Shown here: in pieces, positions 1 to 64,000 of the stretch
How positions within the stretch are numbered: position 1 is the first letter of the stretch
Layout: each line of letters starts with the position of its first letter
Assembly (NCBI RefSeq): GCF_000299415.1
Contig: NZ_AMPG01000001.1
Location: 806,001-870,000, forward strand
Reading direction: 5' to 3'
Length of the DNA stretch: 64,000 bases
From: Candidatus Microthrix parvicella Bio17-1
GTDB lineage: Bacteria > Actinomycetota > Acidimicrobiia > Acidimicrobiales > Microtrichaceae
Notes under the pieces: model-generated
What the model was told of the DNA's origin: nothing
Databases searched by the model: none
Seen by the model: the letters and a program-made list of their open reading frames with translations, nothing else
Position numbers and translations under genes: made by a program

Positions 1-494
1 GGCCCAAAGCGCGCGACCGCCGCATCCAGATCATCGATTCCACCCAGCGGCTCCACCACGATGGCGGCGTCTCGCAGATCGTCGCCCCAGACGCGCTCGA
101 TCAGCCGGGCATCGTGGTCGCCCTCCACCCACAGACGGCTCGCACGGGCCACCTTGGCCCCACTGTCCGGCGCAGCGATCGACCCGGAGGCGGTTCGCCG
201 CACCGCCGTTGACGTTGGGGTCCGGGAGACCCCGGTCAGCGAGAAGGTTTCGCCGTGCATCGAGAACCCGCCCGCCAGATTGTTCACCCGCCGAGTGCTT
301 CCGCCGCGCAGCCGAAGCACCACCCAGTCGCGGTGCCACTTCTCGACCGTGCCACGCGCGCCTGTAGCACGATGCACCACCTCGTCGGTGGGCGTCACGC
401 TCCGCTGCGGTGGCCCCGCGGCGATGACGTCGTTGCGCGGGTCCAACACGTCACCGGGTACCGGTGCGGATTCGGGGCGGGATCGACGGGCCAT
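1..494 (-). CDS. DUF3097 family protein, C-terminus cut off by window edge
   Basis: Open reading frame running leftward off the window; the ATG is at 494 and 164 residues are visible. The visible part has a basic, Pro-rich N-terminus, a small beta-rich segment (GARGTVEKWHRDWVVLRL, about residues 45-62) and then the characteristic LWVEGDHDARLIERVWGDDLR stretch near residue 122, which matches the actinobacterial DUF3097 family as I remember it. Full-length members are about 270 residues, so roughly 100 residues lie outside. The role is unknown; the WVEG-HDA motif resembles a TOPRIM-like fold (inference). It lies 77 bp downstream of the SDR gene on the same strand and could be co-transcribed. 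Confidence 0.8.
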   Translation of the reverse strand, partial: MARRSRPESAPVPGDVLDPRNDVIAAGPPQRSVTPTDEVVHRATGARGTVEKWHRDWVVLRLRGGSTRRVNNLAGGFSMHGETFSLTGVSRTPTSTAVRRTASGSIAAPDSGAKVARASRLWVEGDHDARLIERVWGDDLRDAAIVVEPLGGIDDLDAAVARFG

Positions 495-571
495 GGTCGC
501 CAAGGTAGAAGAAGGGACGACCCGACTGGCGCATACGCGCTGCCGGTCGGGCCGAACGCAACCGGCCGACC

Positions 572-1489
572 TCAGTAACGCAGGCCCGGGGCCCGCGTGC
601 CAAAGATGTCGATACCAAGTTGGGCGCCCAACTTGGAGGCGTCCCAACGCCTGCCCTTGTTGTTCAGCGTCGGTCCGTCGGCCCAGCCCTTCATCCAGAT
701 GATGTTCTCGGCCACGGCCCTGATCACCTGCCCGTTGACATGGGCCGCCTCGTCAGAGGCCAGCCAGACCACCAGCGGTGACGACACCGACGGATCCATC
801 GGGTTCCACTCGCCCTCGTCAACGTCGTTGGCCTCGATGACGGCGGGTGCGCCGGGCATGGTGGCGGTGATGCGGGTGGCTGCCGCCGGACCCACGCAGT
901 TGACGGTGACGCCCATCTTGGCCAGTTCCAGGCTGAGGGTCTGGGTCATGCCTGCGATGCCCGCCTTGGCGGTGGCGTAGTTGGTTTGGCCAAAGTTGCC
1001 CACCAGGCCCGCACCCGACGTGGTGTTGATGATGCGGCCGCCCACCGGGGCACCGTTGGCCTTGTTGCGCTCCCGCCAGTGGACGGCGGCGTGCTTGGAC
1101 GGAGCCCACGCACCCTTGAGGTGCACGGCGATCACCGAGTCGAAGTCGGCCTCATCCATGTTCCAGATGGCACTGTCCCGCACGATGCCTGCGTTGTTCA
1201 CCAGGATGTCGAGCTGCCCGAAGGTGTCAACCGCCTGGGCAACCATCTCGCCGGCAGCGGCGTAGTCGGCCACGTTGGCATAGTTGGCGGCGGCCTCACC
1301 GCCACGCTCGACGATCAACGCCACCGTGTCGTCGGCCGCCCGGCCGGTGCCTTCGCCGTGCACCGAACTGCCCAGGTCGTTGACCAGCACTTTGGCGCCG
1401 TGCTTGGCCAACTCCAACGCATGGCCGCGGCCGATGCCCTGGCCGGCCCCCGTCACCACTGCCACTTTGCCTTCCAACAACCTGCTCAT
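572..1489 (-). CDS. SDR family NAD(P)-dependent oxidoreductase (multifunctional-enzyme-type 3-hydroxyacyl-CoA dehydrogenase-like)
   Basis: A 305-residue short-chain dehydrogenase. The cofactor motif TGAGQGIG is at residues 13-20, NNAG near 98-101, catalytic Ser158, and YxxxK at Tyr171/Lys175. The N-terminal half (VNDLGSSVHGEG after the Rossmann strand, long C-terminal tail) resembles the dehydrogenase of peroxisomal multifunctional enzyme type 2, so 3-hydroxyacyl-CoA oxidation is the best guess, unproven. I chose ATG 1489 because GAGGAG sits 7 bases upstream; an in-frame ATG at 1504 lacks such a site. A perfect 10-bp inverted repeat lies 25 bp upstream (1511-1531), a copy of the palindrome shared by five units in this window, so the gene is probably repressor-controlled. 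Confidence 0.88.
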   Translation of the reverse strand: MSRLLEGKVAVVTGAGQGIGRGHALELAKHGAKVLVNDLGSSVHGEGTGRAADDTVALIVERGGEAAANYANVADYAAAGEMVAQAVDTFGQLDILVNNAGIVRDSAIWNMDEADFDSVIAVHLKGAWAPSKHAAVHWRERNKANGAPVGGRIINTTSGAGLVGNFGQTNYATAKAGIAGMTQTLSLELAKMGVTVNCVGPAAATRITATMPGAPAVIEANDVDEGEWNPMDPSVSSPLVVWLASDEAAHVNGQVIRAVAENIIWMKGWADGPTLNNKGRRWDASKLGAQLGIDIFGTRAPGLRY

Positions 1490-1510
1490 GCGTGTGCTCC
1501 TCATCGACGA

Positions 1511-1531
1511 AATCTGACGGACCGTCAGATT
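1511..1531. promoter_or_regulatory. Palindromic operator candidate, copy 1 (CTGACG-N3-CGTCAG)
   Basis: Perfect inverted repeat with 10-bp arms and one central base (AATCTGACGG-A-CCGTCAGATT), directly upstream of the SDR start. The core CTGACG-N3-CGTCAG (1514-1528) recurs at four other promoters in the window. Size and symmetry fit a TetR-type operator (inference). Confidence 0.75.
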
Positions 1532-1561
1532 CTAGGGTGAGGGGCTCCAGGCGCTACAGAC

Positions 1562-1653
1562 GAGGCGGGGTCACAGCCGCCGGAGGCGGGGTCACAGCCG
1601 CCGGAGGCGGGGTCACAGCCGCCGGAGGCGGGGTCACAGCCGCCGGAGGCGGA
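1562..1653. repeat. Four tandem 21-bp repeats, each able to form a hairpin
   Basis: Four identical 21-bp units (1562-1582, 1583-1603, 1604-1624, 1625-1645) and a partial fifth. Each junction reads CCGCC-GGA-GGCGG, a GC-rich stem with a 3-base loop. The array lies between coaA and the downstream SDR gene, and the last copies supply the final codons and stop of coaA. Because 21 is a multiple of three, every copy carries the same in-frame stop on the minus strand, so copy-number change would not alter the CoaA end. It may act as a transcription-attenuating or 3'-end-protecting structure; there is no U-tract. Confidence 0.9.
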
Positions 1654-2569
1654 CCCGTTCGACGCGGTGGGCAGGCCCCTTCTCCAAAATCACGTCGGCG
1701 CGCTCCCTGGTGGGCAGAATGTTTTCGGCCAGGTTGGCACCGTTGACGGTGCGCCAGATCCGCCGGGCAGTCGCCTCGGCGTCGGCATCGTCAAGCGTGG
1801 CGTAGGTGGTGAAGTAGCTGTCCGAGGTCTGGAACACGGTCTCGCGCAGCTTGAAGAACCGTTCGACGTACCACTGCTCCACCAACTCCTCCGGCGCGTC
1901 GACGTAGAGCGACGAGTCGAAGAAGTCCGAGACGAACACCACCGGGGTCCCCCGCTCAACCATGGGGGCCTGCAAAACGTTCAGCCCCTCAACAATCACG
2001 ATGTCCGGATCGTGGATCGCTTGCACCTCATCCGGCACGATGTCGTAGCTGACGTGGCTGTAGGTGGGTGTGGTGACCTGGGTATCGCCACTCTTCAGGC
2101 GGCTGAGCAAGTCGATGAGCGCCGCTCGATCGTAACTCTCCGGAAAGCCCTTGCGGTCCATAAGACCGCGCTCGGCCAGCACGGCGTTGGGGTGCAGAAA
2201 GTTGTCGGTGGTGATCAGCGCCACGTTGGGGTGGAGCGGCCACCGGCTGAGTAGGGCCGCCAGCACACGGGCCGTCGTCGACTTGCCGACCGCCACCGAG
2301 CCGGCGACGCCCAAAAGGTAGGGCACCTTGACCGCCGGCGAACCCAGAAAGGTGTCGGTTGCACGAAAAAGCTCCTGCGAGGCGCTGACCCTCAGGCTCA
2401 GCAGCCTCGACAGCGGCAGATATACCTCCTCCACCTCGTGCAGGTCGAGCCGATCGTTGATGCCGCGCAGATCCGCAACGTCAGCCTCGCTCAGGGTCAG
2501 CGGGGTGGCGGCACGCAACCCCGCCCAGGTGTTGCGGTCGAAGCTGCGATAGCGGGACGGAGCGTTCAC
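1634..2569 (-). CDS. coaA: Pantothenate kinase, type I
   Basis: 311 residues, the usual length of bacterial type I CoaA. It phosphorylates pantothenate with ATP, the first and controlling step of coenzyme A synthesis, in the cytoplasm. The Walker A loop [12 protein letters not shown] is at residues 87-98. Other family signatures are [30 protein letters not shown] and [12 protein letters not shown], plus the C-terminal [20 protein letters not shown]. It lies 33 bp downstream of the DUF2505 gene on the same strand. The terminal residues RLRRL and the stop are encoded by the 21-bp tandem repeat, so the extreme C-terminus has been remodelled by repeat expansion. Confidence 0.97.
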
Positions 2570-2602
2570 GCGGCGTTTCGACTGATTGTCAGGTCGGACC
2601 GG

Positions 2603-3097
2603 TCAGGCCTGTGCAAGCCAGGCGTCACCGGCGGCGAATTCGGCGTTGAGCTGCTTCTCCAGCTCGCCTTTGGACGCCTTGGCGATCTTGTCGCCGATCA
2701 GCGGCACCTTCACCGAAACGTCGATTTCCACCTCGTAGTGCGTGGTGCCGTCGTCGTTGGCGGTCAGGCTGGTGGTGCCCTTGGTCCGCTGGGGCACGCC
2801 GTCCATCTGGACCGCGAAATGTCCGCCGTAGGTGCCGTCGCCGTGGTCCTTCCACACGTCGTCGGTGGTCACGGTTGGGCTGGAGGGCAGCACCTTCTTG
2901 GCGATCGAGGGGACGTCAAGGTCGGTGACCCGCTTGATCACCATGCGCAGCCCATCATCGGAGGACTCCTCTTCGATCACCTCGATGTCGCGGTGTCCCA
3001 TCGCCTCAAATTTCGCCACGTGGGCGGCCGGGTCTGAGAACATCGCCCAGACCTCGTCGATGGGATGGTCGAAGTCGTGGGTCATGGTCATCTTCAC
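2603..3097 (-). CDS. DUF2505 / SRPBCC-fold protein
   Basis: 164 residues matching the actinobacterial DUF2505 family, a START/SRPBCC-like helix-grip fold that binds hydrophobic ligands. Visible traits are the N-terminal MTHDFDHPIDEVWAMFSDPAA segment typical of the fold, alternating beta strands in the middle, and a C-terminal amphipathic helix (AKASKGELEKQLNAEFAAGDAWL). The start is GTG 3097 with AGGAG upstream; an ATG two codons in is possible. It leads the leftward group DUF2505-coaA. The ligand is unknown. Confidence 0.8.
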   Translation of the reverse strand: MKMTMTHDFDHPIDEVWAMFSDPAAHVAKFEAMGHRDIEVIEEESSDDGLRMVIKRVTDLDVPSIAKKVLPSSPTVTTDDVWKDHGDGTYGGHFAVQMDGVPQRTKGTTSLTANDDGTTHYEVEIDVSVKVPLIGDKIAKASKGELEKQLNAEFAAGDAWLAQA

Positions 3098-3245
3098 GGT
3101 GCTGTGGCTCCTGACCCCACCGAGGTGGGTGTGGTGTCGTGCGACACCCGAGAGCGTAGGTCACAGGCCCACCCCCTCAGCGATTGAGCCCTGACCAATC
3201 GCGTGATCGGGATTGAACCTCCCCGAACCTGGGTATGTCGCTGAC

Positions 3246-3707
3246 ATGACCACCACCTCGTCCAACCCGGCATCCTCCACACAGACCCCAATCGGAACGC
3301 GGGCCGAGAACGTCGCCAAGCACGACGACGTCATCGCCTCCACCAAAGCGTCCGAGCACAGCCTCGAGCGCTCGCCGCAGGACGTGGCGGTGAACACCTA
3401 CCGAACCGACGGCGCCTACGTGATCGTGGCGCCTGTGCCCGGGGTCAGCCCTGAGGACGTCAACGTCGAGCTTCGGGACGGCACGGTGCGATTCTGGACT
3501 CACGTGCGTTCCGAACCCACCCGCACCTACGACCTGCACGAATGGCACTATGGCGGCTACGAGCGCACCGTCGACGTACCCAACGGGTTCGGTGCGTCGG
3601 TGTCCGCCAGCCTCGGCCACGGGCAACTGGCCATCCGTGTGACCACCGGTGAGTTCGGGGGCGAGGCCGTCGTCGTCGCCACGGCCGGCGCACCCTCCAA
3701 CGACTAG
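3246..3707 (+). CDS. Hsp20/alpha-crystallin family small heat-shock protein
   Basis: A 153-residue protein with a low-complexity Ser/Thr-rich N-terminus and an alpha-crystallin-like domain (about residues 48-140). The domain contains the strand pair AYVIVAPVPGVSPEDVNVEL, the family's loop P-G-V-x-x-E-D-v, and a later strand pair YERTVDVPNGF and GQLAIRV. Such proteins bind unfolding polypeptides without ATP. I chose ATG 3246; an in-frame TTG at 3213 would add 11 unlikely residues. It is monocistronic and ends 2 bp before the convergent cyclase gene. No CIRCE or HAIR-type element was seen upstream. Confidence 0.75.
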   Translation: MTTTSSNPASSTQTPIGTRAENVAKHDDVIASTKASEHSLERSPQDVAVNTYRTDGAYVIVAPVPGVSPEDVNVELRDGTVRFWTHVRSEPTRTYDLHEWHYGGYERTVDVPNGFGASVSASLGHGQLAIRVTTGEFGGEAVVVATAGAPSND

Positions 3708-3709
3708 CG

Positions 3710-4669
3710 CTACCTGAGGGCCACCGGCGCAACCGGGGTGGAGGTGGCACCCACCAACGGCTCGGGCACGGCGGTCAGCTGGGCGGTCGCCGGGCGATCG
3801 GGATGCGCATCGCAGTGGTCGGCAAGTTCCTCAAGGTTCCAGTTTTGTCCCTGCATCAGCCCGAGGTCGCGCAGGCACAGCAGGTGGACGGCCAGCAGAT
3901 CGTCCCAGTTACCGGTCTCTGGGGGAAACACCTCGTGGCTGTAGGTGTCGGTGAACACCCCGGCCACGTCGTGGGACGCAAACCAGTCCACGCAGCTCAC
4001 CCCGATACCCGGCAGCTTCCAGTCCTTGCCCACGGCATACCGGCGACGGTCGCCGTTCAGATAGTGGCGCACATCACCGGTGCGCACCAGCAACACGTCG
4101 CCGGGCTCGGGGGTGACACGAGCTCGCTCCATGGCGGCATCGAGCACGGCGCCGGTGACCGGCTGCCCCGGATCCATGAACTCGATCTCCAAGGTGCGGG
4201 GCACATCGACGAGAATCGCCCGGGTGCTGATCGGTCGCAGTTGCTCGGCGCCACACCAGGTAGCACCGGAGGCGGCGCCGATCGTGTCGGTCGACCGGCC
4301 GTTGTAGAGCAGCCCGTCGTAGGCCACGTGCGACAGTGCGTCCATGTGGGTTCCGGCCGAGGTCGACATGGTCAGCTGATCGTCGCATCCGGTCCAGATG
4401 CCGGGTGCCATCGGGTCTCGTTCGTTCATCGTCGTGAACGTCAGCACGGCGTTCAGACGCCCTGCCGGTTGGCCGATCTGCACACCTTTGCCCTCACCCA
4501 ACAGGGGCAGCGCCAGCGGGATTGCCGTGCCGTCCACCACGCTCTCGGCGCCTCGCCGGGCCGCTTCGGGTGTCAACAGGTTGCCGGTTCCCCTCTGGTC
4601 GTCATCGCCCCAACGACCCCAGTTGGAGATCCTCTGGGCCAGTTCGCGCAGCTCCTCGGAGAACGCCAT
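3710..4669 (-). CDS. Cyclase family protein (kynurenine formamidase-like hydrolase)
   Basis: 319 residues of the cyclase/KynB-like fold. The metal-binding signature AGTHMDALSHV sits around residue 105 (family H-G-T-H-x-D-A-x-x-H), with the later YSHEVFPPETGNWDDLLAVH segment carrying a further conserved His/Glu. Members hydrolyse amides or cyclise substrates in aromatic and polyketide pathways; the substrate here is unknown. ATG 4669 is chosen because AAGGGAG lies just upstream; an extension to 4759 would overlap the alcohol dehydrogenase gene. It follows that gene by 64 bp on the same strand, so the two may form one catabolic operon. Confidence 0.82.
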   Translation of the reverse strand: MAFSEELRELAQRISNWGRWGDDDQRGTGNLLTPEAARRGAESVVDGTAIPLALPLLGEGKGVQIGQPAGRLNAVLTFTTMNERDPMAPGIWTGCDDQLTMSTSAGTHMDALSHVAYDGLLYNGRSTDTIGAASGATWCGAEQLRPISTRAILVDVPRTLEIEFMDPGQPVTGAVLDAAMERARVTPEPGDVLLVRTGDVRHYLNGDRRRYAVGKDWKLPGIGVSCVDWFASHDVAGVFTDTYSHEVFPPETGNWDDLLAVHLLCLRDLGLMQGQNWNLEELADHCDAHPDRPATAQLTAVPEPLVGATSTPVAPVALR

Positions 4670-4733
4670 CAGGTCACACTCCCTTGGCCCACAGCCCCGG
4701 GGGCGGAGGGCCGTCGTCGCCGGTGCACTTGGT

Positions 4734-5825
4734 TCAACCCGACACCGACAACACGCCACGGGCCAACTTGCCCTCGTGCAGTTCGTCGAGCGCCTTGTTG
4801 AAGTCCTCCAGCGGATACGTGGCGCTGACCAGCTCGTCCAGCTTCAGGCGACCCGCCTGGTAGAGGCGAATCAGCATGGGGATGTCGTAGGCGGGACGGG
4901 ACGAGCCGTAACGGCAGCCGGTGATCGACTTGTCGTTGTACATGGTGTTCACTACAAAGCTCGCTTCGGCACCCATCTTGGGCACACCCACCATCACCAC
5001 GGTTCCGCCGAAGTCCAACATGTCGGTGGATTGACGGATCAACGCGGTCGAGCCCACGCATTCGAACACGTAATTGACGCCGTTGGGGCGGATCTCCCTG
5101 ATGGCCTCGACCAGGTCGACGCCCTCACCCGCGCAGATGAAGTGGGTGGCGCCGAACTCGCGGGCCAACTGTTCCTTGGCGGGGTTGGTGTCCACCGCAA
5201 TGATCGGCAGCGCATCGGACAGCGCCAGACCCTGCACCACGTTGAGGCCGATGCCACCGACGCCGATGACAACCGCCGACTCGCCGTGGCTGACCTTGGC
5301 CCGGTTGATCACGGCACCCACACCGGTGATCACGCCACAGCCAACCAGCGACGCAGAGGTCAGCGGCATCTCCTTCGGGATGGCGATGGCCGACGTGGCC
5401 TTCACCACCGTCTCCTCGACGAAGGCCGACGTGTTGGCGAATTGAAATGCCTTCTGACCTCCGACCGTGAACGGTCGACCGAGTCGACCGGCGTTGGCCC
5501 GGCAAAACGTCGGCTTGCCCCGGGCGCATTCCGCGCATGTGCCGCAGTTGCCAAGCGTGCTCAGCACCACGTGATCGCCCTCGGCCAGGTTGGTGACGTC
5601 AGGGGCAACGCCCACGACGACACCGGCACCCTCGTGCCCCAGCACCACCGGCGGTGGAAACTGGATCGTTCCGTCGATCACCGACACGTCGCTGTGACAC
5701 AACCCGGCCGCTTCGATTCGCACCCGAACCTCACCGGCGCGCAGGTCGCGAAGTTCGATGTCATCGCGAACCGACGCCTTGGCACCGTCGAACACGATGC
5801 CTCTCAACTGACCGCTGCCGTTCAT
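4734..5825 (-). CDS. Zinc-dependent alcohol dehydrogenase (MDR superfamily, class III/NDMA-type-like)
   Basis: 363 residues of medium-chain dehydrogenase. Catalytic-zinc residues lie in GLCHSDVS and GHEGAGVV, and the structural-zinc quartet C-x2-C-x2-C-x7-C in NCGTCAECARGKPTFC. The nucleotide motif is VIGVGGIGLNVVQG and the closing segment GGTVVMVGVPKMG. It oxidises primary alcohols or hydroxyacyl intermediates with NAD; the substrate is unknown. An in-frame ATG at 5843 is also possible. The leader contains a 28-bp perfect palindrome (5854-5881) immediately followed by the shared operator-like palindrome (5885-5899), suggesting two layers of control. Confidence 0.9.
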   Translation of the reverse strand: MNGSGQLRGIVFDGAKASVRDDIELRDLRAGEVRVRIEAAGLCHSDVSVIDGTIQFPPPVVLGHEGAGVVVGVAPDVTNLAEGDHVVLSTLGNCGTCAECARGKPTFCRANAGRLGRPFTVGGQKAFQFANTSAFVEETVVKATSAIAIPKEMPLTSASLVGCGVITGVGAVINRAKVSHGESAVVIGVGGIGLNVVQGLALSDALPIIAVDTNPAKEQLAREFGATHFICAGEGVDLVEAIREIRPNGVNYVFECVGSTALIRQSTDMLDFGGTVVMVGVPKMGAEASFVVNTMYNDKSITGCRYGSSRPAYDIPMLIRLYQAGRLKLDELVSATYPLEDFNKALDELHEGKLARGVLSVSG

Positions 5826-5853
5826 ATCCCCACTGCCCTTCATCTGCGATGGT

Positions 5854-5881
5854 CGCTTCGGGGCGTCGACGCCCCGAAGCG
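5854..5881. promoter_or_regulatory. 28-bp perfect palindrome in the alcohol dehydrogenase leader
   Basis: Both arms (CGCTTCGGGGCGTC and its complement) match over all 14 bases around a TCGA centre. It lies between the operator candidate at 5885-5899 and the gene start, so it would be in the 5' untranslated RNA or overlap the promoter. As RNA it forms a very stable hairpin; as DNA it could be a second operator. There is no U-run, so a simple terminator is unlikely. Confidence 0.7.
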
Positions 5882-5884
5882 TTC

Positions 5885-5899
5885 CTGACGATGCGTCAG
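5885..5899. promoter_or_regulatory. Palindromic operator candidate, copy 2
   Basis: CTGACG-ATG-CGTCAG, followed by AAACT as at other copies. It is 60 bp upstream of the chosen alcohol dehydrogenase start and has the same spacing and arms as the copies near 1514, 14121, 27941 and 41806. Confidence 0.72.
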
Positions 5900-5927
5900 A
5901 AACTAACCGATCATCTGCCCATGGCGT

Positions 5928-6647
5928 TCAACGACCAAGACGGGGCGCCACCAGCACCTCGGCGTACAACGCCGCCTTCAAGGCCTTCAAAACGGCGGGT
6001 GCCTTTCCGACTCCCTCACCAGCCAGTTCGCAAGCTCGACGCTCCGTCTCTTCGAGTTCGGCCACCTCCTCGACGATGCCTGCGGCCACCGCTTCGGCAG
6101 CGCCGAACCGGTGCCCGGTGGTGATGGCCCGATGGGCCGCCTGAGGTGTCATCCGGGCCCGAACCAGCGCCAACTGGAACGGCTGGAACTCGAGCCCCAG
6201 GTCCACCTCCGGCAGACAGAACCAGCCGCGGTCGGCGCGCATCACACGCTGATCGTGGGCCAGGGCCAGCATGGCCCCGTAACCAAAGGCGTGGCCCGAT
6301 ATCGCAGCAACGGTGGCTCCGGGGTAGGTCAGGACCCGAGCCAGGAGGTCCAACGACCGCTCGACCTCAAACTCCATCGCGTGTTGCTCGAGCCCTGCCA
6401 GGAATTCAAGGTCATAGCCCGTGCAGTAGGCCCGCTGAGAACCGACCGTGACCAGAGCCGGTGGCACCTCGGCCGCCTCCAACCGATCGAGTAGGGCCAA
6501 CACGGCATCCAACACCGAGCCGTCAACCGTGTTCAGGCCATCCCCCAGGCGGAGCACCGCGACGCCGTCCGACTCCGACAGCGTCACCGAACCCCAGGGT
6601 TGTTCCGACTGCTTCTGGAGGTCCGACCCGCCGGCGTGTTGGTTCAT
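5928..6647 (-). CDS. Enoyl-CoA hydratase/isomerase family protein
   Basis: 239 residues of crotonase fold. Oxyanion-hole segments are recognisable: SQRAYCTGYDLEFLAGL (about residue 73) and ISGHAFGYGAMLALAHD (about residue 117). The usual catalytic Glu of hydratases is not obvious; the pattern LPEVDLGLEF resembles delta3,delta2-enoyl-CoA isomerases of the PECI type, so isomerisation of unsaturated acyl-CoA is more likely than hydration (inference). ATG 6647 is preferred over 6665. It is encoded upstream of and in the same direction as the alcohol dehydrogenase, separated by the regulatory palindromes, and is divergent from the PI-PLC-like gene. Confidence 0.8.
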   Translation of the reverse strand: MNQHAGGSDLQKQSEQPWGSVTLSESDGVAVLRLGDGLNTVDGSVLDAVLALLDRLEAAEVPPALVTVGSQRAYCTGYDLEFLAGLEQHAMEFEVERSLDLLARVLTYPGATVAAISGHAFGYGAMLALAHDQRVMRADRGWFCLPEVDLGLEFQPFQLALVRARMTPQAAHRAITTGHRFGAAEAVAAGIVEEVAELEETERRACELAGEGVGKAPAVLKALKAALYAEVLVAPRLGR

Positions 6648-6778
6648 CACCTCAGTGTGACGCACAGCAAATCAGTCCGGGGGCACAGGGCCTGCCGACG
6701 TTTCATCATGTGCGCCGCGTCACACAGCGGTACGGTGTCGATGGAATCATGCTCCCATCGGGAGAGGTCGGAGGGACC

Positions 6779-8353
6779 GTGTCGCATCGCAAGCTTGTAC
6801 GCCACCGGGTAACGGCGGCGCTCGCCGCCGCTGCGATCTTCATTCCGTTGGCGTCCACCAACGTCGGCGCCTCCCCATCCCAAGACCCGTCCGCCCCTTC
6901 GACGCCGCCCACTCAGGACGATCTGAAGCTCAACCAGTTGCAGTTTCTGGGCACTCACAACAGCTACCACCTGCCCCCCGACAAAGGCCTGTACGACTTC
7001 GCCAAGACGGTGGCGCCCGACGGTCTGAACCCGAATGAACTGCTGTACGAACACGCGCCGCTTCCTGACCAGTTCTCAAACGAGGGCATCCGCCAGATCG
7101 AGCTTGACGTGTCGGCCGACCCCGACGGCGGCCGATTCGCCAATCCGGCAGCAAACATCCTCCAGGGGGTTCCGCCGTACAACGCCGACTACACCGTCTG
7201 GGATCCGCCCGAGCTGATGGAGCCCGGCACCAAGGTGCTGCACATTCCCGACTTCGATATGCGCACCACCTGCGTGCTCCTGACCCAGTGCCTCGAACAG
7301 ATCAAGACCTGGTCCAAGGGTCACCCCGGTCACTTCCCAATCGCCGTGCTGATGGAACTGAAGGACGAAGAAATCTCGGGTGACTTCCCCATCGACCTGG
7401 TGACACCGCTCCCCTACACCGCCGAGCGCCTCAACGACCTGGACGCCGAGATTCGTTCGGTGTTCAACGACGACGAGATCTTCACCCCGGACGACCTGCG
7501 CGGTGACGCCGCCACGCTGCCCGAGGTGGTCACCGGTTCTGGCTGGCCCGACATGGCTGCCATGCGGGGTCAAACCATGTTCCTCATGGACAACGGCGGC
7601 GCCATCGCCGAGCGCTACAAGGAGGGTCATCCCGCGCTTGAAGGACGGGTGATGTTCACGTCCGGCACACCCGGCCAGCCCGATGCGGCGTTTGTGAAGC
7701 TCAACGACCCATTCAGCGACGCCCAGGCCATCACTGACGCAGTCGAGGCCGGTTACGTGGTTCGAACCCGGGCCGACACGCCGATCAGTCAGGCCCAGTC
7801 GGGCGACACGGCCATGCAGCGGGCGGCATTCGCCTCCGGCGCGCAATGGGTGTCCACCGACTATCCGGTGCCGGGCCTCACCGAACTGCTCGGCACGTAC
7901 GGTCTGCCGTTCGCCGATTACGTGTCGCCGCTGCCGCCCAACGAGTCCCCGCCGGGTGAATCTTCCGCGGCACTTCGTTCGCCGCTCTCGTTCAACGCCA
8001 AGGCCGCTGGGCCCGACCGGGTCGCCCGCTGCAATCCGGTGAGCGCACCAGCGTTCTGTTACGACGTGGCGCTGACCGAGCCGGAGCCACCTGCGCCGCC
8101 CCCGACCCCCACTCCGCCCACGGAATCGCCGTCGACCCCCAACGGCCCGTCCAGCAACAACGGCCCGTCCAGCAACAACGGCCCCGCGGGTACAGGCAAC
8201 GGCCCAGGCGCCAGCGGCCCGGGTAGCGCCGGCAACGGGCCCGGCAGCGCCGGCAATGGTCCGGGTGGTGGCGGCAACGGTCCGGGTGGTGGGCCGGGGT
8301 CCGGCGGACGCGCCCCTGGAGTCACCCCCCTGGCCCCTTCGTTCACCGGCTAA
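6779..8353 (+). CDS. Secreted PI-PLC-like phosphodiesterase with low-complexity tail ending in PSFTG
   Basis: 524 residues from GTG 6779, which has GGAGGG three bases upstream. A signal peptide (HRK start, then AALAAAAIFIPLASTNVGAS) is followed by a calcium-dependent phosphatidylinositol-phospholipase-C-like TIM barrel. It shows QFLGTHNSYH with the first catalytic His (about residue 58), RQIELDVSAD, HIPDFDM, VLMELKDEE and the closing ASGAQWVSTDYP. Members cleave phosphodiester head groups outside the cell. From about residue 440 the chain becomes a Pro/Gly/Asn/Ser linker with repeated NGPSS and NGPGS units, ending exactly in APSFTG. The same PSFTG ending occurs on the unrelated repeat protein at 55019, suggesting a surface-sorting tail. 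Confidence 0.85.
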   Translation: MSHRKLVRHRVTAALAAAAIFIPLASTNVGASPSQDPSAPSTPPTQDDLKLNQLQFLGTHNSYHLPPDKGLYDFAKTVAPDGLNPNELLYEHAPLPDQFSNEGIRQIELDVSADPDGGRFANPAANILQGVPPYNADYTVWDPPELMEPGTKVLHIPDFDMRTTCVLLTQCLEQIKTWSKGHPGHFPIAVLMELKDEEISGDFPIDLVTPLPYTAERLNDLDAEIRSVFNDDEIFTPDDLRGDAATLPEVVTGSGWPDMAAMRGQTMFLMDNGGAIAERYKEGHPALEGRVMFTSGTPGQPDAAFVKLNDPFSDAQAITDAVEAGYVVRTRADTPISQAQSGDTAMQRAAFASGAQWVSTDYPVPGLTELLGTYGLPFADYVSPLPPNESPPGESSAALRSPLSFNAKAAGPDRVARCNPVSAPAFCYDVALTEPEPPAPPPTPTPPTESPSTPNGPSSNNGPSSNNGPAGTGNGPGASGPGSAGNGPGSAGNGPGGGGNGPGGGPGSGGRAPGVTPLAPSFTG

Positions 8354-8369
8354 GGGTTCAGCCTCGGGG

Positions 8370-8765
8370 TCAGGCCGACGGCTGGATCACCGCAAAGCTC
8401 CCGGTTGCGCTCGCAATCAGATGGCCCGATTCGTCGAAGGTCTTGGCCTCAAGATGCACGACGCGACGCCCAGCGGTCAGCACGGTCGCGACCGACGTGA
8501 TCAGCCCGCTCGAGACGGGACGATGAAAGCGTGTTTGGATCTCGATGGTGGCGCACGTGGCACCTTCGTCGATCACGCTCATCACCGCAGCCCCCATGGC
8601 GGTGTCCATCAACGCAAATGCCACTGAACCATGTGCGACGTCATGGGGGTTCATGTGGCGCTCGTCGAGTTGCAGCGTGGCCGTGCCGGTGGCTTCACCA
8701 TCGTGAATGGTGAAGCCAAGGTGCTCCTTCAGCGGGAACGACGTCTTCTCAGGTCGAGCGGTCAT
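8370..8765 (-). CDS. PaaI-type hotdog-fold thioesterase
   Basis: 131 residues. The hotdog signature HMNPHDVAHGSVAFALMDTAMGAA holds the catalytic-site Asn, His and Asp of the PaaI/YbgC subfamily, followed by strands TIEIQTRFHRPV and GRRVVHLEAKTFDESGHLIASA. It hydrolyses acyl-CoA thioesters, probably aromatic or medium-chain, in the cytoplasm. ATG 8765 is chosen; 33 upstream in-frame residues are Gly-rich and read like noise. It lies convergent to the PI-PLC-like gene (16 bp apart) and 23 bp after azlD. Confidence 0.85.
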   Translation of the reverse strand: MTARPEKTSFPLKEHLGFTIHDGEATGTATLQLDERHMNPHDVAHGSVAFALMDTAMGAAVMSVIDEGATCATIEIQTRFHRPVSSGLITSVATVLTAGRRVVHLEAKTFDESGHLIASATGSFAVIQPSA

Positions 8766-8788
8766 CCAACCACGATACGTTCCGTGGT

Positions 8789-9091
8789 CTACAGCCAGGC
8801 CATCAGCACCCAGCGCACGACCATGCCCACCACCACCGCCACGATCAGGTTGCGGGTTCGCCACGCTGCCAGGCCGGCTGCCACCACCCCGACCATTTCA
8901 GGGGTGCCCACCGCAGGCGCGTTGGTGCCCCACAGGTCGGTGGCGACCAGGGCCGACAACACGGCGGGCCCCACGTTGCGCAGCGCCTTGGACACGACCG
9001 GAGGCGGGGTCCGGTCCGACAGCGCCAAAATGAACACGCTGCGAAAGAGGTAGCTGCCGACTCCCACGAGCACAATGATCAGCAGCGTCAC
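8789..9091 (-). CDS. azlD: AzlD family branched-chain amino acid exporter small subunit
   Basis: 100 residues with four hydrophobic segments, the size and pattern of AzlD (LIIVLVGVGSYLFRSVFIL, the LRNVGPAVLSALVATDLW signature, VGVVAAGLAAWRTRN, VVVGMVVRWVLM). With AzlC it exports branched-chain amino acids or their analogues across the membrane. It overlaps azlC by four bases (ATGA), showing translational coupling. Confidence 0.9.
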   Translation of the reverse strand: MTLLIIVLVGVGSYLFRSVFILALSDRTPPPVVSKALRNVGPAVLSALVATDLWGTNAPAVGTPEMVGVVAAGLAAWRTRNLIVAVVVGMVVRWVLMAWL

Positions 9092-9972
9092 TGCTCAAGC
9101 CCTTCCGCCGGACCGTCAGGTGGACCACCAGGTGAGCCGTCTGCCGGACCTGCGCTCGGCCGATCGGTCGAGCCGCCCACCGCACCATCTACCGGGTGTT
9201 CCTGGTGAGCGAACTCATCGGCGATGTCCTCTGCCGCTTCAAGCGCCACCCGCTCGGCGGCCTTGTCGCCGTCGCCGGCATCCCCCCGGTCGGCCAACGT
9301 GCCGATCACCACGCCAACCACGCCACCGGAGAGCAGCCCCAGGTTGTTCGGCATCCCGGCGAACAGCCAGGCGGCGACCCCACCGCTGACCGCCGCCACC
9401 ACTGCCGGCATGCGATTCAGGGCCACAACCACCAAGCCGAGGAACATCAGCGGCACGGCAAAATCCAGCCCCCACGACGCCGGAACGAGGGGTCCCAGCA
9501 GGATTCCGAGTGCCACGGTGGTCTGCCAAAACGTCCAGAACACCGCTCCAGAGGTCAGATAGAAGCGGCGCCAGTCATCGGCGTCGTACTCCAGCCGTTC
9601 GGTGAGAGCGAACTGCTGGTCGATCAGCACGTACGGCGCCAACCATCGGAACCATCGCGGCTGGTCTGTGAACCGGGACGAGATCGCTGCTGAGTACATG
9701 AGGTGACGCGAGTTGACCGCCAGTGCGGCGCCCAGGGCGGAGAGCGGTGCGCCCCCGGCGGCCAGGATGGTGATCAGGGTCAGCTGGCTGGCACCTCCAA
9801 AGATGATCCACGAACTCGACCAGCCCACCAGGTTGTTGATCGACGACTCACCGATCGCCACCCCAAGCACCATGGCGAACGGGATCGCCGGCACGAACAG
9901 CGACACGGAACCCGTGATCGCCCGCCGAGTTGGCGAAGGCGGCAGTGGGGATGCCCCCGCTTCAGTCGACAC
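9088..9972 (-). CDS. azlC: AzlC family branched-chain amino acid exporter large subunit
   Basis: 294 residues. The first 220 match AzlC: FVPAIPFAMVLGVAIGESSI, ASQLTLITILAAGGAPLSALGAALAVNSRHLMYS, WQTTVALGILLGPLVP and about seven membrane helices. The last 70 residues are a hydrophilic, Gly/Pro/Asp-rich cytoplasmic tail not found in typical AzlC, so the protein is longer than usual. It is cotranscribed with azlD (4-bp overlap). Confidence 0.9.
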   Translation of the reverse strand: MSTEAGASPLPPSPTRRAITGSVSLFVPAIPFAMVLGVAIGESSINNLVGWSSSWIIFGGASQLTLITILAAGGAPLSALGAALAVNSRHLMYSAAISSRFTDQPRWFRWLAPYVLIDQQFALTERLEYDADDWRRFYLTSGAVFWTFWQTTVALGILLGPLVPASWGLDFAVPLMFLGLVVVALNRMPAVVAAVSGGVAAWLFAGMPNNLGLLSGGVVGVVIGTLADRGDAGDGDKAAERVALEAAEDIADEFAHQEHPVDGAVGGSTDRPSAGPADGSPGGPPDGPAEGLEQ

Positions 9973-10073
9973 AGCGGCGCACTCTAGAACGCCACGCCCG
10001 GTCGAGCAGCGCCGATTCCCGGTCGCTCACCGTCAAGCCCTCACCGAGCCGTCTTCAGGTGGAGGCGAGACGG

Positions 10074-10577
10074 TCAGGAAACAGAGATCGCACCGGACGT
10101 GCCGGTGACCCTCCAACCTCCGCCCGCACCTCGTGCCAGGGTGAACGTGGCGGACTGACCGCACACATTTCCGCAGTACAAGTCGGCCTCGATGTTCACA
10201 CCGCGGGCGGTCTGGACAACTGCGCCGACCCGAATCGCCGCCTCACCATCGCGAATCTTGGCGGTCGATACCTCGATGCGGCCCAGGTCCCGCAACTGGG
10301 CGTTGATGGCAGCCTTGGTCGACGAGCTCAAGTTGGTACCATTGAGCCGCTTGGGTGCGATCACCACACGGCTGAACGGGTTGCCTCCCCCACCGAACGT
10401 GTTGGCCTCGGCGACGACGTGTCGAATCACCGCAACGGTGGGATCGGAGTGCACCGGAGGTGGCGTTGCCGAACAACCGCACCCGGTCACCATCGAGAGC
10501 ACCGCAACCAGGCCAACCAGCGAGGCCAGCGAGCGACGCCGCAGGCCGTTGTTTTGGACTTCAGTTCTCGTCGTCAT
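10074..10577 (-). CDS. Hypothetical lipoprotein
   Basis: 167 residues from ATG 10577, which has GGGGTG upstream. A lipoprotein signal (RRRSLASLVGLVAVLSMVTGC, Cys about residue 29) is followed by a Ser/Pro linker. The globular part has the pattern of a small alpha/beta domain (VAVIRHVVAEAN, FSRVVIAPKRLNG, AAIRVGAVVQTARGVNIEADLYCGNVCGQSATFTLARG) ending in a strand-rich segment with a CGNVC pair that may form a disulfide. The alternation looks like an NTF2-like/Mce-associated fold, but I do not recognise a family. It is monocistronic. Confidence 0.72.
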   Translation of the reverse strand: MTTRTEVQNNGLRRRSLASLVGLVAVLSMVTGCGCSATPPPVHSDPTVAVIRHVVAEANTFGGGGNPFSRVVIAPKRLNGTNLSSSTKAAINAQLRDLGRIEVSTAKIRDGEAAIRVGAVVQTARGVNIEADLYCGNVCGQSATFTLARGAGGGWRVTGTSGAISVS

Positions 10578-10799
10578 ATTCACCCCTTCGACATGCAGGG
10601 TACACGACGTGCATACCCTTCGATTCGGGGCGTCCCGAGGCTGCACCTCACCGTTGAACTGTCACAACAAATCCGGTCTCCGACATCGAGCCCTCCGACG
10701 CTCCAGATGAAGTGAGATGCGTGTACGGCCGATGTGGGAGTTGCTGACCCACAGGAGCATCGACAGCAGCACCCGCCTGGCTCGGTTCCCACGGACAGC

Positions 10800-12782
10800 T
10801 CAGGGGATGGTTTCGCTCTCGTCGTCGCCTGGTTGTGAGGGGATGGTTTCGCTGTGGCGTTGTGAGTGGAGGGTTTGTCCGGAGGGGGTGGTCCAGTGGA
10901 AGGTGCCGTTGGGTTGGCCGTTGGGGTGGTGGTTGGGTGACATCTGCCAGTGGTGGCGGTGGGTGATGTCGTGGTGGGTGGTGCAGAGCAGTGCCATTGA
11001 GTCGAGGTTGGTGGGGCCGCCTTTGGACCAGTGGATGGTGTGGTGGGCTTGGGTCCAGCCAATGGGGGTGTCGCAGCCGGGGAACACGCAGCCGCCATCG
11101 CGGACCCGGAGGGCGCGTTGTTGTGCGGGGGTGGCGGTGCGGACTGCTCGGCCCATTTGGAGGATTTCGTGGGCGGAGGTGGTGACGAAGGTGTGGATGG
11201 TGGGGTTGCAGAGGAGCCGCCAGAGGTTGTTGTCGGCGAGTTTGGCGGTTCCGGCGAGGACGTCGCCGCGTTGGCCGAGGATCCGTCGGAACCAGTCACG
11301 GGAGGTTTCTCCTCCTGGTGGGGCCTGCGACACCACCAACGGATCGGCAGGGTTGGCAGGGTTGTTGTTTCCCTCGTCGTTGCGACCGTTCGTGGGAACG
11401 TCACGGTCGTTCGGTGTGGGAGCCTGCCCACGACCGGCAGCGGTACCCCCGGCAGCGGTACCCCCGGCAGCGGGATCGTCGGCGCGGTGATCCCCGGCAG
11501 CGGGAACCTCGGCAGCGGGATCGTCGGGGGGCGGATCCCCGGCGGCGGGAACCTCGGCAGCGGGAACCTCGGCAGCGGGAACCTCGGGGGGCGGATCCCC
11601 GACGGCGGGATGTTGGGCGTTGCGGTCTGCGGGGTTGGTGGTGTTGGTGTTGGTGGCGGGGATGGGTGCGGCTTCGATGTCGAGGTTGATGTGGGTGACG
11701 GGACCGCCGGTGGACTGCTCGGAGGAACCCCGGCGTAACAGGTCCAGCAATGCTCGTGCTCGGAGGACCGCCCGGGTTGGGACTCTCAGGTCGGGGGTAA
11801 GGTTCGTGTCTCGGCGGGCCTGGCGGTACAACCGGTCGGTGTGGGCCTCGACCAACTGTCGGATCTCCTCCGCGGTCGACCCGGTGAAGGTGCCCTTCAG
11901 ATCAACGAGACCGTCAAGGGTTTCGGACAGAAACACCTTGTCGTCGTGTTCGACCGCAGGTTCGGGGCCCTCAGTGTCCAACAGGGCACACACCGCAGAC
12001 AGTTCGCGTCGCCACGAACCGAACCGGCGTCCCGTCACACGGCCCAACAGTTCGTCCTGGAGATCAACCAACGCTGTTTCGGTGCGGTCGTTGGAGGCAC
12101 GCACCAGCGCCGCACAATAGGAGTGATCGATCTCACCTGCGGCCAAGGCTGCTGCGAACCGGTGGAACGTGGAATCGAGTTTGGCGGCGACCCGGGTGGT
12201 CTCAGCAGCCTGGGGGCCTGGGACCTCCTGGGTGCGGCTCAGCCAGGACGTGGTGCGTTCACCGAGTTGTTTGAGTGACGCGTTGGTGTCTTCAAGGCGG
12301 GCGATCATCTGGGCTTCGGCCGATGCCAGGAACCGGCGGCACAAGCCGATCGCCTCGACCGCGACCATCAAATCAGCCACATCCACCCCACCCCCAGCAC
12401 CAGCACCAGCACCAGCACCAGCACCAGCACCAGCACCAGCACCAGCACCAGCACCAGCAGCACCGTCGGCGGCGGCACCGTCGGCACCGTCGGCGGCGGC
12501 ACCAGCGGACCCGGCATCTGCCGTGCCTGCAGCAGCGGCTACACCCGGGTTGGCGGTGCCGGACTCGGCAACGTCGGCAACCACAGCCGAACCCCACAAC
12601 GGTTGGCGGGGCTGTGCTTTGCCGACTCCTCGCTCGACCAACAGGCGTGCCGCGTCGGCCACCGAACCCGCCAACACGCTGACCGGCACCGAGGACCCCC
12701 AATCGGGATGCCACCGTGCGTCGACCTCGGCGAAATACACCGAAAAGTCTTTCGCCTCAGTCGTGTCGAAAACGTCGAGCAT
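10800..12782 (-). CDS. DUF222 / HNH endonuclease (13E12-type) with repeat linkers
   Basis: 660 residues from ATG 12782 (20 upstream residues in the same frame look non-coding). After an N-terminal helix comes an Ala-Gly dipeptide tract (encoded by 12395-12459), then a DUF222 helical domain (VEAIGLCRRFLASAEAQMIARLED to ALLDLLRRG). A long Pro/Ala/Glu/Asp linker with repeated PAAEV and PAAGD units follows. A C-terminal HNH nuclease domain carries RDGGCVFPGCD, GWTQAHHTIHWSKGG and ALLCTTHHDITH. This family is multicopy in actinobacteria and often interrupted by mobile DNA; it is a putative DNA nuclease with no proven role. Both linkers are simple-sequence repeats and so hypervariable in length. 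Confidence 0.88.
   Translation of the reverse strand: MLDVFDTTEAKDFSVYFAEVDARWHPDWGSSVPVSVLAGSVADAARLLVERGVGKAQPRQPLWGSAVVADVAESGTANPGVAAAAGTADAGSAGAAADGADGAAADGAAGAGAGAGAGAGAGAGAGAGAGGGVDVADLMVAVEAIGLCRRFLASAEAQMIARLEDTNASLKQLGERTTSWLSRTQEVPGPQAAETTRVAAKLDSTFHRFAAALAAGEIDHSYCAALVRASNDRTETALVDLQDELLGRVTGRRFGSWRRELSAVCALLDTEGPEPAVEHDDKVFLSETLDGLVDLKGTFTGSTAEEIRQLVEAHTDRLYRQARRDTNLTPDLRVPTRAVLRARALLDLLRRGSSEQSTGGPVTHINLDIEAAPIPATNTNTTNPADRNAQHPAVGDPPPEVPAAEVPAAEVPAAGDPPPDDPAAEVPAAGDHRADDPAAGGTAAGGTAAGRGQAPTPNDRDVPTNGRNDEGNNNPANPADPLVVSQAPPGGETSRDWFRRILGQRGDVLAGTAKLADNNLWRLLCNPTIHTFVTTSAHEILQMGRAVRTATPAQQRALRVRDGGCVFPGCDTPIGWTQAHHTIHWSKGGPTNLDSMALLCTTHHDITHRHHWQMSPNHHPNGQPNGTFHWTTPSGQTLHSQRHSETIPSQPGDDESETIP
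12395..12459. repeat. Hexanucleotide microsatellite (CAGCAC)n inside the HNH gene
   Basis: About eleven uninterrupted copies of a 6-bp unit, continuing into imperfect GTCGGC/GGCACC repeats to about 12515. On the minus strand it encodes an (Ala-Gly)n linker. Being a multiple of three, copy-number change keeps the frame and only changes linker length. Confidence 0.9.
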
Positions 12783-12874
12783 GAGGCCAGTATGACGATG
12801 GCCTGTGACAACGAAGCCGCCACAAACCCTGTTTGAGAACAATCCGCAGGTCAGCTCAGGCCGAGCGGCTAGCG

Positions 12875-12894
12875 GCTAGCGGCTAGCCGCTAGC
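12875..12894. terminator. 20-bp perfect palindrome, possible terminator
   Basis: GCTAGCGGCT and its exact complement, embedded in further CGGCTAG direct repeats (12863-12897). It lies between the amidohydrolase stop and the HNH start on the same strand, as expected for a terminator, but no U-tract follows on the minus strand. Confidence 0.5.
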
Positions 12895-12910
12895 GGCTGC
12901 GCAGAGCGAC

Positions 12911-14098
12911 TTACTTGTCGAAATCGAGGCCCAGCATTTCGATGGCGTTGCCGCGCATCAGTTTGTAGATCACGTCCTCGGGGAGGTGACCCATCAGCTT
13001 CTCGGCCGTCTCCTTGGAATGCGGCCAGGTCGAGTCAGAGTGGGGATAATCGGTCTCGAAGCAGATGTTGTTGACCCCGACCTTCTCCAGGTTGTCGAGG
13101 CCGTACACGTCATCGAAGAAGCAACCGTAGATCTGGCGGTAGTAGTAGGTGGACGGCGGCTCGGGCACCTTGTCGCCGAACCCGCCCCACGCCCGGTTCT
13201 CCTCCCAAACGTTGTCGGCCCGCTCGAGGATGTAGGGAATCCAGCCGATCTGACCCTCGGAGTAGGCCAGCTTCAGCGTGGGCAGCCGGTCGAGCCAGCC
13301 CGAGAACAGCCAGTCGGCCATCGACGACATCGCATTGCCAAAGGTGAGCGTGGAACCGACGGCAGCAGGCGCATCGGTCGACGTCGACGGCATCTTCGAG
13401 CTCGACCCGATGTGCATGTTGATGACCGTCCCGGTCTCCTCACACGCTCGGAAGAACGGCTCCCAGTAGTCGGTGTGGATCGAGGGCAGGTTGAGGTACG
13501 GGGGAATCTCCGAGAAGCACACCGCACGCACGCCTCGCTCGGCGTTGCGATGGATCTCGGCGGCGGCCAACTCGGCGTCCCACAGTTGGACGATCGTCAG
13601 CGGAATCAGGCGGCCGTCGGAGCCGGCGCACCACTCCTCGACCATCCAGTCGTTGTAGGCCTTCACGCACAGGTCGGACAGCTCCTTGTCCTCGGCCTCC
13701 ATGAAGGTCTGGCCACAGAAGCGGGGGAACGACGGGAAGCTCATCTGCGCTTCGGTGTGGTTCATGTCCATGTCGGCCAGGCGTGCGACCGGGTCGTAGC
13801 AACCGTCGCGCATCTCCTCGTAGGTGATGCCGGTGACCTTCACCTCTTCGCGGCTGAAGCCCGCTGCGGCCGACAGGCGGGTCTGCGGCACCCGCTTGTC
13901 CTCATAAAGCCACCAGTCACACAGCTCGCCCTCGTCGGAGGGTTCGTAGCTGAACACGCCCCCAACGAACTGCATCTTGCCCCGCTCCTGGATGACGCGG
14001 GGCCCTACATCGCGGTACTTGGCCGGAAGACGGCTCTGCCAAACATCGGCCGGTTCAATCACGTGGTCGTCGATCGAGATGATCTTCGGGAGGTCCAT
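12911..14098 (-). CDS. Amidohydrolase-2 family metal-dependent hydrolase
   Basis: 395 residues of the ACMSD/amidohydrolase-2 TIM-barrel family. It begins with the strand KIISIDDHVIEP (metal-binding D-x-H), then MDMNHTEAQMSFPSFPRFCGQ, VINMHIGSSSKM (His), SEGQIGWIPYILERAD and FETDYPHSDSTWPHS (catalytic Asp). Members decarboxylate or hydrolyse carboxylated ring compounds; actinobacterial paralogs of this length cluster with steroid and aromatic catabolism. The substrate is unknown. A copy of the shared palindrome sits 23 bp upstream (14121-14135), tying it to the other catabolic genes. Confidence 0.87.
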   Translation of the reverse strand: MDLPKIISIDDHVIEPADVWQSRLPAKYRDVGPRVIQERGKMQFVGGVFSYEPSDEGELCDWWLYEDKRVPQTRLSAAAGFSREEVKVTGITYEEMRDGCYDPVARLADMDMNHTEAQMSFPSFPRFCGQTFMEAEDKELSDLCVKAYNDWMVEEWCAGSDGRLIPLTIVQLWDAELAAAEIHRNAERGVRAVCFSEIPPYLNLPSIHTDYWEPFFRACEETGTVINMHIGSSSKMPSTSTDAPAAVGSTLTFGNAMSSMADWLFSGWLDRLPTLKLAYSEGQIGWIPYILERADNVWEENRAWGGFGDKVPEPPSTYYYRQIYGCFFDDVYGLDNLEKVGVNNICFETDYPHSDSTWPHSKETAEKLMGHLPEDVIYKLMRGNAIEMLGLDFDK

Positions 14099-14120
14099 GG
14101 TGACAGCCTAACCCCCAAAT

Positions 14121-14135
14121 CTGACGGTGTGTCAG
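14121..14135. promoter_or_regulatory. Palindromic operator candidate, copy 3
   Basis: CTGACG-GTG-TGTCAG, flanked by AAAT and AAAC; one mismatch in the right arm compared with the consensus CTGACG-N3-CGTCAG. It is 23 bp upstream of the amidohydrolase start. Confidence 0.68.
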
Positions 14136-14163
14136 AAACGGCCGCGTCAAGCCCTGGGCAGCG

Positions 14164-15507
14164 CTATCCGCCACCTGAAAGGTGGAGCCCGGCAGTAGAT
14201 CGGGTGCCGCCACGCTCGACCTTGGCCCCCGCAGCGTGCTGGCTGGATCGCGCTGCAGCCGCGAAAATCCCTTTGGACATCAGCGAAAGCTCCCGGTCAC
14301 GCCGCCCCAGGTAGAGCTCGGCCCGCACCTCGTGGACGTCGGCATCATCGGGAAGCGCCCGTGAAACCAGTTCCACCAACTCGCAGGCCAGACGGAAGTC
14401 GCCCTCACCTGCCAATGCCTTGGCACGCTCCACGACGGGGGCGGCGCCACCGGCCAGCGCGAGCAGCTCGACACCGACCGCAGCCCGCGTCGGCGGCTTC
14501 AACGAGGCGGCATTGCCATCCCACCAGCCGCCGAACCGACGCCAGATGTTGCGCACCACGAACTCGGGCTCGTCGTAGGTCGGAGTCAGGTACGGCTTCT
14601 CCAAAACCTCGGCCGGTACCTTCACCTCCTCGACGATCTGCTCCAATTCCAGGCCTGCATTCATACGATCCAGTACGGCGCCCACCAGGTACTCCAGCAC
14701 CGTGGCGGCTTCGTCGAGCACCATCGCGATGCGGTCAGCACCGGCGATCGGAAGGCCATGGGCCGGTAGGAACAACTCGGGGCGCAACGCCGCCATCTTG
14801 CGCAGCGCCACGGCCCACTCGTCGGCGTAGCGCTGTACCTTCTGCGGGTTGCCGGCGTTCGGGAAGACCCAGATGAACAGATCGCCGGGGAGCAGCATGC
14901 GCTCCTCGGGGAACCAGGCCCAGCTGTGGTCGTCGGTCTCGCCCCGGTCATGGTGCAGCTCGAAGCTGCGGTCCCCCACCCGCACCGTGGTTGCCTCGGC
15001 GTAGGTCAGCGTGGGCCATGCGACATCCTCGGGCAGAAACCGGGCATTGCCGCCAACACCCAACCCGGCCTTGGGGCCGATGCCCCCGAACTGGCGGGCG
15101 TTGATGGCCAGGTTCCACCCATTGGTGCGTTCGTAACGGGCCATACGTTGAGGAACCGCCTCGTGTCCGATCACCGTCGGAGTGCGATGGCCCCGCGCCC
15201 GGCCATCGGCCAGCAGGGCACCAGAGCCACCCACGTGGTCGGCGTGCCCGTGGGTGTAGACGATGGTGTCCACCGGGTCGGTCGACCAGGCGCGCAAGGC
15301 CTCGGTGACCGCCTGCCCGGTGAACACCCCAGAGGTATCGAACACCGCAAGGCCGTCGCCCGAGTCGACTGCGATCGAGTGGCTGAATGACTCGACCAGG
15401 GCCACTCCGTCGACCAACTCGGACAGCTCGTTGGTGACCCGGTTGGGCGCATCGGTGGCGCCGGTGTCGATGATGCGGGTGGACAGCTCGATCGGATGCT
15501 CGGACAT
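14164..15507 (-). CDS. MBL-fold hydrolase, alkyl-sulfatase-like
   Basis: 447 residues. The metallo-beta-lactamase motif THGHADH is at residues 85-91, followed by further metal ligands in HHDRGETDDHSW, LLPGDLFIW and PAHGLPI. After the MBL core a helical dimerisation/TPR-like region (PPTRAAVGVELLALAGGAAP, FRLACELVELVSRALPDD) resembles that of SDS-hydrolase/BDS1-type alkyl sulfatases. No C-terminal SCP2 lipid-binding domain is present, so it is shorter than SdsA1. It may cleave sulfate or phosphate esters; the substrate is uncertain. It is the last gene of a leftward run ThDP enzyme, glutamate-synthase-like protein, MBL (93-bp gap before it). Confidence 0.82.
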   Translation of the reverse strand: MSEHPIELSTRIIDTGATDAPNRVTNELSELVDGVALVESFSHSIAVDSGDGLAVFDTSGVFTGQAVTEALRAWSTDPVDTIVYTHGHADHVGGSGALLADGRARGHRTPTVIGHEAVPQRMARYERTNGWNLAINARQFGGIGPKAGLGVGGNARFLPEDVAWPTLTYAEATTVRVGDRSFELHHDRGETDDHSWAWFPEERMLLPGDLFIWVFPNAGNPQKVQRYADEWAVALRKMAALRPELFLPAHGLPIAGADRIAMVLDEAATVLEYLVGAVLDRMNAGLELEQIVEEVKVPAEVLEKPYLTPTYDEPEFVVRNIWRRFGGWWDGNAASLKPPTRAAVGVELLALAGGAAPVVERAKALAGEGDFRLACELVELVSRALPDDADVHEVRAELYLGRRDRELSLMSKGIFAAAARSSQHAAGAKVERGGTRSTAGLHLSGGG

Positions 15508-15600
15508 GTGTTTCCCCCGTCGATCAGACCCTCACAGATTCGGAAGCGACTGCGCTCGATCTTGCCGGCCGACCCGCCGGTATGCGTTGGCGGTGCCTCC

Positions 15601-17211
15601 TCAGCCGGCGATTCCTCCGGCAGCCTTCCAATCGTCCATCCAAGCCTCGGGCGCCGAGCCGTCCAGCAGGCTGCCCTCGGGCAGCACCGGCCAGAGTTCG
15701 TCGTACCGGACGCTCTCGGTCTGGGAGATCCGACGCATGAACTGGTCCGGTCGAACGTCGCACGCCGACGTGTGGCCCAGTACTCCCAGGATCGTGTTGA
15801 AGTTGTTGACCGTCGACCGCTGGTAGGTGCAGACCCGCTGGGCCTTGTCCTCAACGTCGATGCCGCGAGTGACCATCGGGTTGTGGCTGGTGACCCCGGA
15901 GGGGCACTTGTTGGTGTGGCACTCCTGGGCCTGGATGCAGCCCAGCGCAAACATCATGGTGCGGGCCGAGTTGGTGTAGTCGGCCCCCTGGGCGAGGCGA
16001 CGGGCGATATCGAAGCCGCTGCCCACCTTGCCCGATGCGCCGATGCGAATCCGCCCGCGGATCCCGGCACCGACCAGCGCGCTGTGGACGGTGGCGAGGC
16101 CGTCGTCGAGGGGCACGCCGGCGTGGTCCTCAAACTCGAGCGGCGCCGCGCCGGTGCCGCCCTCGGAGCCGTCCACGATAATGAAGTCGGGATAGACGTC
16201 GGCGGAGATCATCGCCCGGATCGCCGACAGAAACTCGGTACGCTGGCCCACACACAGCTTGAAGCCGGTGGGGCGATTGCCCGAGATCTCTCGCAGGCGG
16301 GCCACGAACTCCACCAGGCCGTCCGGCCCGTCGAAGGCCGAGTGGTGCCCCGGCGACACGACGGTCTCCCCGACCGGCACCCCGCGGGTGTCGGCGATCT
16401 CCTGGGTGACCTTCGAGCCGGGCAGCACCCCGCCCAGACCCGGCTTGGCCCCCTGCGACAACTTGATCGAGATCATCTTGATGGCATCGGTCTGTCGGCA
16501 CTCATCGACGAACTGGTCGGCGTCGAACTTGCCGTCGGGGGTGCGGCAGCCGAAGTAGGCGGTACCGATCTCCCACACGAGGTCGCCGCCCTGGCGATGG
16601 TACGGCGATACCGCACCCTCGCCGGTGTCGTGGGCGAAGCCACCCCGCCGGGCACCCTCGTTCAGCGCGGTGATCGCCGGGCCCGACAGCGAGCCAAAGC
16701 TCATCGCCGAGATGTTCATCAGCGCCATGTCATACGGGATGGCTCCACTGGCCTCGCCGATGCGCACCCGGTGTTGTCCTTCGGCCGGCACCTTGGGGTA
16801 GATCGAGTGCAGGAACCACTCGTATCCCTGGGCATAGACGTCGAGTTCGGTGCCGAAGGACTCGATGCCCTCGCCGCCCTTGGCCCGGTCGTACACGTCG
16901 GCCCGGGTGTCCAGGGTGTACGGAGCACCGTCGGTGTCCGATTCGACGAAGTATTGACGGATCTTGGGGCGCAGGTCCTCTGCGAGCCATCGCATTCGCC
17001 CAATGACCGGGTAGATCCGGCGAATGGAGTGGTGAGGCTGGAGATAGTCGATCACTCCGATGACCCACAGCACCGTGGCCGGCACGGCCAGGAACAGCCA
17101 CCACCAGCTGAGCAAGACGACCAGCACGATTCCGGCCAGCATGCCCACCAGGCAGGTGGCCCACGGACCAAACCGTGACGGAGCGCTCCGGTGAAACTGA
17201 AAACTCATCAT
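15601..17211 (-). CDS. FMN-binding glutamate-synthase-family protein (GltB central/FMN domain only)
   Basis: 536 residues. The N-terminus has one or two membrane-spanning stretches (GMLAGIVLVVLLSWWWLFLAVPA, about residues 23-45), followed by the FMN/iron-sulfur domain of glutamate synthase. It shows ISAMSFGSLSGPAITALNEGA, ISIKLSQGAKPGLGG, IIVDGSEGGTGAAP and RIGASGKVGSGFDIARRLAQGAD. A 3Fe-4S-type cysteine set sits in CIQAQECHTNKCPSG (about 425-439). No glutaminase domain is present, so it is probably a membrane-tethered flavin/Fe-S oxidoreductase whose amino donor and partner are unknown. Its ATG overlaps the stop of the upstream ThDP enzyme by four bases, a clear sign of coupled translation. 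Confidence 0.88.
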   Translation of the reverse strand: MMSFQFHRSAPSRFGPWATCLVGMLAGIVLVVLLSWWWLFLAVPATVLWVIGVIDYLQPHHSIRRIYPVIGRMRWLAEDLRPKIRQYFVESDTDGAPYTLDTRADVYDRAKGGEGIESFGTELDVYAQGYEWFLHSIYPKVPAEGQHRVRIGEASGAIPYDMALMNISAMSFGSLSGPAITALNEGARRGGFAHDTGEGAVSPYHRQGGDLVWEIGTAYFGCRTPDGKFDADQFVDECRQTDAIKMISIKLSQGAKPGLGGVLPGSKVTQEIADTRGVPVGETVVSPGHHSAFDGPDGLVEFVARLREISGNRPTGFKLCVGQRTEFLSAIRAMISADVYPDFIIVDGSEGGTGAAPLEFEDHAGVPLDDGLATVHSALVGAGIRGRIRIGASGKVGSGFDIARRLAQGADYTNSARTMMFALGCIQAQECHTNKCPSGVTSHNPMVTRGIDVEDKAQRVCTYQRSTVNNFNTILGVLGHTSACDVRPDQFMRRISQTESVRYDELWPVLPEGSLLDGSAPEAWMDDWKAAGGIAG

Positions 17212-19025
17212 CCAAGCCTTTCACTGATTGCAGCCTTCATGGTCCCCGAGGCCGACTCCCACAACTCCCGGGCCGATTGCAGCACCACCTGGGCAGCATC
17301 GGGGTCACCCTTGGCGAGCGCCTCGATGTAGTTGGTCGCCTCGCCGATGGTGAGGTGCCCGGGCACGGTGGGCACGTTGGGATCACACATCACCTCGAGC
17401 ACGGCGGGGCGATCGGCGGCAAGCACGGTGTCCCATGCTGCGCCCACCGCATCGGGCTCCTCCACCCGGACCCCCACCAGGCCCAGCAGTTCGGCGTAGT
17501 CCGCAAACGGAAACTCCGGCAGCGCCTGGCTGCCTTCGAAGCGGGGGTTGCCGGCCATGGCCCGCATCTCCCAGGTGACCTGGTTGAGGTCGCCGTTGTT
17601 CAGCACGCACAGCACCATGCGGGGATCGTCCCAGGTGTCGTAGTAATGCTTGGCGGTAATCAGGGCGTTGATGCCCAACATCTGCATGGCGCCGTCGCCG
17701 ACGAAGCCGACCGACAGGCGATCGGGGCACGCGAACTTGGCGGCCAGGGCATACGCGGCACCGGGCACCATCGAGCCGAGGTTGCCCGACACCGAGGTCT
17801 TCTGGGTACCCCGAGGGTGGATGTAGCGCGCAAACCAGTTGGCCGAGGTCCCCGAGTCGGCTGAAATGACCGCATCGTCGGGCAGTCGCAGGTTGGCCTC
17901 CCAGAACGGGCGCTGCGGCGTGATCGGCGTGTGGTCCGACAGTGCCCGCTGCTCGTGGATCGCATCGTCGCGACGCCGCCACGTGGCAACCTCATCGACG
18001 AAACTGCGGTCGTCGGTTCGCTGGAGCCGCGGGAGCAACGCCGCCAACGTACGCCCGGTGTCGCCCACGAGCCCCACATCGGCCGGATAGTGCAGCCCGA
18101 TCTGGGCGGCGTCGATGTCGACCTGCACGGTACGCACCGCCCCATCGGGCGGCAGCCAATCGGCATAGGGAAACGAGGTACCGATCATGAACAGCGTGTC
18201 GCAGCCCTGCATCAGCTCGAAGCTGGCTCGGGTGCCCAGCAGCCCAAGGTGGCCCGTGACGTTGGGGTGGTCGTCGCTCACCACCGCCTTGCCCAGCAGC
18301 GCCTTCACCACCCCGGCACCCAGCCGATCGGCCACCTCCAACACAGCGTCGCCTTCGCCGAGGGCACCGGCGCCCACGAGCAACGCCACCTTCCTTCCGG
18401 TGTTCAGGATCTCGGCTGCGGCATCGAGTTGCTCGTCGGACGGCAACGGCGCGCTGCGCTGATAGCTGGTGCCGGTGTAAATCGCGCCCCTGCTTCGTTC
18501 TGGCGTGGGTACGGCGTCGGCCTCCTGCACGTCGCTGGGCAGGATCACCACCGCGACGGTGCGGTCGGCCAGTGCGGTCCGGAAGGCCCGGTCGACACTT
18601 TGGCGAACCTGTGCCGGCGTCGACACCTCCACCACGTAGTCAGCCACCCCGGCGAACATCGTGAGGAGGTCGAGTTCCTGGTGGTAGGAACCGCCGATCG
18701 ACCTGCGGGCCACCTGCCCAACGATGGCCACGACGGGCTGATGGTCGGCCTTGGCGTCGTAGAGCCCCACCATCAGGTGCGCCGCACCCGGCCCGCCGGT
18801 GGACAGGCACACGCCAACCGCATCCGGGTCATCGTGATACTTGGCGTACGCGCAGGCCCCGAACGAGCCCAGTTCTTCATGAGCCACCTGCACGAAGCGC
18901 ACCGCGCCGTCCGAGCGGTCGATGGCGCCGACCACCCCGTTGATGCCGTCACCCGGGTAGCCGAAAACGAGATCGACCCCCCACTCTTGAATTCGCTGCA
19001 CGATGTAGTCGGAAACGTTCGCCAT
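17208..19025 (-). CDS. Thiamine-diphosphate-dependent enzyme, pyruvate oxidase/acetolactate synthase-like
   Basis: 605 residues in the PoxB/IlvB family. The Pyr domain has the FGYPGDGINGVVGA loop and the activating Glu (HEELGSFGA). A central nucleotide-binding-like domain (KVALLVGAGALGEGD) follows, and the PP domain carries the ThDP motif GDG (about 443) to NN (476-477). The enzyme decarboxylates a 2-keto acid such as pyruvate. ATG 19025 is chosen; an upstream extension to 19058 is weak. Coupling by a 4-bp overlap to the FMN glutamate-synthase-like gene suggests that electrons or products pass between the two proteins. Confidence 0.9.
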   Translation of the reverse strand: MANVSDYIVQRIQEWGVDLVFGYPGDGINGVVGAIDRSDGAVRFVQVAHEELGSFGACAYAKYHDDPDAVGVCLSTGGPGAAHLMVGLYDAKADHQPVVAIVGQVARRSIGGSYHQELDLLTMFAGVADYVVEVSTPAQVRQSVDRAFRTALADRTVAVVILPSDVQEADAVPTPERSRGAIYTGTSYQRSAPLPSDEQLDAAAEILNTGRKVALLVGAGALGEGDAVLEVADRLGAGVVKALLGKAVVSDDHPNVTGHLGLLGTRASFELMQGCDTLFMIGTSFPYADWLPPDGAVRTVQVDIDAAQIGLHYPADVGLVGDTGRTLAALLPRLQRTDDRSFVDEVATWRRRDDAIHEQRALSDHTPITPQRPFWEANLRLPDDAVISADSGTSANWFARYIHPRGTQKTSVSGNLGSMVPGAAYALAAKFACPDRLSVGFVGDGAMQMLGINALITAKHYYDTWDDPRMVLCVLNNGDLNQVTWEMRAMAGNPRFEGSQALPEFPFADYAELLGLVGVRVEEPDAVGAAWDTVLAADRPAVLEVMCDPNVPTVPGHLTIGEATNYIEALAKGDPDAAQVVLQSARELWESASGTMKAAISERLG

Positions 19026-19100
19026 GCCGGAGCAGTACCCAGGGGGCTCACGGTTCACTCCATCGGTTCGGCTCCACCTCCGATTTTGAGAAGATCGCTC

Positions 19101-19970
19101 TCAGGCGAGGCCGGAGGCAGCCTCCGACTCGACCGCGCTTCGCGAACCGAGCAGTGGGCCCAGCACCGGGTCAACCTGGGAGTTCGGCAGCAGGCTGCCG
19201 CCGTCGACCACCAGGTTTTGGCCGGTGATATACGAGGCGGCCTCGGAGAGCAGGAAGGCGATCACCCGGGCCACCTCGTCGGCAGTGCCCACGCGACCCA
19301 ACGGGGTCGCTGCCGCCAAGGTGTCCTCGATGTCGGGCAGATCCAACAGCATCCGGTTGAGTGGCGTGGCGACGAAGCCGGGCGACACACAGTTCACCCG
19401 CACCTCGGGCGCCGCCTCCATCGCCGCGGACTGAGTGAGGCTGATCAGGCCCGCCTTGGCCGCCGAATACGGGGCCTCCCCCAGCGTCGGTCTCACCCCC
19501 GATGCAGAGGCCACGTTCACCACCGAGCTGCGGTGTTGTGGCGTCGCTCCGGCGCCGGGCAGGGCTGCCGGTGGCTCCCGGAGATGCCCCAGCGCGGCGG
19601 CCAGAACCCGGTAGGCGCCGGTGAGGTTCACGGCGATCAGCCGGTCGAGGTCTCGATCCGAGTACCGCTCGATGCGACCGAGCGAACCCGTCCCCGCGTT
19701 GTTCACCAGGTGATCCAACCCGCCGAGCGCCGCTGCAGCGGATTCGACCCCCGAACGAACCGCATCGGCATCGGCCACGTTGGCGACGATCGCCTCGGCA
19801 CCCAGTTCTTCGGACACTCGGGTCAGCTCCACGCCATCGCGATCCAGCAGCGCCAGTCGGGCGCCGCCGGCGGCGAGCAGCCGGGCTGTCGCCTCGCCGA
19901 TGCCCGACGCTGCGCCGGTGATCAACACACGGGCCCCGTCGAAGTCCCCCACCTCAGGCACCGGCGACAT
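19101..19970 (-). CDS. SDR family oxidoreductase
   Basis: 289 residues of classical SDR. TGAASGIGEATA is near residue 18, NNAG near 91, then the SSVVNVASASG serine and YSAAKAGL (Tyr/Lys), ending in QNLVVDGGSL. It is a probable NAD(P)-dependent alcohol dehydrogenase of unknown substrate. ATG 19970 is preferred; it overlaps the EthD gene end by 17 bp, so the two are likely cotranscribed. Confidence 0.85.
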   Translation of the reverse strand: MSPVPEVGDFDGARVLITGAASGIGEATARLLAAGGARLALLDRDGVELTRVSEELGAEAIVANVADADAVRSGVESAAAALGGLDHLVNNAGTGSLGRIERYSDRDLDRLIAVNLTGAYRVLAAALGHLREPPAALPGAGATPQHRSSVVNVASASGVRPTLGEAPYSAAKAGLISLTQSAAMEAAPEVRVNCVSPGFVATPLNRMLLDLPDIEDTLAAATPLGRVGTADEVARVIAFLLSEAASYITGQNLVVDGGSLLPNSQVDPVLGPLLGSRSAVESEAASGLA

Positions 19971-20343
19971 CGCCACCAACCCCACCGGTCGACGTCCCGT
20001 CCCCAATCACCACGGTCGGCTCGCCCGTGATCACCCACACCAACCGCTGGAGGTCCAACAGCGCCGCCTCGTCGGGAGCGATCAATTCGGCGTAGGCGGG
20101 CTCGGCGGTGAACGCCCACAGGTCATCGGCCGAGTCGAAGTGCTGCACGGTGACGCCATCGCAGTGCTCGCTCCCCGACATCGGGCCGGCTTCCGCCCGG
20201 GGGTGCTGCTCGTAGCGCCGGATGTGCCGTGCCAGCTCGGGTGTGCCGGCGATCAGCGGGCCATGAACATTCAGCCAGTGATCCAGGAACTCCTCGTGGC
20301 TCAGTTCTGAACGACGGGTAAGAAATGCGAAGAGCCGAACCAT
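19954..20343 (-). CDS. EthD-domain protein
   Basis: 129 residues from ATG 20343. The ferredoxin-like EthD signature is clear: FAFLTRRSELSHEEFLDHWLNVHGPLIAGTPELARHIRRYEQH. A second half (FDSADDLWAFTAEPAYAELIAPDEAALLD) completes the dimeric alpha-beta barrel. Members assist degradation of ethers, polyketides or aromatic compounds, often as small cyclases or monooxygenase helpers. It leads a two-gene unit with the SDR and is divergent from the cyclic-nucleotide-binding gene, with 71 bp between the starts. Confidence 0.82.
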   Translation of the reverse strand: MVRLFAFLTRRSELSHEEFLDHWLNVHGPLIAGTPELARHIRRYEQHPRAEAGPMSGSEHCDGVTVQHFDSADDLWAFTAEPAYAELIAPDEAALLDLQRLVWVITGEPTVVIGDGTSTGGVGGDVAGA

Positions 20344-20414
20344 GGGTCCGAGCTTGCCAGACCCATGGGCCACAATGCCGCCTGCGCATTTCGCAGCGTA
20401 GGTACCCTGGGCTC

Positions 20415-20870
20415 ATGTCCAACCACACAGTGCCCCGAGATTTCCTCCGCAAGATCAAGTTGTTCGAGGGCTGTTCGCCAAAGGAACTGGATCGAATCGA
20501 CCAACTGAGCGACACGCTGGACGTGACCACAGGCACCGTCCTGGCCCAAGAGGGCAAAGTGGGCAAGGAGTTCGCTGTGATCATGTCGGGCTCGGCCACC
20601 ATCAGCCGGGACGGTCGGGAGTTGGCCACCATCGGTGCCGGTGACTACTTCGGTGAGATCGCCTTGCTGGACGATGTGGTACGCACGGCCACGGTGACCG
20701 CTGCCGAGGACTCCACGCTGGAGGTACTCGACCGGCGATCGTTCCGCAGCCTGTTGGATGAGTTTCCAACCATGTCTCGCACCCTGCTGACCGGGATCAC
20801 CCACCGCCTCGTCGAATTGTCCGACGAGAACCAGCAGTTGCGAGCTCAACTCCAGCACCCCACCGGGTAG
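20415..20870 (+). CDS. Single-domain cyclic-nucleotide-binding protein
   Basis: 151 residues with a Crp-type cNMP-binding beta-roll. It has LFEGCSPKELDRIDQLSDTLDVTTGTVLAQEG, FAVIMSGSATISRDG and the phosphate cassette GAGDYFGEIALLDDVVRTATVTA, then helices with a Leu-rich end. There is no DNA-binding domain, so it is a stand-alone sensor or regulator rather than a Crp-type transcription factor. ATG 20415 is chosen; the next gene begins 108 bp downstream behind its own operator. Confidence 0.85.
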   Translation: MSNHTVPRDFLRKIKLFEGCSPKELDRIDQLSDTLDVTTGTVLAQEGKVGKEFAVIMSGSATISRDGRELATIGAGDYFGEIALLDDVVRTATVTAAEDSTLEVLDRRSFRSLLDEFPTMSRTLLTGITHRLVELSDENQQLRAQLQHPTG

Positions 20871-20927
20871 CCCGACCGTCCGATGTCAGTGGAGCGGGTT
20901 GGCAGGACAGGCGTGACCGCATAACAA

Positions 20928-20944
20928 TACGGAACCGTTCCGTA
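20928..20944. promoter_or_regulatory. TetR-type operator upstream of the MFS/TetR operon
   Basis: Perfect inverted repeat TACGGAAC-C-GTTCCGTA (8-bp arms), 34 bp upstream of the MFS start. The TetR gene that ends this operon is the obvious candidate ligand-responsive repressor (autoregulation, inference). Confidence 0.75.
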
Positions 20945-20978
20945 ATCAGCCTGTCCCCGCACGACGAAGGAAACCCCC

Positions 20979-22598
20979 GTGAGAGACCAAGTCAACAAAC
21001 CCGACGAGGTCTACCGCGACCGATGGATCACGCTGGTCGTGCTGTGCGTCAGCCTGCTGGTGATCGTGTTGGACAACACGATCCTCAACGTGGCGCTGCC
21101 TCGGCTCTCCAAGCTGCCGGTCGAGGGGGGCCTCGGCGCGTCACAGAGCCAGTTGCAATGGATCGTCGACAGCTACACCATCGTGTTTGCGGGATTGCTC
21201 CTGACGACCGGAACCATCGGCGACCGGTTTGGCCGCTACCGGTTCCTCACCGTTGGTCTCATCGTCTTCGGTATCGGCTCCGCGCTCTCCGCCATGGCGA
21301 CCGACGCCAACCTGCTGATCGGAACCCGGGCGCTGATGGGAGTCGGCGGCGCGTTCATCATGCCCGCCACCCTCTCCATACTCACCAACGTCTTCACCGA
21401 ACCCAGGGAGCGCGCCAAGGCCATCGGAATCTGGGCGGGGGTGTCCGCACTTGGTCTGGGCGTGGGGCCTGTCACCGGTGGCTTTCTTCTGGCGCACTTC
21501 TGGTGGGGCTCGATCTTCCTGGTCAACATCCCCGTCGTGATCGCCGGGCTGATCTTCGGCTACCGCTACATCCCCGAGTCCAAGGATCCCAACCCGTCAA
21601 AGGCCGACCCGTTGGGCGCGCTGCTGTCGATCGCCGCCCTGGGCGTGCTGTTGGCCGCGGTGATCGAGGCACCGGCACACGGCTGGACCTCGCCCGAGAT
21701 CCTCGCCGGGTTTGCCACCGGGATCGCGTTGTTCGTCGGCTTCATGGTGTGGGAGATGCGTTGTGATCACCCGATGCTCAACCTGGAGTTCTTCAAGAAC
21801 CCCCGCTTCTCTGCCGCCAGCGGGGCCATCACGCTGACGTTCCTCGGCCTGTTCGGCATGATCTTCCTGCTCACCCAATACCTGCAGTCGGTGCTGGGCT
21901 ACTCGACGATCAAGGCCGGGGCCGTGCTGTTGCCTCAGGCCGTGGTGATCATGATCGCCGCGCCGCTCAGCAGCATCTGGGTAAACCGGCTGGGCAACAA
22001 GGTGGTGGTCGCCGGCGGGCTCACCGTGTGTGGGCTGGCATTCCTCACGTTCACCCAGTTGACGGTGACCACCCCGATGGTTCCGGTGATCCTGCTGACG
22101 TGCCTGCTCGGGCTCGGCATGGGCAACGTCATGGCCCCCGCCACCGACTCAATCATGGGTTCGCTGCCTCGTGCCAAGGCCGGCGTCGGCTCGGCGATGA
22201 ACGACACCACCCGCCAAACGGGCGGTGCCGTCGGCGTGGCCGTGCTGGGCTCGTTGTTGTCGTCTCGCTATGCACCGGAGATGACGGCGAAGCTCACCGG
22301 CAAGGTGCCCGAGCAGTTCATCCAGCCGCTGACCGACTCAATCGGCAAGACGTTGGGCATCGCCGAAAAGGCGCCCTCAGCGGTCCGACCGCTGATCGAA
22401 TCCGCGGCCCGGGAGAGCTTCGTGTCCGGCATGCACCTGGCCTCCATCGTGGCCGCCGGCATCCTGTTCGTCGCGGCGTTGTCGGTTGTGAAGTGGCTCC
22501 CGGCCCGGGCCCTCGACGACGAGCGATCCACCATGGCACCTCCGGGTGAGCCCATCGGCACCGGTGCCGGCTTGCGAGTACCCGCCGTCGAGCCGTGA
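20979..22598 (+). CDS. MFS drug efflux transporter, DHA2 (EmrB/QacA) family
   Basis: 539 residues with about 14 membrane helices. Family motifs are LDNTILNVALPRL in helix 1, WIVDSYTIVFAGLLLTTGTIGDRFGRYRFL (motif A) and GVGPVTGGFLLAHFWWGSIFLVNIPV (motif C). It pumps hydrophobic or cationic compounds out in exchange for protons. GTG 20979 has GAAGGAAA upstream. Its stop overlaps the TetR start (GTGA), and a palindromic operator precedes it. Confidence 0.93.
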   Translation: MRDQVNKPDEVYRDRWITLVVLCVSLLVIVLDNTILNVALPRLSKLPVEGGLGASQSQLQWIVDSYTIVFAGLLLTTGTIGDRFGRYRFLTVGLIVFGIGSALSAMATDANLLIGTRALMGVGGAFIMPATLSILTNVFTEPRERAKAIGIWAGVSALGLGVGPVTGGFLLAHFWWGSIFLVNIPVVIAGLIFGYRYIPESKDPNPSKADPLGALLSIAALGVLLAAVIEAPAHGWTSPEILAGFATGIALFVGFMVWEMRCDHPMLNLEFFKNPRFSAASGAITLTFLGLFGMIFLLTQYLQSVLGYSTIKAGAVLLPQAVVIMIAAPLSSIWVNRLGNKVVVAGGLTVCGLAFLTFTQLTVTTPMVPVILLTCLLGLGMGNVMAPATDSIMGSLPRAKAGVGSAMNDTTRQTGGAVGVAVLGSLLSSRYAPEMTAKLTGKVPEQFIQPLTDSIGKTLGIAEKAPSAVRPLIESAARESFVSGMHLASIVAAGILFVAALSVVKWLPARALDDERSTMAPPGEPIGTGAGLRVPAVEP

Positions 22599-23179
22599 GC
22601 GGGCCGGTCGTGCGCTCTCCGGGCCGACCCCGGTCGGCGGAAACCGAACGGGCCATCCTCGACGCGGCGATCGACCTGCTGGTGGACGTTGGCTTTGGCG
22701 GCATGTCGATGGAGGCGGTCGCCACCCGGGCGGGCGTGGGGAAGGCGGCAATCTACCGCCGGTTTTCCAGCAAGGAACAACTGGTGGTGGAGGCGCTTCG
22801 CAGCCACAGCTCGGCGTTGGTCCCGCTGGTGGACACCGGCGACCTTCGGGCCGACCTGCTGGCGATGTTGCAGGGTGCGCAGCGGGCGATGGCAGGCGAC
22901 GACGGTCCGGTGATGTGCGCGTTCGTCTCCGAGAAGGCGCGGTATCCCGAACTTCACGACGAGTACCAGCGTGCGTTCGTGGCCGAGAGAAGGGCCCACG
23001 TCCAGGCCCTGATCGCCTCAGCGGTCAAACGGGGCGAGCTGCCCCCAAGCACCGATGTGGAACTGTTCGCCGAATTCGGCCCGGCTGTGCTGGCCCACCG
23101 CCTGATGGTGGGGGGCACCGAGCCGGACGCCGACCTGCCCCGACGAATCGTCGCTCAGCTGTTGGGCCCGAGCTCCTGA
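22595..23179 (+). CDS. TetR family regulator of the MFS pump
   Basis: 194 residues with the TetR N-terminal HTH (SAETERAILDAAIDLLVDVGFGGMSMEAVATRAGVGKAAIYRRFSSKEQLV, about residues 12-60) and a TetR_C-like ligand domain. GTG 22595 overlaps the MFS stop by four bases. It probably represses the operon through the palindrome at 20928-20944 and is released by pump substrates (inference from the common arrangement). Confidence 0.9.
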   Translation: MSGPVVRSPGRPRSAETERAILDAAIDLLVDVGFGGMSMEAVATRAGVGKAAIYRRFSSKEQLVVEALRSHSSALVPLVDTGDLRADLLAMLQGAQRAMAGDDGPVMCAFVSEKARYPELHDEYQRAFVAERRAHVQALIASAVKRGELPPSTDVELFAEFGPAVLAHRLMVGGTEPDADLPRRIVAQLLGPSS

Positions 23180-23201
23180 CCGTCGGTACCCGGTGACAGG
23201 C

Positions 23202-23834
23202 TCAGGCGTCGACGGTTCCGGTGACGGCAGCCTGCAGCAGCCGGGCCACCGAGTCGATCAGGTCGTCGGCAGGGATTTTCGACGCTTCGAACATCTCCCG
23301 TTGGATGGCCACGTTCACCAACATCGTCACCGCCACCGAGGCCATGGCCCAGGGGCTGGTCGCACCCGAGCGGTTGCCGTCGGACCGAACCCGGTCGGCA
23401 AGACCCGTGGAGAATGTGGCCAGTAGGTCCGCACGCGTCGCCCGAACCTGCCCCTCCCCCTCGGCCGCCAACAGGTCGATCACCGACATCAATGGACGAT
23501 TGGCCTCCCAGAACTGAAGGAACCCGATGACGAGGCCCCGCACCGAATCACCCGCCTCCTCGCCGGCCCAGGTGGTGTTGGCCAACAACTCGCTCAGCCG
23601 GGTGGCGCCCTCGGTGGCCATCTCGCCCGCCAACTCGGCGATGGCCGCGTCAACGTCGGTGAAGTACTGATAGAAGGTGGCGGGCGATGTGCCCGCCTCG
23701 CGTGCAATGTCCACCACCTTCAAGTCCCGGTAGGAGGTCGAGCCCAGCATGGTTCGGGTGCACTCGAGGAGCCGTCGGCGGGTGGCCAGGCCTCGCCGGC
23801 CCGGCACGCGGCCGTCGACGGCCCGCGCGCTCAC
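23202..23834 (-). CDS. TetR family regulator coupled to an acyl-CoA ligase
   Basis: 210 residues from GTG 23834. HTH segment: RRRLLECTRTMLGSTSYRDLKVVDIAREAGTSPATFYQYFTDVDAAI; the ligand domain has many hydrophobic helices. The start overlaps the stop of the FadD3-like ligase by four bases, so the regulator is made with the ligase and likely senses its acyl-CoA product or substrate (inference). It is a reasonable candidate for the protein that reads the CTGACG-N3-CGTCAG palindromes, although none lies at its own operon. Confidence 0.88.
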   Translation of the reverse strand: MSARAVDGRVPGRRGLATRRRLLECTRTMLGSTSYRDLKVVDIAREAGTSPATFYQYFTDVDAAIAELAGEMATEGATRLSELLANTTWAGEEAGDSVRGLVIGFLQFWEANRPLMSVIDLLAAEGEGQVRATRADLLATFSTGLADRVRSDGNRSGATSPWAMASVAVTMLVNVAIQREMFEASKIPADDLIDSVARLLQAAVTGTVDA

Positions 23835-25486
23835 GAGTGGTCGCCCAGCGTCTCCGCCGCTCGATCCCGCAACTGGAACTTCATCACCTTGCCACCAGCG
23901 TTGAACGGCAACTCGTCGATCGACTCCACATACCGGGGCACTTTGAAGTTGGCCAGGTGTTCGCGGCACCAGGCGATGATGGCGGCGCCGTCGATCGACA
24001 CGCCGGCAGTCGGCACCACAAAGGCGTATCCGACCTCACCCAGCCGGCCGTCGGGCACCCCGATCACCGCGGCCTGGGCCACGTCCGGGTGCAACAGCAG
24101 TTGGCGTTCGATCTCGGCGGGGTACGCGTTGAACCCACCCACGATGAACATGTCCTTCAACCGGTCGGTGATGGCCAGGTTGCCGTCAGCATCGAGCACC
24201 CCGATGTCGCCGGTGGCCAGCCATCCATCGGCGTCGATGGTCTCGGCAGTCGCCTCCGGGTCGTCCAGGTACCCGACCATGACGTTGTAGCCACGTATGC
24301 GCACCTCACCCGGCACACCCGCTGCGGTCGGGTTGCCTGCCTCGTCGAACGTGACCACCTCCACGCCGGGGATCGCGCGTCCCGAGGTGGTGGCGATGGT
24401 CATCGGATCGTCGCCGTCGCGACACATCGTGGCGATGCCGCAGGCCTCGGTCAGCCCGTACCCGGTGATCACCGTCTCGAAGCCGAGCGTGTCACCCATC
24501 GCCTCGATCAGCTCGACGGGCACCGACGCGGCACCCGTGACCGCCAGGCGCAGGCCGGCCAGCGCCTCTGTATCCAGATCCGGATGGTTCAGCATGCTCT
24601 GGTACAGCGTCGGCGGGCCGGGCAGCATCGAGATCTGTTCGGCCGCAACCCGCTCCATCACCTTGTTCACGTCGAACACCGGCTCGGGGTAGATGGGCGA
24701 ACCCACCGTCATGGCGGCGATGATGCCCGCCTTGTAGCCAAAGGCGTGAAAGAACGGGCTGACCACCAGGTAGCGGTCGTCATGGGTCAACCCGACCACG
24801 TTGGCCCAGGCGGCATAGGCCCGCACCACCTGGCCGTGCGTGCAGACCGCCCCCTTCGGCTGCCCGGTGGTGCCGGAGGTGAAGAGGATGTCCGAGGGAC
24901 TGTCGCCGTCAAGCGCTGCAATGCGAGCGTCGATCTCCGCGTCGGCCACCTCCCCGGCTCGACCCAGGAACGTCGCCAGGTCGAGCACGGCGCCGCCCTG
25001 AGTCTCACCGGTCGTGAGATCGTTCGTGTCGGCATCGCTGCGAAGCACCACCACCGTGTCGGTCACCGCCGGGCGACGGTCGCCCAACAACGCCAGATAG
25101 TCGGTGCCCAAAAACTCGCCCACCGTAAAAAGCAACCGTGCCTGCGAACGCTCGAGCAGATGGGCCGCCTCCTCCCCCCGATACCTCGTGTTGATCGGCA
25201 CCAGCACCGCACCGGCCGAGTGCAGACCCAGGACGGCCACCACCCACTCCCAACAGTTCGGCGCCCAGATGGCCACCCGGTCGCCCGCCTCGATGCCGTG
25301 TGCTGCCACCGCCCTCGCCAACTCTGCGGCGCGGCCGGCCAGCTGCGCCCAGGTGAGGGCGACGTCGCCGTCGACCACCCCCGGGTCGTCGCCATAGCGC
25401 GACGCCACCTGGGCGAGCAGCGCCGGGGTGGTCTGCGGAGCGGTTACATCGCCTGCAAGCGGGTCATTTGTTGGGTGCTCTGACAC
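23831..25486 (-). CDS. FadD3-like acyl-CoA ligase (AMP-forming)
   Basis: 551 residues of class I adenylate-forming enzyme. The P-loop is ILFTSGTTGQPKG; ITGYGLTEA and GWLATGDIGVLDADGNLAITDRLKDMFIVGGFNAYPAEIE carry the A5-A8 motifs, and the catalytic lysine is in NAGGKVMKFQLR near the end. It activates a carboxylic acid with ATP and CoA. The overall pattern resembles mycobacterial FadD3, which handles steroid ring propionates, but substrate identity is inference. Coupled by GTGA overlap to a TetR gene. Confidence 0.9.
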   Translation of the reverse strand: MSEHPTNDPLAGDVTAPQTTPALLAQVASRYGDDPGVVDGDVALTWAQLAGRAAELARAVAAHGIEAGDRVAIWAPNCWEWVVAVLGLHSAGAVLVPINTRYRGEEAAHLLERSQARLLFTVGEFLGTDYLALLGDRRPAVTDTVVVLRSDADTNDLTTGETQGGAVLDLATFLGRAGEVADAEIDARIAALDGDSPSDILFTSGTTGQPKGAVCTHGQVVRAYAAWANVVGLTHDDRYLVVSPFFHAFGYKAGIIAAMTVGSPIYPEPVFDVNKVMERVAAEQISMLPGPPTLYQSMLNHPDLDTEALAGLRLAVTGAASVPVELIEAMGDTLGFETVITGYGLTEACGIATMCRDGDDPMTIATTSGRAIPGVEVVTFDEAGNPTAAGVPGEVRIRGYNVMVGYLDDPEATAETIDADGWLATGDIGVLDADGNLAITDRLKDMFIVGGFNAYPAEIERQLLLHPDVAQAAVIGVPDGRLGEVGYAFVVPTAGVSIDGAAIIAWCREHLANFKVPRYVESIDELPFNAGGKVMKFQLRDRAAETLGDHS

Positions 25487-25520
25487 AGCGTTGGATGGTA
25501 GTGCCGACCAAGCGCGTTGC

Positions 25521-26087
25521 TCAGAAGATGGCTTCGCCCAGCCGCACCATCAACCACAACCCGAGCGCAGCGGCCGCCACCGTCGCCGCGGTGAGAACCA
25601 ACACCACGCCAACCGAGATGGCCATCACGGCCAGCGACGATCTTCGCGTCCGCTGCGGATCGGCAAGGTCGGCTTTGAGGAGTCGCACGTTCTTGGCGTT
25701 CGACTTCCATGCAAAGTCGAACGCATCGCCCATGAACGGCACCACACCCAGCATCGAGTCGAAGAGGACGTTGCCGACCATGCGTATCACCGTGGGCGCC
25801 GAAACGCCCTGGCCGACCGCGCTGACGATGACGATGGCCGAGGTCACCAGGCCGGCGCCGTCGCCAACAACGGGCACCATGCCGATGGCCCCATCGATGC
25901 CCACCCGCTTGTTGGTCAACGGGATACGAAACCAGTCGTCGAGGATCCACGCCAGCATCTCCACGTAGGGCGGCACGGCAGGTCCACCCTCGGTTCCGCC
26001 GGCCTCCGAGTCGTCCCCGGGGGGAATGACCTCGTCGGGCTCGATCACCTCGTCTTCACCTGCGGACACCCCATCATTGTTGTACAC
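25521..26087 (-). CDS. DUF4112 membrane protein
   Basis: 188 residues. An acidic N-terminal tail (about 40 residues) precedes the DUF4112 signature LAWILDDWFRIPLTNKRVGIDGAIGMVPVVGDGAGLVTSAIVI and FDSMLGVVPFMGDAFDFAWKSNAKNVRLL. The C-terminus has one strong membrane helix (AVMAISVGVVLVLTAATVAAAALGLWLMV). Function unknown. It lies 34 bp upstream of the FadD3-like gene on the same strand. Confidence 0.82.
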   Translation of the reverse strand: MYNNDGVSAGEDEVIEPDEVIPPGDDSEAGGTEGGPAVPPYVEMLAWILDDWFRIPLTNKRVGIDGAIGMVPVVGDGAGLVTSAIVIVSAVGQGVSAPTVIRMVGNVLFDSMLGVVPFMGDAFDFAWKSNAKNVRLLKADLADPQRTRRSSLAVMAISVGVVLVLTAATVAAAALGLWLMVRLGEAIF

Positions 26088-26182
26088 GTGGCGTGGACGG
26101 CACGCCCCCTCGCCTCAGCCCGGGCACGAGTGACGGCCACGGGCCGCGAGGGACGGCCACAGGCTGCGACGGACGACGACCG

Positions 26183-26485
26183 TCAGCGACCGATCAGCCG
26201 CATGGCGAAGAACAACAGCCCCACGCCACCGATCACCCGGCGCCAAGGATTGACACCCCGAATCACCTCATCGGCCGCCCACCAGGCCAGCGCCCCGGTC
26301 GAGACCCACCAGAAGAGGTCGGCCCACGGTCCGGCGTCCGAGACGAACCACCGTCCCAGCGTTGCGGCCAGGAAGATCCACAACGGCGGGTTGGGCGCCT
26401 GGGCGATCGTGATCCGGCCGGTCTCCCGGCTGCGAAACCACCAGCCGGGCGAGGTTGGTGACGATTCGATCGGTGCGGAGGCCAT
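26183..26485 (-). CDS. Small hypothetical membrane protein
   Basis: 100 residues from ATG 26485. After a polar Pro-rich start, three hydrophobic segments (PPLWIFLAATLGRWFVS, WADLFWWVSTGALAWWAADEVI, VIGGVGLLFFAMRLIG) suggest two to three membrane helices, followed by a basic end. Codon bias supports this frame; I recognise no family. Confidence 0.6.
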   Translation of the reverse strand: MASAPIESSPTSPGWWFRSRETGRITIAQAPNPPLWIFLAATLGRWFVSDAGPWADLFWWVSTGALAWWAADEVIRGVNPWRRVIGGVGLLFFAMRLIGR

Positions 26486-26581
26486 GCCGGCAGCTTCACG
26501 CGGCCGCCCGCACACGCCCGGTCGCAGTGCCCTTCCCATCGGCGCACCGCCGGAGCCACAGCAAAGCCACCCAAGCCCGAA

Positions 26582-26625
26582 CTGGGTGTGATCACTGCGG
26601 ACCGGGCCACAGCGATCACACCCAG
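26582..26625 (-). terminator. Hairpin downstream of the CoA-transferase gene
   Basis: 16-base arms CTGGGTGTGATCACTG and CAGCGATCACACCCAG with one mismatch and a 12-base loop. It is placed 18 bp after the CoA-transferase stop on the minus strand. No U-run follows, so termination strength is uncertain. Confidence 0.55.
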
Positions 26626-26642
26626 ATGGACCACGGGTGCGA

Positions 26643-27884
26643 TTACTGCGGGGCGCCCAGCGCACCCGCCTGGCGCAGCGCTGCGACCTTGGCTTCGTCG
26701 TAGCCCAGCACCTCGGCAAGGATCTCGTCGTTGTGCTGACCGACCGTCGGTGCACGGGTGGGCACCGGCAGCTCCTCGCCCACCAGGTGGATGGCCGAGC
26801 CGATCATGTCGGCGCCGTGCTCCTCGTGACCGAGCAGCGGGAAGCGGTCCTGAAACTGCGGGTCGTCCGCCACGGTCTTGGGCGTGTTCACCGGGCAGAT
26901 CGGGGTGTTCACCTCATCGGCGAACTCCACCCATTCCTCGGTGGTCTTGGAGGCGAAGATCGCCACCAGCTCGCGCTGCAGTTCCCGGTTGCCCCGGGCA
27001 TGGTCGCCGTACTGGCTGCCCGGCCACTTCTCGAACAGGTCCATGCGATCCACGCCACCACAGAAGTTCTTCCAGAACTCCTGCTCGGAGGACATGAACA
27101 GCACCATGCCGTCGGAGGAATCGTAGAACTGGTAGCGGACCCCACCGAGCATGCCGGCGGTACCCGGCTCGCGCCGCTCGTAGTCGTCGGCAGGGTTGCC
27201 GGTCACCACATCCTCCGGCCGCTCGTAGGCCAGGTAGGTCTCGATGCGCAGCCAGTCCATCGCCACCGAGGCGTCGCTCTGGGCGATGTCGAGGTAGGTG
27301 GGCTCGCCGGTGCTGCGGGCACGAATGATGCCGGCGAGGATGCCGTAGGCGGCGAACAGCGGGCCGGAGTGCATGCCCACCGAGGCGTGCTCGTCGATGC
27401 GGGGGAAGCCCTCCTCGTCCCGACCCGGGCTGATCAGCCCGCCCCAGGCGTCGTAGGCGATGCCGTGGCTGGGCAGGTCCTTGTACGGGCCGGTCATGCC
27501 GTAGCCCGAGATCGTGCAGAACACGATCGACGGGTTGACCTCCTTGAGGTCGTCGAAGCCCAGGCCACGCCGGGCCAGGGCGCCGGGACGCATGGCCTCC
27601 ACCACGGCGTCGGCGCCCCGCACCAGGTCCTTGTACACCTCGACGCCTTCGGGCGTGCGCAGGTCGAGGGTGATCGACCGCTTGCCGCGGCTGATGTGGT
27701 GGTGCAGCAGCGAGTCGCCCTCGATGATCGGCCAGGTCATGCGCCGGATGTAGTCACCGGCCGGACTCTCCACCTTGATCACCTCGGCACCCAAATCGGC
27801 CAGGTGGGTGCCGACGGCGCCCGGGCCCAGCAGCGAGCTTTCGATGATGCGGACGCCGGCCAGGGGCTTGGCGGTTTCGGCCAC
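26643..27884 (-). CDS. CaiB/BaiF family CoA transferase (class III)
   Basis: 413 residues from GTG 27884, which has AAGGAG upstream; a longer in-frame reading would overlap the operator palindrome. Class III signatures are LAGVRIIESSLLGPGAVGTHLADLGAEVIKVESP, GKRSITLDLRTPEG, ADAVVEAMRPGALARRGLGFDDL and the catalytic Asp in the DIAQSDASVAM region. It moves CoA between carboxylic acids or bile/steroid acids. The shared palindrome lies 57 bp upstream. Confidence 0.9.
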   Translation of the reverse strand: MAETAKPLAGVRIIESSLLGPGAVGTHLADLGAEVIKVESPAGDYIRRMTWPIIEGDSLLHHHISRGKRSITLDLRTPEGVEVYKDLVRGADAVVEAMRPGALARRGLGFDDLKEVNPSIVFCTISGYGMTGPYKDLPSHGIAYDAWGGLISPGRDEEGFPRIDEHASVGMHSGPLFAAYGILAGIIRARSTGEPTYLDIAQSDASVAMDWLRIETYLAYERPEDVVTGNPADDYERREPGTAGMLGGVRYQFYDSSDGMVLFMSSEQEFWKNFCGGVDRMDLFEKWPGSQYGDHARGNRELQRELVAIFASKTTEEWVEFADEVNTPICPVNTPKTVADDPQFQDRFPLLGHEEHGADMIGSAIHLVGEELPVPTRAPTVGQHNDEILAEVLGYDEAKVAALRQAGALGAPQ

Positions 27885-27940
27885 GGGGTACTCCTTGAGC
27901 TGTGTCGGTACAGGGTCGGTCGAGCAGCGGATCGCTCGAC

Positions 27941-27955
27941 CTGACGGATCGTCAG
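27941..27955. promoter_or_regulatory. Palindromic operator candidate, copy 4
   Basis: CTGACG-GAT-CGTCAG followed by AAACT, exact match to the consensus arms, 57 bp upstream of the CoA-transferase start. The divergent Eis-like gene begins 88 bp to the right. Confidence 0.72.
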
Positions 27956-28042
27956 AAACTAGCTGGCTATCGGGGTACCCCACCCAAGTCTCGCCACCGC
28001 AACTCGATTGCCCCGCAGCTCGAGGGGCACAAGACTGGGGTG

Positions 28043-29287
28043 ATGGCCGGGCGCCCGTACCAATCCGAGCGCGACCTGGCAGCCGTCACCCGCATCTGGC
28101 GGGAGGCGGGGTGGATCGACAACTCCGAGGCACGAGCATCGGCGCTGGGCGAGATCCTCGACGGCGGCCGAACCGTGGTGGCCGATCTCAACGGTTCGGC
28201 CGAGTGCGTCGTGCAAACGGTGCCAGGATCGATGCGCTACGGCGTTGGACCTTCGGCGCTCGACCTCGACCTTGCGGTGATCACCTTCGTCGCCGCCGGC
28301 CACGTGGCGCGGCATCAAGGGCTGGCCGGCGGGCTCGTGGCCCGTTCGCTGGCCGAAGCGGCCGACGACGGCGCCGCAATGGCCAGCCTGGGCATCTTCG
28401 ATCAGGGCTACTACGACCGGTTCGGCTTCGGCACCGGAGCCGAGGACCATGTCGTGTCGTTCGATCCGGCCACGTTGGACGTTGCCGTCCCCAATCGCCC
28501 ACCGGTCAGGATCGGCGTCGAGGACCATCGCGAGATCTACGACCTGTTGCTACGTCGACATCGAGGTCACGGGTCGGTCATGGTCGAGCTTCCGGCATTG
28601 GTCCCCGAGGCCCTGGCCGAGCTGGAGCGACCGGTCGGTCTGGGTTTCCGTTCCGATGACGGTCGCCTCACCCACTGCCTGCTGGGTTCGATGGCTGGCC
28701 ACCACGGTCCGCTGACCGTCGAGTGGCTGATCTACGAGGAGCCCCACCAGCTACGCGACCTGTTGGGCCTGCTGCGGGCGCTCGGCGACCAGGTGCGGTC
28801 GGTGACGATCAGCCGCGAGCCGTCCGGTGTGCAGTTGCAGGCGCTCCTCGCCGAGCCGATGCGCCAGCTATCCCAGGCCAACTTCGGAGCCTCAGCCCGC
28901 CCGCTGCACACCGCCTGGTCCAAGGTGCAGTGGCGCCTGCTCGATCTGGCCAGCTGTATTGAGGCCTGCGCTCTGCCCGGGATCAACCTCACGTTCGGCC
29001 TGCGGCTGCACGACCCGCTGGTCGAGCGGTCCGGCGCCACCTGGCCGGGCATCGGCGGCGACTACACGGTGCACCTCGGTGAGGAGTCGGGGGTGACCGA
29101 CGGGCTGCCCACCGGTTCGGCACCTGTGCTCGATGCTTCGGTCGGCGCCTTCACCCGGCTGTGGCTGGGTGTCCGGCCCGCCACGGGCCTCACGATCACC
29201 GACCAGCTCGCCGGGCCGCCCGAGATACTCACTGCGCTCGACGTGGCCTTTCGCCTACCGCCGCCCCTCTCCGATTGGCCGTACTGA
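28043..29287 (+). CDS. Eis-like GNAT N-acetyltransferase
   Basis: 414 residues, the typical length of Eis-type acetyltransferases. The N-terminal GNAT fold has VRFxA-like strands and the acetyl-CoA loop (VAAGHVARHQGLAGGLVARSL). A second GNAT-like unit (VEWLIYEEPHQLRDLLGLLRALGDQV) follows, then a C-terminal SCP2-like domain (GINLTFGLRLHDPLVE to FTRLWLGVRPATGLTITDQL). Eis proteins acetylate aminoglycosides or protein lysines. ATG 28043 is preferred over upstream starts. The neighbouring decayed aminoglycoside phosphotransferase gene is 1.6 kb away. Confidence 0.82.
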   Translation: MAGRPYQSERDLAAVTRIWREAGWIDNSEARASALGEILDGGRTVVADLNGSAECVVQTVPGSMRYGVGPSALDLDLAVITFVAAGHVARHQGLAGGLVARSLAEAADDGAAMASLGIFDQGYYDRFGFGTGAEDHVVSFDPATLDVAVPNRPPVRIGVEDHREIYDLLLRRHRGHGSVMVELPALVPEALAELERPVGLGFRSDDGRLTHCLLGSMAGHHGPLTVEWLIYEEPHQLRDLLGLLRALGDQVRSVTISREPSGVQLQALLAEPMRQLSQANFGASARPLHTAWSKVQWRLLDLASCIEACALPGINLTFGLRLHDPLVERSGATWPGIGGDYTVHLGEESGVTDGLPTGSAPVLDASVGAFTRLWLGVRPATGLTITDQLAGPPEILTALDVAFRLPPPLSDWPY

Positions 29288-29317
29288 GGGTTCGAGGCCC
29301 TCACGCAACACAACAGG

Positions 29318-30132
29318 ATGAAAGGGAGCGAGATCTATGGTTGGCGCATGTTCACCGAAACTGCCGGCGAAGTAGCGCTCTGGTGGGAGTTGCTGGGAAC
29401 GGGACCGACGGTCTTCCTGGTTCCAGGCAGGGGCGACTCCAGCGACCTGTTCCCTGCCCGGTTTCGGATCGCCTGATCGCCGGAGGTTGCAGCGTGGTCC
29501 GCTACGACCCACGCGACACGGGCTTGTCGGGCCCGGGCGGAGGCCGCTACACGCTGAGCGACCTCACCGATGATGCCGACGCCGTGATCGCTGCGACCGG
29601 CGCCGGCCCCGTGCACCTCGTCGGCGTGTCGATGGGCGGAATGACGCTGGTGGACCTGGCGGATCGTCGCAGCGACCTGGTGGCATCGCTCACCTTCATC
29701 GCCGCCATGAGCCCGGACCCTGAGGCTGGCATGGGAGAGGACTTCTTTGCCGCGCTCGAGGCCGACCCCGTCGACGGCATGCTTCGAGCCATGGCCACGA
29801 CCGAGGCCTCCGACCGCGCCTGGGTGGAGGCGGAGTTCGCACGCGCCGCCGAACGGGCAGAACCCCGGCCCGACGCCGTGGCCATTCATCAGGACGCGGC
29901 GTTTCGTGGCAGCCGGCCGTCCGTCGACTGTCTGGCTCGGATCGAGGTGTCGGCATTGGTGGTGCACGGCGACTTGGACCGGGTGCTGCCGTTACGTCAT
30001 GCCGAGTCGTTGGCCGCCGGCATCGCCGACGCCGAATTGGTCGTGGTGTCCGGCATGGGCCACCTCCCGCAACCGTCGGTGTGGGACGAGCTAGCCGACC
30101 GGACGCTTGCCCACGTTCTCAACGCCGGATAG
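29318..30132 (+). pseudogene. Alpha/beta hydrolase gene with a frameshift
   Basis: The N-terminal part (ATG 29318 or 29348) encodes ALWWELLGTGPTVFLVPGRG, the first strands and oxyanion loop of an alpha/beta hydrolase, but reaches a stop at 29474-29476. The rest continues in another frame from about 29464: DRLIAGGCSVVRYDPRDTGLS, the nucleophile elbow GVSMGG, VVHGDLDRVLPL and SGMGHLPQP with the catalytic His. One missing base in the T-run at 29462-29464 explains the break. It is either a recent inactivation or a sequencing error; apart from this the gene is intact and reads like a haloperoxidase/esterase-type hydrolase. Confidence 0.8.
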
Positions 30133-30167
30133 GTCCTCAAGCCAACCTCACCTTCGGAGCGCATTGG

Positions 30168-30863
30168 CTACCACGGGTGATCGTGGCCGTCCCAACGAAC
30201 GAAACGGCCCGAATCTGCGATGGTGAGCGACCCCAGCGTCTCGATGATGGCGTCGACCGACTCGTCGATGCTCATCGGGGCAGCGGGCCCTCCCATGTCG
30301 GTCTGCACCCACCCGGGGTGCAACATGACGACTCCGATGCCCTCGCCTCGAAGCGCCGCAGCCGTCTTCACGCTCAACATGTTGAGCGCCGCTTTCGACA
30401 CGCAGTAGGCGCTGTCACGCCCCTTCCGCGCGGCCACCTGCATCGAGCCCAACTGCGAGCTGACGTTGACGATCATCGGGTCGGCTCCGGCCCGCAGCAG
30501 CGGCATCGCCTCGCGGGTCACCACCATCGGCCCCGTGACGTTGACGTTCAAGAGCGCGTTGAACGTGGCCGCATCGAAGTCGAACGGGCCGCTGTCACCC
30601 TTGGGCTGACCGAACGCCCGTGCGTCCGCACCGGCGCAGTTGATCAGCAGGTCGATGGAGGCCACCCGTCCCGCGAGGTCGGCGATTCCGGCGGCGATGC
30701 TCGCCTCGTCTCTCAGGTCCAGGGCCACGCTTCCGGCCGGCCCAAGGTCGCACTCACCCGACCTGGTCGACCCCCACACGTCGTCGCCCTGTGCCATGAG
30801 GCCGGCAGCGATCGCCCGCCCCAACCCCCGGCCAACCCCGGTGATGAACACCCGTCGTCCCAC
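30168..30863 (-). CDS. SDR family oxidoreductase
   Basis: 231 residues with FITGVGRGLGRAIAAG (residues 6-21), INCAGA, SQLGS serine, YCVSKAALN (Tyr/Lys) and HPGWVQTDMGG. The short length and GxGRGLG start match C-factor-like/short carbonyl reductases. It is convergent with the hydrolase gene. It follows the decayed phosphotransferase gene on the same strand by fewer than 50 bp. Confidence 0.85.
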   Translation of the reverse strand: MGRRVFITGVGRGLGRAIAAGLMAQGDDVWGSTRSGECDLGPAGSVALDLRDEASIAAGIADLAGRVASIDLLINCAGADARAFGQPKGDSGPFDFDAATFNALLNVNVTGPMVVTREAMPLLRAGADPMIVNVSSQLGSMQVAARKGRDSAYCVSKAALNMLSVKTAAALRGEGIGVVMLHPGWVQTDMGGPAAPMSIDESVDAIIETLGSLTIADSGRFVRWDGHDHPW

Positions 30864-30899
30864 CGGGACAGTCTGCCAGGCTCCCCAGCGGTGCCATTA

Positions 30900-31348
30900 G
30901 GCATCCCAGCGGTAGACACGCGTTCCGCCACTCCCCATTCCCAGATCGGCTCCGGTGCCACACCCGTCCAGGCACCCAGCCGGTTCGGCCAGAAGGCCTT
31001 CGGCGTCCACCAGCTTGAACGCGTCGTCCGAGCGAAGGGCGTTCCACTCGTGCACGTCCGTGCATCAACACGGCCCGCTCGTCGTCGTGAGCCTCCAGTC
31101 GTCGTTGGGCGCAAGCGATCGCATGGTCGACCGCAGCCTCGGAGCACGGGCGGTCGAGCTCCGCCCATAGCCGGGGGATCATCTCGATCAATGTTGCGGC
31201 CTGATCCCGTCCGGTGCGCAGCCCGCTGTCCGGCGCCGGGCGCCACAGCCGGGCGGCAGCCTCACACCGTCGCCTTGGCGACCACTGCTGCAGGCAGCCG
31301 TGACCCCCACGGATTCACGCCATCCTCGGGGATCACCGGAGTGGTCAT
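30900..31348 (-). pseudogene. Decayed aminoglycoside (streptomycin-type) 6-phosphotransferase gene
   Basis: Protein pieces of an APH(6)/hydroxyurea-type kinase are readable in three frames. MTTPVIPEDGVNPWGSRLP starts at 31348 and stops at 31261. Then come EAAARLWRPAPDSGLRTGRD and IEMIPRLWAELDRPCSEAAV. Next is the catalytic loop H-G-D-V-H-E-W-N-A-L, broken by a frameshift near 31057. FKLVDAEGLLAEP follows, and finally IWEWGVAERVST in yet another frame. The N-lobe nucleotide-binding region between the first two pieces and the DLG segment are deleted. The enzyme phosphorylated streptomycin-like drugs in its functional relatives; this copy cannot. It starts directly after the SRPBCC stop. Confidence 0.78.
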
Positions 31349-31897
31349 CTAGGCTTCGTCGTCGAGCCGGCGTCGAAACTGGCGGACGCCGCTGTCGAGC
31401 ACCCAGTCGTGACCGAAGCGAGCCACGGGTCGGGCGCCCAGCGTGACCAGCCGCAGCACGCGATTCTGTGGCGACAGCGCTGAGCGCAGCCGCAACTCGC
31501 AACCTTGCCGATCGCCGGCGCGCTCGGCTGATCCGTGGTAATCGACCGAGCCAGCGCTCCCGGCTGTTCCCTCACCATGGGTCACTCGTTCGCCGCGCCG
31601 CACCTTGGCTGGCGCATCGGTGGCGCTCAGCTCGGCCCAGCCACCAATATCGCCGCCGATGCGGGCCCGCACGAACTTCTCGGGGACCACGTCGGTCAGT
31701 GTGACCGAGAAGTTCAGGCGGTAGGGCAACGGAGGACTTACCTCGCAGAACCACTGCTCCCCCTGCCCGAACGCCGTTCCATCGAAGCCGGCCAGCCATG
31801 GCCACCATCGTTGATACTCGCCAACGCTGGTGAAGGCATCCCACATTTCCGCCCGCGGCTGCGAGAAACGAAACGAGCTATCCGAGCGAAGCTCCAT
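31349..31897 (-). CDS. SRPBCC family protein
   Basis: 182 residues of polyketide-cyclase/SRPBCC type: FRFSQPRAEMWDAFTSVGEYQRWWPWLAGFDG, then strands with FCEVSPPLPYRLNFSVTLTDVVPEKFVRARIGGDIGGWAEL and a C-terminal helix (LGARPVARFGHDWVLDSGVRQFRRRL). It probably binds a hydrophobic ligand. The stop directly abuts the ATG of the decayed phosphotransferase, so the two formed one operon. Confidence 0.75.
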   Translation of the reverse strand: MELRSDSSFRFSQPRAEMWDAFTSVGEYQRWWPWLAGFDGTAFGQGEQWFCEVSPPLPYRLNFSVTLTDVVPEKFVRARIGGDIGGWAELSATDAPAKVRRGERVTHGEGTAGSAGSVDYHGSAERAGDRQGCELRLRSALSPQNRVLRLVTLGARPVARFGHDWVLDSGVRQFRRRLDDEA

Positions 31898-31963
31898 GCG
31901 CCCATCGTGTCAGGCTGAGCACAGGAGCTGGCGCCAGGCGATTTTCTGTTTGGGTAGATTCGG

Positions 31964-32021
31964 ACTCGGTTTCCGAGTTGGATTCCACCCAAAGTCCACA
32001 ACTGGCCCGCTGGGTGGAATC
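31964..32021. terminator. Two adjacent hairpins in the gap before the SRPBCC gene
   Basis: ACTCGG-TTT-CCGAGT (31964-31978) and GATTCCACCC ... GGGTGGAATC (31981-31990 with 32012-32021, 21-base loop). They lie about 110 bp beyond the SDR stop on the minus strand and may end that transcript. No U-tract. Around them (31898-32130) I see no gene. Confidence 0.45.
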
Positions 32022-32130
32022 GGGCTCGGGTGCAGCGACGGTGGCCAGGCGAGGGTGGCTGGGCGGGTGGGGCGCGGCCAGCGGGGCCAGCGGGGCCAGG
32101 CGCGGAGACGCTGTCGATGTTGCGGCCCGG

Positions 32131-32967
32131 CTACAACAGCCAGGCCCCGTCGGATCGCCGGCGCTTCCACCCGGAGGCGGCGTACGTGCCACCATCGAGG
32201 TGAATGGTGGAGCCGGTGATGAACCGGGACATGTCTGAGGCCAGAAAAATCACGGCACCGGCGGCGTCATCGGGCGTGCCCGTCTCGGGCCATGGTTGCG
32301 AATCGTAGGTGTCGTCGACCAACGCACCGGCCGCTTCCGCCAAGGCATCGTCGCCGGGTGTGGGGATCATGTCGGGGGCCACGGCGTTCACCCGGATGCG
32401 CCGATCGGCCAGCTCGAGTGCCAGAGTGCGGGTGAGATTCTCGACCGCCGCCTTCATCGCCGAATAGATCGCGAAACCGGGGCCCGCCCGATGCCCCTCG
32501 ATGGAGGTGACCGACACGATCGATCCGCCCTCCACCAGGTATGGCACGCAGCTACGAATCATGTGGGTGACCTGGGTGAAGTTCTCGGCGATGAGCGCCG
32601 CCTCCCCCCTGGCCGTCACGTCAAGAAACGGAGCCCAGAAGCCGCCACCCGCGTTGTTCACCAGAACATCAAGCCCGTCGATACGCGCCATCGTGTCGGC
32701 CAACACCTCGTCGACCGCATCTGAATCGCGAACGTCACAGACGCCGGTCAGGCAGGTGGCCCCTAGCGATTCGATGACGCCCCGCAGACTGATGACACCA
32801 ACCTCGTCACGGTCGATCGCCACGATGTTGGCCCCAAACCGTGCGGCACCGAGCGCTATGGCCCGGCCGAGGCCGCGGGCGGCGCCGGTGACGAGCACCC
32901 AACGATCGTCCAGGCGGGCCCAGTCCGGCCCGAAGGCCTCATCGGGAGTGTCTGCGACGGCGGTCAT
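32131..32967 (-). CDS. SDR family oxidoreductase
   Basis: 278 residues: WVLVTGAARGLGRAIALG, VNNAGGGFWAPFLDV, VTSIEGHRAGPGFAIYSAMKAAVENLTRTLALELADRRIRVNAVAPDMIPTPGDDALAE, and STIHLDGGTYAASGW at the end. These are the cofactor, Ser/Tyr/Lys and C-terminal signatures of classical SDRs; the substrate is unknown. The start codon lies in one of two 20-bp direct repeats (32961-33000), whose other copy provides an out-of-frame second ATG. Confidence 0.85.
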   Translation of the reverse strand: MTAVADTPDEAFGPDWARLDDRWVLVTGAARGLGRAIALGAARFGANIVAIDRDEVGVISLRGVIESLGATCLTGVCDVRDSDAVDEVLADTMARIDGLDVLVNNAGGGFWAPFLDVTARGEAALIAENFTQVTHMIRSCVPYLVEGGSIVSVTSIEGHRAGPGFAIYSAMKAAVENLTRTLALELADRRIRVNAVAPDMIPTPGDDALAEAAGALVDDTYDSQPWPETGTPDDAAGAVIFLASDMSRFITGSTIHLDGGTYAASGWKRRRSDGAWLL

Positions 32968-33017
32968 CGGCCGCCCCCGACGGTCATCGGCCGCCCCCGG
33001 CGGTGGCTCGTGGGCGC

Positions 33018-33293
33018 CTAGTCATCATCGCCCTCGGGCACCGCCAGCAGTCCGGATGCCGCGGCGAGGGCCTCGGCCATGCCTGAGGCCCGTTCTGCCA
33101 CTGCCGCCAGGTAGTGCTCGGCGACGCTGTGCTGCCCCGGGAGCGGCGGGTTGCCGAGCGACCGCACCAACGTGGTGGGATCACCCTGCACCGAGATCGG
33201 CCGCGGGTCGGGCAGCATGGGCACGGGCCGCCAGAGGTCGACCGACTTCTTACGCTTGTTGCGGCGTCGGTTGTTTTTCGATCGGTTGACCAT
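33018..33293 (-). CDS. Small basic hypothetical protein
   Basis: 91 residues starting with a strongly basic stretch (NRSKNNRRRNKRKK) that could bind nucleic acid. A Pro-rich centre (WRPVPMLPDPRPISVQGDPTTLVRSLGNPPLPGQ) and an Ala-rich helix ending in three Asp follow. Codon bias favours this frame. It lies 18 bp downstream of the SNF2 helicase stop on the same strand, so it is probably an accessory gene in the helicase operon. No family recognised. Confidence 0.65.
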   Translation of the reverse strand: MVNRSKNNRRRNKRKKSVDLWRPVPMLPDPRPISVQGDPTTLVRSLGNPPLPGQHSVAEHYLAAVAERASGMAEALAAASGLLAVPEGDDD

Positions 33294-33311
33294 CAGGCCC
33301 CGGCCTTCCGT

Positions 33312-36300
33312 TCACAGTTCATCGACATCGTCCTCGGTCAACATTGCATCGGGTTCGAGACCAAGCGCCGTGCGCAGCTGGTCGCCGTTGAGGTCGGAAA
33401 GCGACGACGATTTGGGCAACACCAGGTTGGCGATGTGGCGCTTGCCCGAAACCACCTCCTCCACCCGTTCGTCGACGGTGCCCGGGCACACCAGGCGGTG
33501 CGAGATCACGGTCTTGGTTTGGCCAATGCGCCAGGCGCGGTCGCGTGCCTGGTCCTCCACCGCCGGGTTCCACCAGCGGTCGTAGAGCACCACGTGGTTG
33601 GCCGCGGTGAGGTTGAGGCCGGTGCCACCCGCCTTCAGTGACAGCACCAACGCGCCCGGGCCTTCGCCCTCCTGAAACTGCTTGACCAACCGGTCGCGGG
33701 CACCCCGTGCCAGCGACCCGTCGTAGGAGGAGATCTTCACCCCGGTCTTCTCGGTGAGGTACTCGGCCAGCCGCCGGCCCCACGAGGCGAAGTGGGTGAA
33801 GATCAGCACGCGCTCGCCGGAGGCGAACACCGTGTCGATGATCTCTTCCAGCCGGGCCAGCTTGCCCGACCGACCATCGAGGGGCAGGTCGTCGTGTTGG
33901 TAGGCGGCCGGGTGGTTGCAGATCTGCTTGAGCGCGGTGATCGCCGCCAGCACCGCACCCTTCTTTGGGTCGCCCCCCACCTCGGAGCTGTCGGCGACCA
34001 GCGAGTCGAGCACCGCCTGGTACAGGCCGATCTGCTCCTTGGTCATCGCGCAGTGATCGAGCTCGTCGATGCGGTCGGGAAGCTCCTTGGCCACCTCGGG
34101 TTCGGACTTGGTGCGACGGAACACCAACAGGCCGTTGAGCGCCCGCAGCGCCGCCTCGGCCTCGCCGGAAAGACCGGCGATGAACTCGGGTCGGGAACCG
34201 ACCAACCCGGGATTACAGAAGTCGAGGATGGCCCACAGATCGCCCAGCCCATTTTCAATGGGGGTGCCGGTGAGGGCGATTCGGCTGCGGGCGGTGAGGC
34301 GACGCAGCTGTTGTGAGGTCTCATTGGCCGGGTTCTTGATGGCCTGGGCCTCGTCGAGCACCACCCTGTCCCAGTTGTGATCCTCCAGCAGACCCACGTC
34401 GCGCACCGCCGTGCCGTACGTGGTGAGAATCACATCGTTGTTGCGCACCGCCCGCTTGAATGCCGCTCCCTGAGCGCGGTTTGCGCCGTGGTGCACCACC
34501 ACCGACAGCCCTGGCGTAAACCGGCGGGCCTCGGCGGCCCAGTTGCCAACCACCGCCGGCGGGGCGATCACCAACGACGGACCCTCTGAACCGGGGGCGG
34601 CCAGGTGAGCGAGCACCGTGGGGGTTTTGCCCAGGCCCATGTCGAGCGCCAGGCAGCCGCCCAGGTCGACGGCATCGAGGAAACCGAGCCACGCCAACGC
34701 CTCGGCCTGGTAGGCGCGCAGTTCGCCGTGGAAGCCTTCCGGCTTGGCGTCGGGCACGGGCAGGTTGCGGGCTTGGGCCAGCAACTGGCCCGCCCAGCTT
34801 TCGCCCTCAACCGACACGCCACCGGAGAGCGCCACGCGGTCGAGCCCGACGGAGGCCCGCAGGATCTCGGCGCCGGTCATCTGGCTACGCACCGAGCGCT
34901 CGGCCAGCGCCGCCGCCGCCTCCTTCAGGTCCACCTTGTCGAGCTCCACCCACTTGCCATGGCTCTGCACCAGCGGGCGGGCCTGGGTGGCCAGGCGGGC
35001 GATCTCCTCGGCGCTCAGCTCGACGTCATCAAACAGCGCCGACCATGACACGTTGGACAGCTGGTTGGCGCCCACCACCGAGTCTCCGGTGGGCTCGGTG
35101 AACAACCGCAGCGACGGCGACGGCTTCCGGCGCGACAACGCCGGCAGCCGCAGGTCGTAACCCGCAGCAGCAAGGCTGGGCCCGCCCCTACTCATCAGCT
35201 CCCAGGCCTCCTCGGTGGAGAGGTAGACCTGGCCCCTTCGCATCGCACCCGGACGTAACAGGGCGGGCAGAATGCGCTCCAGGCGATTCAGCTCGTCACC
35301 CAGAACCTTCGTCCCGGGGCGATCGGTCAGCGCCAACTCGATGGGCATGAGGTTGCCCTCCGCCCCGGGGCCCAGCACCGACAGGAACCATGCGTCGGAG
35401 GAATCCGGCGGGTCGAGTTGCACCACCAGCCTGGTGCGACCAGATCCGGTGACCGACTTCGACCAGCGGTCGAGACGCTTGGACACTTCGGCCCCGGCCG
35501 AAATCGGCGCTTCGAAGGCCGATCCGTCCAGCCGGGTGAGGAACGCTTCGGCCACCCCTGAGGCGTTGCGAACCTGAGGCGGTGGGGCGGGCAGTTCGAT
35601 GCGCGACGACGCCTCCCGCACGATGGCGTCGGTGACGGCACGCAGCACCGACAAGGTGACCGAGCGGGCGTCGGCGCGGGCCAGCAGGATGACGGCCTCG
35701 GGCATGGCCGAGGACATCTCCTCCAGGTCGATCTGGTCGAGCAGCGCAGGGACCCAGCGCACCGACATGTCCATCACGCCACCGCGATCACGCTTCTCGC
35801 CGTGCAGCATGGGGACGATGGCCCCCGTTGCAACCTGGCGCACGGCGGCGACGGCAACCCGGCCCAGCCAGGCGACGCTTCCACCCACTCCGTCGCGCCC
35901 CAGGCCTCCACCGACGGCAACCAGCCACCCCAGTGACTCCTCCACAGGAATCGACAACGCCGCTGCGGTGGCACCGTTGGGAAGCGACACATCCCGGTGA
36001 ACGCTCCAACCCACCGCAGGCCCACCGATGCGTTCCAGAATGTCGGCCAGACCGTCGTTGTCGGCCGGAAGCGTGCTCGGACCCGCAGCCCAAACGACGA
36101 TCTGACCGCCGGCCCACGAGGCCTGCAAACGAACCTCGCCGGGCGGATCCGCCTCGACCAACACTTCGCTCAGGTCACCCGGCGCCAGCATGCGGTCATA
36201 GGCGCTCTCCAGGCGTGCGAGTTCGGCCTCGATATCAGCCACCACCCGACCCCGCTCAGGTCCACGCAACTTGCGCACGTGGTCGAGCGAGTCCTCGGTG

Positions 36301-36434
36301 TCGTCGATCAACACTTCAAGCTGGCGACGCCACAGCAGCGGATCGCGTTCGAGCAGCGCTACGTCGGTTTCGGTGGCGACACCGTCGGCAGCGGCCCAGG
36401 CTGCGGCTTCAAGGGCAGGGCTCAGGTGGTTCAT
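33312..36434 (-). CDS. SNF2-family DEAD/DEAH-box helicase
   Basis: 1040 residues. A large N-terminal region (to about 560) typical of bacterial SNF2/HepA-like proteins precedes the ATPase. The Walker A motif ALDMGLGKTPTVLA is near residue 600 and the DEAQ box VVLDEAQAIKN near 693. TGTPIENGLGDLWAILDFCNPGLVGS follows, and lobe 2 has FTHFASWGRRLAEYL and SLKAGGTGLNLTAANHVVLYDRWWNPAVEDQARDRAWRIGQT. Such proteins translocate on DNA and remodel DNA-protein complexes. There is no attached nuclease or SWIM domain. It has its own small partner gene downstream. Confidence 0.94.
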   Translation of the reverse strand: MNHLSPALEAAAWAAADGVATETDVALLERDPLLWRRQLEVLIDDTEDSLDHVRKLRGPERGRVVADIEAELARLESAYDRMLAPGDLSEVLVEADPPGEVRLQASWAGGQIVVWAAGPSTLPADNDGLADILERIGGPAVGWSVHRDVSLPNGATAAALSIPVEESLGWLVAVGGGLGRDGVGGSVAWLGRVAVAAVRQVATGAIVPMLHGEKRDRGGVMDMSVRWVPALLDQIDLEEMSSAMPEAVILLARADARSVTLSVLRAVTDAIVREASSRIELPAPPPQVRNASGVAEAFLTRLDGSAFEAPISAGAEVSKRLDRWSKSVTGSGRTRLVVQLDPPDSSDAWFLSVLGPGAEGNLMPIELALTDRPGTKVLGDELNRLERILPALLRPGAMRRGQVYLSTEEAWELMSRGGPSLAAAGYDLRLPALSRRKPSPSLRLFTEPTGDSVVGANQLSNVSWSALFDDVELSAEEIARLATQARPLVQSHGKWVELDKVDLKEAAAALAERSVRSQMTGAEILRASVGLDRVALSGGVSVEGESWAGQLLAQARNLPVPDAKPEGFHGELRAYQAEALAWLGFLDAVDLGGCLALDMGLGKTPTVLAHLAAPGSEGPSLVIAPPAVVGNWAAEARRFTPGLSVVVHHGANRAQGAAFKRAVRNNDVILTTYGTAVRDVGLLEDHNWDRVVLDEAQAIKNPANETSQQLRRLTARSRIALTGTPIENGLGDLWAILDFCNPGLVGSRPEFIAGLSGEAEAALRALNGLLVFRRTKSEPEVAKELPDRIDELDHCAMTKEQIGLYQAVLDSLVADSSEVGGDPKKGAVLAAITALKQICNHPAAYQHDDLPLDGRSGKLARLEEIIDTVFASGERVLIFTHFASWGRRLAEYLTEKTGVKISSYDGSLARGARDRLVKQFQEGEGPGALVLSLKAGGTGLNLTAANHVVLYDRWWNPAVEDQARDRAWRIGQTKTVISHRLVCPGTVDERVEEVVSGKRHIANLVLPKSSSLSDLNGDQLRTALGLEPDAMLTEDDVDEL

Positions 36435-36603
36435 CCCTGTGCGGGTTCTCCTTCGAACTACTGACCGTCACGCCCGCTGGTGCGGGGCACGACCGCCAAG
36501 ACATCGGACACCCCAAGGTTCGGATGGTGCAGGCCGTTCCCTTGGCCGCGCCGTCCGGGTGGAGTTCCGGAAGTCGTAGCGTAGCGGGTGGCCGCCTCAC
36601 CCG

Positions 36604-38748
36604 CTACAGCAGGCGGCCGACCCGATGCCCGTCGGCGATGGCCTGGTCCGCCCAACGCGGCGCCAGGGCGTCGCCCACGGTGTGCACCTCAAGGCCTGGG
36701 CGGGCCTCGGCCAGTTGGGCCGCCAGGCCGTCGACCGAACGGGCGGGCGCTCTGACGATCACGGTGCTGACGCAATCGATCGACAGGCCGGCCTGGCCAA
36801 GGTTGTCCCGTCCCCTCACTCGCAGCGCGCACCACCCCGTCCCAGGGTCGGGCTCAGCCGCCGGATCGGCCGGCTCGATCGCCTCCACCAGGTGGTGCGG
36901 CAGATGCGCCACACCCGCCCGTCGAGCGCGTCGCAGCAACTCCAGCCGGGTCTCCGGGTCGGTGGCGGTCGGCTCGGCAAACGGCGACACCAGCGTGGTC
37001 TCCACCTCGCCGTCCGCCAGCAACCCGGCCAGACCGAACGCCTCGACGAACCCCACCAGGTCGACGACCACCACGCGGTCCCCCAAGGCCCGCGGTCCGG
37101 CGGCCAGCACGACACGGAGCGCAGCCTCATGGTCGAGCACGCCGGGACGATCCACCCCGATGATCGGCGGGTGCCAGGCGACCTCGGACGACGCGTCGCC
37201 GACCGCGCCGGTGGCCACCACCACGGCGTCGGGCTCCAGGGTCAGCACCGAGTCGGCCGTGGCGGTCTCGCCGGTTCGCAGCGTCACTCCACGCCGCTCG
37301 CATTCGGCGGCACGCCACGTCACAAACCCGGTCAGCTCACCCCGCCCGGGCAACCGGCTTGCAAGGTTGATACGCCCGCCGGTGAGCGCCTCGCGTTCCA
37401 GCAGGGTGACCCGATGGCCGCGAGCGGCCGCCACCCACGCTGCCTCCAGCCCCGCCGGACCCGCCCCCACGACCACCACGCTGCGCCCCACCCGCGTCTT
37501 GAACATGGTGTCTCGGCCCAGGGTTGCTTCCCGCCCAACCACCGGGTTGGTGGCGCAGGTGACCGGCTCGCCTCGCACAGCATTGCCGTGACAGCTCTCG
37601 TTACAACCCGTGCAGACTCGAATGCGGCCACCCTCGCCGTCGTGATCACGGGACACCCATGCGGGGTCGGCGATCAGGGCCCGCACCATGCACACCCCGT
37701 CGGCGGCCCCCACAGCCAGCACGTTGGCTGCTTCGGCGGGGGTGATCAACCGGCCGCCGACCAGTACGGGCACCGGTCGACGCTCATCGCCGACGTTGCG
37801 CACCCGGGCCCGGATCGCGGCGCCCGCCTCCATCCCGTATCCGTGGTCGCGATACAGCGACGGCGACCCACCCTGGACTCCCCAGCCAGAAGATGCCGTC
37901 GGATCCACGGCCACATTGAGGAAGTCGACCAGGCCATCGACCACCAGGGCTGAGGCAACCTCAGCCGGGTCACCGGCGCCCGATCCAACCGTGCCCGACG
38001 GATCGCCGGTCGGGCCGGAGCGCACCCCGGCGTCGACGCCGACGCCGACGCCGAGTCTCAGCCCGACCGCCATCCCGTCTCCCGCCCGTTCCCGCACCGC
38101 CACCAGCACCTCCCGCAGCAATCGCAGCCGACCGTCGGCGCCCCGCCCGTACCGGTCCTGCCGGCCGTTCAAGACCGGAGACAGAAACCCATGCAGCAGG
38201 CCACCGTGCGCAGCATCCACCTCGATGCCGTCCAATCCAGCCGATCGGGCATGCCGTGCCGCACGCCCGTAGTGGGTCACCAGGTCGGACAGGTCGTCAA
38301 GGCTCAGCGACCGGGGGGCCTCGAAGCGATAGCCGACGCCACCGGCCGACACCGCAGCCCGTTTGGTCCAGCCACTCCCAGCCGTTGGACCGTCGTGTCC
38401 CAACTGGATCATGGCCAGCGCTCCGTGGGCCTGAAGCGTGCGGGCGAGCAACGACCACCCGGCGATGACCCGCCGGTCCCAGGCGATGGGCAGGTTCGGC
38501 GCAGCAGCGACGGCGTCGGGGTGAACCGCTGTTGGGCCGCAGATCACCGTGCCGACGCCACCCGCAGCACGCTCGGCCAGGTACGTCACCAGTCGGTCCC
38601 CCACCAGGCCGGGCTCGCCATAGGTCGGCGATGGTTCGGCGAACAACGTGTGGTGGGCACCGAACAACACCCGGTTGCGAGCGGTCTTCGGCCCAAGGGT
38701 CAGCGATTGGTGCAATTCGGGGTGCGGACCGGAGGATGAGGCGACCAT
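36604..38748 (-). CDS. FMN/FAD/Fe-S oxidoreductase, 2,4-dienoyl-CoA reductase (FadH)-like
   Basis: 714 residues. An old-yellow-enzyme TIM barrel comes first (RNRVLFGAHHT, IQLGHDGPTAGSG, IEVDAAHGGLLHGFLSP). A 4Fe-4S site CTGCNESCHGNAVRGEPVTC follows at about residues 375-395, then an FAD domain (VVVVGAGPAGLEAAWVAAARGH) and an NAD(P)H-like domain (IGDRVVVVDLVGF). This is the trimethylamine dehydrogenase/dienoyl-CoA reductase architecture. It probably reduces an unsaturated acyl-CoA or steroid; the usual His-Gly pair of OYE is partly altered (AHHT). It is monocistronic and leftward. Confidence 0.9.
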   Translation of the reverse strand: MVASSSGPHPELHQSLTLGPKTARNRVLFGAHHTLFAEPSPTYGEPGLVGDRLVTYLAERAAGGVGTVICGPTAVHPDAVAAAPNLPIAWDRRVIAGWSLLARTLQAHGALAMIQLGHDGPTAGSGWTKRAAVSAGGVGYRFEAPRSLSLDDLSDLVTHYGRAARHARSAGLDGIEVDAAHGGLLHGFLSPVLNGRQDRYGRGADGRLRLLREVLVAVRERAGDGMAVGLRLGVGVGVDAGVRSGPTGDPSGTVGSGAGDPAEVASALVVDGLVDFLNVAVDPTASSGWGVQGGSPSLYRDHGYGMEAGAAIRARVRNVGDERRPVPVLVGGRLITPAEAANVLAVGAADGVCMVRALIADPAWVSRDHDGEGGRIRVCTGCNESCHGNAVRGEPVTCATNPVVGREATLGRDTMFKTRVGRSVVVVGAGPAGLEAAWVAAARGHRVTLLEREALTGGRINLASRLPGRGELTGFVTWRAAECERRGVTLRTGETATADSVLTLEPDAVVVATGAVGDASSEVAWHPPIIGVDRPGVLDHEAALRVVLAAGPRALGDRVVVVDLVGFVEAFGLAGLLADGEVETTLVSPFAEPTATDPETRLELLRRARRAGVAHLPHHLVEAIEPADPAAEPDPGTGWCALRVRGRDNLGQAGLSIDCVSTVIVRAPARSVDGLAAQLAEARPGLEVHTVGDALAPRWADQAIADGHRVGRLL

Positions 38749-38821
38749 TCCACCAGCGTGTCAAACGCAGCGGCGTGGTGGTGGCCACCGACGCCGGCAC
38801 CACAGCCGGTACGATTCACTG

Positions 38822-40144
38822 GTGATCCATCATCGGCGCTCCTCCCTCGGTGCCGGCGGGGTCGGGCTGCGGCGCCGACGCGTCGGTACGGCCATCGCCC
38901 TGCTGGGCGCCACCTCGCTCATCGGGGCATGCGCAGGCACCACGTCGTCGGACGTCACCGCAGTGGGCGTTCAGGACCCGGTATCGACCAACAGCGCGCC
39001 GAGCACCACCTCATCGGGCGGCACCGACGCTGCGAGCATCGACCTTGATCCGCTCAAGCCGTGCCTCGACACCTTGAGCGTCGAGGAAAAAGCCGGGCAG
39101 GTGTTGTGGGTGATGACCGCAACCCCGGCCAACGTCGCCGATTCCGCCAAAGCCGGAAAGATCGGTGGGGTCGGGGCGCTGGAGGACCAGGGCGGCGACA
39201 TTGCGGGCCAGATCACCGCCGTCACGGCCGACACCAAGGTCCCCATGACCGTCGCGTCCGACGAGGAGGGTGGCACGGTGCAACGGCTGGACAAGGTGAT
39301 CGAGCCGCTGCCGTCGGCCCGTGACACCACGGGTACGCTGTCGACCGCCCAAACCAAGGCGATGTGGACCAAGTACTCCACGTCGATGGCGGGGTTGGGG
39401 TTTACGGCCAACTTCGCTCCGGTGCTCGACGTCGGCTTCGGCGTCGCGTTGAAGAGTCGCTCGTACGCCCTCGACCCGCAGGTGGTGGTCGACTTCGCGC
39501 TGGCGGCCGCCGATGGCATGACCGAGGGTGGGATCAAGCCAATCGCCAAGCACTTTCCCGGAATCGGCTACGCCACCGCCGACCCGCACGGCGAGTTGGT
39601 GCGGGTCAGCAGCCTCAACGAACTGAAGCAACGGGAGTTTCTTCCGTTCAAAGCAGCCATCGACGCCGGCATTCCCGCCATCATGACCACCCATGCGGTG
39701 ATCCCCGACGTCACCAACGGCGAGCCGGTGACGATGTCGCCGGAAGGCATCGCGCTGTTGCGCGACGACCTGGGTTTCAAGGGTCTGATCGTCACCGACT
39801 CGTTGATCATGGGCGCCATCGCCGACCAGAGGACACAGAGCCAGGCCGCCGTGCAGGCGTTGGTTGCCGGCAACGACGTGGCATTGATCGCAGGAGCCCA
39901 GAACGTTGACGAGGTGCACACGGCGCTGGTGGCGGCCGTTGCGGACGGCACCATCTCGGAGAAGCGGCTGAACGAGTCGGTCAAGCGGGTGCTGGACTTC
40001 AAGGGTGTGAAGGGACCTTGTTCCAAGGGTGGCGCGCAGCCGACCACGTCGGGCGACGCCCAAACGAGCACCAGCGCCGCTTCGGGCACCACCGTGCTGG
40101 AACGCGACCCGGTGGGTGGCGGCCAGCCGGCCGACCAGGGGTAA
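38822..40144 (+). CDS. Glycoside hydrolase family 3 lipoprotein (beta-N-acetylglucosaminidase, NagZ-like)
   Basis: 440 residues from GTG 38822. A basic start and lipobox LIGAC (Cys about residue 34) are followed by a Ser/Thr linker and a GH3 TIM barrel. The motif KHFPGIGYATADPHGE is near residue 242 and the nucleophile Asp in LIVTDSLIMGAI near 323. It hydrolyses terminal N-acetylglucosamine, probably from peptidoglycan fragments, at the outer face of the membrane. The tail is Ser/Thr/Gly-rich. Divergent from the dienoyl-CoA-reductase-like gene (73 bp). Confidence 0.88.
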   Translation: MIHHRRSSLGAGGVGLRRRRVGTAIALLGATSLIGACAGTTSSDVTAVGVQDPVSTNSAPSTTSSGGTDAASIDLDPLKPCLDTLSVEEKAGQVLWVMTATPANVADSAKAGKIGGVGALEDQGGDIAGQITAVTADTKVPMTVASDEEGGTVQRLDKVIEPLPSARDTTGTLSTAQTKAMWTKYSTSMAGLGFTANFAPVLDVGFGVALKSRSYALDPQVVVDFALAAADGMTEGGIKPIAKHFPGIGYATADPHGELVRVSSLNELKQREFLPFKAAIDAGIPAIMTTHAVIPDVTNGEPVTMSPEGIALLRDDLGFKGLIVTDSLIMGAIADQRTQSQAAVQALVAGNDVALIAGAQNVDEVHTALVAAVADGTISEKRLNESVKRVLDFKGVKGPCSKGGAQPTTSGDAQTSTSAASGTTVLERDPVGGGQPADQG

Positions 40145-40183
40145 CCCGTCCGCCGAGCAGCGGCTGATCAGGCCGGCCTCGGC

Positions 40184-41713
40184 TCAGTTCACCTGACGGT
40201 CGAGGCCCTCCCAGTAGGGCGCACGCAGCTTGAACTTCTGCAGCTTGCCGGTGGCGGTCCGCACCAACTCCTCACGAAACTCGATCGTCTTGGGGCACTT
40301 GTAACCCGCCAGCCGCTGCCGGGTGTGGGCGATCAGTGCCTCCTCGGTGAGGGTGGAGCCGTCCGTGCGCACCACCAGGGCCATCACCGTTTCGCCCCAC
40401 TTGTCCGACGGCACCCCGATCACCGCCACTTCGGCCACCTCGGGATGGCTGAACACCGCGTCCTCCACCTCGATCGACGAGACGTTCTCGCCGCCCGAGA
40501 TGATCACGTCCTTCTTGCGATCCGAGATGGTGACCACGCCACCCTCGACCGTGCCGCCGTCGCCGGTGTGGAACCAACCGTCGACGATGGCCGCGGCGGT
40601 GGCCTCCGGCTGAGCCCAGTACCCCTCGAGCACGTGGTTGCCCCGGGCGAGCACCTCCCCGTAGGCGTCCACGCTCACCCGCATGCCGATCGTTGGTGAT
40701 CCGGCGGCCGCCAGGTTGGACGCCCGCTCCGATGGTGCGAGGTCGTCCCATTCGCTCCGGCAGCGGTTCATCGTCATCAGCGGGGCGGTCTCGGTCAGCC
40801 CGTAGATCTGGATGAACTCCCAACCAAGCTCGGCCTCCACCCGTTCGATGGTCTGCGTTGGTGGGGGCGCACCGGCCACGATCACCCGCATGCGGTCACG
40901 GCCGGGCACCGGGTCGAACTCGGGCGCAGCTTCGAGGGCGGCCGCGACGACCGCCGGGGCGGCGCAGGCAAACGTGACACCGTGGCGGTCGATCCGTCGC
41001 AGGATCTCGGCACCGTCCACCTTGCGCAGCACCACCTGTTTCACGCCCATGCCCAGCGAGGCGTACACCATGCCCCACCCGTTGCAGTGAAACATCGGCA
41101 GCGTGTGCAGGTAGACGTCCCGCTCGTTCACCCCGGCGTGCCAGCCAAAGGTGGAGGCGTTGAGCCACAGCGAGCGGTGGGTCTGCTCCACCCCCTTGGG
41201 GCGGGCGGTGGTGCCCGACGTGTAGTTGATGGTGGCGGTGGCGTCCTCGTCGGGCTCCCAGGGTGCGGGCTCGCCGTCGGTGAAAAACCATTCGACATCG
41301 CTGTCGGTGCCCAGCATCACCTTGTGGGCGACGTCAAGGTCGGCAACGGTGTCGGCCAGTTCCGGGTCGTACAACAACACCGTGGCCCCGCAGTGGTCGA
41401 CGATGTAGGCGACCTCGGCCGGGCTGAGGCGGAAGTTGACCGGCACGTAGACGCGTCCCCAGCCCGACACCCCGAAGAATCCACAGGCCAGGCGGGCCGA
41501 GTTCTGCGAGATGATCGCCACCCGTTCCCCCACCCCGATGCCAAGCGCGTCCAGGTGAGCGGCCTGGTTGCGGGCCCGACGGGCGAACTCGGCGCCGGTC
41601 ACCTCGCCCCACGACTCGGCGATTTGATCGGGTTCGTCCACGAACACCACCCGGTCCGGAAACACGGTCTCGGCCCGATCGAGGAAATCGATGACGCTCA
41701 GGTCAACCTTCAT
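40184..41713 (-). CDS. Acyl-CoA synthetase (AMP-forming)
   Basis: 509 residues from ATG 41713, which has GGGGGAGA upstream (a longer reading to 41758 looks spurious). The P-loop is INYTSGTTARPKG; IYGLTETAP and DGWFHTGDGGTVEGGVVTISDRKKDVIISGGENVSSIEVE carry the A5-A8 motifs, and the catalytic Lys is in TATGKLQKFKLR. It activates a medium/long-chain or aromatic acid. Divergent from the enoyl-CoA hydratase, with the shared palindrome between them. Confidence 0.91.
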   Translation of the reverse strand: MKVDLSVIDFLDRAETVFPDRVVFVDEPDQIAESWGEVTGAEFARRARNQAAHLDALGIGVGERVAIISQNSARLACGFFGVSGWGRVYVPVNFRLSPAEVAYIVDHCGATVLLYDPELADTVADLDVAHKVMLGTDSDVEWFFTDGEPAPWEPDEDATATINYTSGTTARPKGVEQTHRSLWLNASTFGWHAGVNERDVYLHTLPMFHCNGWGMVYASLGMGVKQVVLRKVDGAEILRRIDRHGVTFACAAPAVVAAALEAAPEFDPVPGRDRMRVIVAGAPPPTQTIERVEAELGWEFIQIYGLTETAPLMTMNRCRSEWDDLAPSERASNLAAAGSPTIGMRVSVDAYGEVLARGNHVLEGYWAQPEATAAAIVDGWFHTGDGGTVEGGVVTISDRKKDVIISGGENVSSIEVEDAVFSHPEVAEVAVIGVPSDKWGETVMALVVRTDGSTLTEEALIAHTRQRLAGYKCPKTIEFREELVRTATGKLQKFKLRAPYWEGLDRQVN

Positions 41714-41805
41714 GTGCTTGCTCTCCCCCGGTGACGTGCCGGGACCCCTCCGCGGCACGGTGTCACGGTACCGCCCGACCGGATGCCGACGCAGCCCCTC
41801 GCCAC

Positions 41806-41820
41806 CTGACGATCCGTCAG
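41806..41820. promoter_or_regulatory. Palindromic operator candidate, copy 5, in a divergent promoter
   Basis: CTGACG-ATC-CGTCAG, exact consensus arms, 93 bp from the acyl-CoA synthetase start and 23 bp from the enoyl-CoA hydratase start. One site could control both divergent units. Confidence 0.75.
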
Positions 41821-41842
41821 ATCAGCCGGGTAGGGTGACGCG

Positions 41843-42640
41843 GTGAGCGACTACCAGACCTTGCTGTTGGACATCTCCGACGGGGTGGCCACCCTGACGC
41901 TGAACCGCCCCGACCGCTACAACGCGTTCGACGCCACCATGTTGGAGGAGTTGCCGCAGGCGTGGGCCCGCCTGCGCGACGACGGCGAGGTGCGTGCGGT
42001 CGTCCTGACCGGCGCCGGCGATGCGGCGTTCTGCACCGGTATCGACCGGGATGCCGTGCCCACCACCGAGGGCGACTACAGCTTCGACCCCTACACCTAC
42101 CAGGATCCGGGCGAGGCGCTGGGGCCCAAAACCCACGGCATGTGGAAGCCGGTGATCGCAGCGGTCAACGGCATGGCCTGTGGCGGCGCGTTCTATCTGC
42201 TGGGCGAGGTGGAGTTTCTGATCGCCGCCGAGGGCGCCACCTTCTTCGATCCCCACGTCACCTACGGCATGGCGGCGGTGCTCGAACCCACGCTGTTGGC
42301 ACCCCGCATGCCCTTCGGCGACCTGATGCGGATGATGCTGTTGGGTGCCCACGAGCGGCTCTCGGCGGCCCGCGCGCTGGAGGTGGGGCTGGTCAGCGAA
42401 GTGACCCCTGCCGATCGGTTGGCCGAGCGGGCCCGTTGGGCGGCCGAGGCGATCGCCTCCCAGCCGGCTGATGCCGTTGTTGCGACGGTCCGCAACCTGT
42501 GGATGGCCCAGGAGCTGTCGCGCCGTCAGGCCCTCGACCTCGGCAGCTTTCTGCTGGCTGCCGGCAACTCGGTGGAGGCGCTGGCCGAGGGCCAGGCGTT
42601 CTTCGCCTCCGGCAAACGCGTGAAGCCCAACGTTCGATAA
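41843..42640 (+). CDS. Enoyl-CoA hydratase/isomerase family protein
   Basis: 265 residues of crotonase fold from GTG 41843 with AGGGTGA upstream. Signatures are DGVATLTLNRPDRYNAFDATM, VLTGAGDAAFCTGIDRDA, AAVNGMACGGAFYLLGEVEFLIAAEGATFFDPHVTYGM and the C-terminal helix region. Catalytic Glu positions (EVEF, DPHV) are atypical, so hydration or isomerisation cannot be assigned. First of a three-gene run with an acyl-CoA synthetase-like protein and a PIG-L deacetylase. Confidence 0.88.
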   Translation: MSDYQTLLLDISDGVATLTLNRPDRYNAFDATMLEELPQAWARLRDDGEVRAVVLTGAGDAAFCTGIDRDAVPTTEGDYSFDPYTYQDPGEALGPKTHGMWKPVIAAVNGMACGGAFYLLGEVEFLIAAEGATFFDPHVTYGMAAVLEPTLLAPRMPFGDLMRMMLLGAHERLSAARALEVGLVSEVTPADRLAERARWAAEAIASQPADAVVATVRNLWMAQELSRRQALDLGSFLLAAGNSVEALAEGQAFFASGKRVKPNVR

Positions 42641-42643
42641 CCG

Positions 42644-44257
42644 GTGGTAGTCACCCAAACCCTGGGCCCGGCGGTCAGCCTGGCAGCCACGCTGGCCGAG
42701 GCCGCAGTTCGCTTTGGCGACGCGCCGGCGGTGGTCCGCTGGGATGACGAGCCGCTGGGTTACGCAGGCTGGTGGCAACAGGCGCTGGCGGTCGCCCGGT
42801 GGATGGCCCGGCGGGGTGTCAGCGAGGGCGACCGGGTGGCATTGATCCTGCCATCGGGCCTGGAGTATCTGGTGGCCTACGCTGCCGCGTCGGCGCTGGG
42901 CGCCGTCACGGCGGGGGTCAACCCGTCGCTCGCCCCGGCCGAACGCGCCGCGCTGGTGGAGCTGGTCGATCCCGTCCTGGTGGTCTCCGATCCGACCCTG
43001 ACCGACGGCCTTCCGGCCGACCGCAACGTGGAGCTGGTCACGCCCTGCGAGCCGGGTCGTGCGCCGTGGGCGGCACAGCTGGAGGCGGACCGATGTGCGT
43101 TCCAGGGTGGCGGCGTGGCAGGCCCTCCGCCGCTCGACGGCGCCCCTCAACCGTTACCCGGCCGCGCTGCGGCGCTGGTGTTCACCTCGGGTACCACCGG
43201 CCTGCCCAAGGCCGCGCGGTTCACCGAGGGTGCGCTCTCGGCGGTGGCCGCCCTCGATCTCGGCGCCATCGCCCACCGGTGGGGCGGCGGTGGGCCGATG
43301 TTCGTGTCCACCCAGTTTGCCCATGTGGGTCTGATGACCAAGCTTCCGTGGTACCTCCGAACCGGTACCAGGCTTCACCTGGTCAACCGTTGGCGGGCCG
43401 ACGACGTGCTCGAGCTGGTCGCACGGGAGCGCATGGGCGTGATCGGTGCGGTGGCGCCGCAAGTGGCGCTGATGTTGCGTTCCGCGCAGATGGACGCCCT
43501 CGACCTCTCGGCGGTGAACCTGCTGATCGTGGGAGGCGCCGCCAGCCCGACCCCCCTGGTGAGGGAGGCCCGCGAGCGCTTCGCCGCCGGGTACACCATT
43601 CGCTACTCGTCCACTGAGACCGGCGGCTGCGGGTTGGCCACACCGCCGTGGCCGGAGCACCCGGGCGACGATCGCACCATCGGGCGGCCACGTCCGGGCA
43701 TCGAAGCCTCGATTCGAGACGACGACGGCGCCGAGGTACCGGACGACTCGCTCGGCGAACTCTGGATCCGAACACCGAGTGCCATGTCCGGGTACTGGGA
43801 GGCGCCGGAGGCCACCGCCGTCGCCCTCTCCGACGGCTGGGTTCGCACCGGTGACCTGGCCGTTCGGGAGCCGGCAACCCCGGAACGACCTGGCCGTTAC
43901 CGGTTGGCGGGACGGCGAGGCGACATGTACATCCGCGGCGGGTACAACGTGTTTCCCGCCGAGGTGGAGGCAGTTCTTGCCGATCACCCCGCCGTCGCAC
44001 AGGTGGCGGTCGTGCCGAGGGTCGACGAGGTGATGGGCGAGGTGGGGGTGGCCGTCGTGGTGCCACGACCGGGGCTCGCTGCACCAACGCTCGAATCGCT
44101 GCGACGGCACGGCGAAGCCTTGATCGCCCGATACAAACTGCCCGAGGCGATGATCATGCTGGAGGCACTTCCGCTGGGGACCACCGGCAAGGTCGACCGG
44201 CGGCTCCTCATCGAGCTTGGCGGGCGACCGGACCGCCGGGAAGGCTCCGGGGCATGA
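42644..44257 (+). CDS. Class I adenylate-forming enzyme (acyl-CoA synthetase family)
   Basis: 537 residues from GTG 42644, three bases after the hydratase stop. The P-loop is ALVFTSGTTGLPKAARF. The rest shows GYTIRYSSTETGG (A5), DGWVRTGDLAVREP and AGRRGDMYIRGGYNVFPAEVEAVLADHP, with a C-terminal Lys in LGTTGKVDRRLL. It is a different branch from the other two ligases. Likely activates the substrate of the operon; identity unknown. Confidence 0.9.
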   Translation: MVVTQTLGPAVSLAATLAEAAVRFGDAPAVVRWDDEPLGYAGWWQQALAVARWMARRGVSEGDRVALILPSGLEYLVAYAAASALGAVTAGVNPSLAPAERAALVELVDPVLVVSDPTLTDGLPADRNVELVTPCEPGRAPWAAQLEADRCAFQGGGVAGPPPLDGAPQPLPGRAAALVFTSGTTGLPKAARFTEGALSAVAALDLGAIAHRWGGGGPMFVSTQFAHVGLMTKLPWYLRTGTRLHLVNRWRADDVLELVARERMGVIGAVAPQVALMLRSAQMDALDLSAVNLLIVGGAASPTPLVREARERFAAGYTIRYSSTETGGCGLATPPWPEHPGDDRTIGRPRPGIEASIRDDDGAEVPDDSLGELWIRTPSAMSGYWEAPEATAVALSDGWVRTGDLAVREPATPERPGRYRLAGRRGDMYIRGGYNVFPAEVEAVLADHPAVAQVAVVPRVDEVMGEVGVAVVVPRPGLAAPTLESLRRHGEALIARYKLPEAMIMLEALPLGTTGKVDRRLLIELGGRPDRREGSGA

Positions 44258-44985
44258 CCCTCTCCAACGACCCGCAGCTGGACGGCATCGAACGCGTGCT
44301 TGCGGTGTTCGCCCACCCCGACGACATCGATTTCGGGGCGGCCGGCACCGTGGCCCGCTGGACCGCCGCCGGCGTGGAGGTGACCTACTGCGTGGTCACC
44401 GACGGCGAGGCCGGGGGGCTCGACGACGAGCCCGACCGCGAGGCGGTGGCCCAACTCCGCCGCCAGGAGCAGACGCAGGCGGCGGCCGTCGTGGGCGTGA
44501 CCAGGCTGGAGTTTCTGGGCTATCCGGATTGTGCGGTGGAGCCGACCCTGGCGCTGCGCCGGGACATCACCCGGGTCATCCGCACCCACCGGCCCCACCG
44601 CCTGATCACCATGAGTCCAGAGCGACAGTGGGTCCGAATCGGGCGCTCCCACCCCGACCATCTCGCCACCGGGGAGGCCGCGATGCGGGCCGTGTTTCCC
44701 GACGCCCGAACAAAGTTTGCACATCGGGAGCTGGCCGAGGCGGGGTTGGCCCCCTGGGCGGTTCCCCAGGTGTGGCTGATGGTGGGCCGAGACCCCAACA
44801 CACACGTCGACATCACCGACACGCTCGACGCCAAGCTGGCCGCCCTGTCGTGTCATCGCAGCCAGCACCCCGAGCAGAGCGAACTTCATCGCATGGTGCG
44901 GGACATGATGGCCGCCAACGCCGTCGAGTGCGCACTGCCCGAGGGCCGCTTCGCCGAGACGTTTCAGCGCATCGACACCGCTTGA
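44254..44985 (+). CDS. PIG-L family N-acetylglucosamine deacetylase-like protein
   Basis: 243 residues. The zinc motif AHPDDIDFGAAG is near residue 20 and the second metal/catalytic segment SHPDHLATGEAAMRAVFPDAR near 130. LEFLGYPDCAVEP and HRSQHPEQ are also family traits. PIG-L enzymes de-N-acetylate GlcNAc conjugates such as mycothiol precursors or antibiotic/lipid adducts. Its ATG overlaps the upstream stop by four bases (ATGA). Confidence 0.9.
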   Translation: MTLSNDPQLDGIERVLAVFAHPDDIDFGAAGTVARWTAAGVEVTYCVVTDGEAGGLDDEPDREAVAQLRRQEQTQAAAVVGVTRLEFLGYPDCAVEPTLALRRDITRVIRTHRPHRLITMSPERQWVRIGRSHPDHLATGEAAMRAVFPDARTKFAHRELAEAGLAPWAVPQVWLMVGRDPNTHVDITDTLDAKLAALSCHRSQHPEQSELHRMVRDMMAANAVECALPEGRFAETFQRIDTA

Positions 44986-45042
44986 GGTCGGGGGTCGAGC
45001 GACCCTGAAAATCCGGATGCCCCTGCCGATGGGCTTGGGGTG

Positions 45043-45810
45043 ATGGCCGGCGTGATCCTCGTGGTGTTGCTGTGCTCACTGCTCGTCGGATGGGTCGTCG
45101 CCGTGCCGGTGCACCGCTTCGCAGAAGACGCCGACGGCGAGGGCTTCGCCGTTGCGTGCCCGGCCGCATGCGACGCCTGCGGCACCGAGGTCACCACCGG
45201 CGACATCGTTCCGGTGAGATCCTGGTTCGGAGCGGGACGCAGCTGCACCACATGCCGCACCCGGCGTGGCTGGAGTTGGATCGCGCCGCAGCTGGCCACT
45301 CCGGTGTTGGCGCTCATCACCACGGTCGCCCTCGGCCCGGTCTCGTCCCTTCCCGCCTACCTGCTGCTGGTGGTGATCCTGGTGATGACGTCGGTCATCG
45401 ACCTTCGCACCATGCTGATCCCTCGCCGGCTGGTCTGGGGTGGCCTGGCGGGCGGGTTGGTGGCCATGGCGGCCACCTCGCTGTGGATCGGCGGCTGGGG
45501 CAACCTGATCGGCGCGCTGATCGGCGCCGCCGCCTACTTCGTGTTCCTGCTCATCTCGTGGTTCATCCTGCCCAGCGGTCTGGGCTTTGGCGACGTCCGG
45601 CTCGGTGCACTGCTGGGGCTGTTCCTCGGTTGGATCTCGTGGCCGCTGGTCCTCCCCGCCATGATCCTCGGGTCGGCCCTCACCGTGGTGCAGGGTTTGG
45701 CCGTCAACGGGATCTCAGGACGCTCGACTCCCATTCCGTTTGGCCCTGCCCTGGGCCTGGGCGCGTTGGTCACCATCTGGGTGCACGGTCCCATCCTCAA
45801 CCTGCTCTGA
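45043..45810 (+). CDS. Prepilin peptidase (A24, type IV leader peptidase)
   Basis: 255 residues from ATG 45043 (GTG 45040 also possible). Membrane enzyme with the N-terminal cytoplasmic domain carrying two Cys pairs (CDACG and CTTCR), then about six helices. Catalytic Asp residues lie in TSVIDLRTMLIP and in the GxGD motif LGFGDVRLGALLGLFLG. It cuts and may methylate type IV pilin/pseudopilin leaders. No pilus genes are visible in the window, so it works at a distance. Spacing suggests its own promoter. Confidence 0.9.
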   Translation: MAGVILVVLLCSLLVGWVVAVPVHRFAEDADGEGFAVACPAACDACGTEVTTGDIVPVRSWFGAGRSCTTCRTRRGWSWIAPQLATPVLALITTVALGPVSSLPAYLLLVVILVMTSVIDLRTMLIPRRLVWGGLAGGLVAMAATSLWIGGWGNLIGALIGAAAYFVFLLISWFILPSGLGFGDVRLGALLGLFLGWISWPLVLPAMILGSALTVVQGLAVNGISGRSTPIPFGPALGLGALVTIWVHGPILNLL

Positions 45811-45858
45811 GCTACTCCGTCGCCTCGGCAGAAGGCCGACCGTTGACCCGAAGGGCCG

Positions 45859-46950
45859 CTATCCGTCAGTGGATGCGGCCGGATCCGTTGGTGGCGCCGC
45901 GGCGCCCTGAGGTCCGGAGGCATCCTTGCCGTCGGTCGGGTCCAGTGGGGTGCCGGCGGGCGCAGCGGTTTCGCCGATGGCCCACGTCTTGGCAATCTCA
46001 TCGACGGTGGCGTCGCTCACCAATTGGGTGCAGCCGACGGTGAGGTGCACACCATCGCCATGGCGGCAGCTGATCTGCTTGCCGTCGGGCAACGTGACGA
46101 AGTCGGCATACCCGCCGTCCGGTCCGGCGGTCAGCGCCGGCCCATCGATCAGGGTCACCCAGGGCCGATCGGCGGCGGATTCTCTCACCTGGGTGTTCAT
46201 TGCCACCACCGAGGCCTGGTGCTTGGCCGAGGCCACATTCGGTTGCAACACCCAGAAGAGCCGCCGGTTGTCGGCCCGAAGCCCGTCGAACACCTGATCA
46301 ACCCGGTGCCGGTACTCGACGCTCCACCCGGGGGTTCCGGGGCGTGCCACGACGTTGCCACCGGGATCGGTGAGCTCCTGTGCGTCGTTGCCTCCGATCA
46401 TCATCACCAGGGCCTCCGGCTTGACCTCGGAGGCGACGTCGGCCAGTCGGGCCGGCCAGTTGTAGTAGTCCGGCCTCGCCAGGCCAGAGGAGATCTTGTA
46501 CTCGTAGGTCACGTCCAAGGTGGGGTCCTTCACCGCAGCCGACTCCATCAACTGGCCCAACGGCTGGCCCATCGAGTCGCCCACCACGTGCACCTCCAGG
46601 GGAACGTTGGCCGTCACCTCGCGCAGCGGCGGCGTGGCGTCCTCCGGGGTGGTCTTCGACGCCTTGAAATCAACCTGTTGTTCGGGCGGATCATGCACCT
46701 CACGCCCAAGCGCCGCACCCAGCGCGTCGGCCGGGCGGTTGATCGACAGCAGGTTGGACACCCGATCGATCCCCTGGGCGACCGGCAGCGTGACAGCGCG
46801 AACCGGCCCAATGTCCATGGCGCGCACCGTGCGGACCAGGTCGCCGGAGGTCAACATCAGAAACAGCAGAAGCGCAATCACGTAGCTCAGCCAGACCGAC
46901 TGGTAGGGCACGCCAAGGCGCACCCGACCCCCGGATTGTCCGTCCGCCAA
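45859..46950 (-). CDS. DUF459 SGNH-hydrolase-type membrane protein
   Basis: 363 residues from TTG 46950, preceded by AAAAGAG; a longer reading from ATG 47169 has poor codon bias upstream. A membrane helix (LSYVIALLLFLMLTSGDLV) is followed by a periplasmic SGNH/GDSL-like domain: HVVGDSMGQPLGQLM (nucleophile Ser block), VMMIGGNDAQEL and FVTLPDGKQISCRHGDGVHLTVGC with the Asp/His block. The Ala/Pro-rich tail may be disordered. DUF459 proteins are thought to act on cell-surface acyl or sugar groups; function unproven. Confidence 0.8.
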   Translation of the reverse strand: MADGQSGGRVRLGVPYQSVWLSYVIALLLFLMLTSGDLVRTVRAMDIGPVRAVTLPVAQGIDRVSNLLSINRPADALGAALGREVHDPPEQQVDFKASKTTPEDATPPLREVTANVPLEVHVVGDSMGQPLGQLMESAAVKDPTLDVTYEYKISSGLARPDYYNWPARLADVASEVKPEALVMMIGGNDAQELTDPGGNVVARPGTPGWSVEYRHRVDQVFDGLRADNRRLFWVLQPNVASAKHQASVVAMNTQVRESAADRPWVTLIDGPALTAGPDGGYADFVTLPDGKQISCRHGDGVHLTVGCTQLVSDATVDEIAKTWAIGETAAPAGTPLDPTDGKDASGPQGAAAPPTDPAASTDG

Positions 46951-46961
46951 ACGAACTCTTT

Positions 46962-47169
46962 TCAGGCCGCGATGTGTTCCCCCACCAGCTTGTCGAGGTG
47001 GCTGCTCAGGCCGGCGGCCTCGTACCAGAGTTTCGGCCGGCTCCGCCGGTTCCCAGGCCTCTTCCAGGTGAACGGGCCCGTGGTGCCGACGTCCATCCCC
47101 GTGGCGGTCAACCGGCCTACCGTCGGAGCGACGCCCGGCGGTTCGTCGTGGTCGGGTTGGGATTGCCAT
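46962..47169 (-). pseudogene. Small hypothetical gene with an apparent frameshift
   Basis: ATG 47169 has a strong GGAGG site (GCGGAGGACTCC) but opens a frame with poor third-position GC. The adjacent frame, ending TGA at 46962, reads PPGVAPTVGRLTATG, MDVGTTGPFTWKRPGNRRS and RPKLWYEAAGLSSHLDKLVGEHIAA with strong GC-rich codon bias. A one-base change in the CGACGAACCGCCGG region would join them into a protein of about 70 residues. It ends 11 bp before the DUF459 start. No family recognised. Confidence 0.45.
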
Positions 47170-47323
47170 GGAGTCCTCCGCAGTCGGCAGTGCCGCTCGC
47201 GTGATGGGGTCAACCGCCCGCCGCTGCGGGGGTCATCCGAACTCCGATGGTGATGTTAGGGCCGACCAGGCACCGCGCGGGGGATGCCCCCGTCGAGCAG
47301 GTCGCCCACCCGTGACCTCGCGG

Positions 47324-47749
47324 TCAGACGTGGTCGCGCAGGTAACGAATCAAGTCGGTGGAGGTGACAATTCCAGCCAGGTGCCCAACGGCGTCGATCA
47401 CCACCACCGAGTGATAGTCGCCGCCCGACAGGCGGTCGGCCGCGTCGCGGACGGTGGCGTCCACCGTCAGCGTGTCCAGATCAGCGGTCATCGCATCATC
47501 GATGTTGAACTGGTGGTCCAGCATCGACCGCATCATCCGGTCGGTCGGATCCTCGATGTCGTAGACCAACCGCAATACGTCGCTGGCCGACACCATGCCC
47601 ACCGGCTTCTGGCCATCCATCACCGGTAGGTGGTGGATGTTCCGGGACTCAAACAGGTCGTAGACCTCCGACAACGCCTGAGACCGGTCGGCGGTGATCA
47701 CCTCTGTGGTCATCACCTCGGAAATGGACGGTGCAGCCTTGTCGCTCAT
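47324..47749 (-). CDS. CBS-domain pair protein
   Basis: 141 residues from ATG 47749, two CBS domains in tandem: VMTTEVITADRSQALSEVYDLFESRNIHHLPVMDGQKPVGMVSASDVLRLV and AMTADLDTLTVDATVRDAADRLSGGDYHSVVVIDAVGHLAGIVTSTDLIRYL. CBS pairs bind adenosyl nucleotides and act as energy sensors. No attached effector domain. Divergent from the thioredoxin-like gene (58 bp apart). Confidence 0.9.
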   Translation of the reverse strand: MSDKAAPSISEVMTTEVITADRSQALSEVYDLFESRNIHHLPVMDGQKPVGMVSASDVLRLVYDIEDPTDRMMRSMLDHQFNIDDAMTADLDTLTVDATVRDAADRLSGGDYHSVVVIDAVGHLAGIVTSTDLIRYLRDHV

Positions 47750-47807
47750 GCCCCCCAGCGTACGCTGAACAGCCGACCCGGCCAGTTCCAAGGATGGGAG
47801 TCACCCG

Positions 47808-48386
<579 letters not shown>

Positions 48387-48435
48387 GGTCGCAGGCAAGA
48401 CGCACACCGCGTCGACCACGGTCCAAGGGGGATAT

Positions 48436-48750
48436 GTGAGCAACAGCGCCGACGTCAACGACAGCACCGCCACGCTCGAGGTGGTGAATCGACCGGAGGA
48501 TGGTCGATACGAACTGCTTCGAGACGGCTCGGTCATTGGCCACGCCGCCTATTCGCTGAATGGCGACGAGATCACCATCCCGCATGTGGAAACCGATCCC
48601 GCCCTTCGCAACCAGGGTTTGGGGTCGGCGCTGATGGCCGGCGTGATCGCCGACGTGGTGGAGCGCAACCTGTCGGTCGTGCCCGTGTGCCCGTTCGCCG
48701 CCGCCTACCTGCACGACAACCCAGACCTGGCCTACCTCATCAAGCGGTAG
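48436..48750 (+). CDS. Small GNAT-like N-acetyltransferase (YjdJ/Gcn5-related single domain)
   Basis: 104 residues from GTG 48436, preceded by AAGGGGGA. The fold is the short N-acetyltransferase type: RYELLRDGSVIGHAAYSLNGDEITIPHVETDPALRNQGLGSALMAGVIADVVERNLSVVPVCPFAAAYLHDNPDL, with the Q/R-x-x-G-x-G/A acetyl-CoA loop RNQGLGSAL and the PFxxxYL motif. Substrate unknown. Ends inside the convergent DoxX-like gene (11-bp overlap). Confidence 0.88.
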   Translation: MSNSADVNDSTATLEVVNRPEDGRYELLRDGSVIGHAAYSLNGDEITIPHVETDPALRNQGLGSALMAGVIADVVERNLSVVPVCPFAAAYLHDNPDLAYLIKR

Positions 48751-49660
48751 ATCGCTGCGGCTGGTCGGCGTCCGGTCGGTTCGACGCGCCGACGCCGGCG
48801 AGGGCCAACCCTGCAGCGGCCAGCACAGCCGCCGTGCTGGCCTTCGACCCCATGCCAACGATCAGCCCGTCAGCCCGGAACGTCAGCATCAACAGGGCGG
48901 CGACACCAACGACCGCCCACCCGGCGGGCACCAGCACCGACTCATCCAGTCGGGGCGCCAGCAACGCCATCGCCAGGCCGAGTGCGATGAGGACCAGTCC
49001 CAGCAGGATCGATCCTGGGAACACGTTCCGGGCAAAGTCGCCGGGCACCTGATTCGGTTCGGCGAACGGGCCCCACCAGGTGCCGTTGCCGTCGCCGGCA
49101 ACTGGACCGCTGAGGTGGCCGATGGACACCAGGGCGCCGTACCCCACCAGGATCCAACCGAAGGCGGCCCTACCGACCGGACGGGTTCGGGGTGCCAGCA
49201 CCAGGATGGCCACGTGCAGCGCCATCATCAGCAGGTAGCTCCAGTACCACTCGCCGTCGGCATTGGCGACGGACAATCCAATGCCGAACGCCTGCACAAA
49301 CCCGAGCACCGCCGCAAAGCGCAGGTAGCGGCCCGAGAGCAACAGGGCCACCAGCGTGGCCTCGACAAACAAGGTGATCCACCCGAAAACCGACAGGTTG
49401 GGGGCAACGAGGTTTTCGAAGACCCATGGGCTTCCGGGGAGCACCCGAAACTCGATGCCCTTGTTCACGTAGGCGCAGAGGCTGCCGCACCCGTCGGCGG
49501 TGCGACCGAAGGCGGTCGGCACCTTCCAGGACAGGTTGGACAGCCACAACAATGCTGCCGTCCACCGGAGCACTGCGGGCGCCCATCGACGGGACAACTC
49601 ATCGGTGCGCTCGGTGAGGGCGGCAATCCGGTCTGATGGTTTCTGGATGGTCTTGGACAT
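48740..49660 (-). CDS. DoxX/TQO-subunit-like integral membrane protein
   Basis: 306 residues with seven or eight hydrophobic helices. WTAALLWLSNLSWKVPTAFGRTADGCGSLCAYV contains a CGSLC pair; VLPGSPWVFENLVAPNLSVFGWITLFVEATLVALLLSGRYLRFAAVLGFVQAFGIGLSV and NADGEWYWSYLLMMALHVAILVLAP resemble DoxX-type quinone-reacting membrane subunits. No catalytic assignment possible. A 12-bp palindrome (49712-49723) lies upstream. Confidence 0.72.
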   Translation of the reverse strand: MSKTIQKPSDRIAALTERTDELSRRWAPAVLRWTAALLWLSNLSWKVPTAFGRTADGCGSLCAYVNKGIEFRVLPGSPWVFENLVAPNLSVFGWITLFVEATLVALLLSGRYLRFAAVLGFVQAFGIGLSVANADGEWYWSYLLMMALHVAILVLAPRTRPVGRAAFGWILVGYGALVSIGHLSGPVAGDGNGTWWGPFAEPNQVPGDFARNVFPGSILLGLVLIALGLAMALLAPRLDESVLVPAGWAVVGVAALLMLTFRADGLIVGMGSKASTAAVLAAAGLALAGVGASNRPDADQPQRSTA

Positions 49661-49711
49661 GAGCGAATGCTCCTCAGTTGTCGACCGGTTGAAGGTTCAT
49701 GATGGGGCCGA

Positions 49712-49723
49712 CCGACCGGTCGG
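49712..49723. promoter_or_regulatory. 12-bp palindrome between the radical SAM and DoxX-like genes
   Basis: CCGACCGGTCGG, perfect, 52 bp upstream of the DoxX-like start. The form resembles common TetR operators; the binding protein is not identifiable here. Confidence 0.4.
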
Positions 49724-49738
49724 CGTGTTCGTTTACGC

Positions 49739-50620
49739 TCAACGGATGCCGATGCTGGCATCGGCACCGGGCGGGCGCCCCTCCACCAGGCCCAGCAGCG
49801 CCAGGGCGGGCACCTCCAGCGGCAGGGTGGTTCGGGTGATCAGCAGATGCGTGTCCGTACGCCCCTTGTGCACGGTCGGCCCAAACGCCGACCAGAAGGC
49901 GCCGTGGTCGGAGATCGTAAGTTCGGGTGGAAGCTGGTCGCGGGCGAAGCGTTCACCCATGCCGGAGTCTTCGGCACGGCCGCTGGTGATGATCGGGCGC
50001 ACCAGGTGGTCGTCATCGGTGATGCCCCAGCTGCGGTGCAGGGCGCACAGCCTGACCTGGTCATCGGGCATCATGGCGCCCTCATCCACGGTGGTGGCGA
50101 TCCGCACGGTGTGACCGCGCCCCACCATGCGGGGCACAGCGTCCACCACCTTGGCGTAGTTCAACGGACCGCGCATCGCGTCGTTGGGCTCCGGGTCGGG
50201 CGAGTCCAACGAAATCTGGAAGCGCACCGGCCGATCCACCAACACATCGAGTGCATCCAGGCGGTCGCCGCCAAACAGCGTGCCGTTGGTCAGCACGGTC
50301 ACCGGAAGGTGTTCCGACATGGCCACGATGATGTCGGGCAGGTCGCGCCGCAGGAAGGGTTCGCCGCCGGTGACGCCCACCTCTTTGAAGCCAAGCGCTG
50401 CGGCCTGTTCTGCGATGGCCACCATCTGCTCGGGGCCGATGATGCGACGGGTCGATCTGGGCGCCGACTCGGTCAGGCAGTAGGCGCACTCCAGGTTGCA
50501 GTGATAATTGGAGTACACCCAGACCCGGCCCGGCAGCAGGCCCGACTCGATCGCCGCTGCGATGGGCCCGACGGTTTCGTTCACGGTCGCTTCGGGATCC
50601 GTTGGTGCTTCGACGCTCAC
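49739..50620 (-). CDS. Radical SAM protein without SPASM extension
   Basis: 293 residues. The S-adenosylmethionine radical motif C-x3-C-x2-C is in YSNYHCNLECAYCLTES (about residues 37-53), followed by VGVTGGEPFLRRDLPDII, VTVLTNGTLF and FQISLDSPDPEPNDAMRG, typical of the barrel. The C-terminus has no further Cys cluster, so no SPASM or twitch domain binds a second iron-sulfur site. Substrate unknown. Translationally coupled (4-bp overlap) downstream of the carboxymuconolactone-decarboxylase-like gene. Confidence 0.88.
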   Translation of the reverse strand: MSVEAPTDPEATVNETVGPIAAAIESGLLPGRVWVYSNYHCNLECAYCLTESAPRSTRRIIGPEQMVAIAEQAAALGFKEVGVTGGEPFLRRDLPDIIVAMSEHLPVTVLTNGTLFGGDRLDALDVLVDRPVRFQISLDSPDPEPNDAMRGPLNYAKVVDAVPRMVGRGHTVRIATTVDEGAMMPDDQVRLCALHRSWGITDDDHLVRPIITSGRAEDSGMGERFARDQLPPELTISDHGAFWSAFGPTVHKGRTDTHLLITRTTLPLEVPALALLGLVEGRPPGADASIGIR

Positions 50621-51195
50621 AGGTCCACCTCAAATCCGCCGGAGGCAAGCCTCGCCAGCGTGTCGTCTCCCACAGGCAATTTCAACGCGGAGCAGAACCT
50701 GTTCAACAACATCGTCACCCCAATGGTGTTGGTCAGCTCCACCAGTTCGTAGTCCTCAAAGTGTGCTTTGGCCGCCTCGGTCACCGCAGCGCTCACGGCA
50801 CCCCGGCCTCCGGCCACCTCGTCGATCCACGCCAGCAACGCCAGCTCGGCCGGATCGTCAAACTCGTCGGCCCACTGCACCTCGCCCCGAAGGCCCCGTA
50901 CCTCGGCATCGGTCAGTCCCACGTCCAACGCCACCGTCGTGTGGGCGGCCACGCAGTAGCGGCAGGCCAACACCGCCGAGGTGCGCAGGATGGCCAGTTC
51001 CTTCACGCGGGCACCGGTGCTTCCAGCACCCAAGGACGCCCCCAAAAACGGCAAGGCCACCAACGCCAGCTCGGGCACCTGGGCGAAGGCTGCTGCAATC
51101 GGGCCGGGGTCCCCACCGGCGAAGAGATCCTCCACCAACAGCGGCGCCGTGGTTGGGTCGAGCAGTTCCACTTGAGTCACGGGCTTGTTTCTCAT
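50617..51195 (-). CDS. Carboxymuconolactone decarboxylase/AhpD-like protein
   Basis: 192 residues of all-helical CMD fold: ARVKELAILRTSAVLACRYCVAAHTTVALDVGLTDAEV with the redox pair C-x2-C and the His. Such proteins act as alkylhydroperoxidases or decarboxylases. The pairing with a radical SAM enzyme suggests that the CMD protein either supplies or protects the substrate. Confidence 0.85.
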   Translation of the reverse strand: MRNKPVTQVELLDPTTAPLLVEDLFAGGDPGPIAAAFAQVPELALVALPFLGASLGAGSTGARVKELAILRTSAVLACRYCVAAHTTVALDVGLTDAEVRGLRGEVQWADEFDDPAELALLAWIDEVAGGRGAVSAAVTEAAKAHFEDYELVELTNTIGVTMLLNRFCSALKLPVGDDTLARLASGGFEVDL

Positions 51196-51377
51196 TCCAT
51201 TGTCGGTTGAACCCCACCCGGCCGTGAGCGTTGCTCGTCACGCCGGCTACGGCTGTGACCCTACCGACCCGCCGCCGGAATGGGGGTGAGGGTCACTCAA
51301 CCGCTGACGGTGGGAGAAATCGGTTCGGTGGTCGGTGCCGCAGAGCCATCTGCCCCGCTGCCAACCAAGCCCTTCAC

Positions 51378-52166
51378 TCATTCCCGGCGCAGGCCGTTGC
51401 GGACGATTCTGGTTCGCTTGGCGGGGTCCTGACGGTAGAAGCCCGCCAGCAGTTCGTAGAGATCGGCACGATCCTCTCGCAGCTCCGACCCTCGGGTGAA
51501 AAACACCTCGGTCACCACGGCAAAGAACTCGCCCGGGTTCACCGAGGCGTACGCCCGCAGCAGTGGCGAACCCTCGCCCCGCCCCACCGCCTCATACTCC
51601 CGGGTGAACACCTCCACCCAGCGGTCCACCAACGCCGGGTCGCTCAGCGGCGGGGTGCCGTCCACCACCCCGTCCAGCAGGTCCAGCTTGTGGGCGAACT
51701 CGTGGAACACCACGTTGTGTCCATGCTCCGGGTGGCGGGCCTCCCGGGTGACCGAGTTCCACGTGATCATCACCGGACCCCGCTCGCTGGTCTCGCCCGA
51801 GAGCGTCACCGGCCCGTCGGTCAGCAGGCCCGGCACAAACGAGAACTCCCTGCCCGACACCCGCACTTCGTGGGGCGCCACCAGAATCGACCCCACCTTT
51901 CCGTACGCTTCGATGCCCAGTTCCAGCACCAACAGGGCGGCATTCCCGGCGATCACCACCTTCATTTCGTCGGTGATGGCCATGCCGGCGGTGGCCTCCC
52001 ACCGCTTGTTGACGATCAGTTGCAGCACCAGTTGTTCCATGCGCTCACGTTCGTCCGCCGACAAGGTGTCCCACGGCGCCACGCACGCTTCCAGCATGCG
52101 GCGCCACTCGTCAGGAAATTCAAACGGTTCGCGGCGGTTCCGCCACCAGTCGCCCAGGGCCGTCAT
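51378..52166 (-). CDS. MtfA-like zinc-dependent peptidase (M90)
   Basis: 262 residues from ATG 52166 (GTG 52178 is possible). The zinc motif HEFAHKLDLLDG (H-E-x2-H) is near residue 152, with a downstream Glu in VNPGEFFAVVTEVFF. MTAxxDWW start and IEAYGKVGSILVAPHEVR also match MtfA. In enterobacteria MtfA senses Mlc in glucose regulation; in actinobacteria its partner is unknown. The following 51196-51377 gap holds no gene. Confidence 0.9.
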   Translation of the reverse strand: MTALGDWWRNRREPFEFPDEWRRMLEACVAPWDTLSADERERMEQLVLQLIVNKRWEATAGMAITDEMKVVIAGNAALLVLELGIEAYGKVGSILVAPHEVRVSGREFSFVPGLLTDGPVTLSGETSERGPVMITWNSVTREARHPEHGHNVVFHEFAHKLDLLDGVVDGTPPLSDPALVDRWVEVFTREYEAVGRGEGSPLLRAYASVNPGEFFAVVTEVFFTRGSELREDRADLYELLAGFYRQDPAKRTRIVRNGLRRE

Positions 52167-52375
52167 CGAGGGAAGCACCCTGCTGGGCCACTGGGACTGA
52201 GGCGTTCAAGCATGAACCCATCCTCGCAGCATCAGGCGAAACCGTCGATGTTCGAGCAAGCCACCGGCGAGATCACCCTCATCGGACGAAGCGATTCGTT
52301 CCGCAGAGTCCCGATTTCGGTGCCTACATCCCAGGCCTTGTCAGGGCCCGTCATCTCGACCGTTGACAATCGATT

Positions 52376-52686
52376 CGCCATGATCAGCTGGCCACGATCC
52401 GCCGCCTTGAAGCCGTCGATCACGTCGGCGACAGCGGCCTCCTGGTGAGGGCGAAGAATCAGTGGCCGGTGCCACGCTCTCGGGCCACCAAATCGACCCC
52501 GGTGTCAGGCTGACCATCCCGGCCGGGCCGATCCATCCACAACCACACCGCGTCGAACCGCTCCACCCACAGCGGGTCGGTCTGGAAATAGGCCTCACAG
52601 AACTTCTCGAACCGGTTGCCCTTCGCAGCGGTCGTTTTCGCCGAATCGTCGAACTTCTCCAGCAACTGGCGGAACGTCGTAGGCGG
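52376..52686 (-). pseudogene. Remnant of a large helicase/restriction-type gene
   Basis: Two pieces of one family are readable in adjacent frames. The first, 52459-52686, reads FRQLLEKFDDSAKTTAAKG, NRFEKFCEAYFQTDPLWVERF and AVWLWMDRPGRDGQPDTGVDLVARERGTGH, then stop. The second, 52376 to about 52444, reads HQEAAVADVIDGFKAADRGQLIMA, which in functional homologs continues into the Walker A CGTGKTF. The deleted middle and everything after LIMA are missing. This family (DEAD-like helicase with an N-terminal restriction-like Mrr/PD-D/ExK domain) belongs to defence islands. Beside it is a tyrosine recombinase, suggesting excision or replacement of an older island. Confidence 0.72.
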
Positions 52687-52814
52687 GGCCTGTACCCCGG
52701 GGGTCAGAACTGGAAGTAGATTGAACCCCAGTCGATTTACCCAAAGGCTCGGTTGTGACGGTGCCTGGGTGGACTTGCTCAAGGTTCCTGCGGCGTCATG
52801 AGAGGCTGCCGGAA

Positions 52815-53687
52815 GTGGCGATCCGACTGCGGATCGTGAATGCTCACCCCAAGGAGGTCGACTCATGCGTTGGTGAGTACCTGGCCGACCAAGAACTCGC
52901 CGGGCTTCGCCCTGTGACCCGCTACCAGCACAACACGCTGCTGGGTCGATTGTCTCGACACATCAGCCCCACGCAGCTCCGAGATGCCACCTCCGACCAG
53001 CTCCGTGACTTCTTGCTTCGTTCAAAGGCCAACGGTCAGCCGCTCAGCCAAGGCACACGCGCTGGGGAGGCATCCTGGCTCCGCTCCTATTTCGGGTGGC
53101 TCCACCGAACCGGTCGACGCGCCGACAACCCCACCGAATACCTCCCGAGACCGAAACACCCACGACGACTCCCCCGTCCAATCGGAGAACCAGACCTCGA
53201 AATGGCCATCGCTCTCGCAGACGCACGAATGCGCGCATGGCTCCGCCTCGCCGCCTACACCGGGCTCAGAGCCGCCGAAATCTCGATGCTCCGAGGCGAG
53301 AACGTGCTGTTGTCCCAACACCTGATCGTGATCGCTGAAGGCAAGGGCGGACGACCGGGCGTAGTCCCCGCCCACCCGTCGGTCCTCCAATCGCTCACCG
53401 ACTGGGGACTCCCCCAAGCAGGATGGGTGTTCCCCCACACCTACAAACACGACGAGCCCATCAAGGCATGGTCCGTCTCCCACAAGGCCGCCGACTACCT
53501 CCGCTCATGCGGGATCGACGCCACCATCCACCAACTCCGACACCGTTTCGCAACCGCCGTCTACCAAACCTCCGGCCGAGACCTCCGCACCACCCAAGAA
53601 CTCCTCCGCCACGCCACACCCCTCAGCACCGCCATCTACACCTGGGTCGACCCAGCCGACGCATCCCAAGCCGTCAACGCGCTCTAA
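52815..53687 (+). CDS. Tyrosine recombinase/integrase
   Basis: 290 residues from GTG 52815, or up to 310 if GTG 52755 is used. N-terminal SAM-like domain (EYLADQELAGLRPVTRYQHNTLLGRLSRHI, HRTGRRADNPTEYLPRPKHPRRLPRP). The catalytic domain has Arg in YTGLRAAEIS, the H-x-x-R box HQLRHRFATAVYQ, and the last His and Tyr in LLRHATPLSTAIYTW. It cuts and rejoins DNA at specific sites; the site is not visible as a clean att pair. The gene is next to a helicase remnant and 0.5 kb from the GNAT/repeat/protease group. Confidence 0.9.
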   Translation: MAIRLRIVNAHPKEVDSCVGEYLADQELAGLRPVTRYQHNTLLGRLSRHISPTQLRDATSDQLRDFLLRSKANGQPLSQGTRAGEASWLRSYFGWLHRTGRRADNPTEYLPRPKHPRRLPRPIGEPDLEMAIALADARMRAWLRLAAYTGLRAAEISMLRGENVLLSQHLIVIAEGKGGRPGVVPAHPSVLQSLTDWGLPQAGWVFPHTYKHDEPIKAWSVSHKAADYLRSCGIDATIHQLRHRFATAVYQTSGRDLRTTQELLRHATPLSTAIYTWVDPADASQAVNAL

Positions 53688-54191
53688 CAGGGTGCTGAAA
53701 ATGGGGGTGTCGGCCGGAACTGGGGTCCGGGCGGTGTCGGTTGTGTTGTCAGGTGCCGGTTTCGTCGTCTGATCCGGGCTGGCGGACCGGCCGGTGTGGT
53801 CTCGCTGGGGCCAGCGGGGGGGGTGGCGCTGGCAGCGGCGATAGTCGATGGCGTTCAGGCTGCGGTCAGTCGCAAGGCCGATTGGATCGGCCGACTCGGG
53901 CCGGACGTCGCGACCTCCCTGATCTGTTTCGTAGTTCTGGTTTGGGGGTGGCGACTCTGGTGCTATGTCCGTTCAGCGCTTCCTTGACGCATCAGGATTC
54001 CACGACCGAATGGGCTCGCACGACCGACTGTCCCACCCTCGACCGGCGGAAGGTAGCTGCGACAGAAAACTGTATAGCGCACGTCGCAGCGGTGTCCGCA
54101 GTGTTGGGGGATGGGTGGCGAGACCGTGTCGTGGCCTGCGTGTTGGCGGAGAAGGCGGTAACGGACGGGAGCGAGCGTCGGTCGACAGGCC
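53688..54191. other. About 500 bp without a recognisable gene
   Basis: The sequence lacks the strong codon bias of its neighbours. One open frame ending at 54235 has readable stretches such as DCPTLDRRKVAATENC and GDGWRDRVVACVLAEKAV in an otherwise noisy context and could be a decayed transposase or orphan. I see no tRNA, no clean direct repeats and no att-like site. Confidence 0.5.
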
Positions 54192-55016
54192 CTACGCCGT
54201 CATCGACGGCGGAAAGTGCTCGGCCAGAGCGCTGAAGAACGCTGTGCGTTCGATGCCGACGATGAGCTTGTCCCAGTACACTCCATCGTGGAAGTAGAAG
54301 TCCTTCAGTCGACCCTCAACCCGGCAAATGTCGGGAGGCAGCCCCTCGATGACGTTCTCGTTGTACCCGGGTATCTCTAGGTAGATCTTCCGAAGGGGCC
54401 AACGCGTGAACCCGTAGGCCATTGCCAGAACTACACCGTGAACTCGGCGCAACGCCACTCCGGATCCAGTACTTCCCAGTCCTAGAACTCCGAAATAGGC
54501 GATGTTGACGAACGAGTCGTATCCGTACAGCACGTTGAGGAACAGGGGCGCTTTGGATACCAGCTCTTCTGCGATGAACTGAACCAGGACATCCTCTCCG
54601 AATGTGGAGGCGAACTGTTCGGCGGAGGGGATCTGGCCACGGTAGCGCCAGCGGTTTGCCACGGCGGGGTCTGAAACCTCGCTATAAATCCGCTCCAGGT
54701 CATCGCCCCGGACAGCTCGGATCCTGACCAGACTCGTCGTCCCAGTTGCGAGGTCCACCGGGATAATTCGCCGACTCTTGGCGCCCCGGATATCCAGCCA
54801 CTCTGCAACCTCGCGCAGTGTCCTGATGGACTCCAACAGGCCGTCGTTCGAAGGCTCTACGCCCTCGGTCAACAGAGCCAAGACTCTTGTCCGGTCGTAC
54901 TTGCTCAGCTCATCCAACCCGACGTCGAGGTCGAGGTCATCAGGATCCTTGGCCATACGGGCCGCAATCGCGTTGAGCGATGCCCCGTTGTAGGTGTCGT
55001 CGGTTCCAGATGCCAC
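54192..55016 (-). CDS. GNAT acetyltransferase with an acyl-carrier-like N-terminal region
   Basis: 274 residues from GTG 55016. Residues 1-75 (ASLNAIAARMAKDPDDLDLD, VGLDELSKYDRTRVLALLTEG, LLESIRTLREVAEWLD) have the helix spacing and D/E-rich turns of an acyl-carrier protein but lack a DSL serine. The rest is a GNAT fold of the RimJ/RimL type (RIRAVRGDDLERIYSEVSDPAV, YGYDSFVNIAYFGVLGL, VVLAMAYGFTRWPLRKIYLEI, VEGRLKDFYFHDGVYWDKLIVGI). It probably acylates an amine of a neighbouring product. Codon use is less GC-rich than the average, consistent with transfer. It starts 2 bp after the repeat-protein stop. Confidence 0.7.
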   Translation of the reverse strand: MASGTDDTYNGASLNAIAARMAKDPDDLDLDVGLDELSKYDRTRVLALLTEGVEPSNDGLLESIRTLREVAEWLDIRGAKSRRIIPVDLATGTTSLVRIRAVRGDDLERIYSEVSDPAVANRWRYRGQIPSAEQFASTFGEDVLVQFIAEELVSKAPLFLNVLYGYDSFVNIAYFGVLGLGSTGSGVALRRVHGVVLAMAYGFTRWPLRKIYLEIPGYNENVIEGLPPDICRVEGRLKDFYFHDGVYWDKLIVGIERTAFFSALAEHFPPSMTA

Positions 55017-55018
55017 GC

Positions 55019-56047
55019 TCAGCCCGTAAATGAGGGCTGCAGGGTATTCCCTGGTTGCGTGGTTGTAGTCGGACTTGTTGTGACGGGAGCGGCATCTGCC
55101 AGCCCGCAAGTGGAGTCAATCGTGATCACGTAGGTCGTGCCTTCCCCTGCACCCCGACCTTCGACGGTCATCCCGTTCGTGATGGGAGGCTCGATCACGT
55201 TGTCCGGGTCGCTGTCGGGTTCGGGCAACGGATCGCCTGGCTCCAACGCGACTGCCCCAGGGGCCCACGGAGCAATGATCGGGTGGTCAATGGTGTCTTT
55301 ACCCTCATCGTCGGTGCCCTGTGTGCAAATCAGATAGGACGTGGGTGGGACCGGATCGGCGGCACTTGGCGGATCGTCTGCCAGCCCGCAAGTGGAGTCA
55401 ATCGTGATCAGGTAGGTCGTGCCTTCCCCTGCACCCCGACCTTCGACGATCATCCCGTTCGTGATGGGGGGCTCGATCACGTTGTCCGGGTCGCTGTCGG
55501 GTTCGGGCAACGGATCGCCTGGCTCCAACGCGACTGCCCCAGGGGCCCACGGAGCAATGATCGGGTGGTCAATGGTGTCTTTACCCTCATCGTCGGTGCC
55601 CTGTGTGCAAATCAGATAGGACGTGGGTGGGACCGGATCGGCGGCACTTGGCGGATCGTCTGCCAGCCCGCAAGTGGAGTCAATCGTGATCAGGTAGGTC
55701 GTGCCTTCCCCTGCACCCCGACCTTCGACGATCATCCCGTTCGTGATGGGGGGCTCGATCACGTTGTCCGGGTCGTCGTCGGGTTCGGGCAACGGATCGC
55801 CTGGCTCCAACGCGACTGCCCCAGGGGCCCACGGAGCAGCAACTGCGTGGTCAATGGTGTCTTTGCCCTCATCGTCGGTGCCCCTTGTGCAGATCACATA
55901 CGGCTCAGGCTCCTCCTGAGATGGCACGGCAGCAGCTGTCGGGCTGCCTACGATGCCGGACGCTCCCGTCATGAACGCAACCCCGCCGATCAAAGCACCG
56001 ATCGCGAAGACGCCGATCGAGGTTGACCTGAAGATGGACCTACTCAT
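55019..56047 (-). CDS. Secreted protein of three near-identical 94-residue repeats ending in PSFTG
   Basis: 342 residues from ATG 56047. A signal peptide (SRSIFRSTSIGVFAIGALIGGVAFMTGASG) precedes three tandem units of 94 residues. Each contains YLICTQGTDDEGKDTIDH, APWAPGAVALEPGDPLPEPD, NVIEPPITNGM and GRGAGEGTTYLITIDSTCGLAD. Each unit keeps two Cys (ICT and STC) likely forming a disulfide. The protein ends in a Thr/Pro-rich linker and NTLQPSFTG, the same final five residues as the PI-PLC-like protein at 6779-8353. Repeat DNA is nearly identical (282-bp period), so expansion is recent. Function unknown; it sits between an acetyltransferase and a secreted protease. Confidence 0.82.
   Translation of the reverse strand: MSRSIFRSTSIGVFAIGALIGGVAFMTGASGIVGSPTAAAVPSQEEPEPYVICTRGTDDEGKDTIDHAVAAPWAPGAVALEPGDPLPEPDDDPDNVIEPPITNGMIVEGRGAGEGTTYLITIDSTCGLADDPPSAADPVPPTSYLICTQGTDDEGKDTIDHPIIAPWAPGAVALEPGDPLPEPDSDPDNVIEPPITNGMIVEGRGAGEGTTYLITIDSTCGLADDPPSAADPVPPTSYLICTQGTDDEGKDTIDHPIIAPWAPGAVALEPGDPLPEPDSDPDNVIEPPITNGMTVEGRGAGEGTTYVITIDSTCGLADAAPVTTSPTTTTQPGNTLQPSFTG
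55095..55905. repeat. Three tandem 282-bp repeats encoding the surface protein units
   Basis: Copies at 55095-55376, 55377-55658 and 55659 to about 55905 (the third loses identity towards its end). Only a few bases differ between copies, e.g. GATCACGTAG in the first versus GATCAGGTAG in the others. Copy number is likely to vary by slippage or recombination and is prone to assembly collapse. Confidence 0.92.
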
Positions 56048-56101
56048 TGCGGTTCTCCCTGCCTGTCGTGTGAACATTTGCAACGTCTGGACCGCAGCTG
56101 C

Positions 56102-57340
56102 TCAGCCTGTCAAGACGAGAGCGCCCATGAACGCGCTGTCGTCGTTGATCGACGTGCCGCAACCGTTTGACCCCTGGTAGCCCCAGAGGATACCACGGGC
56201 CGACGCCCGGTCATTGGAGAGCTTCTTGTACATGCCGGAGCCGGAGTCACCTCCAAGAGGCTTCGCTCCGCCCAGGCAGAACCCGTCGAATGTGCGTCCG
56301 CCCACGTTGAAGTTGGAGAAATAGCTGACCCCACCGCATTTCTCAGATGCGGATGTTGCGCCCCGGTAGCAGATATTGGTCTCCAGCCATACGGGATTCG
56401 CCTGGCCGACAACGGTCCGCTTGTAGTTCGAGTTGATGTAGACGTGCGGGCTTGCGTTCGGGGACGAGTGCAGCATCACGTCGAGCTGGTTCGCACCGGT
56501 TGGGGACCAGACGGTCCCTGATCCGTAGTAGCTCGCAATGTTCCCTGAGACGTTGGCGTCGCCGTGGGATGCGTTGACCGCTTTGCCAGCACCGGTCGCG
56601 CAATGCGCTGCCGTGAACTGCACTTTGGCTCCGCCGTTGACCGCCCCGGAGAACCCTGCGGTACAAGCGCCGTAGTACCCGGGAGATGTCTCGTGGAACT
56701 CGCGCACTCCGGAAGCTGATGGGTCCGGGTAGGTCATCCCGATTTCCTGCCGGCCCTCGTACACCACCCAGTCAGCTTCCCAGGTGTCCTGGACGGATGC
56801 GAGATCCTCATCGTTGACGTTCGAGCCAACGCTGAGGTAGATCAGGCCGGTCTTGAAGTCGTAGCGGACTGCGGACGCGTCGATGCCCGCCTCCAACAGC
56901 CTCTCATTGATGCTCCCCGCTTCCTCTCGAAGAGAAGCGGCTGACCTCGTCGACTCGACGACGCTCACGTCGACAGGGAGGTCCAGCGCCTCCAGTACTT
57001 CACGATCGCGCGACGTCGGCCCCACGATCCCGACCGTCACGCCGGTCTCGTCGCCTTCAGCTGTCAGCCAGAGCCCTCCGAAGCGAGCAGAGTCGACCGC
57101 TCCGAGGATCGACTCCTCGACCTTCCCGAGTTCCTCGTTGGCAGCCTCATCCAAGTACCGCTCCGCTGTGATGGTGTAGCTGACCTGCGGGTCATCGATC
57201 GACGGATCGGGCTCAGGTGACGGGCCTGCCGGGCTAGCGCCAGCAGTGCTGACACCCGATAGGGCCAACGGAGCGAGGAGCGCAGATGCTCCGAGTGCAC
57301 GGGCGAGTGCCTTGGCTTGAGGGTTACGGTTCAATCCCAT
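56102..57340 (-). CDS. Secreted S1-family (streptogrisin/alpha-lytic-like) serine protease
   Basis: 412 residues from ATG 57340. A signal peptide (KALARALGASALLAPLALSGVSTAGA) and a pro-region (about 30-210, with an alpha-lytic-type VRYDFKTGLIYLSVGSN segment) are followed by the mature chymotrypsin fold. FTAAHC holds the catalytic His, QLDVMLHSS the Asp, and GDSGSGM the nucleophile Ser. Four Cys in the mature part (CTAGFSG/AAHC, ICYRG/EKCGG) allow disulfides. It ends in ALVLTG. It is upstream of the repeat-protein gene on the same strand (54-bp gap) and may process that surface protein (inference). Confidence 0.9.
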   Translation of the reverse strand: MGLNRNPQAKALARALGASALLAPLALSGVSTAGASPAGPSPEPDPSIDDPQVSYTITAERYLDEAANEELGKVEESILGAVDSARFGGLWLTAEGDETGVTVGIVGPTSRDREVLEALDLPVDVSVVESTRSAASLREEAGSINERLLEAGIDASAVRYDFKTGLIYLSVGSNVNDEDLASVQDTWEADWVVYEGRQEIGMTYPDPSASGVREFHETSPGYYGACTAGFSGAVNGGAKVQFTAAHCATGAGKAVNASHGDANVSGNIASYYGSGTVWSPTGANQLDVMLHSSPNASPHVYINSNYKRTVVGQANPVWLETNICYRGATSASEKCGGVSYFSNFNVGGRTFDGFCLGGAKPLGGDSGSGMYKKLSNDRASARGILWGYQGSNGCGTSINDDSAFMGALVLTG

Positions 57341-57524
57341 GAATGAAGAACGTACAATGCGACCGAGGCCAGCACAAGAAGATGTTTCAACTCTGTTCGA
57401 TTTGGCAGAACCGATGGGGTCCACCATCGTCGTCCCGGCCCGCGACAGTTGGAGAGCTGCGACCATGCGGGTCAATAGGTGAACGTCGCATGACGTTGGA
57501 GCCCGGCCAAGCACCCACACCCCG

Positions 57525-57650
57525 GACGCTCACGGTATCCAAGTACTCCAGCAAGCACACCTCGACAACGCCAACGACCTCACGGGCTGGAACATCACCG
57601 ACCTTGGGCACGGCCGCCACCTCGTCGAAGCACCCGACCTCACGCCCTAA
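57525..57650 (+). pseudogene. Upstream fragment of a gene split by the IS island
   Basis: Reads DAHGIQVLQQAHLDNAND, LTGWNITDLGHGRHLVEAPDLTP and then a stop formed only by the inserted DNA (TAA at 57648-57650). Removing 57650-60675 joins it in frame to ELPDADVLTQARADFG at 60683. Codon bias is strongly coding. The start is lost; upstream of about 57500 the frame is not convincing. No family recognised. Confidence 0.6.
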
Positions 57651-57689
57651 TGGGTGTGCTGGGTTCGTGAGATCCTGGTTTCGGGCCGC

Positions 57690-57883
57690 TGGTCGGTGAG
57701 CACTGTTACGCCCTGGAGCCCTTCGGGGATTCCTAGCGCTAGAGCGTGCCCCGGTCGGCAGGTTCGGGTTGCCCATCAAGCGCTCATGGGGTGTCGTGCC
57801 GTAGAGCACTGATCCATTAGGTCGCCGCTCGGGAAGCCCGCAGGCTCACACATCTGAACCAACCAAACCGAGGGGGGCATGCG
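57690..57883 (+). ncRNA. Candidate IS110 bridge-RNA region
   Basis: The non-coding stretch before the IS110 transposase has several short hairpin-forming segments (CCCTTCGGGG, TAGCGCTA, GGTTCGGGTTGCCC) and ends with a strong GAGGGGGG site. IS110-family elements are known to encode a bridge RNA in this 5' non-coding end. No core or loop match can be verified from the single window. Confidence 0.3.
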
Positions 57884-59111
57884 ATGACCATTTTCGTGGG
57901 CGATGACTGGGCCGAGACCCCATCACGACGTCCATCTGATGAACGACACCGGCGAAAAGCTTGCCGCGAAACGGTTCCCTGAAGGGCTCGAGGGGATCGC
58001 GGGTCTCCACGCGTTGATCGCGGAGCACACCACCGACCCTGGCGAGGTGATTGTCGGGATCGAGACCGAGCGGGGCATGTGGGTCCAAGCGCTGATCGCC
58101 GGCGGGTATCGGGTGTATGCGATCAACCCGTTGTCGGTGTCTCGCTACCGGGACCGACACAACGTCGCCGGCGCTAAGTCCGACCCTGGTGACGCCAAGC
58201 TGTTGGCTGATCTGGTTCGCACCGACCGGCACAACCACCGGCCCGTCGCCGGCGACTCCGACGAGGCCGCCGGGTTGAAGGTGCTGGCACGGTCACATCA
58301 GAACCTGATCTGGGACCGGACCCGTCACACCAACCGGTTGCGCAACGATCTCCGCGAGTTCTTCCCCGCCGCACTCGTCGCATTCGAGAGCCTTGCCGAT
58401 CGTGACGCGGTCGCGGTGCTGGGCAAAGCCCCGCATCCTGAGCTGGCCCGCCGTCTGTCGGTCGCCCAGATCCGCTCAGCACTCCGCAAAGGCGGACGGC
58501 AACGGAACCTCGACGACCGGGCCACCCAGATCCAAGCCGCGTTGCGCACACCACAACTGACCGCACCACCAGATGTCGCGGCCGCGTTTGCTGCGACCAC
58601 GAAAGCGCTGGTCGAGGTGATCGCCGGGCTGAACGACGCCATTGGCGAACTCGAAACCGAGCTGGCCACCCATTTTGATGAACACCCGGACGCCGACATC
58701 TACCTCTCCCTGCCAGGACTCGGTGTTGTGCTCGGCGCCCGGGTGCTCGCAGAGTTCGGGGACGACCCCGACCGCTACGACACCGCCAAGTCTCGCAGGA
58801 ACTACGCCGGCACGTCACCGCTCACCATCGCCTCCGGCAAAAAACACGCAGTCCTCGCCCGACACGTCCGCAACCGGCGCCTCTACGACGCCATCGACCA
58901 ATGGGCATTCTGTGCGATCACGACAAGCCCCGGCTGCCGCCAGTTCTACGACCACCGACGAACCACAGGTGACCTCCACCACCAAGCCCTCAGAGCCCTC
59001 GGCAACCGGCTCGTCGGCTACCTCCACGGCTGCCTACGAACCCGCAGCACCTACAACGAACACACCGCCTGGGCCCACCGCCAACCAGCCCCAACCCAGA
59101 CCGCTGCTTGA
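57884..59111 (+). pseudogene. IS110-family DEDD transposase, frameshifted
   Basis: ATG 57884 encodes MTIFVGDDWAE, the standard IS110 N-terminus with the first DEDD Asp, but after GAG-ACC the frame is wrong and ends at 57982. The other frame from 57903 continues HHDVHLMNDTGEKLAAKRFPEG, then VIVGIETERGMWVQAL (Glu), KSDPGDAKLLADLVR (Asp pair) and a Tnp20 C-domain LPGLGVVLGARVLAEFGDDP and GTSPLTIASGKK (catalytic Ser). One extra C in the run 57918-57921 explains the break. Without a repair the protein lacks the first catalytic Asp and is probably inactive. Confidence 0.85.
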
Positions 59112-59239
59112 CCCCTTCCACACCTGGGGTGTCTAGTGTGCTGTCAGGCTAATTCGTAAAGAAAATGGTGGAAGCGGGAATTTTCGCGGTTCGGGCGCGT
59201 TGGTCGGGGTGTAACCGACCAACATGTGGAGGAATCGCT

Positions 59240-59515
59240 ATGGCCCGACGTGGACGACCAACCGTGCAGATCACTCTGTCCGGCAACGAACGAAAAACGC
59301 TTGAACGGTGGGCGCGACGGCATTCGTCGTCCCAAGCGTTGGCGTTGCGTTGCCGGATCGTGTTGGCGTGCGCGGACAGCGTCAAGACCAACACCGCAAT
59401 CGCGGCCGAGCAGGGCTGCAACCCGGCGACGGTGTCGAAGTGGCGTCACCGTTTCGCTCAGGACCGTCTAATGATGCTCACCCTCCCAGGTCATGCCCGT
59501 CGGTGCAGCCGCTGA
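59240..59515 (+). pseudogene. IS630-family transposase, 5' fragment
   Basis: 91 residues from ATG 59240 with GGAGGAA upstream: ARRGRPTVQITLSGNERKTLERWARRHSSSQALALRCRIVLACADSVKTNTAIAAEQGCNPATVSKWRHRFAQD is the HTH start of IS630 transposases. Homology ends at about 59470, and the DDE domain (about 250 residues) is missing. The 59150-59239 leader (GTCAGGCTAATTCGT) probably is the left end of the element. Confidence 0.8.
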
Positions 59516-59717
59516 GGGAAGACCAGGAATGAATCAAAATCTGGGGTTCGTGCTCGAAGCAACACTCCCCGGTCCTTCGGGCCTCGCACCAGACTTACAA
59601 CGGGCTAACAGCTCCAAGGGGGAACGGCGACCACACCCCAGCGGCCACCCGCCCATCATTTCATCCCTACCACGGTGGCGCACCCGCCATAGGGACTTAC
59701 ACAAATCGTTTTACAGG
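59490..59717 (-). mobile_element. Possible IS256-type terminal fragment
   Basis: On the minus strand this ends in CCTGTAAAACGATTTGTGTA, similar to terminal repeats of IS256/Mutator elements from memory. Several GC-rich hairpin segments follow but no transposase is present. It separates the IS630 and IS1182 fragments. Assignment is tentative. Confidence 0.35.
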
Positions 59718-59721
59718 ACCT

Positions 59722-60489
59722 CTCCATGGCCACAAGACCGCAGCCCGGAGCTTTGACGGATACAAGGGCCACATCGCCGAAGATCCTGACTCCGAGATCA
59801 TCACCGCCACGATCGTCACCCCGGGCAACGTCGGTGATGCTGCGGTCGCCAACGACCTCATCGACGACATCCTCCCCACCGACACCGACACCCACGACGG
59901 CGACGGCGACGGCGACGGCGAGGTGCCGGTTGTTTATGGGGACTCCGCGTATGGGACCGGCGGGATGCAACAGGCCCTCACCGATGCGGGTGTCGAGTCG
60001 AGATGCCGGACCCAGCAGCCCGTCAACCGGAACGGCCGGTTCTCGAAAGCCAAGTTCAACATCGATCTCGACGCTGACACGGTCACCTGCCCGAACAACG
60101 TGACCGTCACGATCCGTCGCAGCACCGACGCCACCACAGGCACCGCCGCCTTCGGAGACGCGTGTGGCGAGTGTCCGCTTCGCGAGGCGTGCACCACCTC
60201 GAAGGCGGGGCGGACGATCAGCGTCGGACAATTCGAAGCAGCGTTAGCTGCCGCCCGGCAACGACAGACCAACAGCGATTGGCAGGCCGACTACCGGGCA
60301 ACCCGGTCCAAGGTCGAACGGAAACTCGCGCACCTGATGTTCCGCAAACACGGCGGACGGCGGGCCAGAGTCCGAGGCCAAACGAAAGTCGCCGCCGACT
60401 TCGCGCTGCTCGCAGCAGCACGGAACGTCGCCAGACTCGGCGCGCTCGAGATGAGATCAACCCCCACCGGATGGGCCACGGCAACCTAA
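59722..60489 (+). pseudogene. IS1182-family transposase, C-terminal fragment
   Basis: The readable frame begins LHGHKTAARSFDGYKGHIAEDPDSEIITATIVTPGNVGDAAVANDLIDDILP, then a DG-rich spacer. VVYGDSAYGTGGMQQAL (catalytic Asp region) follows, then CGECPLREACTTSKAGRTISV and RATRSKVERKLAHLMFRKHGGRRARVRGQTKVAADFALLAAARNVARLG (Glu region and arginine tail). The N-terminal half is absent, removed at the junction near 59717. The gene cannot encode an active transposase. Confidence 0.85.
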
Positions 60490-60674
60490 AAGACCAAGAG
60501 AAGCCCTCCTCGGGCGCCACCGCCGGCCCCACCACAGCACCACGACCGGCCCGACCCAGTTCCCACCCATCCCACACACCCTCCAGCCAGCCCAACCCAG
60601 CACCGTCACAGCCAGCCCCACCATCCGGTCCGGCCCGGCCCTCAGGTCACCCCGAAAGACACCAGCCACCTAGT
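60490..60674. other. Non-coding 3' end of the IS1182-type element
   Basis: Pro/Ser-codon-like, compositionally skewed sequence (runs of CCAGCC and CCCA) with no credible gene. It runs to the TA at 60674-60675, where the host gene resumes. Confidence 0.5.
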
Positions 60675-60844
60675 ACTCAACCGAACTCCCCGACGCCGAT
60701 GTCCTCACCCAAGCCAGAGCCGACTTCGGCCCCAGGATCCTCACCAAGGAACTCATCGCCAACAACCCACCACCTCGGGTGGCTGAGACGCCCGATCAGG
60801 TTCGACCTCAATTGCATGCTACGTTAGCCAGTGCTTTGTTCTAG
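60675..60844 (+). pseudogene. Downstream fragment of the gene split by the IS island
   Basis: Reads, after the TA, YSTELPDADVLTQARADFGPRILTKELIANNPPPRVAETPDQVRPQLHATLASALF and stops at 60842-60844. It joins in frame to PDLTP at 57647 when the island and one TA are removed. Total visible protein about 95 residues. Ends 7 bp before the convergent MBOAT gene. Family unknown. Confidence 0.6.
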
Positions 60845-60850
60845 TTTTTC

Positions 60851-62626
60851 CTAGAATTGAAAATAGATGAAGGGCGCCACACCCTGGGGACCGAGGATGT
60901 CGATCCCGGCGAGCAGGATGCCGAATGCCAGCGCCTGAGCAAGTGGCGCCCAACGGGAGAACCCCACCTCCAGGGTGTCGCCCACCTTGGAGGGCAGGTA
61001 CTGAGCAGCGATCGCGCCGGCGACCACCACGAGTATCAGCGGCGTGACCAGCGATTGCCCGCCTGTCCAGCCGGTGAACAACCGGCCGAGCACGGCGAAC
61101 GCGTCACCCAGCGACGGTGCCCGGAAGAACACCCATCCGACGCACACAAAGGCAAACACCAACGCCCGTTTCACCGGCAGTGGCCACCCGCTGCGGGGCG
61201 GGCGGTCGTCTTCCAGCTCCGCCCGAAGCCGGCTCCACTCCTCGTCGAAGGGGATCTCATCGGTGCGGCGGCGACGGCGCCACCGGCCTCCTGCACCAGC
61301 CTGAGCCACCCCCATGTCGTTCGAACTTTCGTCGTCGTACCCGACTCCCTGGCCGGCATCCCGCACCTCAACGGCGTCGAGGCGCAGCCCCGCAGTGTCG
61401 TAGGTGGCCCGGGCCCTGCCGGAGCCCCCAAAGCTCCATTGATCGTGCGAGACGGGCACCGTAGGCGCCTGCCCCGTGGCCTCGAACGCGGCGTTCTCCT
61501 GCGCAAGCGCCTTCACCGCCTGACGGCGCTGAACCCACGCGGCTCGCACCCCTGCCGACAGCGGTCGACCCTCTTGGCGGCGGTCCCTCATCCACCGCTC
61601 GCCCGCCAGGCCAAGCCCCTGGTAGAGGCCCCACACGATGAACGTGCCGCTGGCGCCATGCCAGAGTCCTCCGAGCGCCATGGTCAAGATGAGGTTGCGG
61701 TACTGGCGTGCCCGGCCGCCCTGGTTGCCCCCCAGCGGAATATAGAGATAGTCGAGCAACCAACGCGACAGCGTCATGTGCCAACGACGCCAAAAGTCTT
61801 GAATACTGCTCGACGCATAAGGACGGTCGAAGTTGTCTGGGAAGTGAAAGCCCAGCAACAACGCCACGCCAATGGCAATGTCGGTGTAGCCGGAGAAATC
61901 GGCGTAGATCTGGACGGCGTAGGCCAGGACCGCCACAAACACCGTGAATGCCGTGTAGCCGCCTGGTGCGGCAAACACCGGATCGACCAGTTGTGCCATC
62001 AACGATGCGATCACCACCTTTTTGATCAGGCCTCGACCAATCAGACGCACCGCGCGGGCCACATCCACCCCGTCGGGGTTGCGACGGCTGTGCAGTTCGG
62101 GCATGAACTCGCTGGTGCGCACGATGGGCCCGGCCACCAATTGCGGGAAGAACGCCAGAAAGAGGCTGACGTCCAGCAGGGAGTACGTCCGCTCATCACC
62201 CCGGTACACGTCGATGAGGTAGCTGAGACCCTGAAAGGTGAAAAAGCTGATGGCAATCGGTAACGCCACGGTTTTCACCAGGCCGTGCGGCTCCAGCCCG
62301 AACGGAGACAGCAATCTCACCAGCGACTCGGTAAAGAACTCGTAGTACTTGAAGTAGCCCAGCGTGCCCAGGTTGGCGAGCAGGCCGACAACCAGCCAGG
62401 CACGACGCGCTGCGCCTGCACGGGGTTCCATTGCCTTGGTCACCAGATGGTTGACCACGCTCGCCCCGATGATGAGCGCCAAAAACCGCCAGTTCCAGGC
62501 CCCGTAAAACACGTAGCTGGCTGCAAGCATGAAGAGTTTCCATGCCTGAGGCCGTTCGTTGAGCCTCCAGGAGACCCCAAGCACCACCACAAAGAAGAGG
62601 GCGAAACTCATGGTGGGGAAGAGCAT
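60851..62626 (-). CDS. MBOAT family O-acyltransferase (AlgI-like) with a hydrophilic insertion
   Basis: 591 residues, longer than typical AlgI (about 470-520). Ten or more membrane helices; conserved segments SFFTFQGLSYLIDVYRG, FFPQLVAGPIVR, QIYADFSGYTDIAIGVALLLGFHFPDNFDRPY, SIQDFWRRWHMTLSRWLLDYLYIPLGGN and the catalytic-His motif GGLWHGASGTFIVWG. An extra soluble insert of about 130 residues (about 345-475, polar with RRRRR) lies before the last helices. It transfers acyl groups to extracellular sugars or polymers. No DHHW/SGNH partner gene is visible next to it. Confidence 0.9.
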   Translation of the reverse strand: MLFPTMSFALFFVVVLGVSWRLNERPQAWKLFMLAASYVFYGAWNWRFLALIIGASVVNHLVTKAMEPRAGAARRAWLVVGLLANLGTLGYFKYYEFFTESLVRLLSPFGLEPHGLVKTVALPIAISFFTFQGLSYLIDVYRGDERTYSLLDVSLFLAFFPQLVAGPIVRTSEFMPELHSRRNPDGVDVARAVRLIGRGLIKKVVIASLMAQLVDPVFAAPGGYTAFTVFVAVLAYAVQIYADFSGYTDIAIGVALLLGFHFPDNFDRPYASSSIQDFWRRWHMTLSRWLLDYLYIPLGGNQGGRARQYRNLILTMALGGLWHGASGTFIVWGLYQGLGLAGERWMRDRRQEGRPLSAGVRAAWVQRRQAVKALAQENAAFEATGQAPTVPVSHDQWSFGGSGRARATYDTAGLRLDAVEVRDAGQGVGYDDESSNDMGVAQAGAGGRWRRRRRTDEIPFDEEWSRLRAELEDDRPPRSGWPLPVKRALVFAFVCVGWVFFRAPSLGDAFAVLGRLFTGWTGGQSLVTPLILVVVAGAIAAQYLPSKVGDTLEVGFSRWAPLAQALAFGILLAGIDILGPQGVAPFIYFQF

Positions 62627-62928
62627 GGTGGCGCGCCTCTTTCAGGTGCGGCTCCGCCCGCGTGCCCAACGCCCGGTCAGTCAACCACACGCCGGCCGCC
62701 GATTCGTGGATGTTCAGCGCCTTCGGGTGGGCGCCAGGCGGCAATAGCCAGTCGGTTTGATGTGCCGCTCCAGGCGGCCCCGTGATGCAGCCCCTGAGAT
62801 CAAACCCCACAAGGTGCCGGGTGATTCACCCTATGGACCCAGAGCGTTCATAGGGTAGCCAACACGGTTCGAGCGATACGGATGACGTTCAAAGTGCAAA
62901 GTTCATTTCTGAGGCCTATGGTGGCTTC
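62627..62928. other. 300-bp intergenic region with a hairpin
   Basis: No gene seen. An 8-bp stem ACCCTATG ... CATAGGGT (62828-62835 with 62849-62856, 13-base loop) sits 73 bp before the next start and could be an operator or a leader hairpin. The remainder has average composition. Confidence 0.5.
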
Positions 62929-63498
62929 ATGGCATCAAGCACACGAACCCAAGACACAACCAATCCGGAAGCCGCAGTCCGCCGGTACCTCAACTACCTC
63001 AGTGATCCAACTTCTGTGATCGACCACGATCGAGTTGAGGAGGTACAGGCAGAACTGAGTGCTACTGACGACCAGATCGAGCGTCTGCGTTTGGAGTCAG
63101 AGCTCGATCGTGTGCGCAGCACCGATGGCGAATCCGTGGTCCGAGAGTTCATTTCCGTGGCCAAGCAGTTTGCCGAAGAAGAGGACATCACCGCTGACGC
63201 ATTTCGTCGTCAAGGTGTGCCCACCGAGGTGCTTGCCCAGGCCGGGTTTGGCACGAAGGGTGGAAAGGCCACTTCGGCTCGCTCGCAGCGGGTCAACGCC
63301 GCCACCGTCGCCGCCCACGTTCAAGGTCGCAGCGGCACGTGGACCTACAACGACATCGAATCCGGCACCGGTGCCAGCATCGGCACCGTGCGCAAGGTGG
63401 TTGACGATCTGGTGGCCGCCAAGAAGGTGAAGTCGCTGGGGCCCGACCCCGACCACGCCAGCAGGGGCCGCGCACCCAACCTGTTCACCGCCGCCTGA
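62929..63498 (+). CDS. Conserved protein with C-terminal winged-helix-like domain
   Basis: 189 residues from ATG 62929. A helical N-terminus (AAVRRYLNYLSDPTSVIDHDRVEEVQAELSATDDQIERLRLESELDRV) with heptad-like spacing suggests coiled coil, then an Arg/Glu-rich helix. The end is a winged-helix-like domain (NAATVAAHVQGRSGTWTYNDIESGTGASIGTVRKVVDDLVAAKKVKSLGPDPDH). It could bind DNA as a dimer. I do not recognise a named family. A strong hairpin terminator follows. Confidence 0.72.
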   Translation: MASSTRTQDTTNPEAAVRRYLNYLSDPTSVIDHDRVEEVQAELSATDDQIERLRLESELDRVRSTDGESVVREFISVAKQFAEEEDITADAFRRQGVPTEVLAQAGFGTKGGKATSARSQRVNAATVAAHVQGRSGTWTYNDIESGTGASIGTVRKVVDDLVAAKKVKSLGPDPDHASRGRAPNLFTAA

Positions 63499-63531
63499 CA
63501 CACCCGAAAGGGCAACTCAGCCCGTGCATGG

Positions 63532-63564
63532 AGAAGCCCCCGAACCACTGGTTCGGGGGCTTCT
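63532..63564. terminator. Strong bidirectional-looking terminator
   Basis: Perfect 16-bp arms AGAAGCCCCCGAACCA and TGGTTCGGGGGCTTCT around one base, followed by TGCGTTT on the plus strand. It lies 34 bp after the winged-helix-like gene and just beyond the tRNA end on the minus strand, so it can serve both converging transcripts. Confidence 0.9.
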
Positions 63565-63588
63565 GCGTTTACGTCTGCATCACATGGG

Positions 63589-63662
63589 TGGAGGTGATGG
63601 GAATCGAACCCACGACCTCATCGTTGCGAACGATGCGCTCTAGCCAACTGAGCTACACCCCC
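63589..63662 (-). tRNA. tRNA-Ala (anticodon CGC)
   Basis: 74-base cloverleaf on the minus strand. The acceptor stem is GGGGGTG with CACCTCC (one G-U), and the D arm is GCTC...GAGC. The anticodon arm is CATCG-TTCGCAA-CGATG with CGC at the anticodon position, and the T arm is GTGGG-TTCGATT-CCCAT. The discriminator is A and the CCA end is not encoded. It reads GCG alanine codons. Confidence 0.95.
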
Positions 63663-63703
63663 ATGTTGGGATCACGACACACTACCGGCTCAACCGGAGT
63701 GCG

Positions 63704-64000
63704 TTACCAGCCCACTGAACGACGGAGGGGCTGCTGGGCCCACTCGTCGTAGTACTCGCTCTGGGAGTCGTCGACCTCGTACCCGGCGTAGGCGGCATCT
63801 TGGCCGTCCACGTCGGAGTAGTAGGTCTCGGCGTCGACGTAGGAGTCGTCGTAGTACGCCGCAGGTTCGGCTGCGGGTTGCGCCGCGTAGCCTGCAACGG
63901 CGTTGCCGGGCCTGACATCATCGAGGTAGTAGACCTCGCCGACAGCACCGGCCGGCTGCGGCGACGGGGCCTGGTGCTGCAGGTAGGAGGGGCGGGGCCG
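63704..64000 (-). CDS. Tyr/Asp-rich protein, 3' part (5' end outside the window)
   Basis: A minus-strand frame with stop TAA at 63704-63706 runs off the right edge; 98 residues visible. It has repeated YY-D elements (VYYLDDV, AAYYDDSYVD, TYYSDVD, SEYYDEW) and Gln/Pro/Ala-rich spacers, ending QQPLRRSVGW. The composition suggests a disordered cell-surface or cell-division-associated tail. The start, membrane segments and family cannot be seen. The tRNA gene follows directly downstream. Confidence 0.7.
   Translation of the reverse strand, partial: RPRPSYLQHQAPSPQPAGAVGEVYYLDDVRPGNAVAGYAAQPAAEPAAYYDDSYVDAETYYSDVDGQDAAYAGYEVDDSQSEYYDEWAQQPLRRSVGW

Follow-up and report, generated by a model that had tools for sequence, protein, structure and literature searches.

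The question raised by this locus is what a secreted protein made of near-identical repeats has to do with the secreted protease and the acyltransferase encoded directly beside it. The locus lies in a stretch of 64,000 nucleotides of Candidatus Microthrix parvicella Bio17-1, the whole of which is called the window here. On the minus strand the genes follow in the order protease, 54 nt gap, repeat protein (REP), 2 nt gap, acyltransferase of the GNAT type, and together they are a three-gene operon at 54192-57340. The first-pass annotation had described this region as a compact unit, and the start sites agree with that description: ATG at 57340 for the protease, ATG at 56047 for REP, with a Shine-Dalgarno-like AGGGAGA upstream of it, and probably GTG at 55016 for the GNAT. 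This GTG, 2 nt past the REP stop, is the most likely start of the acyltransferase gene. A scan for promoters and terminators gave no signal above that of shuffled sequence. The features are as follows.

56102..57340, minus strand: S1 serine protease of the alpha-lytic/streptogrisin type, with signal peptide and pro region (longest ORF 56102-57520)
55019..56047, minus strand: REP, 342 aa, ATG at 56047 (from ORF, start site and composition)
55622..55903, minus strand: REP unit 1, 94 aa
55340..55621, minus strand: REP unit 2, 94 aa
55058..55339, minus strand: REP unit 3, 94 aa, the last ~12 residues diverged
54192..55016, minus strand: GNAT of the carrier-linked family, probable GTG start at 55016 (longest ORF 54192-55109)
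54762..55013, minus strand: N-terminal helical domain of the GNAT, at the place of its relatives' ACP (from alignment), with DRT where the carrier has DSL
54234..54746, minus strand: GNAT core, SpeG-like, with the motif RWRYRG..PS.E.F (from alignments and profile)

On one side of the trio lies a tyrosine recombinase gene (52755-53687), on the other an IS110 element (57903-59111), and the GC content of its region is 0.62, compared with 0.64-0.71 across most of the window. Beside the tyrosine recombinase, which begins at 52755, a short ORF (52459-52866) matches no more than the beginning of a type IIG restriction enzyme and looks like a truncated gene. Elsewhere in the window, a carboxymuconolactone decarboxylase-type gene (50617-51195) is immediately followed by a radical SAM gene (49739-50620) in the same orientation, and this pair (49739-51195) may be functional. 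A large minus-strand ORF at 10800-12842 carries low-complexity Pro-Ala and Gly-Ala arrays and, by eye, an HNH-like end.

The array with by far the highest TRF score in the window lies at 55095-55900 (period 282, 2.9 copies, 96% matches, score 1500). Identity at a lag of 282 was 0.968 over 524 bp, while the best of 1000 shuffles reached 0.330, and the near-identical tandem 282-bp repeats claimed for this locus were thus recovered. A single Lys is present in each of the three 94-residue units, together with the Cys pair (C5, C78) and the GRGAGEG loop, and Pro/Asp/Ala-rich linkers separate the units. That the units show few base differences was likewise borne out: unit 1 differs from unit 2 at 15 of 282 bases and from unit 3 at 38 of 282, and units 2 and 3 differ at 23 of 282, yet at just 4 of the 246 bases that encode residues 1-82. 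Because the copies can be told apart, at least three units are present, the number of middle copies being that of the assembly. The differences, which between units 2 and 3 fall mostly at the diverged end, suggest that the array arose by recent duplication and not through misassembly.

REP is predicted to be exported, since a signal peptide precedes the three units, and a short Thr/Pro tail follows them. The protein is acidic (calculated pI 4.05), no anchor was seen in its sequence, and structure prediction of the unit was too poor for use (mean pLDDT 42.8). Searches with REP gave no match above cut-off in Pfam and none in NCBIfam, PADLOC or PDB; a sub-cut-off Pfam match to ToxB_N was judged to be due to chance. 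No convincing homologue was found in 148 related genomes, where the single match (E 8.6e-4, 19 bits) was also put down to chance, as were the five matches (E 0.003-0.007, 18.5-19.6 bits) of a unit profile in 397 genomes of the order, which gave nothing convincing either. A pattern scan of the genome contigs returned no relative, nor did plasmids or phages, and a PHROGs match over 33 residues to a family of unknown function (E 0.0019) was again considered fortuitous. By these comparisons REP appears to be an orphan, found in this genome alone among the sequences searched.

For the protease no Pfam match was obtained. A profile built from the window protease and three relatives matched the alpha-lytic protease pro region 2pro (E 5e-6) and the lytic endopeptidase 5mrt (E 6.6e-6). 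The catalytic residues occur in the order TAAHC, Asp, GDSG, and the His, Asp and GDSGSG columns are conserved. With the His-Asp-Ser triad kept and the pro region and protease domain both matched, the gene upstream of REP does encode an S1 protease, as had been read from the letters, and it shares this domain layout with alpha-lytic protease and streptogrisin; it is just ~26-36% identical even to relatives within the same bacterial family. Matches were found in 6 of the 148 related genomes, its own included, and none in plasmids or genome contigs. Five matches lay outside its own genome, and in the three neighbourhoods of these that were read neither REP nor the GNAT stood beside the protease. 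Nor did any of 2813 test-locus ORFs and 729 held-out ORFs resemble REP or the protease, the window's own excepted. The search in other genomes thus speaks against co-conservation of the trio, REP being confined to this genome and protease relatives occurring elsewhere, an outcome that the first-pass annotation had itself named as contradicting its proposal.

The GNAT core, when used as a profile, matched spermidine N1-acetyltransferases (6vfm, E 2.7e-17), and the window GNAT had matches in 24 of the 148 related genomes, its own included. A family was defined by the core RWR(Y/F).G..PS.E.F together with a profile score well above that of other GNATs. The profile was built from 29 GNAT cores, one of which is the window core, and in 396 genomes of the phylum it left a gap between members (at least 115 bits) and ordinary GNATs (at most 85 bits). 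By its core motif and its score of 179.8 bits the window GNAT belongs to this carrier-linked family, which is present in 42 of 397 genomes of the order at E values up to 1e-25. Loss of the CoA-binding P-loop was considered as a mark of the family and dropped as not specific: the pattern is carried by 8 of the 29 family members, and by 23 of 40 and 6 of 20 controls.

What recurs beside this family is an exported protein. A neighbour was counted when it lay on the same strand, within 200 bp, and carried a signal peptide according to a home-made, crude rule. Of 42 match rows, those of 37 relatives and of the window itself entered the count (38 in all); three that fell in loci already counted and G073:C180 were left out. 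The controls were 40 PF13302 GNATs of the same genomes and 20 GNATs weakly matching the family profile, and the held-out set consisted of family members from genomes not used before. An exported co-directional neighbour was found at 21 of the 38 discovery loci, compared with 1 of the 40 PF13302 GNATs (Fisher p 9e-8). Under the same rule 14 of 26 held-out loci were positive (p 1.5e-6 against the same 1/40 control), or 15 of 29 with three lower-scoring loci added. The weakly matching GNATs gave 3 of 20, and a signal peptide was predicted for 40 of 350 background ORFs. All 21 discovery positives have E below 1e-13 (21/32), and the weaker matches gave 0 of 6. When the GNATs were grouped by hand at 45% identity, 14 of 25 groups remained positive (p 8.8e-7). 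The window itself, with REP as same-strand exported neighbour, was scored positive by the fixed rule.

Under this crude predictor nearly half of the family loci are without an exported neighbour; by eye, exported proteins adjoin most family members, and several that the rule missed were seen in this way, e.g. in L060, L063 and L065. At least one held-out positive, L264, looks false, its neighbour being by eye a luciferase-like protein. The GNAT and its partner are kept together in locus pairs such as L069/L071, L049/L051, L054/L056, L058/L060 and L067/L072, with partner identities of 34-62%. The neighbours include Kelch and NHL propellers, Peptidase_A4 and Exo_endo_phos proteins, and many are without any family. 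Enrichment of Gly-Lys, the HlyC-type site, was not supported, since it accounts for 36 of 374 Lys in the exported partners and 154 of 1581 in background ORFs.

Several further observations were made at these loci. A segment of ~65 aa (PGGG..Y.Y..NG....YPVPP.GFDPLTA....L..YGFPPRP) is common to secreted GNAT neighbours in L058, L060, L062, L066 and L080; besides preceding Peptidase_A4-like domains it stands alone in a secreted protein of 148 aa and in a lipoprotein, and it may act as a pro domain or in recognition. In two genomes (L057:5786-7105 and, downstream, L262) the GNAT is adjoined by a protein that by eye resembles a sulfotransferase (PRSGST.LRF.LD.H). ECF sigma factors are encoded near the GNAT and exported protein at L047:433-996 and L072:3111-3668, which suggests that regulation of these two loci is envelope-related. 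In L074, L184 and L075 a tandem GNAT-like pair adjoins an exported protein of the Tat type with an (I/V)DV.GYY/F-like motif at its end.

The second recurring element is an acyl carrier. According to Pfam, PP-binding domains occur in GNAT-family proteins at the N-terminus or the C-terminus, so that PP-binding and Acetyltransf_3 are called in the same protein. A profile of 12 family carrier domains matched solved ACPs (best 1klp, E 8.9e-13). This profile found 15 of the 42 test loci, 12 of which had been used to build it and three of which were independent; the independent ACPs are separate genes adjoining the GNAT in L053, L059 and L079, with DSL or DSF. It also matched 16 of 29 held-out loci, 12 of these with a readable Ser motif and two at a distance (920 bp and 415 bp), and 1 of 40 control loci, there several kb from the GNAT. 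An AMP-binding ligase adjoins the GNAT in L050, L066 and the held-out locus L242, and the apparent end of one was seen by eye in L181, where a weak match was also obtained; a ligase-like match was obtained in 1 of 40 control loci (L149). For a ligase, a carrier, a GNAT and an exported protein encoded together, the simplest reading is that the carrier donates its acyl group to an amine.

How far the window conforms to this pattern depends on the N-terminal domain of its GNAT. The gene downstream of REP had been called an ACP-like/GNAT protein; the GNAT part of that description holds and the ACP-like part is weak, because the carrier serine is missing and hhalign gave a probability of 12.7% against intact family ACPs. 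Clear kinship with ACPs is not supported for a domain with DRT for DSL and this score, and no PP-binding match was obtained in Pfam for the window GNAT protein. The serine is also missing in several members of the same bacterial family, and many members of the GNAT family are likewise without a fused or adjacent ACP that carries the phosphopantetheine serine. No ACP match was found in the window or in 31 kb of its flanks, and the acyl-ligase-like ORFs of the window lie 12-30 kb from the GNAT. Searches of Pfam and NCBIfam gave no match to the RtxC/HlyC family and nothing but weak spermidine acetyltransferase matches. A structure prediction of the GNAT made without relatives was too poor for use (mean pLDDT 32.6). 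As judged from its sequence, the window GNAT appears to be a divergent, reduced version of the family, with an ACP-like domain that lacks the carrier serine.

Our main reading, to which we assign a probability of roughly 0.4, is that the family consists of ACP-dependent acyltransferases that modify their exported partners before export, by a logic like that of HlyC and CdiC and with no membership of those families by sequence. A ligase or primary metabolism would load the carrier with a fatty or other acyl group. While the partner is still in the cytoplasm, the GNAT would then transfer this group to one of the partner's amines, most likely that of a Lys, and the acylated exported protein would gain a lipid handle or an altered activity. 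The fewest assumptions are needed if the acceptor is the exported protein itself, since this is what recurs beside the GNAT; HlyC, CdiC and the GNATs that lipidate small peptides are parallel cases. In the window the fused carrier domain has lost its serine, so that acyl-CoA or a separate carrier would have to supply the acyl group; the single Lys of each REP unit (DDEGKDT) would be the candidate acceptor. We infer the acylation of REP, the acyl transfer, its donor and acceptor and the role of the protease from gene context, and because of the missing serine and the orphan status of REP the claim for the window is weaker than that for the family. Tentatively, and with some doubt, the proposal may be drawn more sharply: a ligase, an ACP and a SpeG-like GNAT, encoded with their substrate, would lipidate diverse secreted proteins and peptidases before export, and the window would be streamlined to a single GNAT and a repeat protein with one acceptor Lys per unit. 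The earlier proposal is partly supported: the exact trio is not conserved, but the more general idea of an acyltransferase tied to exported proteins gains support from the GNAT family as a whole.

The same neighbourhoods might instead serve the synthesis of a small N-acylated molecule (an acyl-polyamine or acyl-amino acid) by the carrier-linked GNATs, which the exported neighbours would bind, move or hydrolyse, the protein not being the acceptor. This would fit the core, whose nearest relatives in the PDB are spermidine N1-acetyltransferases, and a ligase, carrier and GNAT as in L050, L066 and L242 suffice for a small lipid. Moreover, the partners, among them propellers, Peptidase_A4 and Exo_endo_phos proteins, are unrelated to one another, and such unrelated folds are odd for one substrate class. 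However, no recurring transporter or other biosynthetic gene was noticed by eye in the loci read, and what does recur is an exported neighbour, in many cases one without an assigned function; we regard a small-molecule product as somewhat unlikely. It is rather unlikely as well that the window GNAT is a plain acetyl-CoA acetyltransferase (SpeG- or RimJ-like) or a decaying member, and that the trio is cargo without a common function beside transposases and an integrase. An N-terminal domain without Ser, a trio that is not co-conserved, the flanking recombinase and IS110 element and the lower local GC would all be expected of cargo, but the genes lie 2 nt and 54 nt apart on one strand, and neighbourhoods of this kind are met in the family much more often than chance would give.

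Two further explanations concern REP itself. Once outside the cell, REP may be cut by the S1 protease into its single 94-residue units, the GNAT being incidental. The two genes are adjacent and both products are predicted to be exported, the linkers between the units are rich in Pro, Asp and Ala, and secreted peptidases are met in other family loci (Peptidase_A4 in 4 of 55 neighbours, and HExxH metalloprotease-like proteins by eye in L070 and L183). On the other hand, protease relatives exist without REP, and an orphan REP offers no family in which conserved cleavage sites could be revealed; processing of this kind, with an incidental GNAT, seems unlikely. That the repeat is an assembly artefact is highly improbable. 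Units 2 and 3 are almost identical and the copy number is as assembled; but the 15 differences between units 1 and 2 and the distinct 5' and 3' edges indicate three different copies, the reading frame is open across all units, and the contig is 1.7 Mb long.

The reading of the family as ACP-dependent acyltransferases of exported partners has precedents. With HlyC and CyaC the donor is the acyl-ACP of the cell, and the type I pathway exports the substrates, which are RTX toxins. The likeness to these RtxC proteins lies in a predicted acyltransferase gene adjoining the gene of an exported protein; no sequence relation of the present family to RtxC was seen, its carrier is fused or adjacent, and its partners look to be of the Sec/Tat or lipoprotein type. 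The nearest solved structures to the window GNAT core are those of the spermidine N1-acetyltransferase SpeG, an enzyme that uses acetyl-CoA as donor and is not known to have a carrier domain or an exported partner. Toxin-activating acyltransferases (TAATs) are described in excerpts of PMC8339906 as having a GNAT fold and as using an acyl-ACP donor to modify a Lys of the adjacently encoded RTX protein before export. CdiC, in the available part of PMC8510554, is an acyl-ACP-dependent acyltransferase inside the CdiA locus that lipidates a Lys of the exported CdiA. In the class IV CdiC-CdiA systems CdiA is type V secreted with CdiB, and CdiC is a TAAT; none of these was found here. GNAT maturases, according to an extract of PMC13060382, attach long acyl chains to gene-encoded peptides at Lys, at Orn or at the N-terminus (selidamides, nostolysamides, goadvionins). 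Their substrates are small leader precursors accompanied by a lanthionine synthetase, whereas whole proteins with signal peptides are concerned here; REP, with 342 aa and a signal peptide, and with no synthetase noticed among the neighbours, falls outside the GNAT-lipidated RiPPs. While HlyC, CdiC and the lipidating GNATs are thus already known, no account of a family of carrier-linked GNATs associated with exported proteins was found in the portions of the open-licence PMC literature that were consulted.

The carrier-linked GNAT reading gives direct predictions that are testable by mass spectrometry. Lipoproteins apart, few exported proteins of bacteria are known to be fatty-acylated, namely RTX toxins, CdiA and some small peptides. 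If the reading is true, REP, with its single Lys in each unit, would make a simple substrate, and a family in one bacterial order would widen acylation to ordinary secreted enzymes and surface proteins.

Follow-up and report, generated by a model that had tools for sequence, protein, structure and literature searches.

An IS110-group insertion sequence in Candidatus Microthrix parvicella with an upstream bridge RNA and a frameshifted recombinase gene

The element and its copies in the genome

The window analysed here, a stretch of 64,000 nucleotides from Candidatus Microthrix parvicella Bio17-1, holds near its right side an insertion sequence of the IS110 group that comprises a long left end, a recombinase gene with a frameshift and a short right end (Table 1). 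The genome has two further full copies, C2 (locus L002, at C1:1628370) and C3 (locus L003, at G000:C1:508425), which are 86.6–87.3% identical to the window copy; homology to them stops at both ends of the element. The left end motif CTAATGGG and the right end motif TGGG(G/A)TGTCT are common to the window copy, the copies in its own genome and the relatives found elsewhere, nearly all of which carry them at a spacing of about 1.46–1.51 kb. The dinucleotide CT stands at both junctions of the window copy and there are no terminal inverted repeats, as is usual for insertions of the IS110 group. An empty insertion site was sought in the genome itself and in related genomes and none was found; the boundaries of the element thus rest on the comparison of copies. 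Among short matches in other genomes, those checked, three in all, are cut by contig ends.

The layout is that of the IS110 group, with a left end of 235 nt (57649–57883) and a right end of 23 nt (59112–59134). Assignment to the IS1111 group, in which the guide RNA lies downstream and the right end is long, was considered and rejected given the short right end and the upstream position of the RNA described below.

Besides the three full copies the genome contains two degenerate ones: contig C4 carries a copy with an internal deletion and contig C7 a right-end fragment. At its left junction, C2 adjoins the end of an open frame of 500 residues, in which the junction GCC-TAA preserves a stop codon. 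Another IS110-type gene, with an open frame of 422 aa, was seen at G000:C1:146141 and G000:C2:993540 with equal scores. Directly to the right of the window element, positions 59165–60489 hold pieces of two other transposases (an ORF with an HTH domain and a DDE_Tnp_1_6 ORF), which makes this neighbourhood a nest of broken insertion sequences.

Table 1 Features of the element, in positions of the window
Feature	Position	Strand	Remarks
IS110-group insertion sequence	57647–59134	+	includes the core CT at each side; ends CTAATGGG (left) and TGGGGTGTCT (right)
Bridge RNA	57671–57833	+	covariance model R1, 139 bits (window copy among the 54 leaders of the model); boundaries are those of the model, not mapped transcript ends
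Target-binding module	57688–57759	+	outer stem around target loop; 5' arm about 57688–57703, 3' arm about 57746–57759
Left target guide	57705–57714	+	GUUACGCC plus core CU
Right target guide	57736–57742	+	GCGCUAG
Left donor guide	57787–57795	+	UGGGGUGUC; same letters as right end TGGGGTGTC(T)
Hairpin within donor loop	57796–57809	+	GUGC/GCAC; helix 4, nearly invariant, 97.7% of cells paired
Right donor guide	57814–57820	+	CCAUUAG; reverse complement of left end CTAATGG
Original transposase start	57884–57982	+	gives a 32-aa peptide out of frame, MTIFVGDDWAETPSRRPSDERHRRKACRETVP, with catalytic D8
Remainder of IS110 recombinase	57903–59111	+	402 aa; Pfam, alignment of 37 relatives; holds E60, D100, D103, S317 (C2 numbering)
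C-run	57918–57921	+	four C, against three in C2, C3 and the C4 fragment; copy comparison
-35-like TTGACC in right end	59108–59113	+	overlaps TGA stop; 18 nt before TCTAAT of the RE-LE junction in the excised circle

The recombinase and its frameshift

The long open reading frame of the element matches the Pfam families PF01548 (118 bits) and PF02371 (43.5 bits), and the intact sibling C2, whose ORF is 408 aa long, passes the NCBIfam model NF033542 'IS110 family RNA-guided transposase' with 193 bits against a cut-off of 140. A profile of 37 relatives matches the solved recombinases of IS621 (8wt6, E 7.7e-17) and ISCro4 (9t56), and ISCro4 and IS621 are also the best fold matches of the structure predicted for C2 (pLDDT 85.6), with a TM-score of about 0.75 on the target. 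Together, the Pfam, NF033542 and IS621 matches confirm the family assigned in the initial annotation. In the alignment of the 37 relatives, E60, D100, D103 and S317 are invariant and D8 is nearly so, the row of the window copy being one without it. These five residues align with D11, E60, D102, D105 and S241 of IS621, of which the change of any one abolishes recombination (PMC11208158). The DEDD set of a RuvC-like domain and a Tnp (transposase_20) domain with its serine are hence both present, and the window copy keeps all of these residues but D8 in one frame.

The frame that opens with ATG 57884 and MTIFVGDDWAE ends at 57982, so that D8 and the other catalytic residues stand in different frames. 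Start, motif, C-run and the end of the 32-aa frame are exactly as first described, and in the comparison with other copies, proposed there as a check on the extra C, the run counts four C in the window copy and three in C2, C3 and the degenerate C4 copy. Relative to all siblings, this upholds the frameshift that sets the first catalytic Asp apart from the other active-site residues. Given this one-base insertion, the recombinase of the window copy is most likely inactive, and the copy probably cannot move alone. Past the lesion, the codon changes of the window lineage comprise 39 synonymous and 11 non-synonymous ones, where neutrality would give an N:S ratio of about 2.9. This points to purifying selection on the rest of the gene, and thus to a lesion that is either recent or a sequencing error.

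The second of these options, in which the extra C was introduced by sequencing or assembly, would make the window copy a fully autonomous IS110 element; it deserves weight but is the less probable one. It draws on the nature of the lesion, a single base within a run of C, on the remaining 395 codons, which contain no other stop, and on the excess of synonymous changes just given. However, the other copies show three C within the same assembly, and a recent true mutation would leave the same pattern in the codons. Moreover, C3 is broken by a different single lesion, an in-frame TAA in the transposase, such that two of the three full copies (the window copy and C3) each carry one of their own, which argues for recent decay that is ongoing in this family of elements.

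Frameshift regulation occurs in other IS families, and the C-run could in principle be a programmed site that yields full recombinase at a low level. We consider this very improbable and rejected it, as no relative has the same arrangement: the extra base is absent from all copies in the genome, in 47 cases a related leader precedes a long ORF in a single frame that starts with the conserved motif, and GACCCCA is a poor slippery sequence, since the P-site tRNA would re-pair badly. A true, recent insertion that most likely disables the enzyme in cis is the reading that we carry forward. Searches of the genome for intact members of the subfamily returned none besides C2.

A match to the Rfam family RF02464 (Ms_AS-4, an actinobacterial sRNA) lies antisense inside the transposase gene, at 58709–58790 on the minus strand, and the antisense match recurs in all six relatives scanned (L002, L003, L076, L083, L086 and L105). 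It may reflect conserved coding sequence only, or else an antisense RNA directed at IS110 transposases.

The bridge RNA and its guides

The region upstream of the gene had been proposed as the possible source of a bridge RNA on the basis of clustered short hairpins and of its position, which is where IS110 elements encode this RNA. Taken alone, these hairpins are weak evidence, as a single-sequence fold of 57690–57860 is no more stable than that of shuffled sequences (z -0.10, with 86 of 200 shuffles as good). Comparative evidence, on the other hand, is decisive. Starting from a profile of the three leaders of this genome, we searched the fetched loci, obtained 71 distinct homologous leaders and used 54 of them, the window copy included, for a covariance model and a structure test. 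Compensatory changes were found in 19 of 26 pairs, none of 500 shuffles reached the observed value in any of five measures, and slid controls fell far below the real alignment. Helix 1, in the target module, is the clearest case: 12 of its 14 pairs show change on both sides and 98.9% of cells are paired. RNAalifold also placed a helix between the donor guides, which was left out since pairing with the DNA ends accounts for the bases concerned; a short outer stem of this loop, examined in its place, has 83% of cells paired. The covariance search suggested in the initial annotation thus recovers the window leader with the model of the 54 (Table 1), and the bridge RNA itself holds up, each of its four guide segments having been located and tested.

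Given this structure, we compared the guides with the DNA that they should pair with. The left target guide of the window copy, GUUACGCC with its CU, matches the element's own flank at 8 Watson-Crick positions and 1 wobble of 10; the right guide matches at 5 plus 2 wobbles of 7, a fit whose strict matches are no better than those with the flanks of the siblings (3 of 5 each). Across 47 complete elements the matches exceed chance by far. Left guides match their own flanks at 222 of 376 positions (permuted mean 119.8, sd 8.1, maximum 154) and right guides at 197 of 235 (permuted mean 93.8, sd 6.3, maximum 118), with none of 5000 permutations reaching the observed value on either side. The target site of the window copy scores 10.5 of 13, a score reached by 3 of the 5857 CT sites in the window. 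The right guides of C2 and C3 match their own, differing flanks perfectly, and the target guides of C2 fit the flanks of the window copy poorly. Where near-identical copies share a genome, such as the three in Mycobacterium bohemicum, their sites agree mostly in the bases that adjoin the core. The donor side is conserved: in the window copy, C2 and most relatives, the left donor guide TGGG(G/A)TGTC equals the right end, and the right donor guide CCATTAG is the reverse complement of the left end.

One could also read the leader as a plain 5' untranslated or attenuator region whose hairpins arose by chance, with no guide RNA, and cite for this a fold energy equal to that of shuffles and an Rfam scan in which no family matched the window leader. 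This reading is already contradicted by the compensatory evolution of the leader's structure, by a hypervariable loop whose sequence follows the flanks of the element that carries it and by a conserved loop that matches both element ends.

The right end also contributes to what may be the promoter of this RNA. TTGACA with at most one mismatch occurs at the same place in 56 of 57 right ends, and joining of the ends puts this -35-like element 17–18 nt before TCTAAT. The ends of the window copy would thus hold two putative half-promoters that form TTGACM-N18-TCTAAT only in the circular form. A circle promoter has been reported for IS621 (PMC11208158), and the matching layout suggests that the integrated window copy would make little bridge RNA unless a flanking promoter reads in.

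Orphan bridge RNAs were sought in the same genome, and only the four known copies were found. The leader of the internally deleted copy (L039, G000:C4:81883-82816) retains a score of 97 bits against the bridge-RNA model. One relative (L134, the same as L011/L041) carries two tandem bridge-RNA-like leaders (927–1054 and 1307–1445) upstream of a single transposase gene; their left guides are identical and their right guides nearly so.

Known systems and mobilisation in trans

The element belongs to the known IS110, bridge-RNA kind and is not a new kind. It resembles IS621 of E. coli (PMC11208160, PMC11208158) in its DEDD and Ser recombinase, a long left end that encodes the bridge RNA, a pair of internal loops carrying left and right guides, the CT core and, here putatively, a promoter at the RE-LE junction. 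It differs in that the recombinases are only about 19% identical in the structure alignment and 408 aa long as opposed to 326 aa in IS621, in its guides and in the frameshift of the window copy. With the seekRNA elements ISEc21 and ISEc11 of the IS110 and IS1111 families (PMC11187229) it shares an upstream non-coding guide region (ISEc21) and presumably also the circular intermediate with a junction promoter and an RNA that works in cis or in trans, whereas hosts and sequences differ and the RNA of ISEc11 lies downstream rather than upstream. A further likeness is to IS110-family transposase genes of Mycobacterium, Rhodococcus and Acidimicrobiia (loci L075–L134), mostly at 55–82% protein identity, with a homologous leader, the end motifs CTAATGGG and TGGGRTGTCT and the same -35-like right end; their target guides are different and most of them have an intact recombinase.

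In IS621, the element leaves as a circle whose joined ends form a promoter for bridge RNA and recombinase (PMC11208160, PMC11208158). By analogy, the donor loop of the present RNA would pair with the joined ends and the target loop with the chromosomal site around the CT core, and a tetramer with composite RuvC/Ser active sites would exchange the strands. In the window copy, a recent insertion of one base would have parted the first catalytic Asp from the remainder, and the copy could then be mobilised in trans by the intact recombinase of C2, given its own RNA. The initial suggestion that the copy is dead in cis yet recognisable by a functional copy elsewhere is plausible on these sequence grounds: the end and donor loop motifs are identical in both copies, so the C2 recombinase could recognise the window copy, and the poor fit of the C2 target guides to the window flanks means that mobilisation would probably need the window copy's own RNA. 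Bridge and seek RNAs do work in trans (PMC11208160, PMC11187229). Altogether, we hold with a probability of roughly 0.9 that this is an IS110-group element with an upstream bridge RNA, in which a one-base insertion likely inactivates the recombinase while ends and RNA are well formed, and which C2 could mobilise in trans if the window RNA is made.

A literature search on non-autonomous IS110 elements with a bridge RNA found no paper in the collection searched. The analysis adds a well-supported set of about 70 distinct actinobacterial bridge-RNA leaders, of which the one in the window matches no Rfam family. It also describes a set that occurs naturally within a single genome: three sister copies whose target guides differ and fit the respective flanks, and of which only one has an intact recombinase. 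This set makes the use of bridge RNAs in trans and the change of target guides between copies directly testable.

A more speculative, and on balance doubtful, extension is that broken copies with intact, differently programmed bridge RNAs (the window copy, C3 and possibly C4) might supply the single intact recombinase, that of C2, with a pool of target guides and so widen the set of sites within reach of the family. In the IS621 structures, the target and donor loops of one complex come from two RNA molecules (PMC11208158), so that mixing the RNAs of different copies would be mechanically possible.
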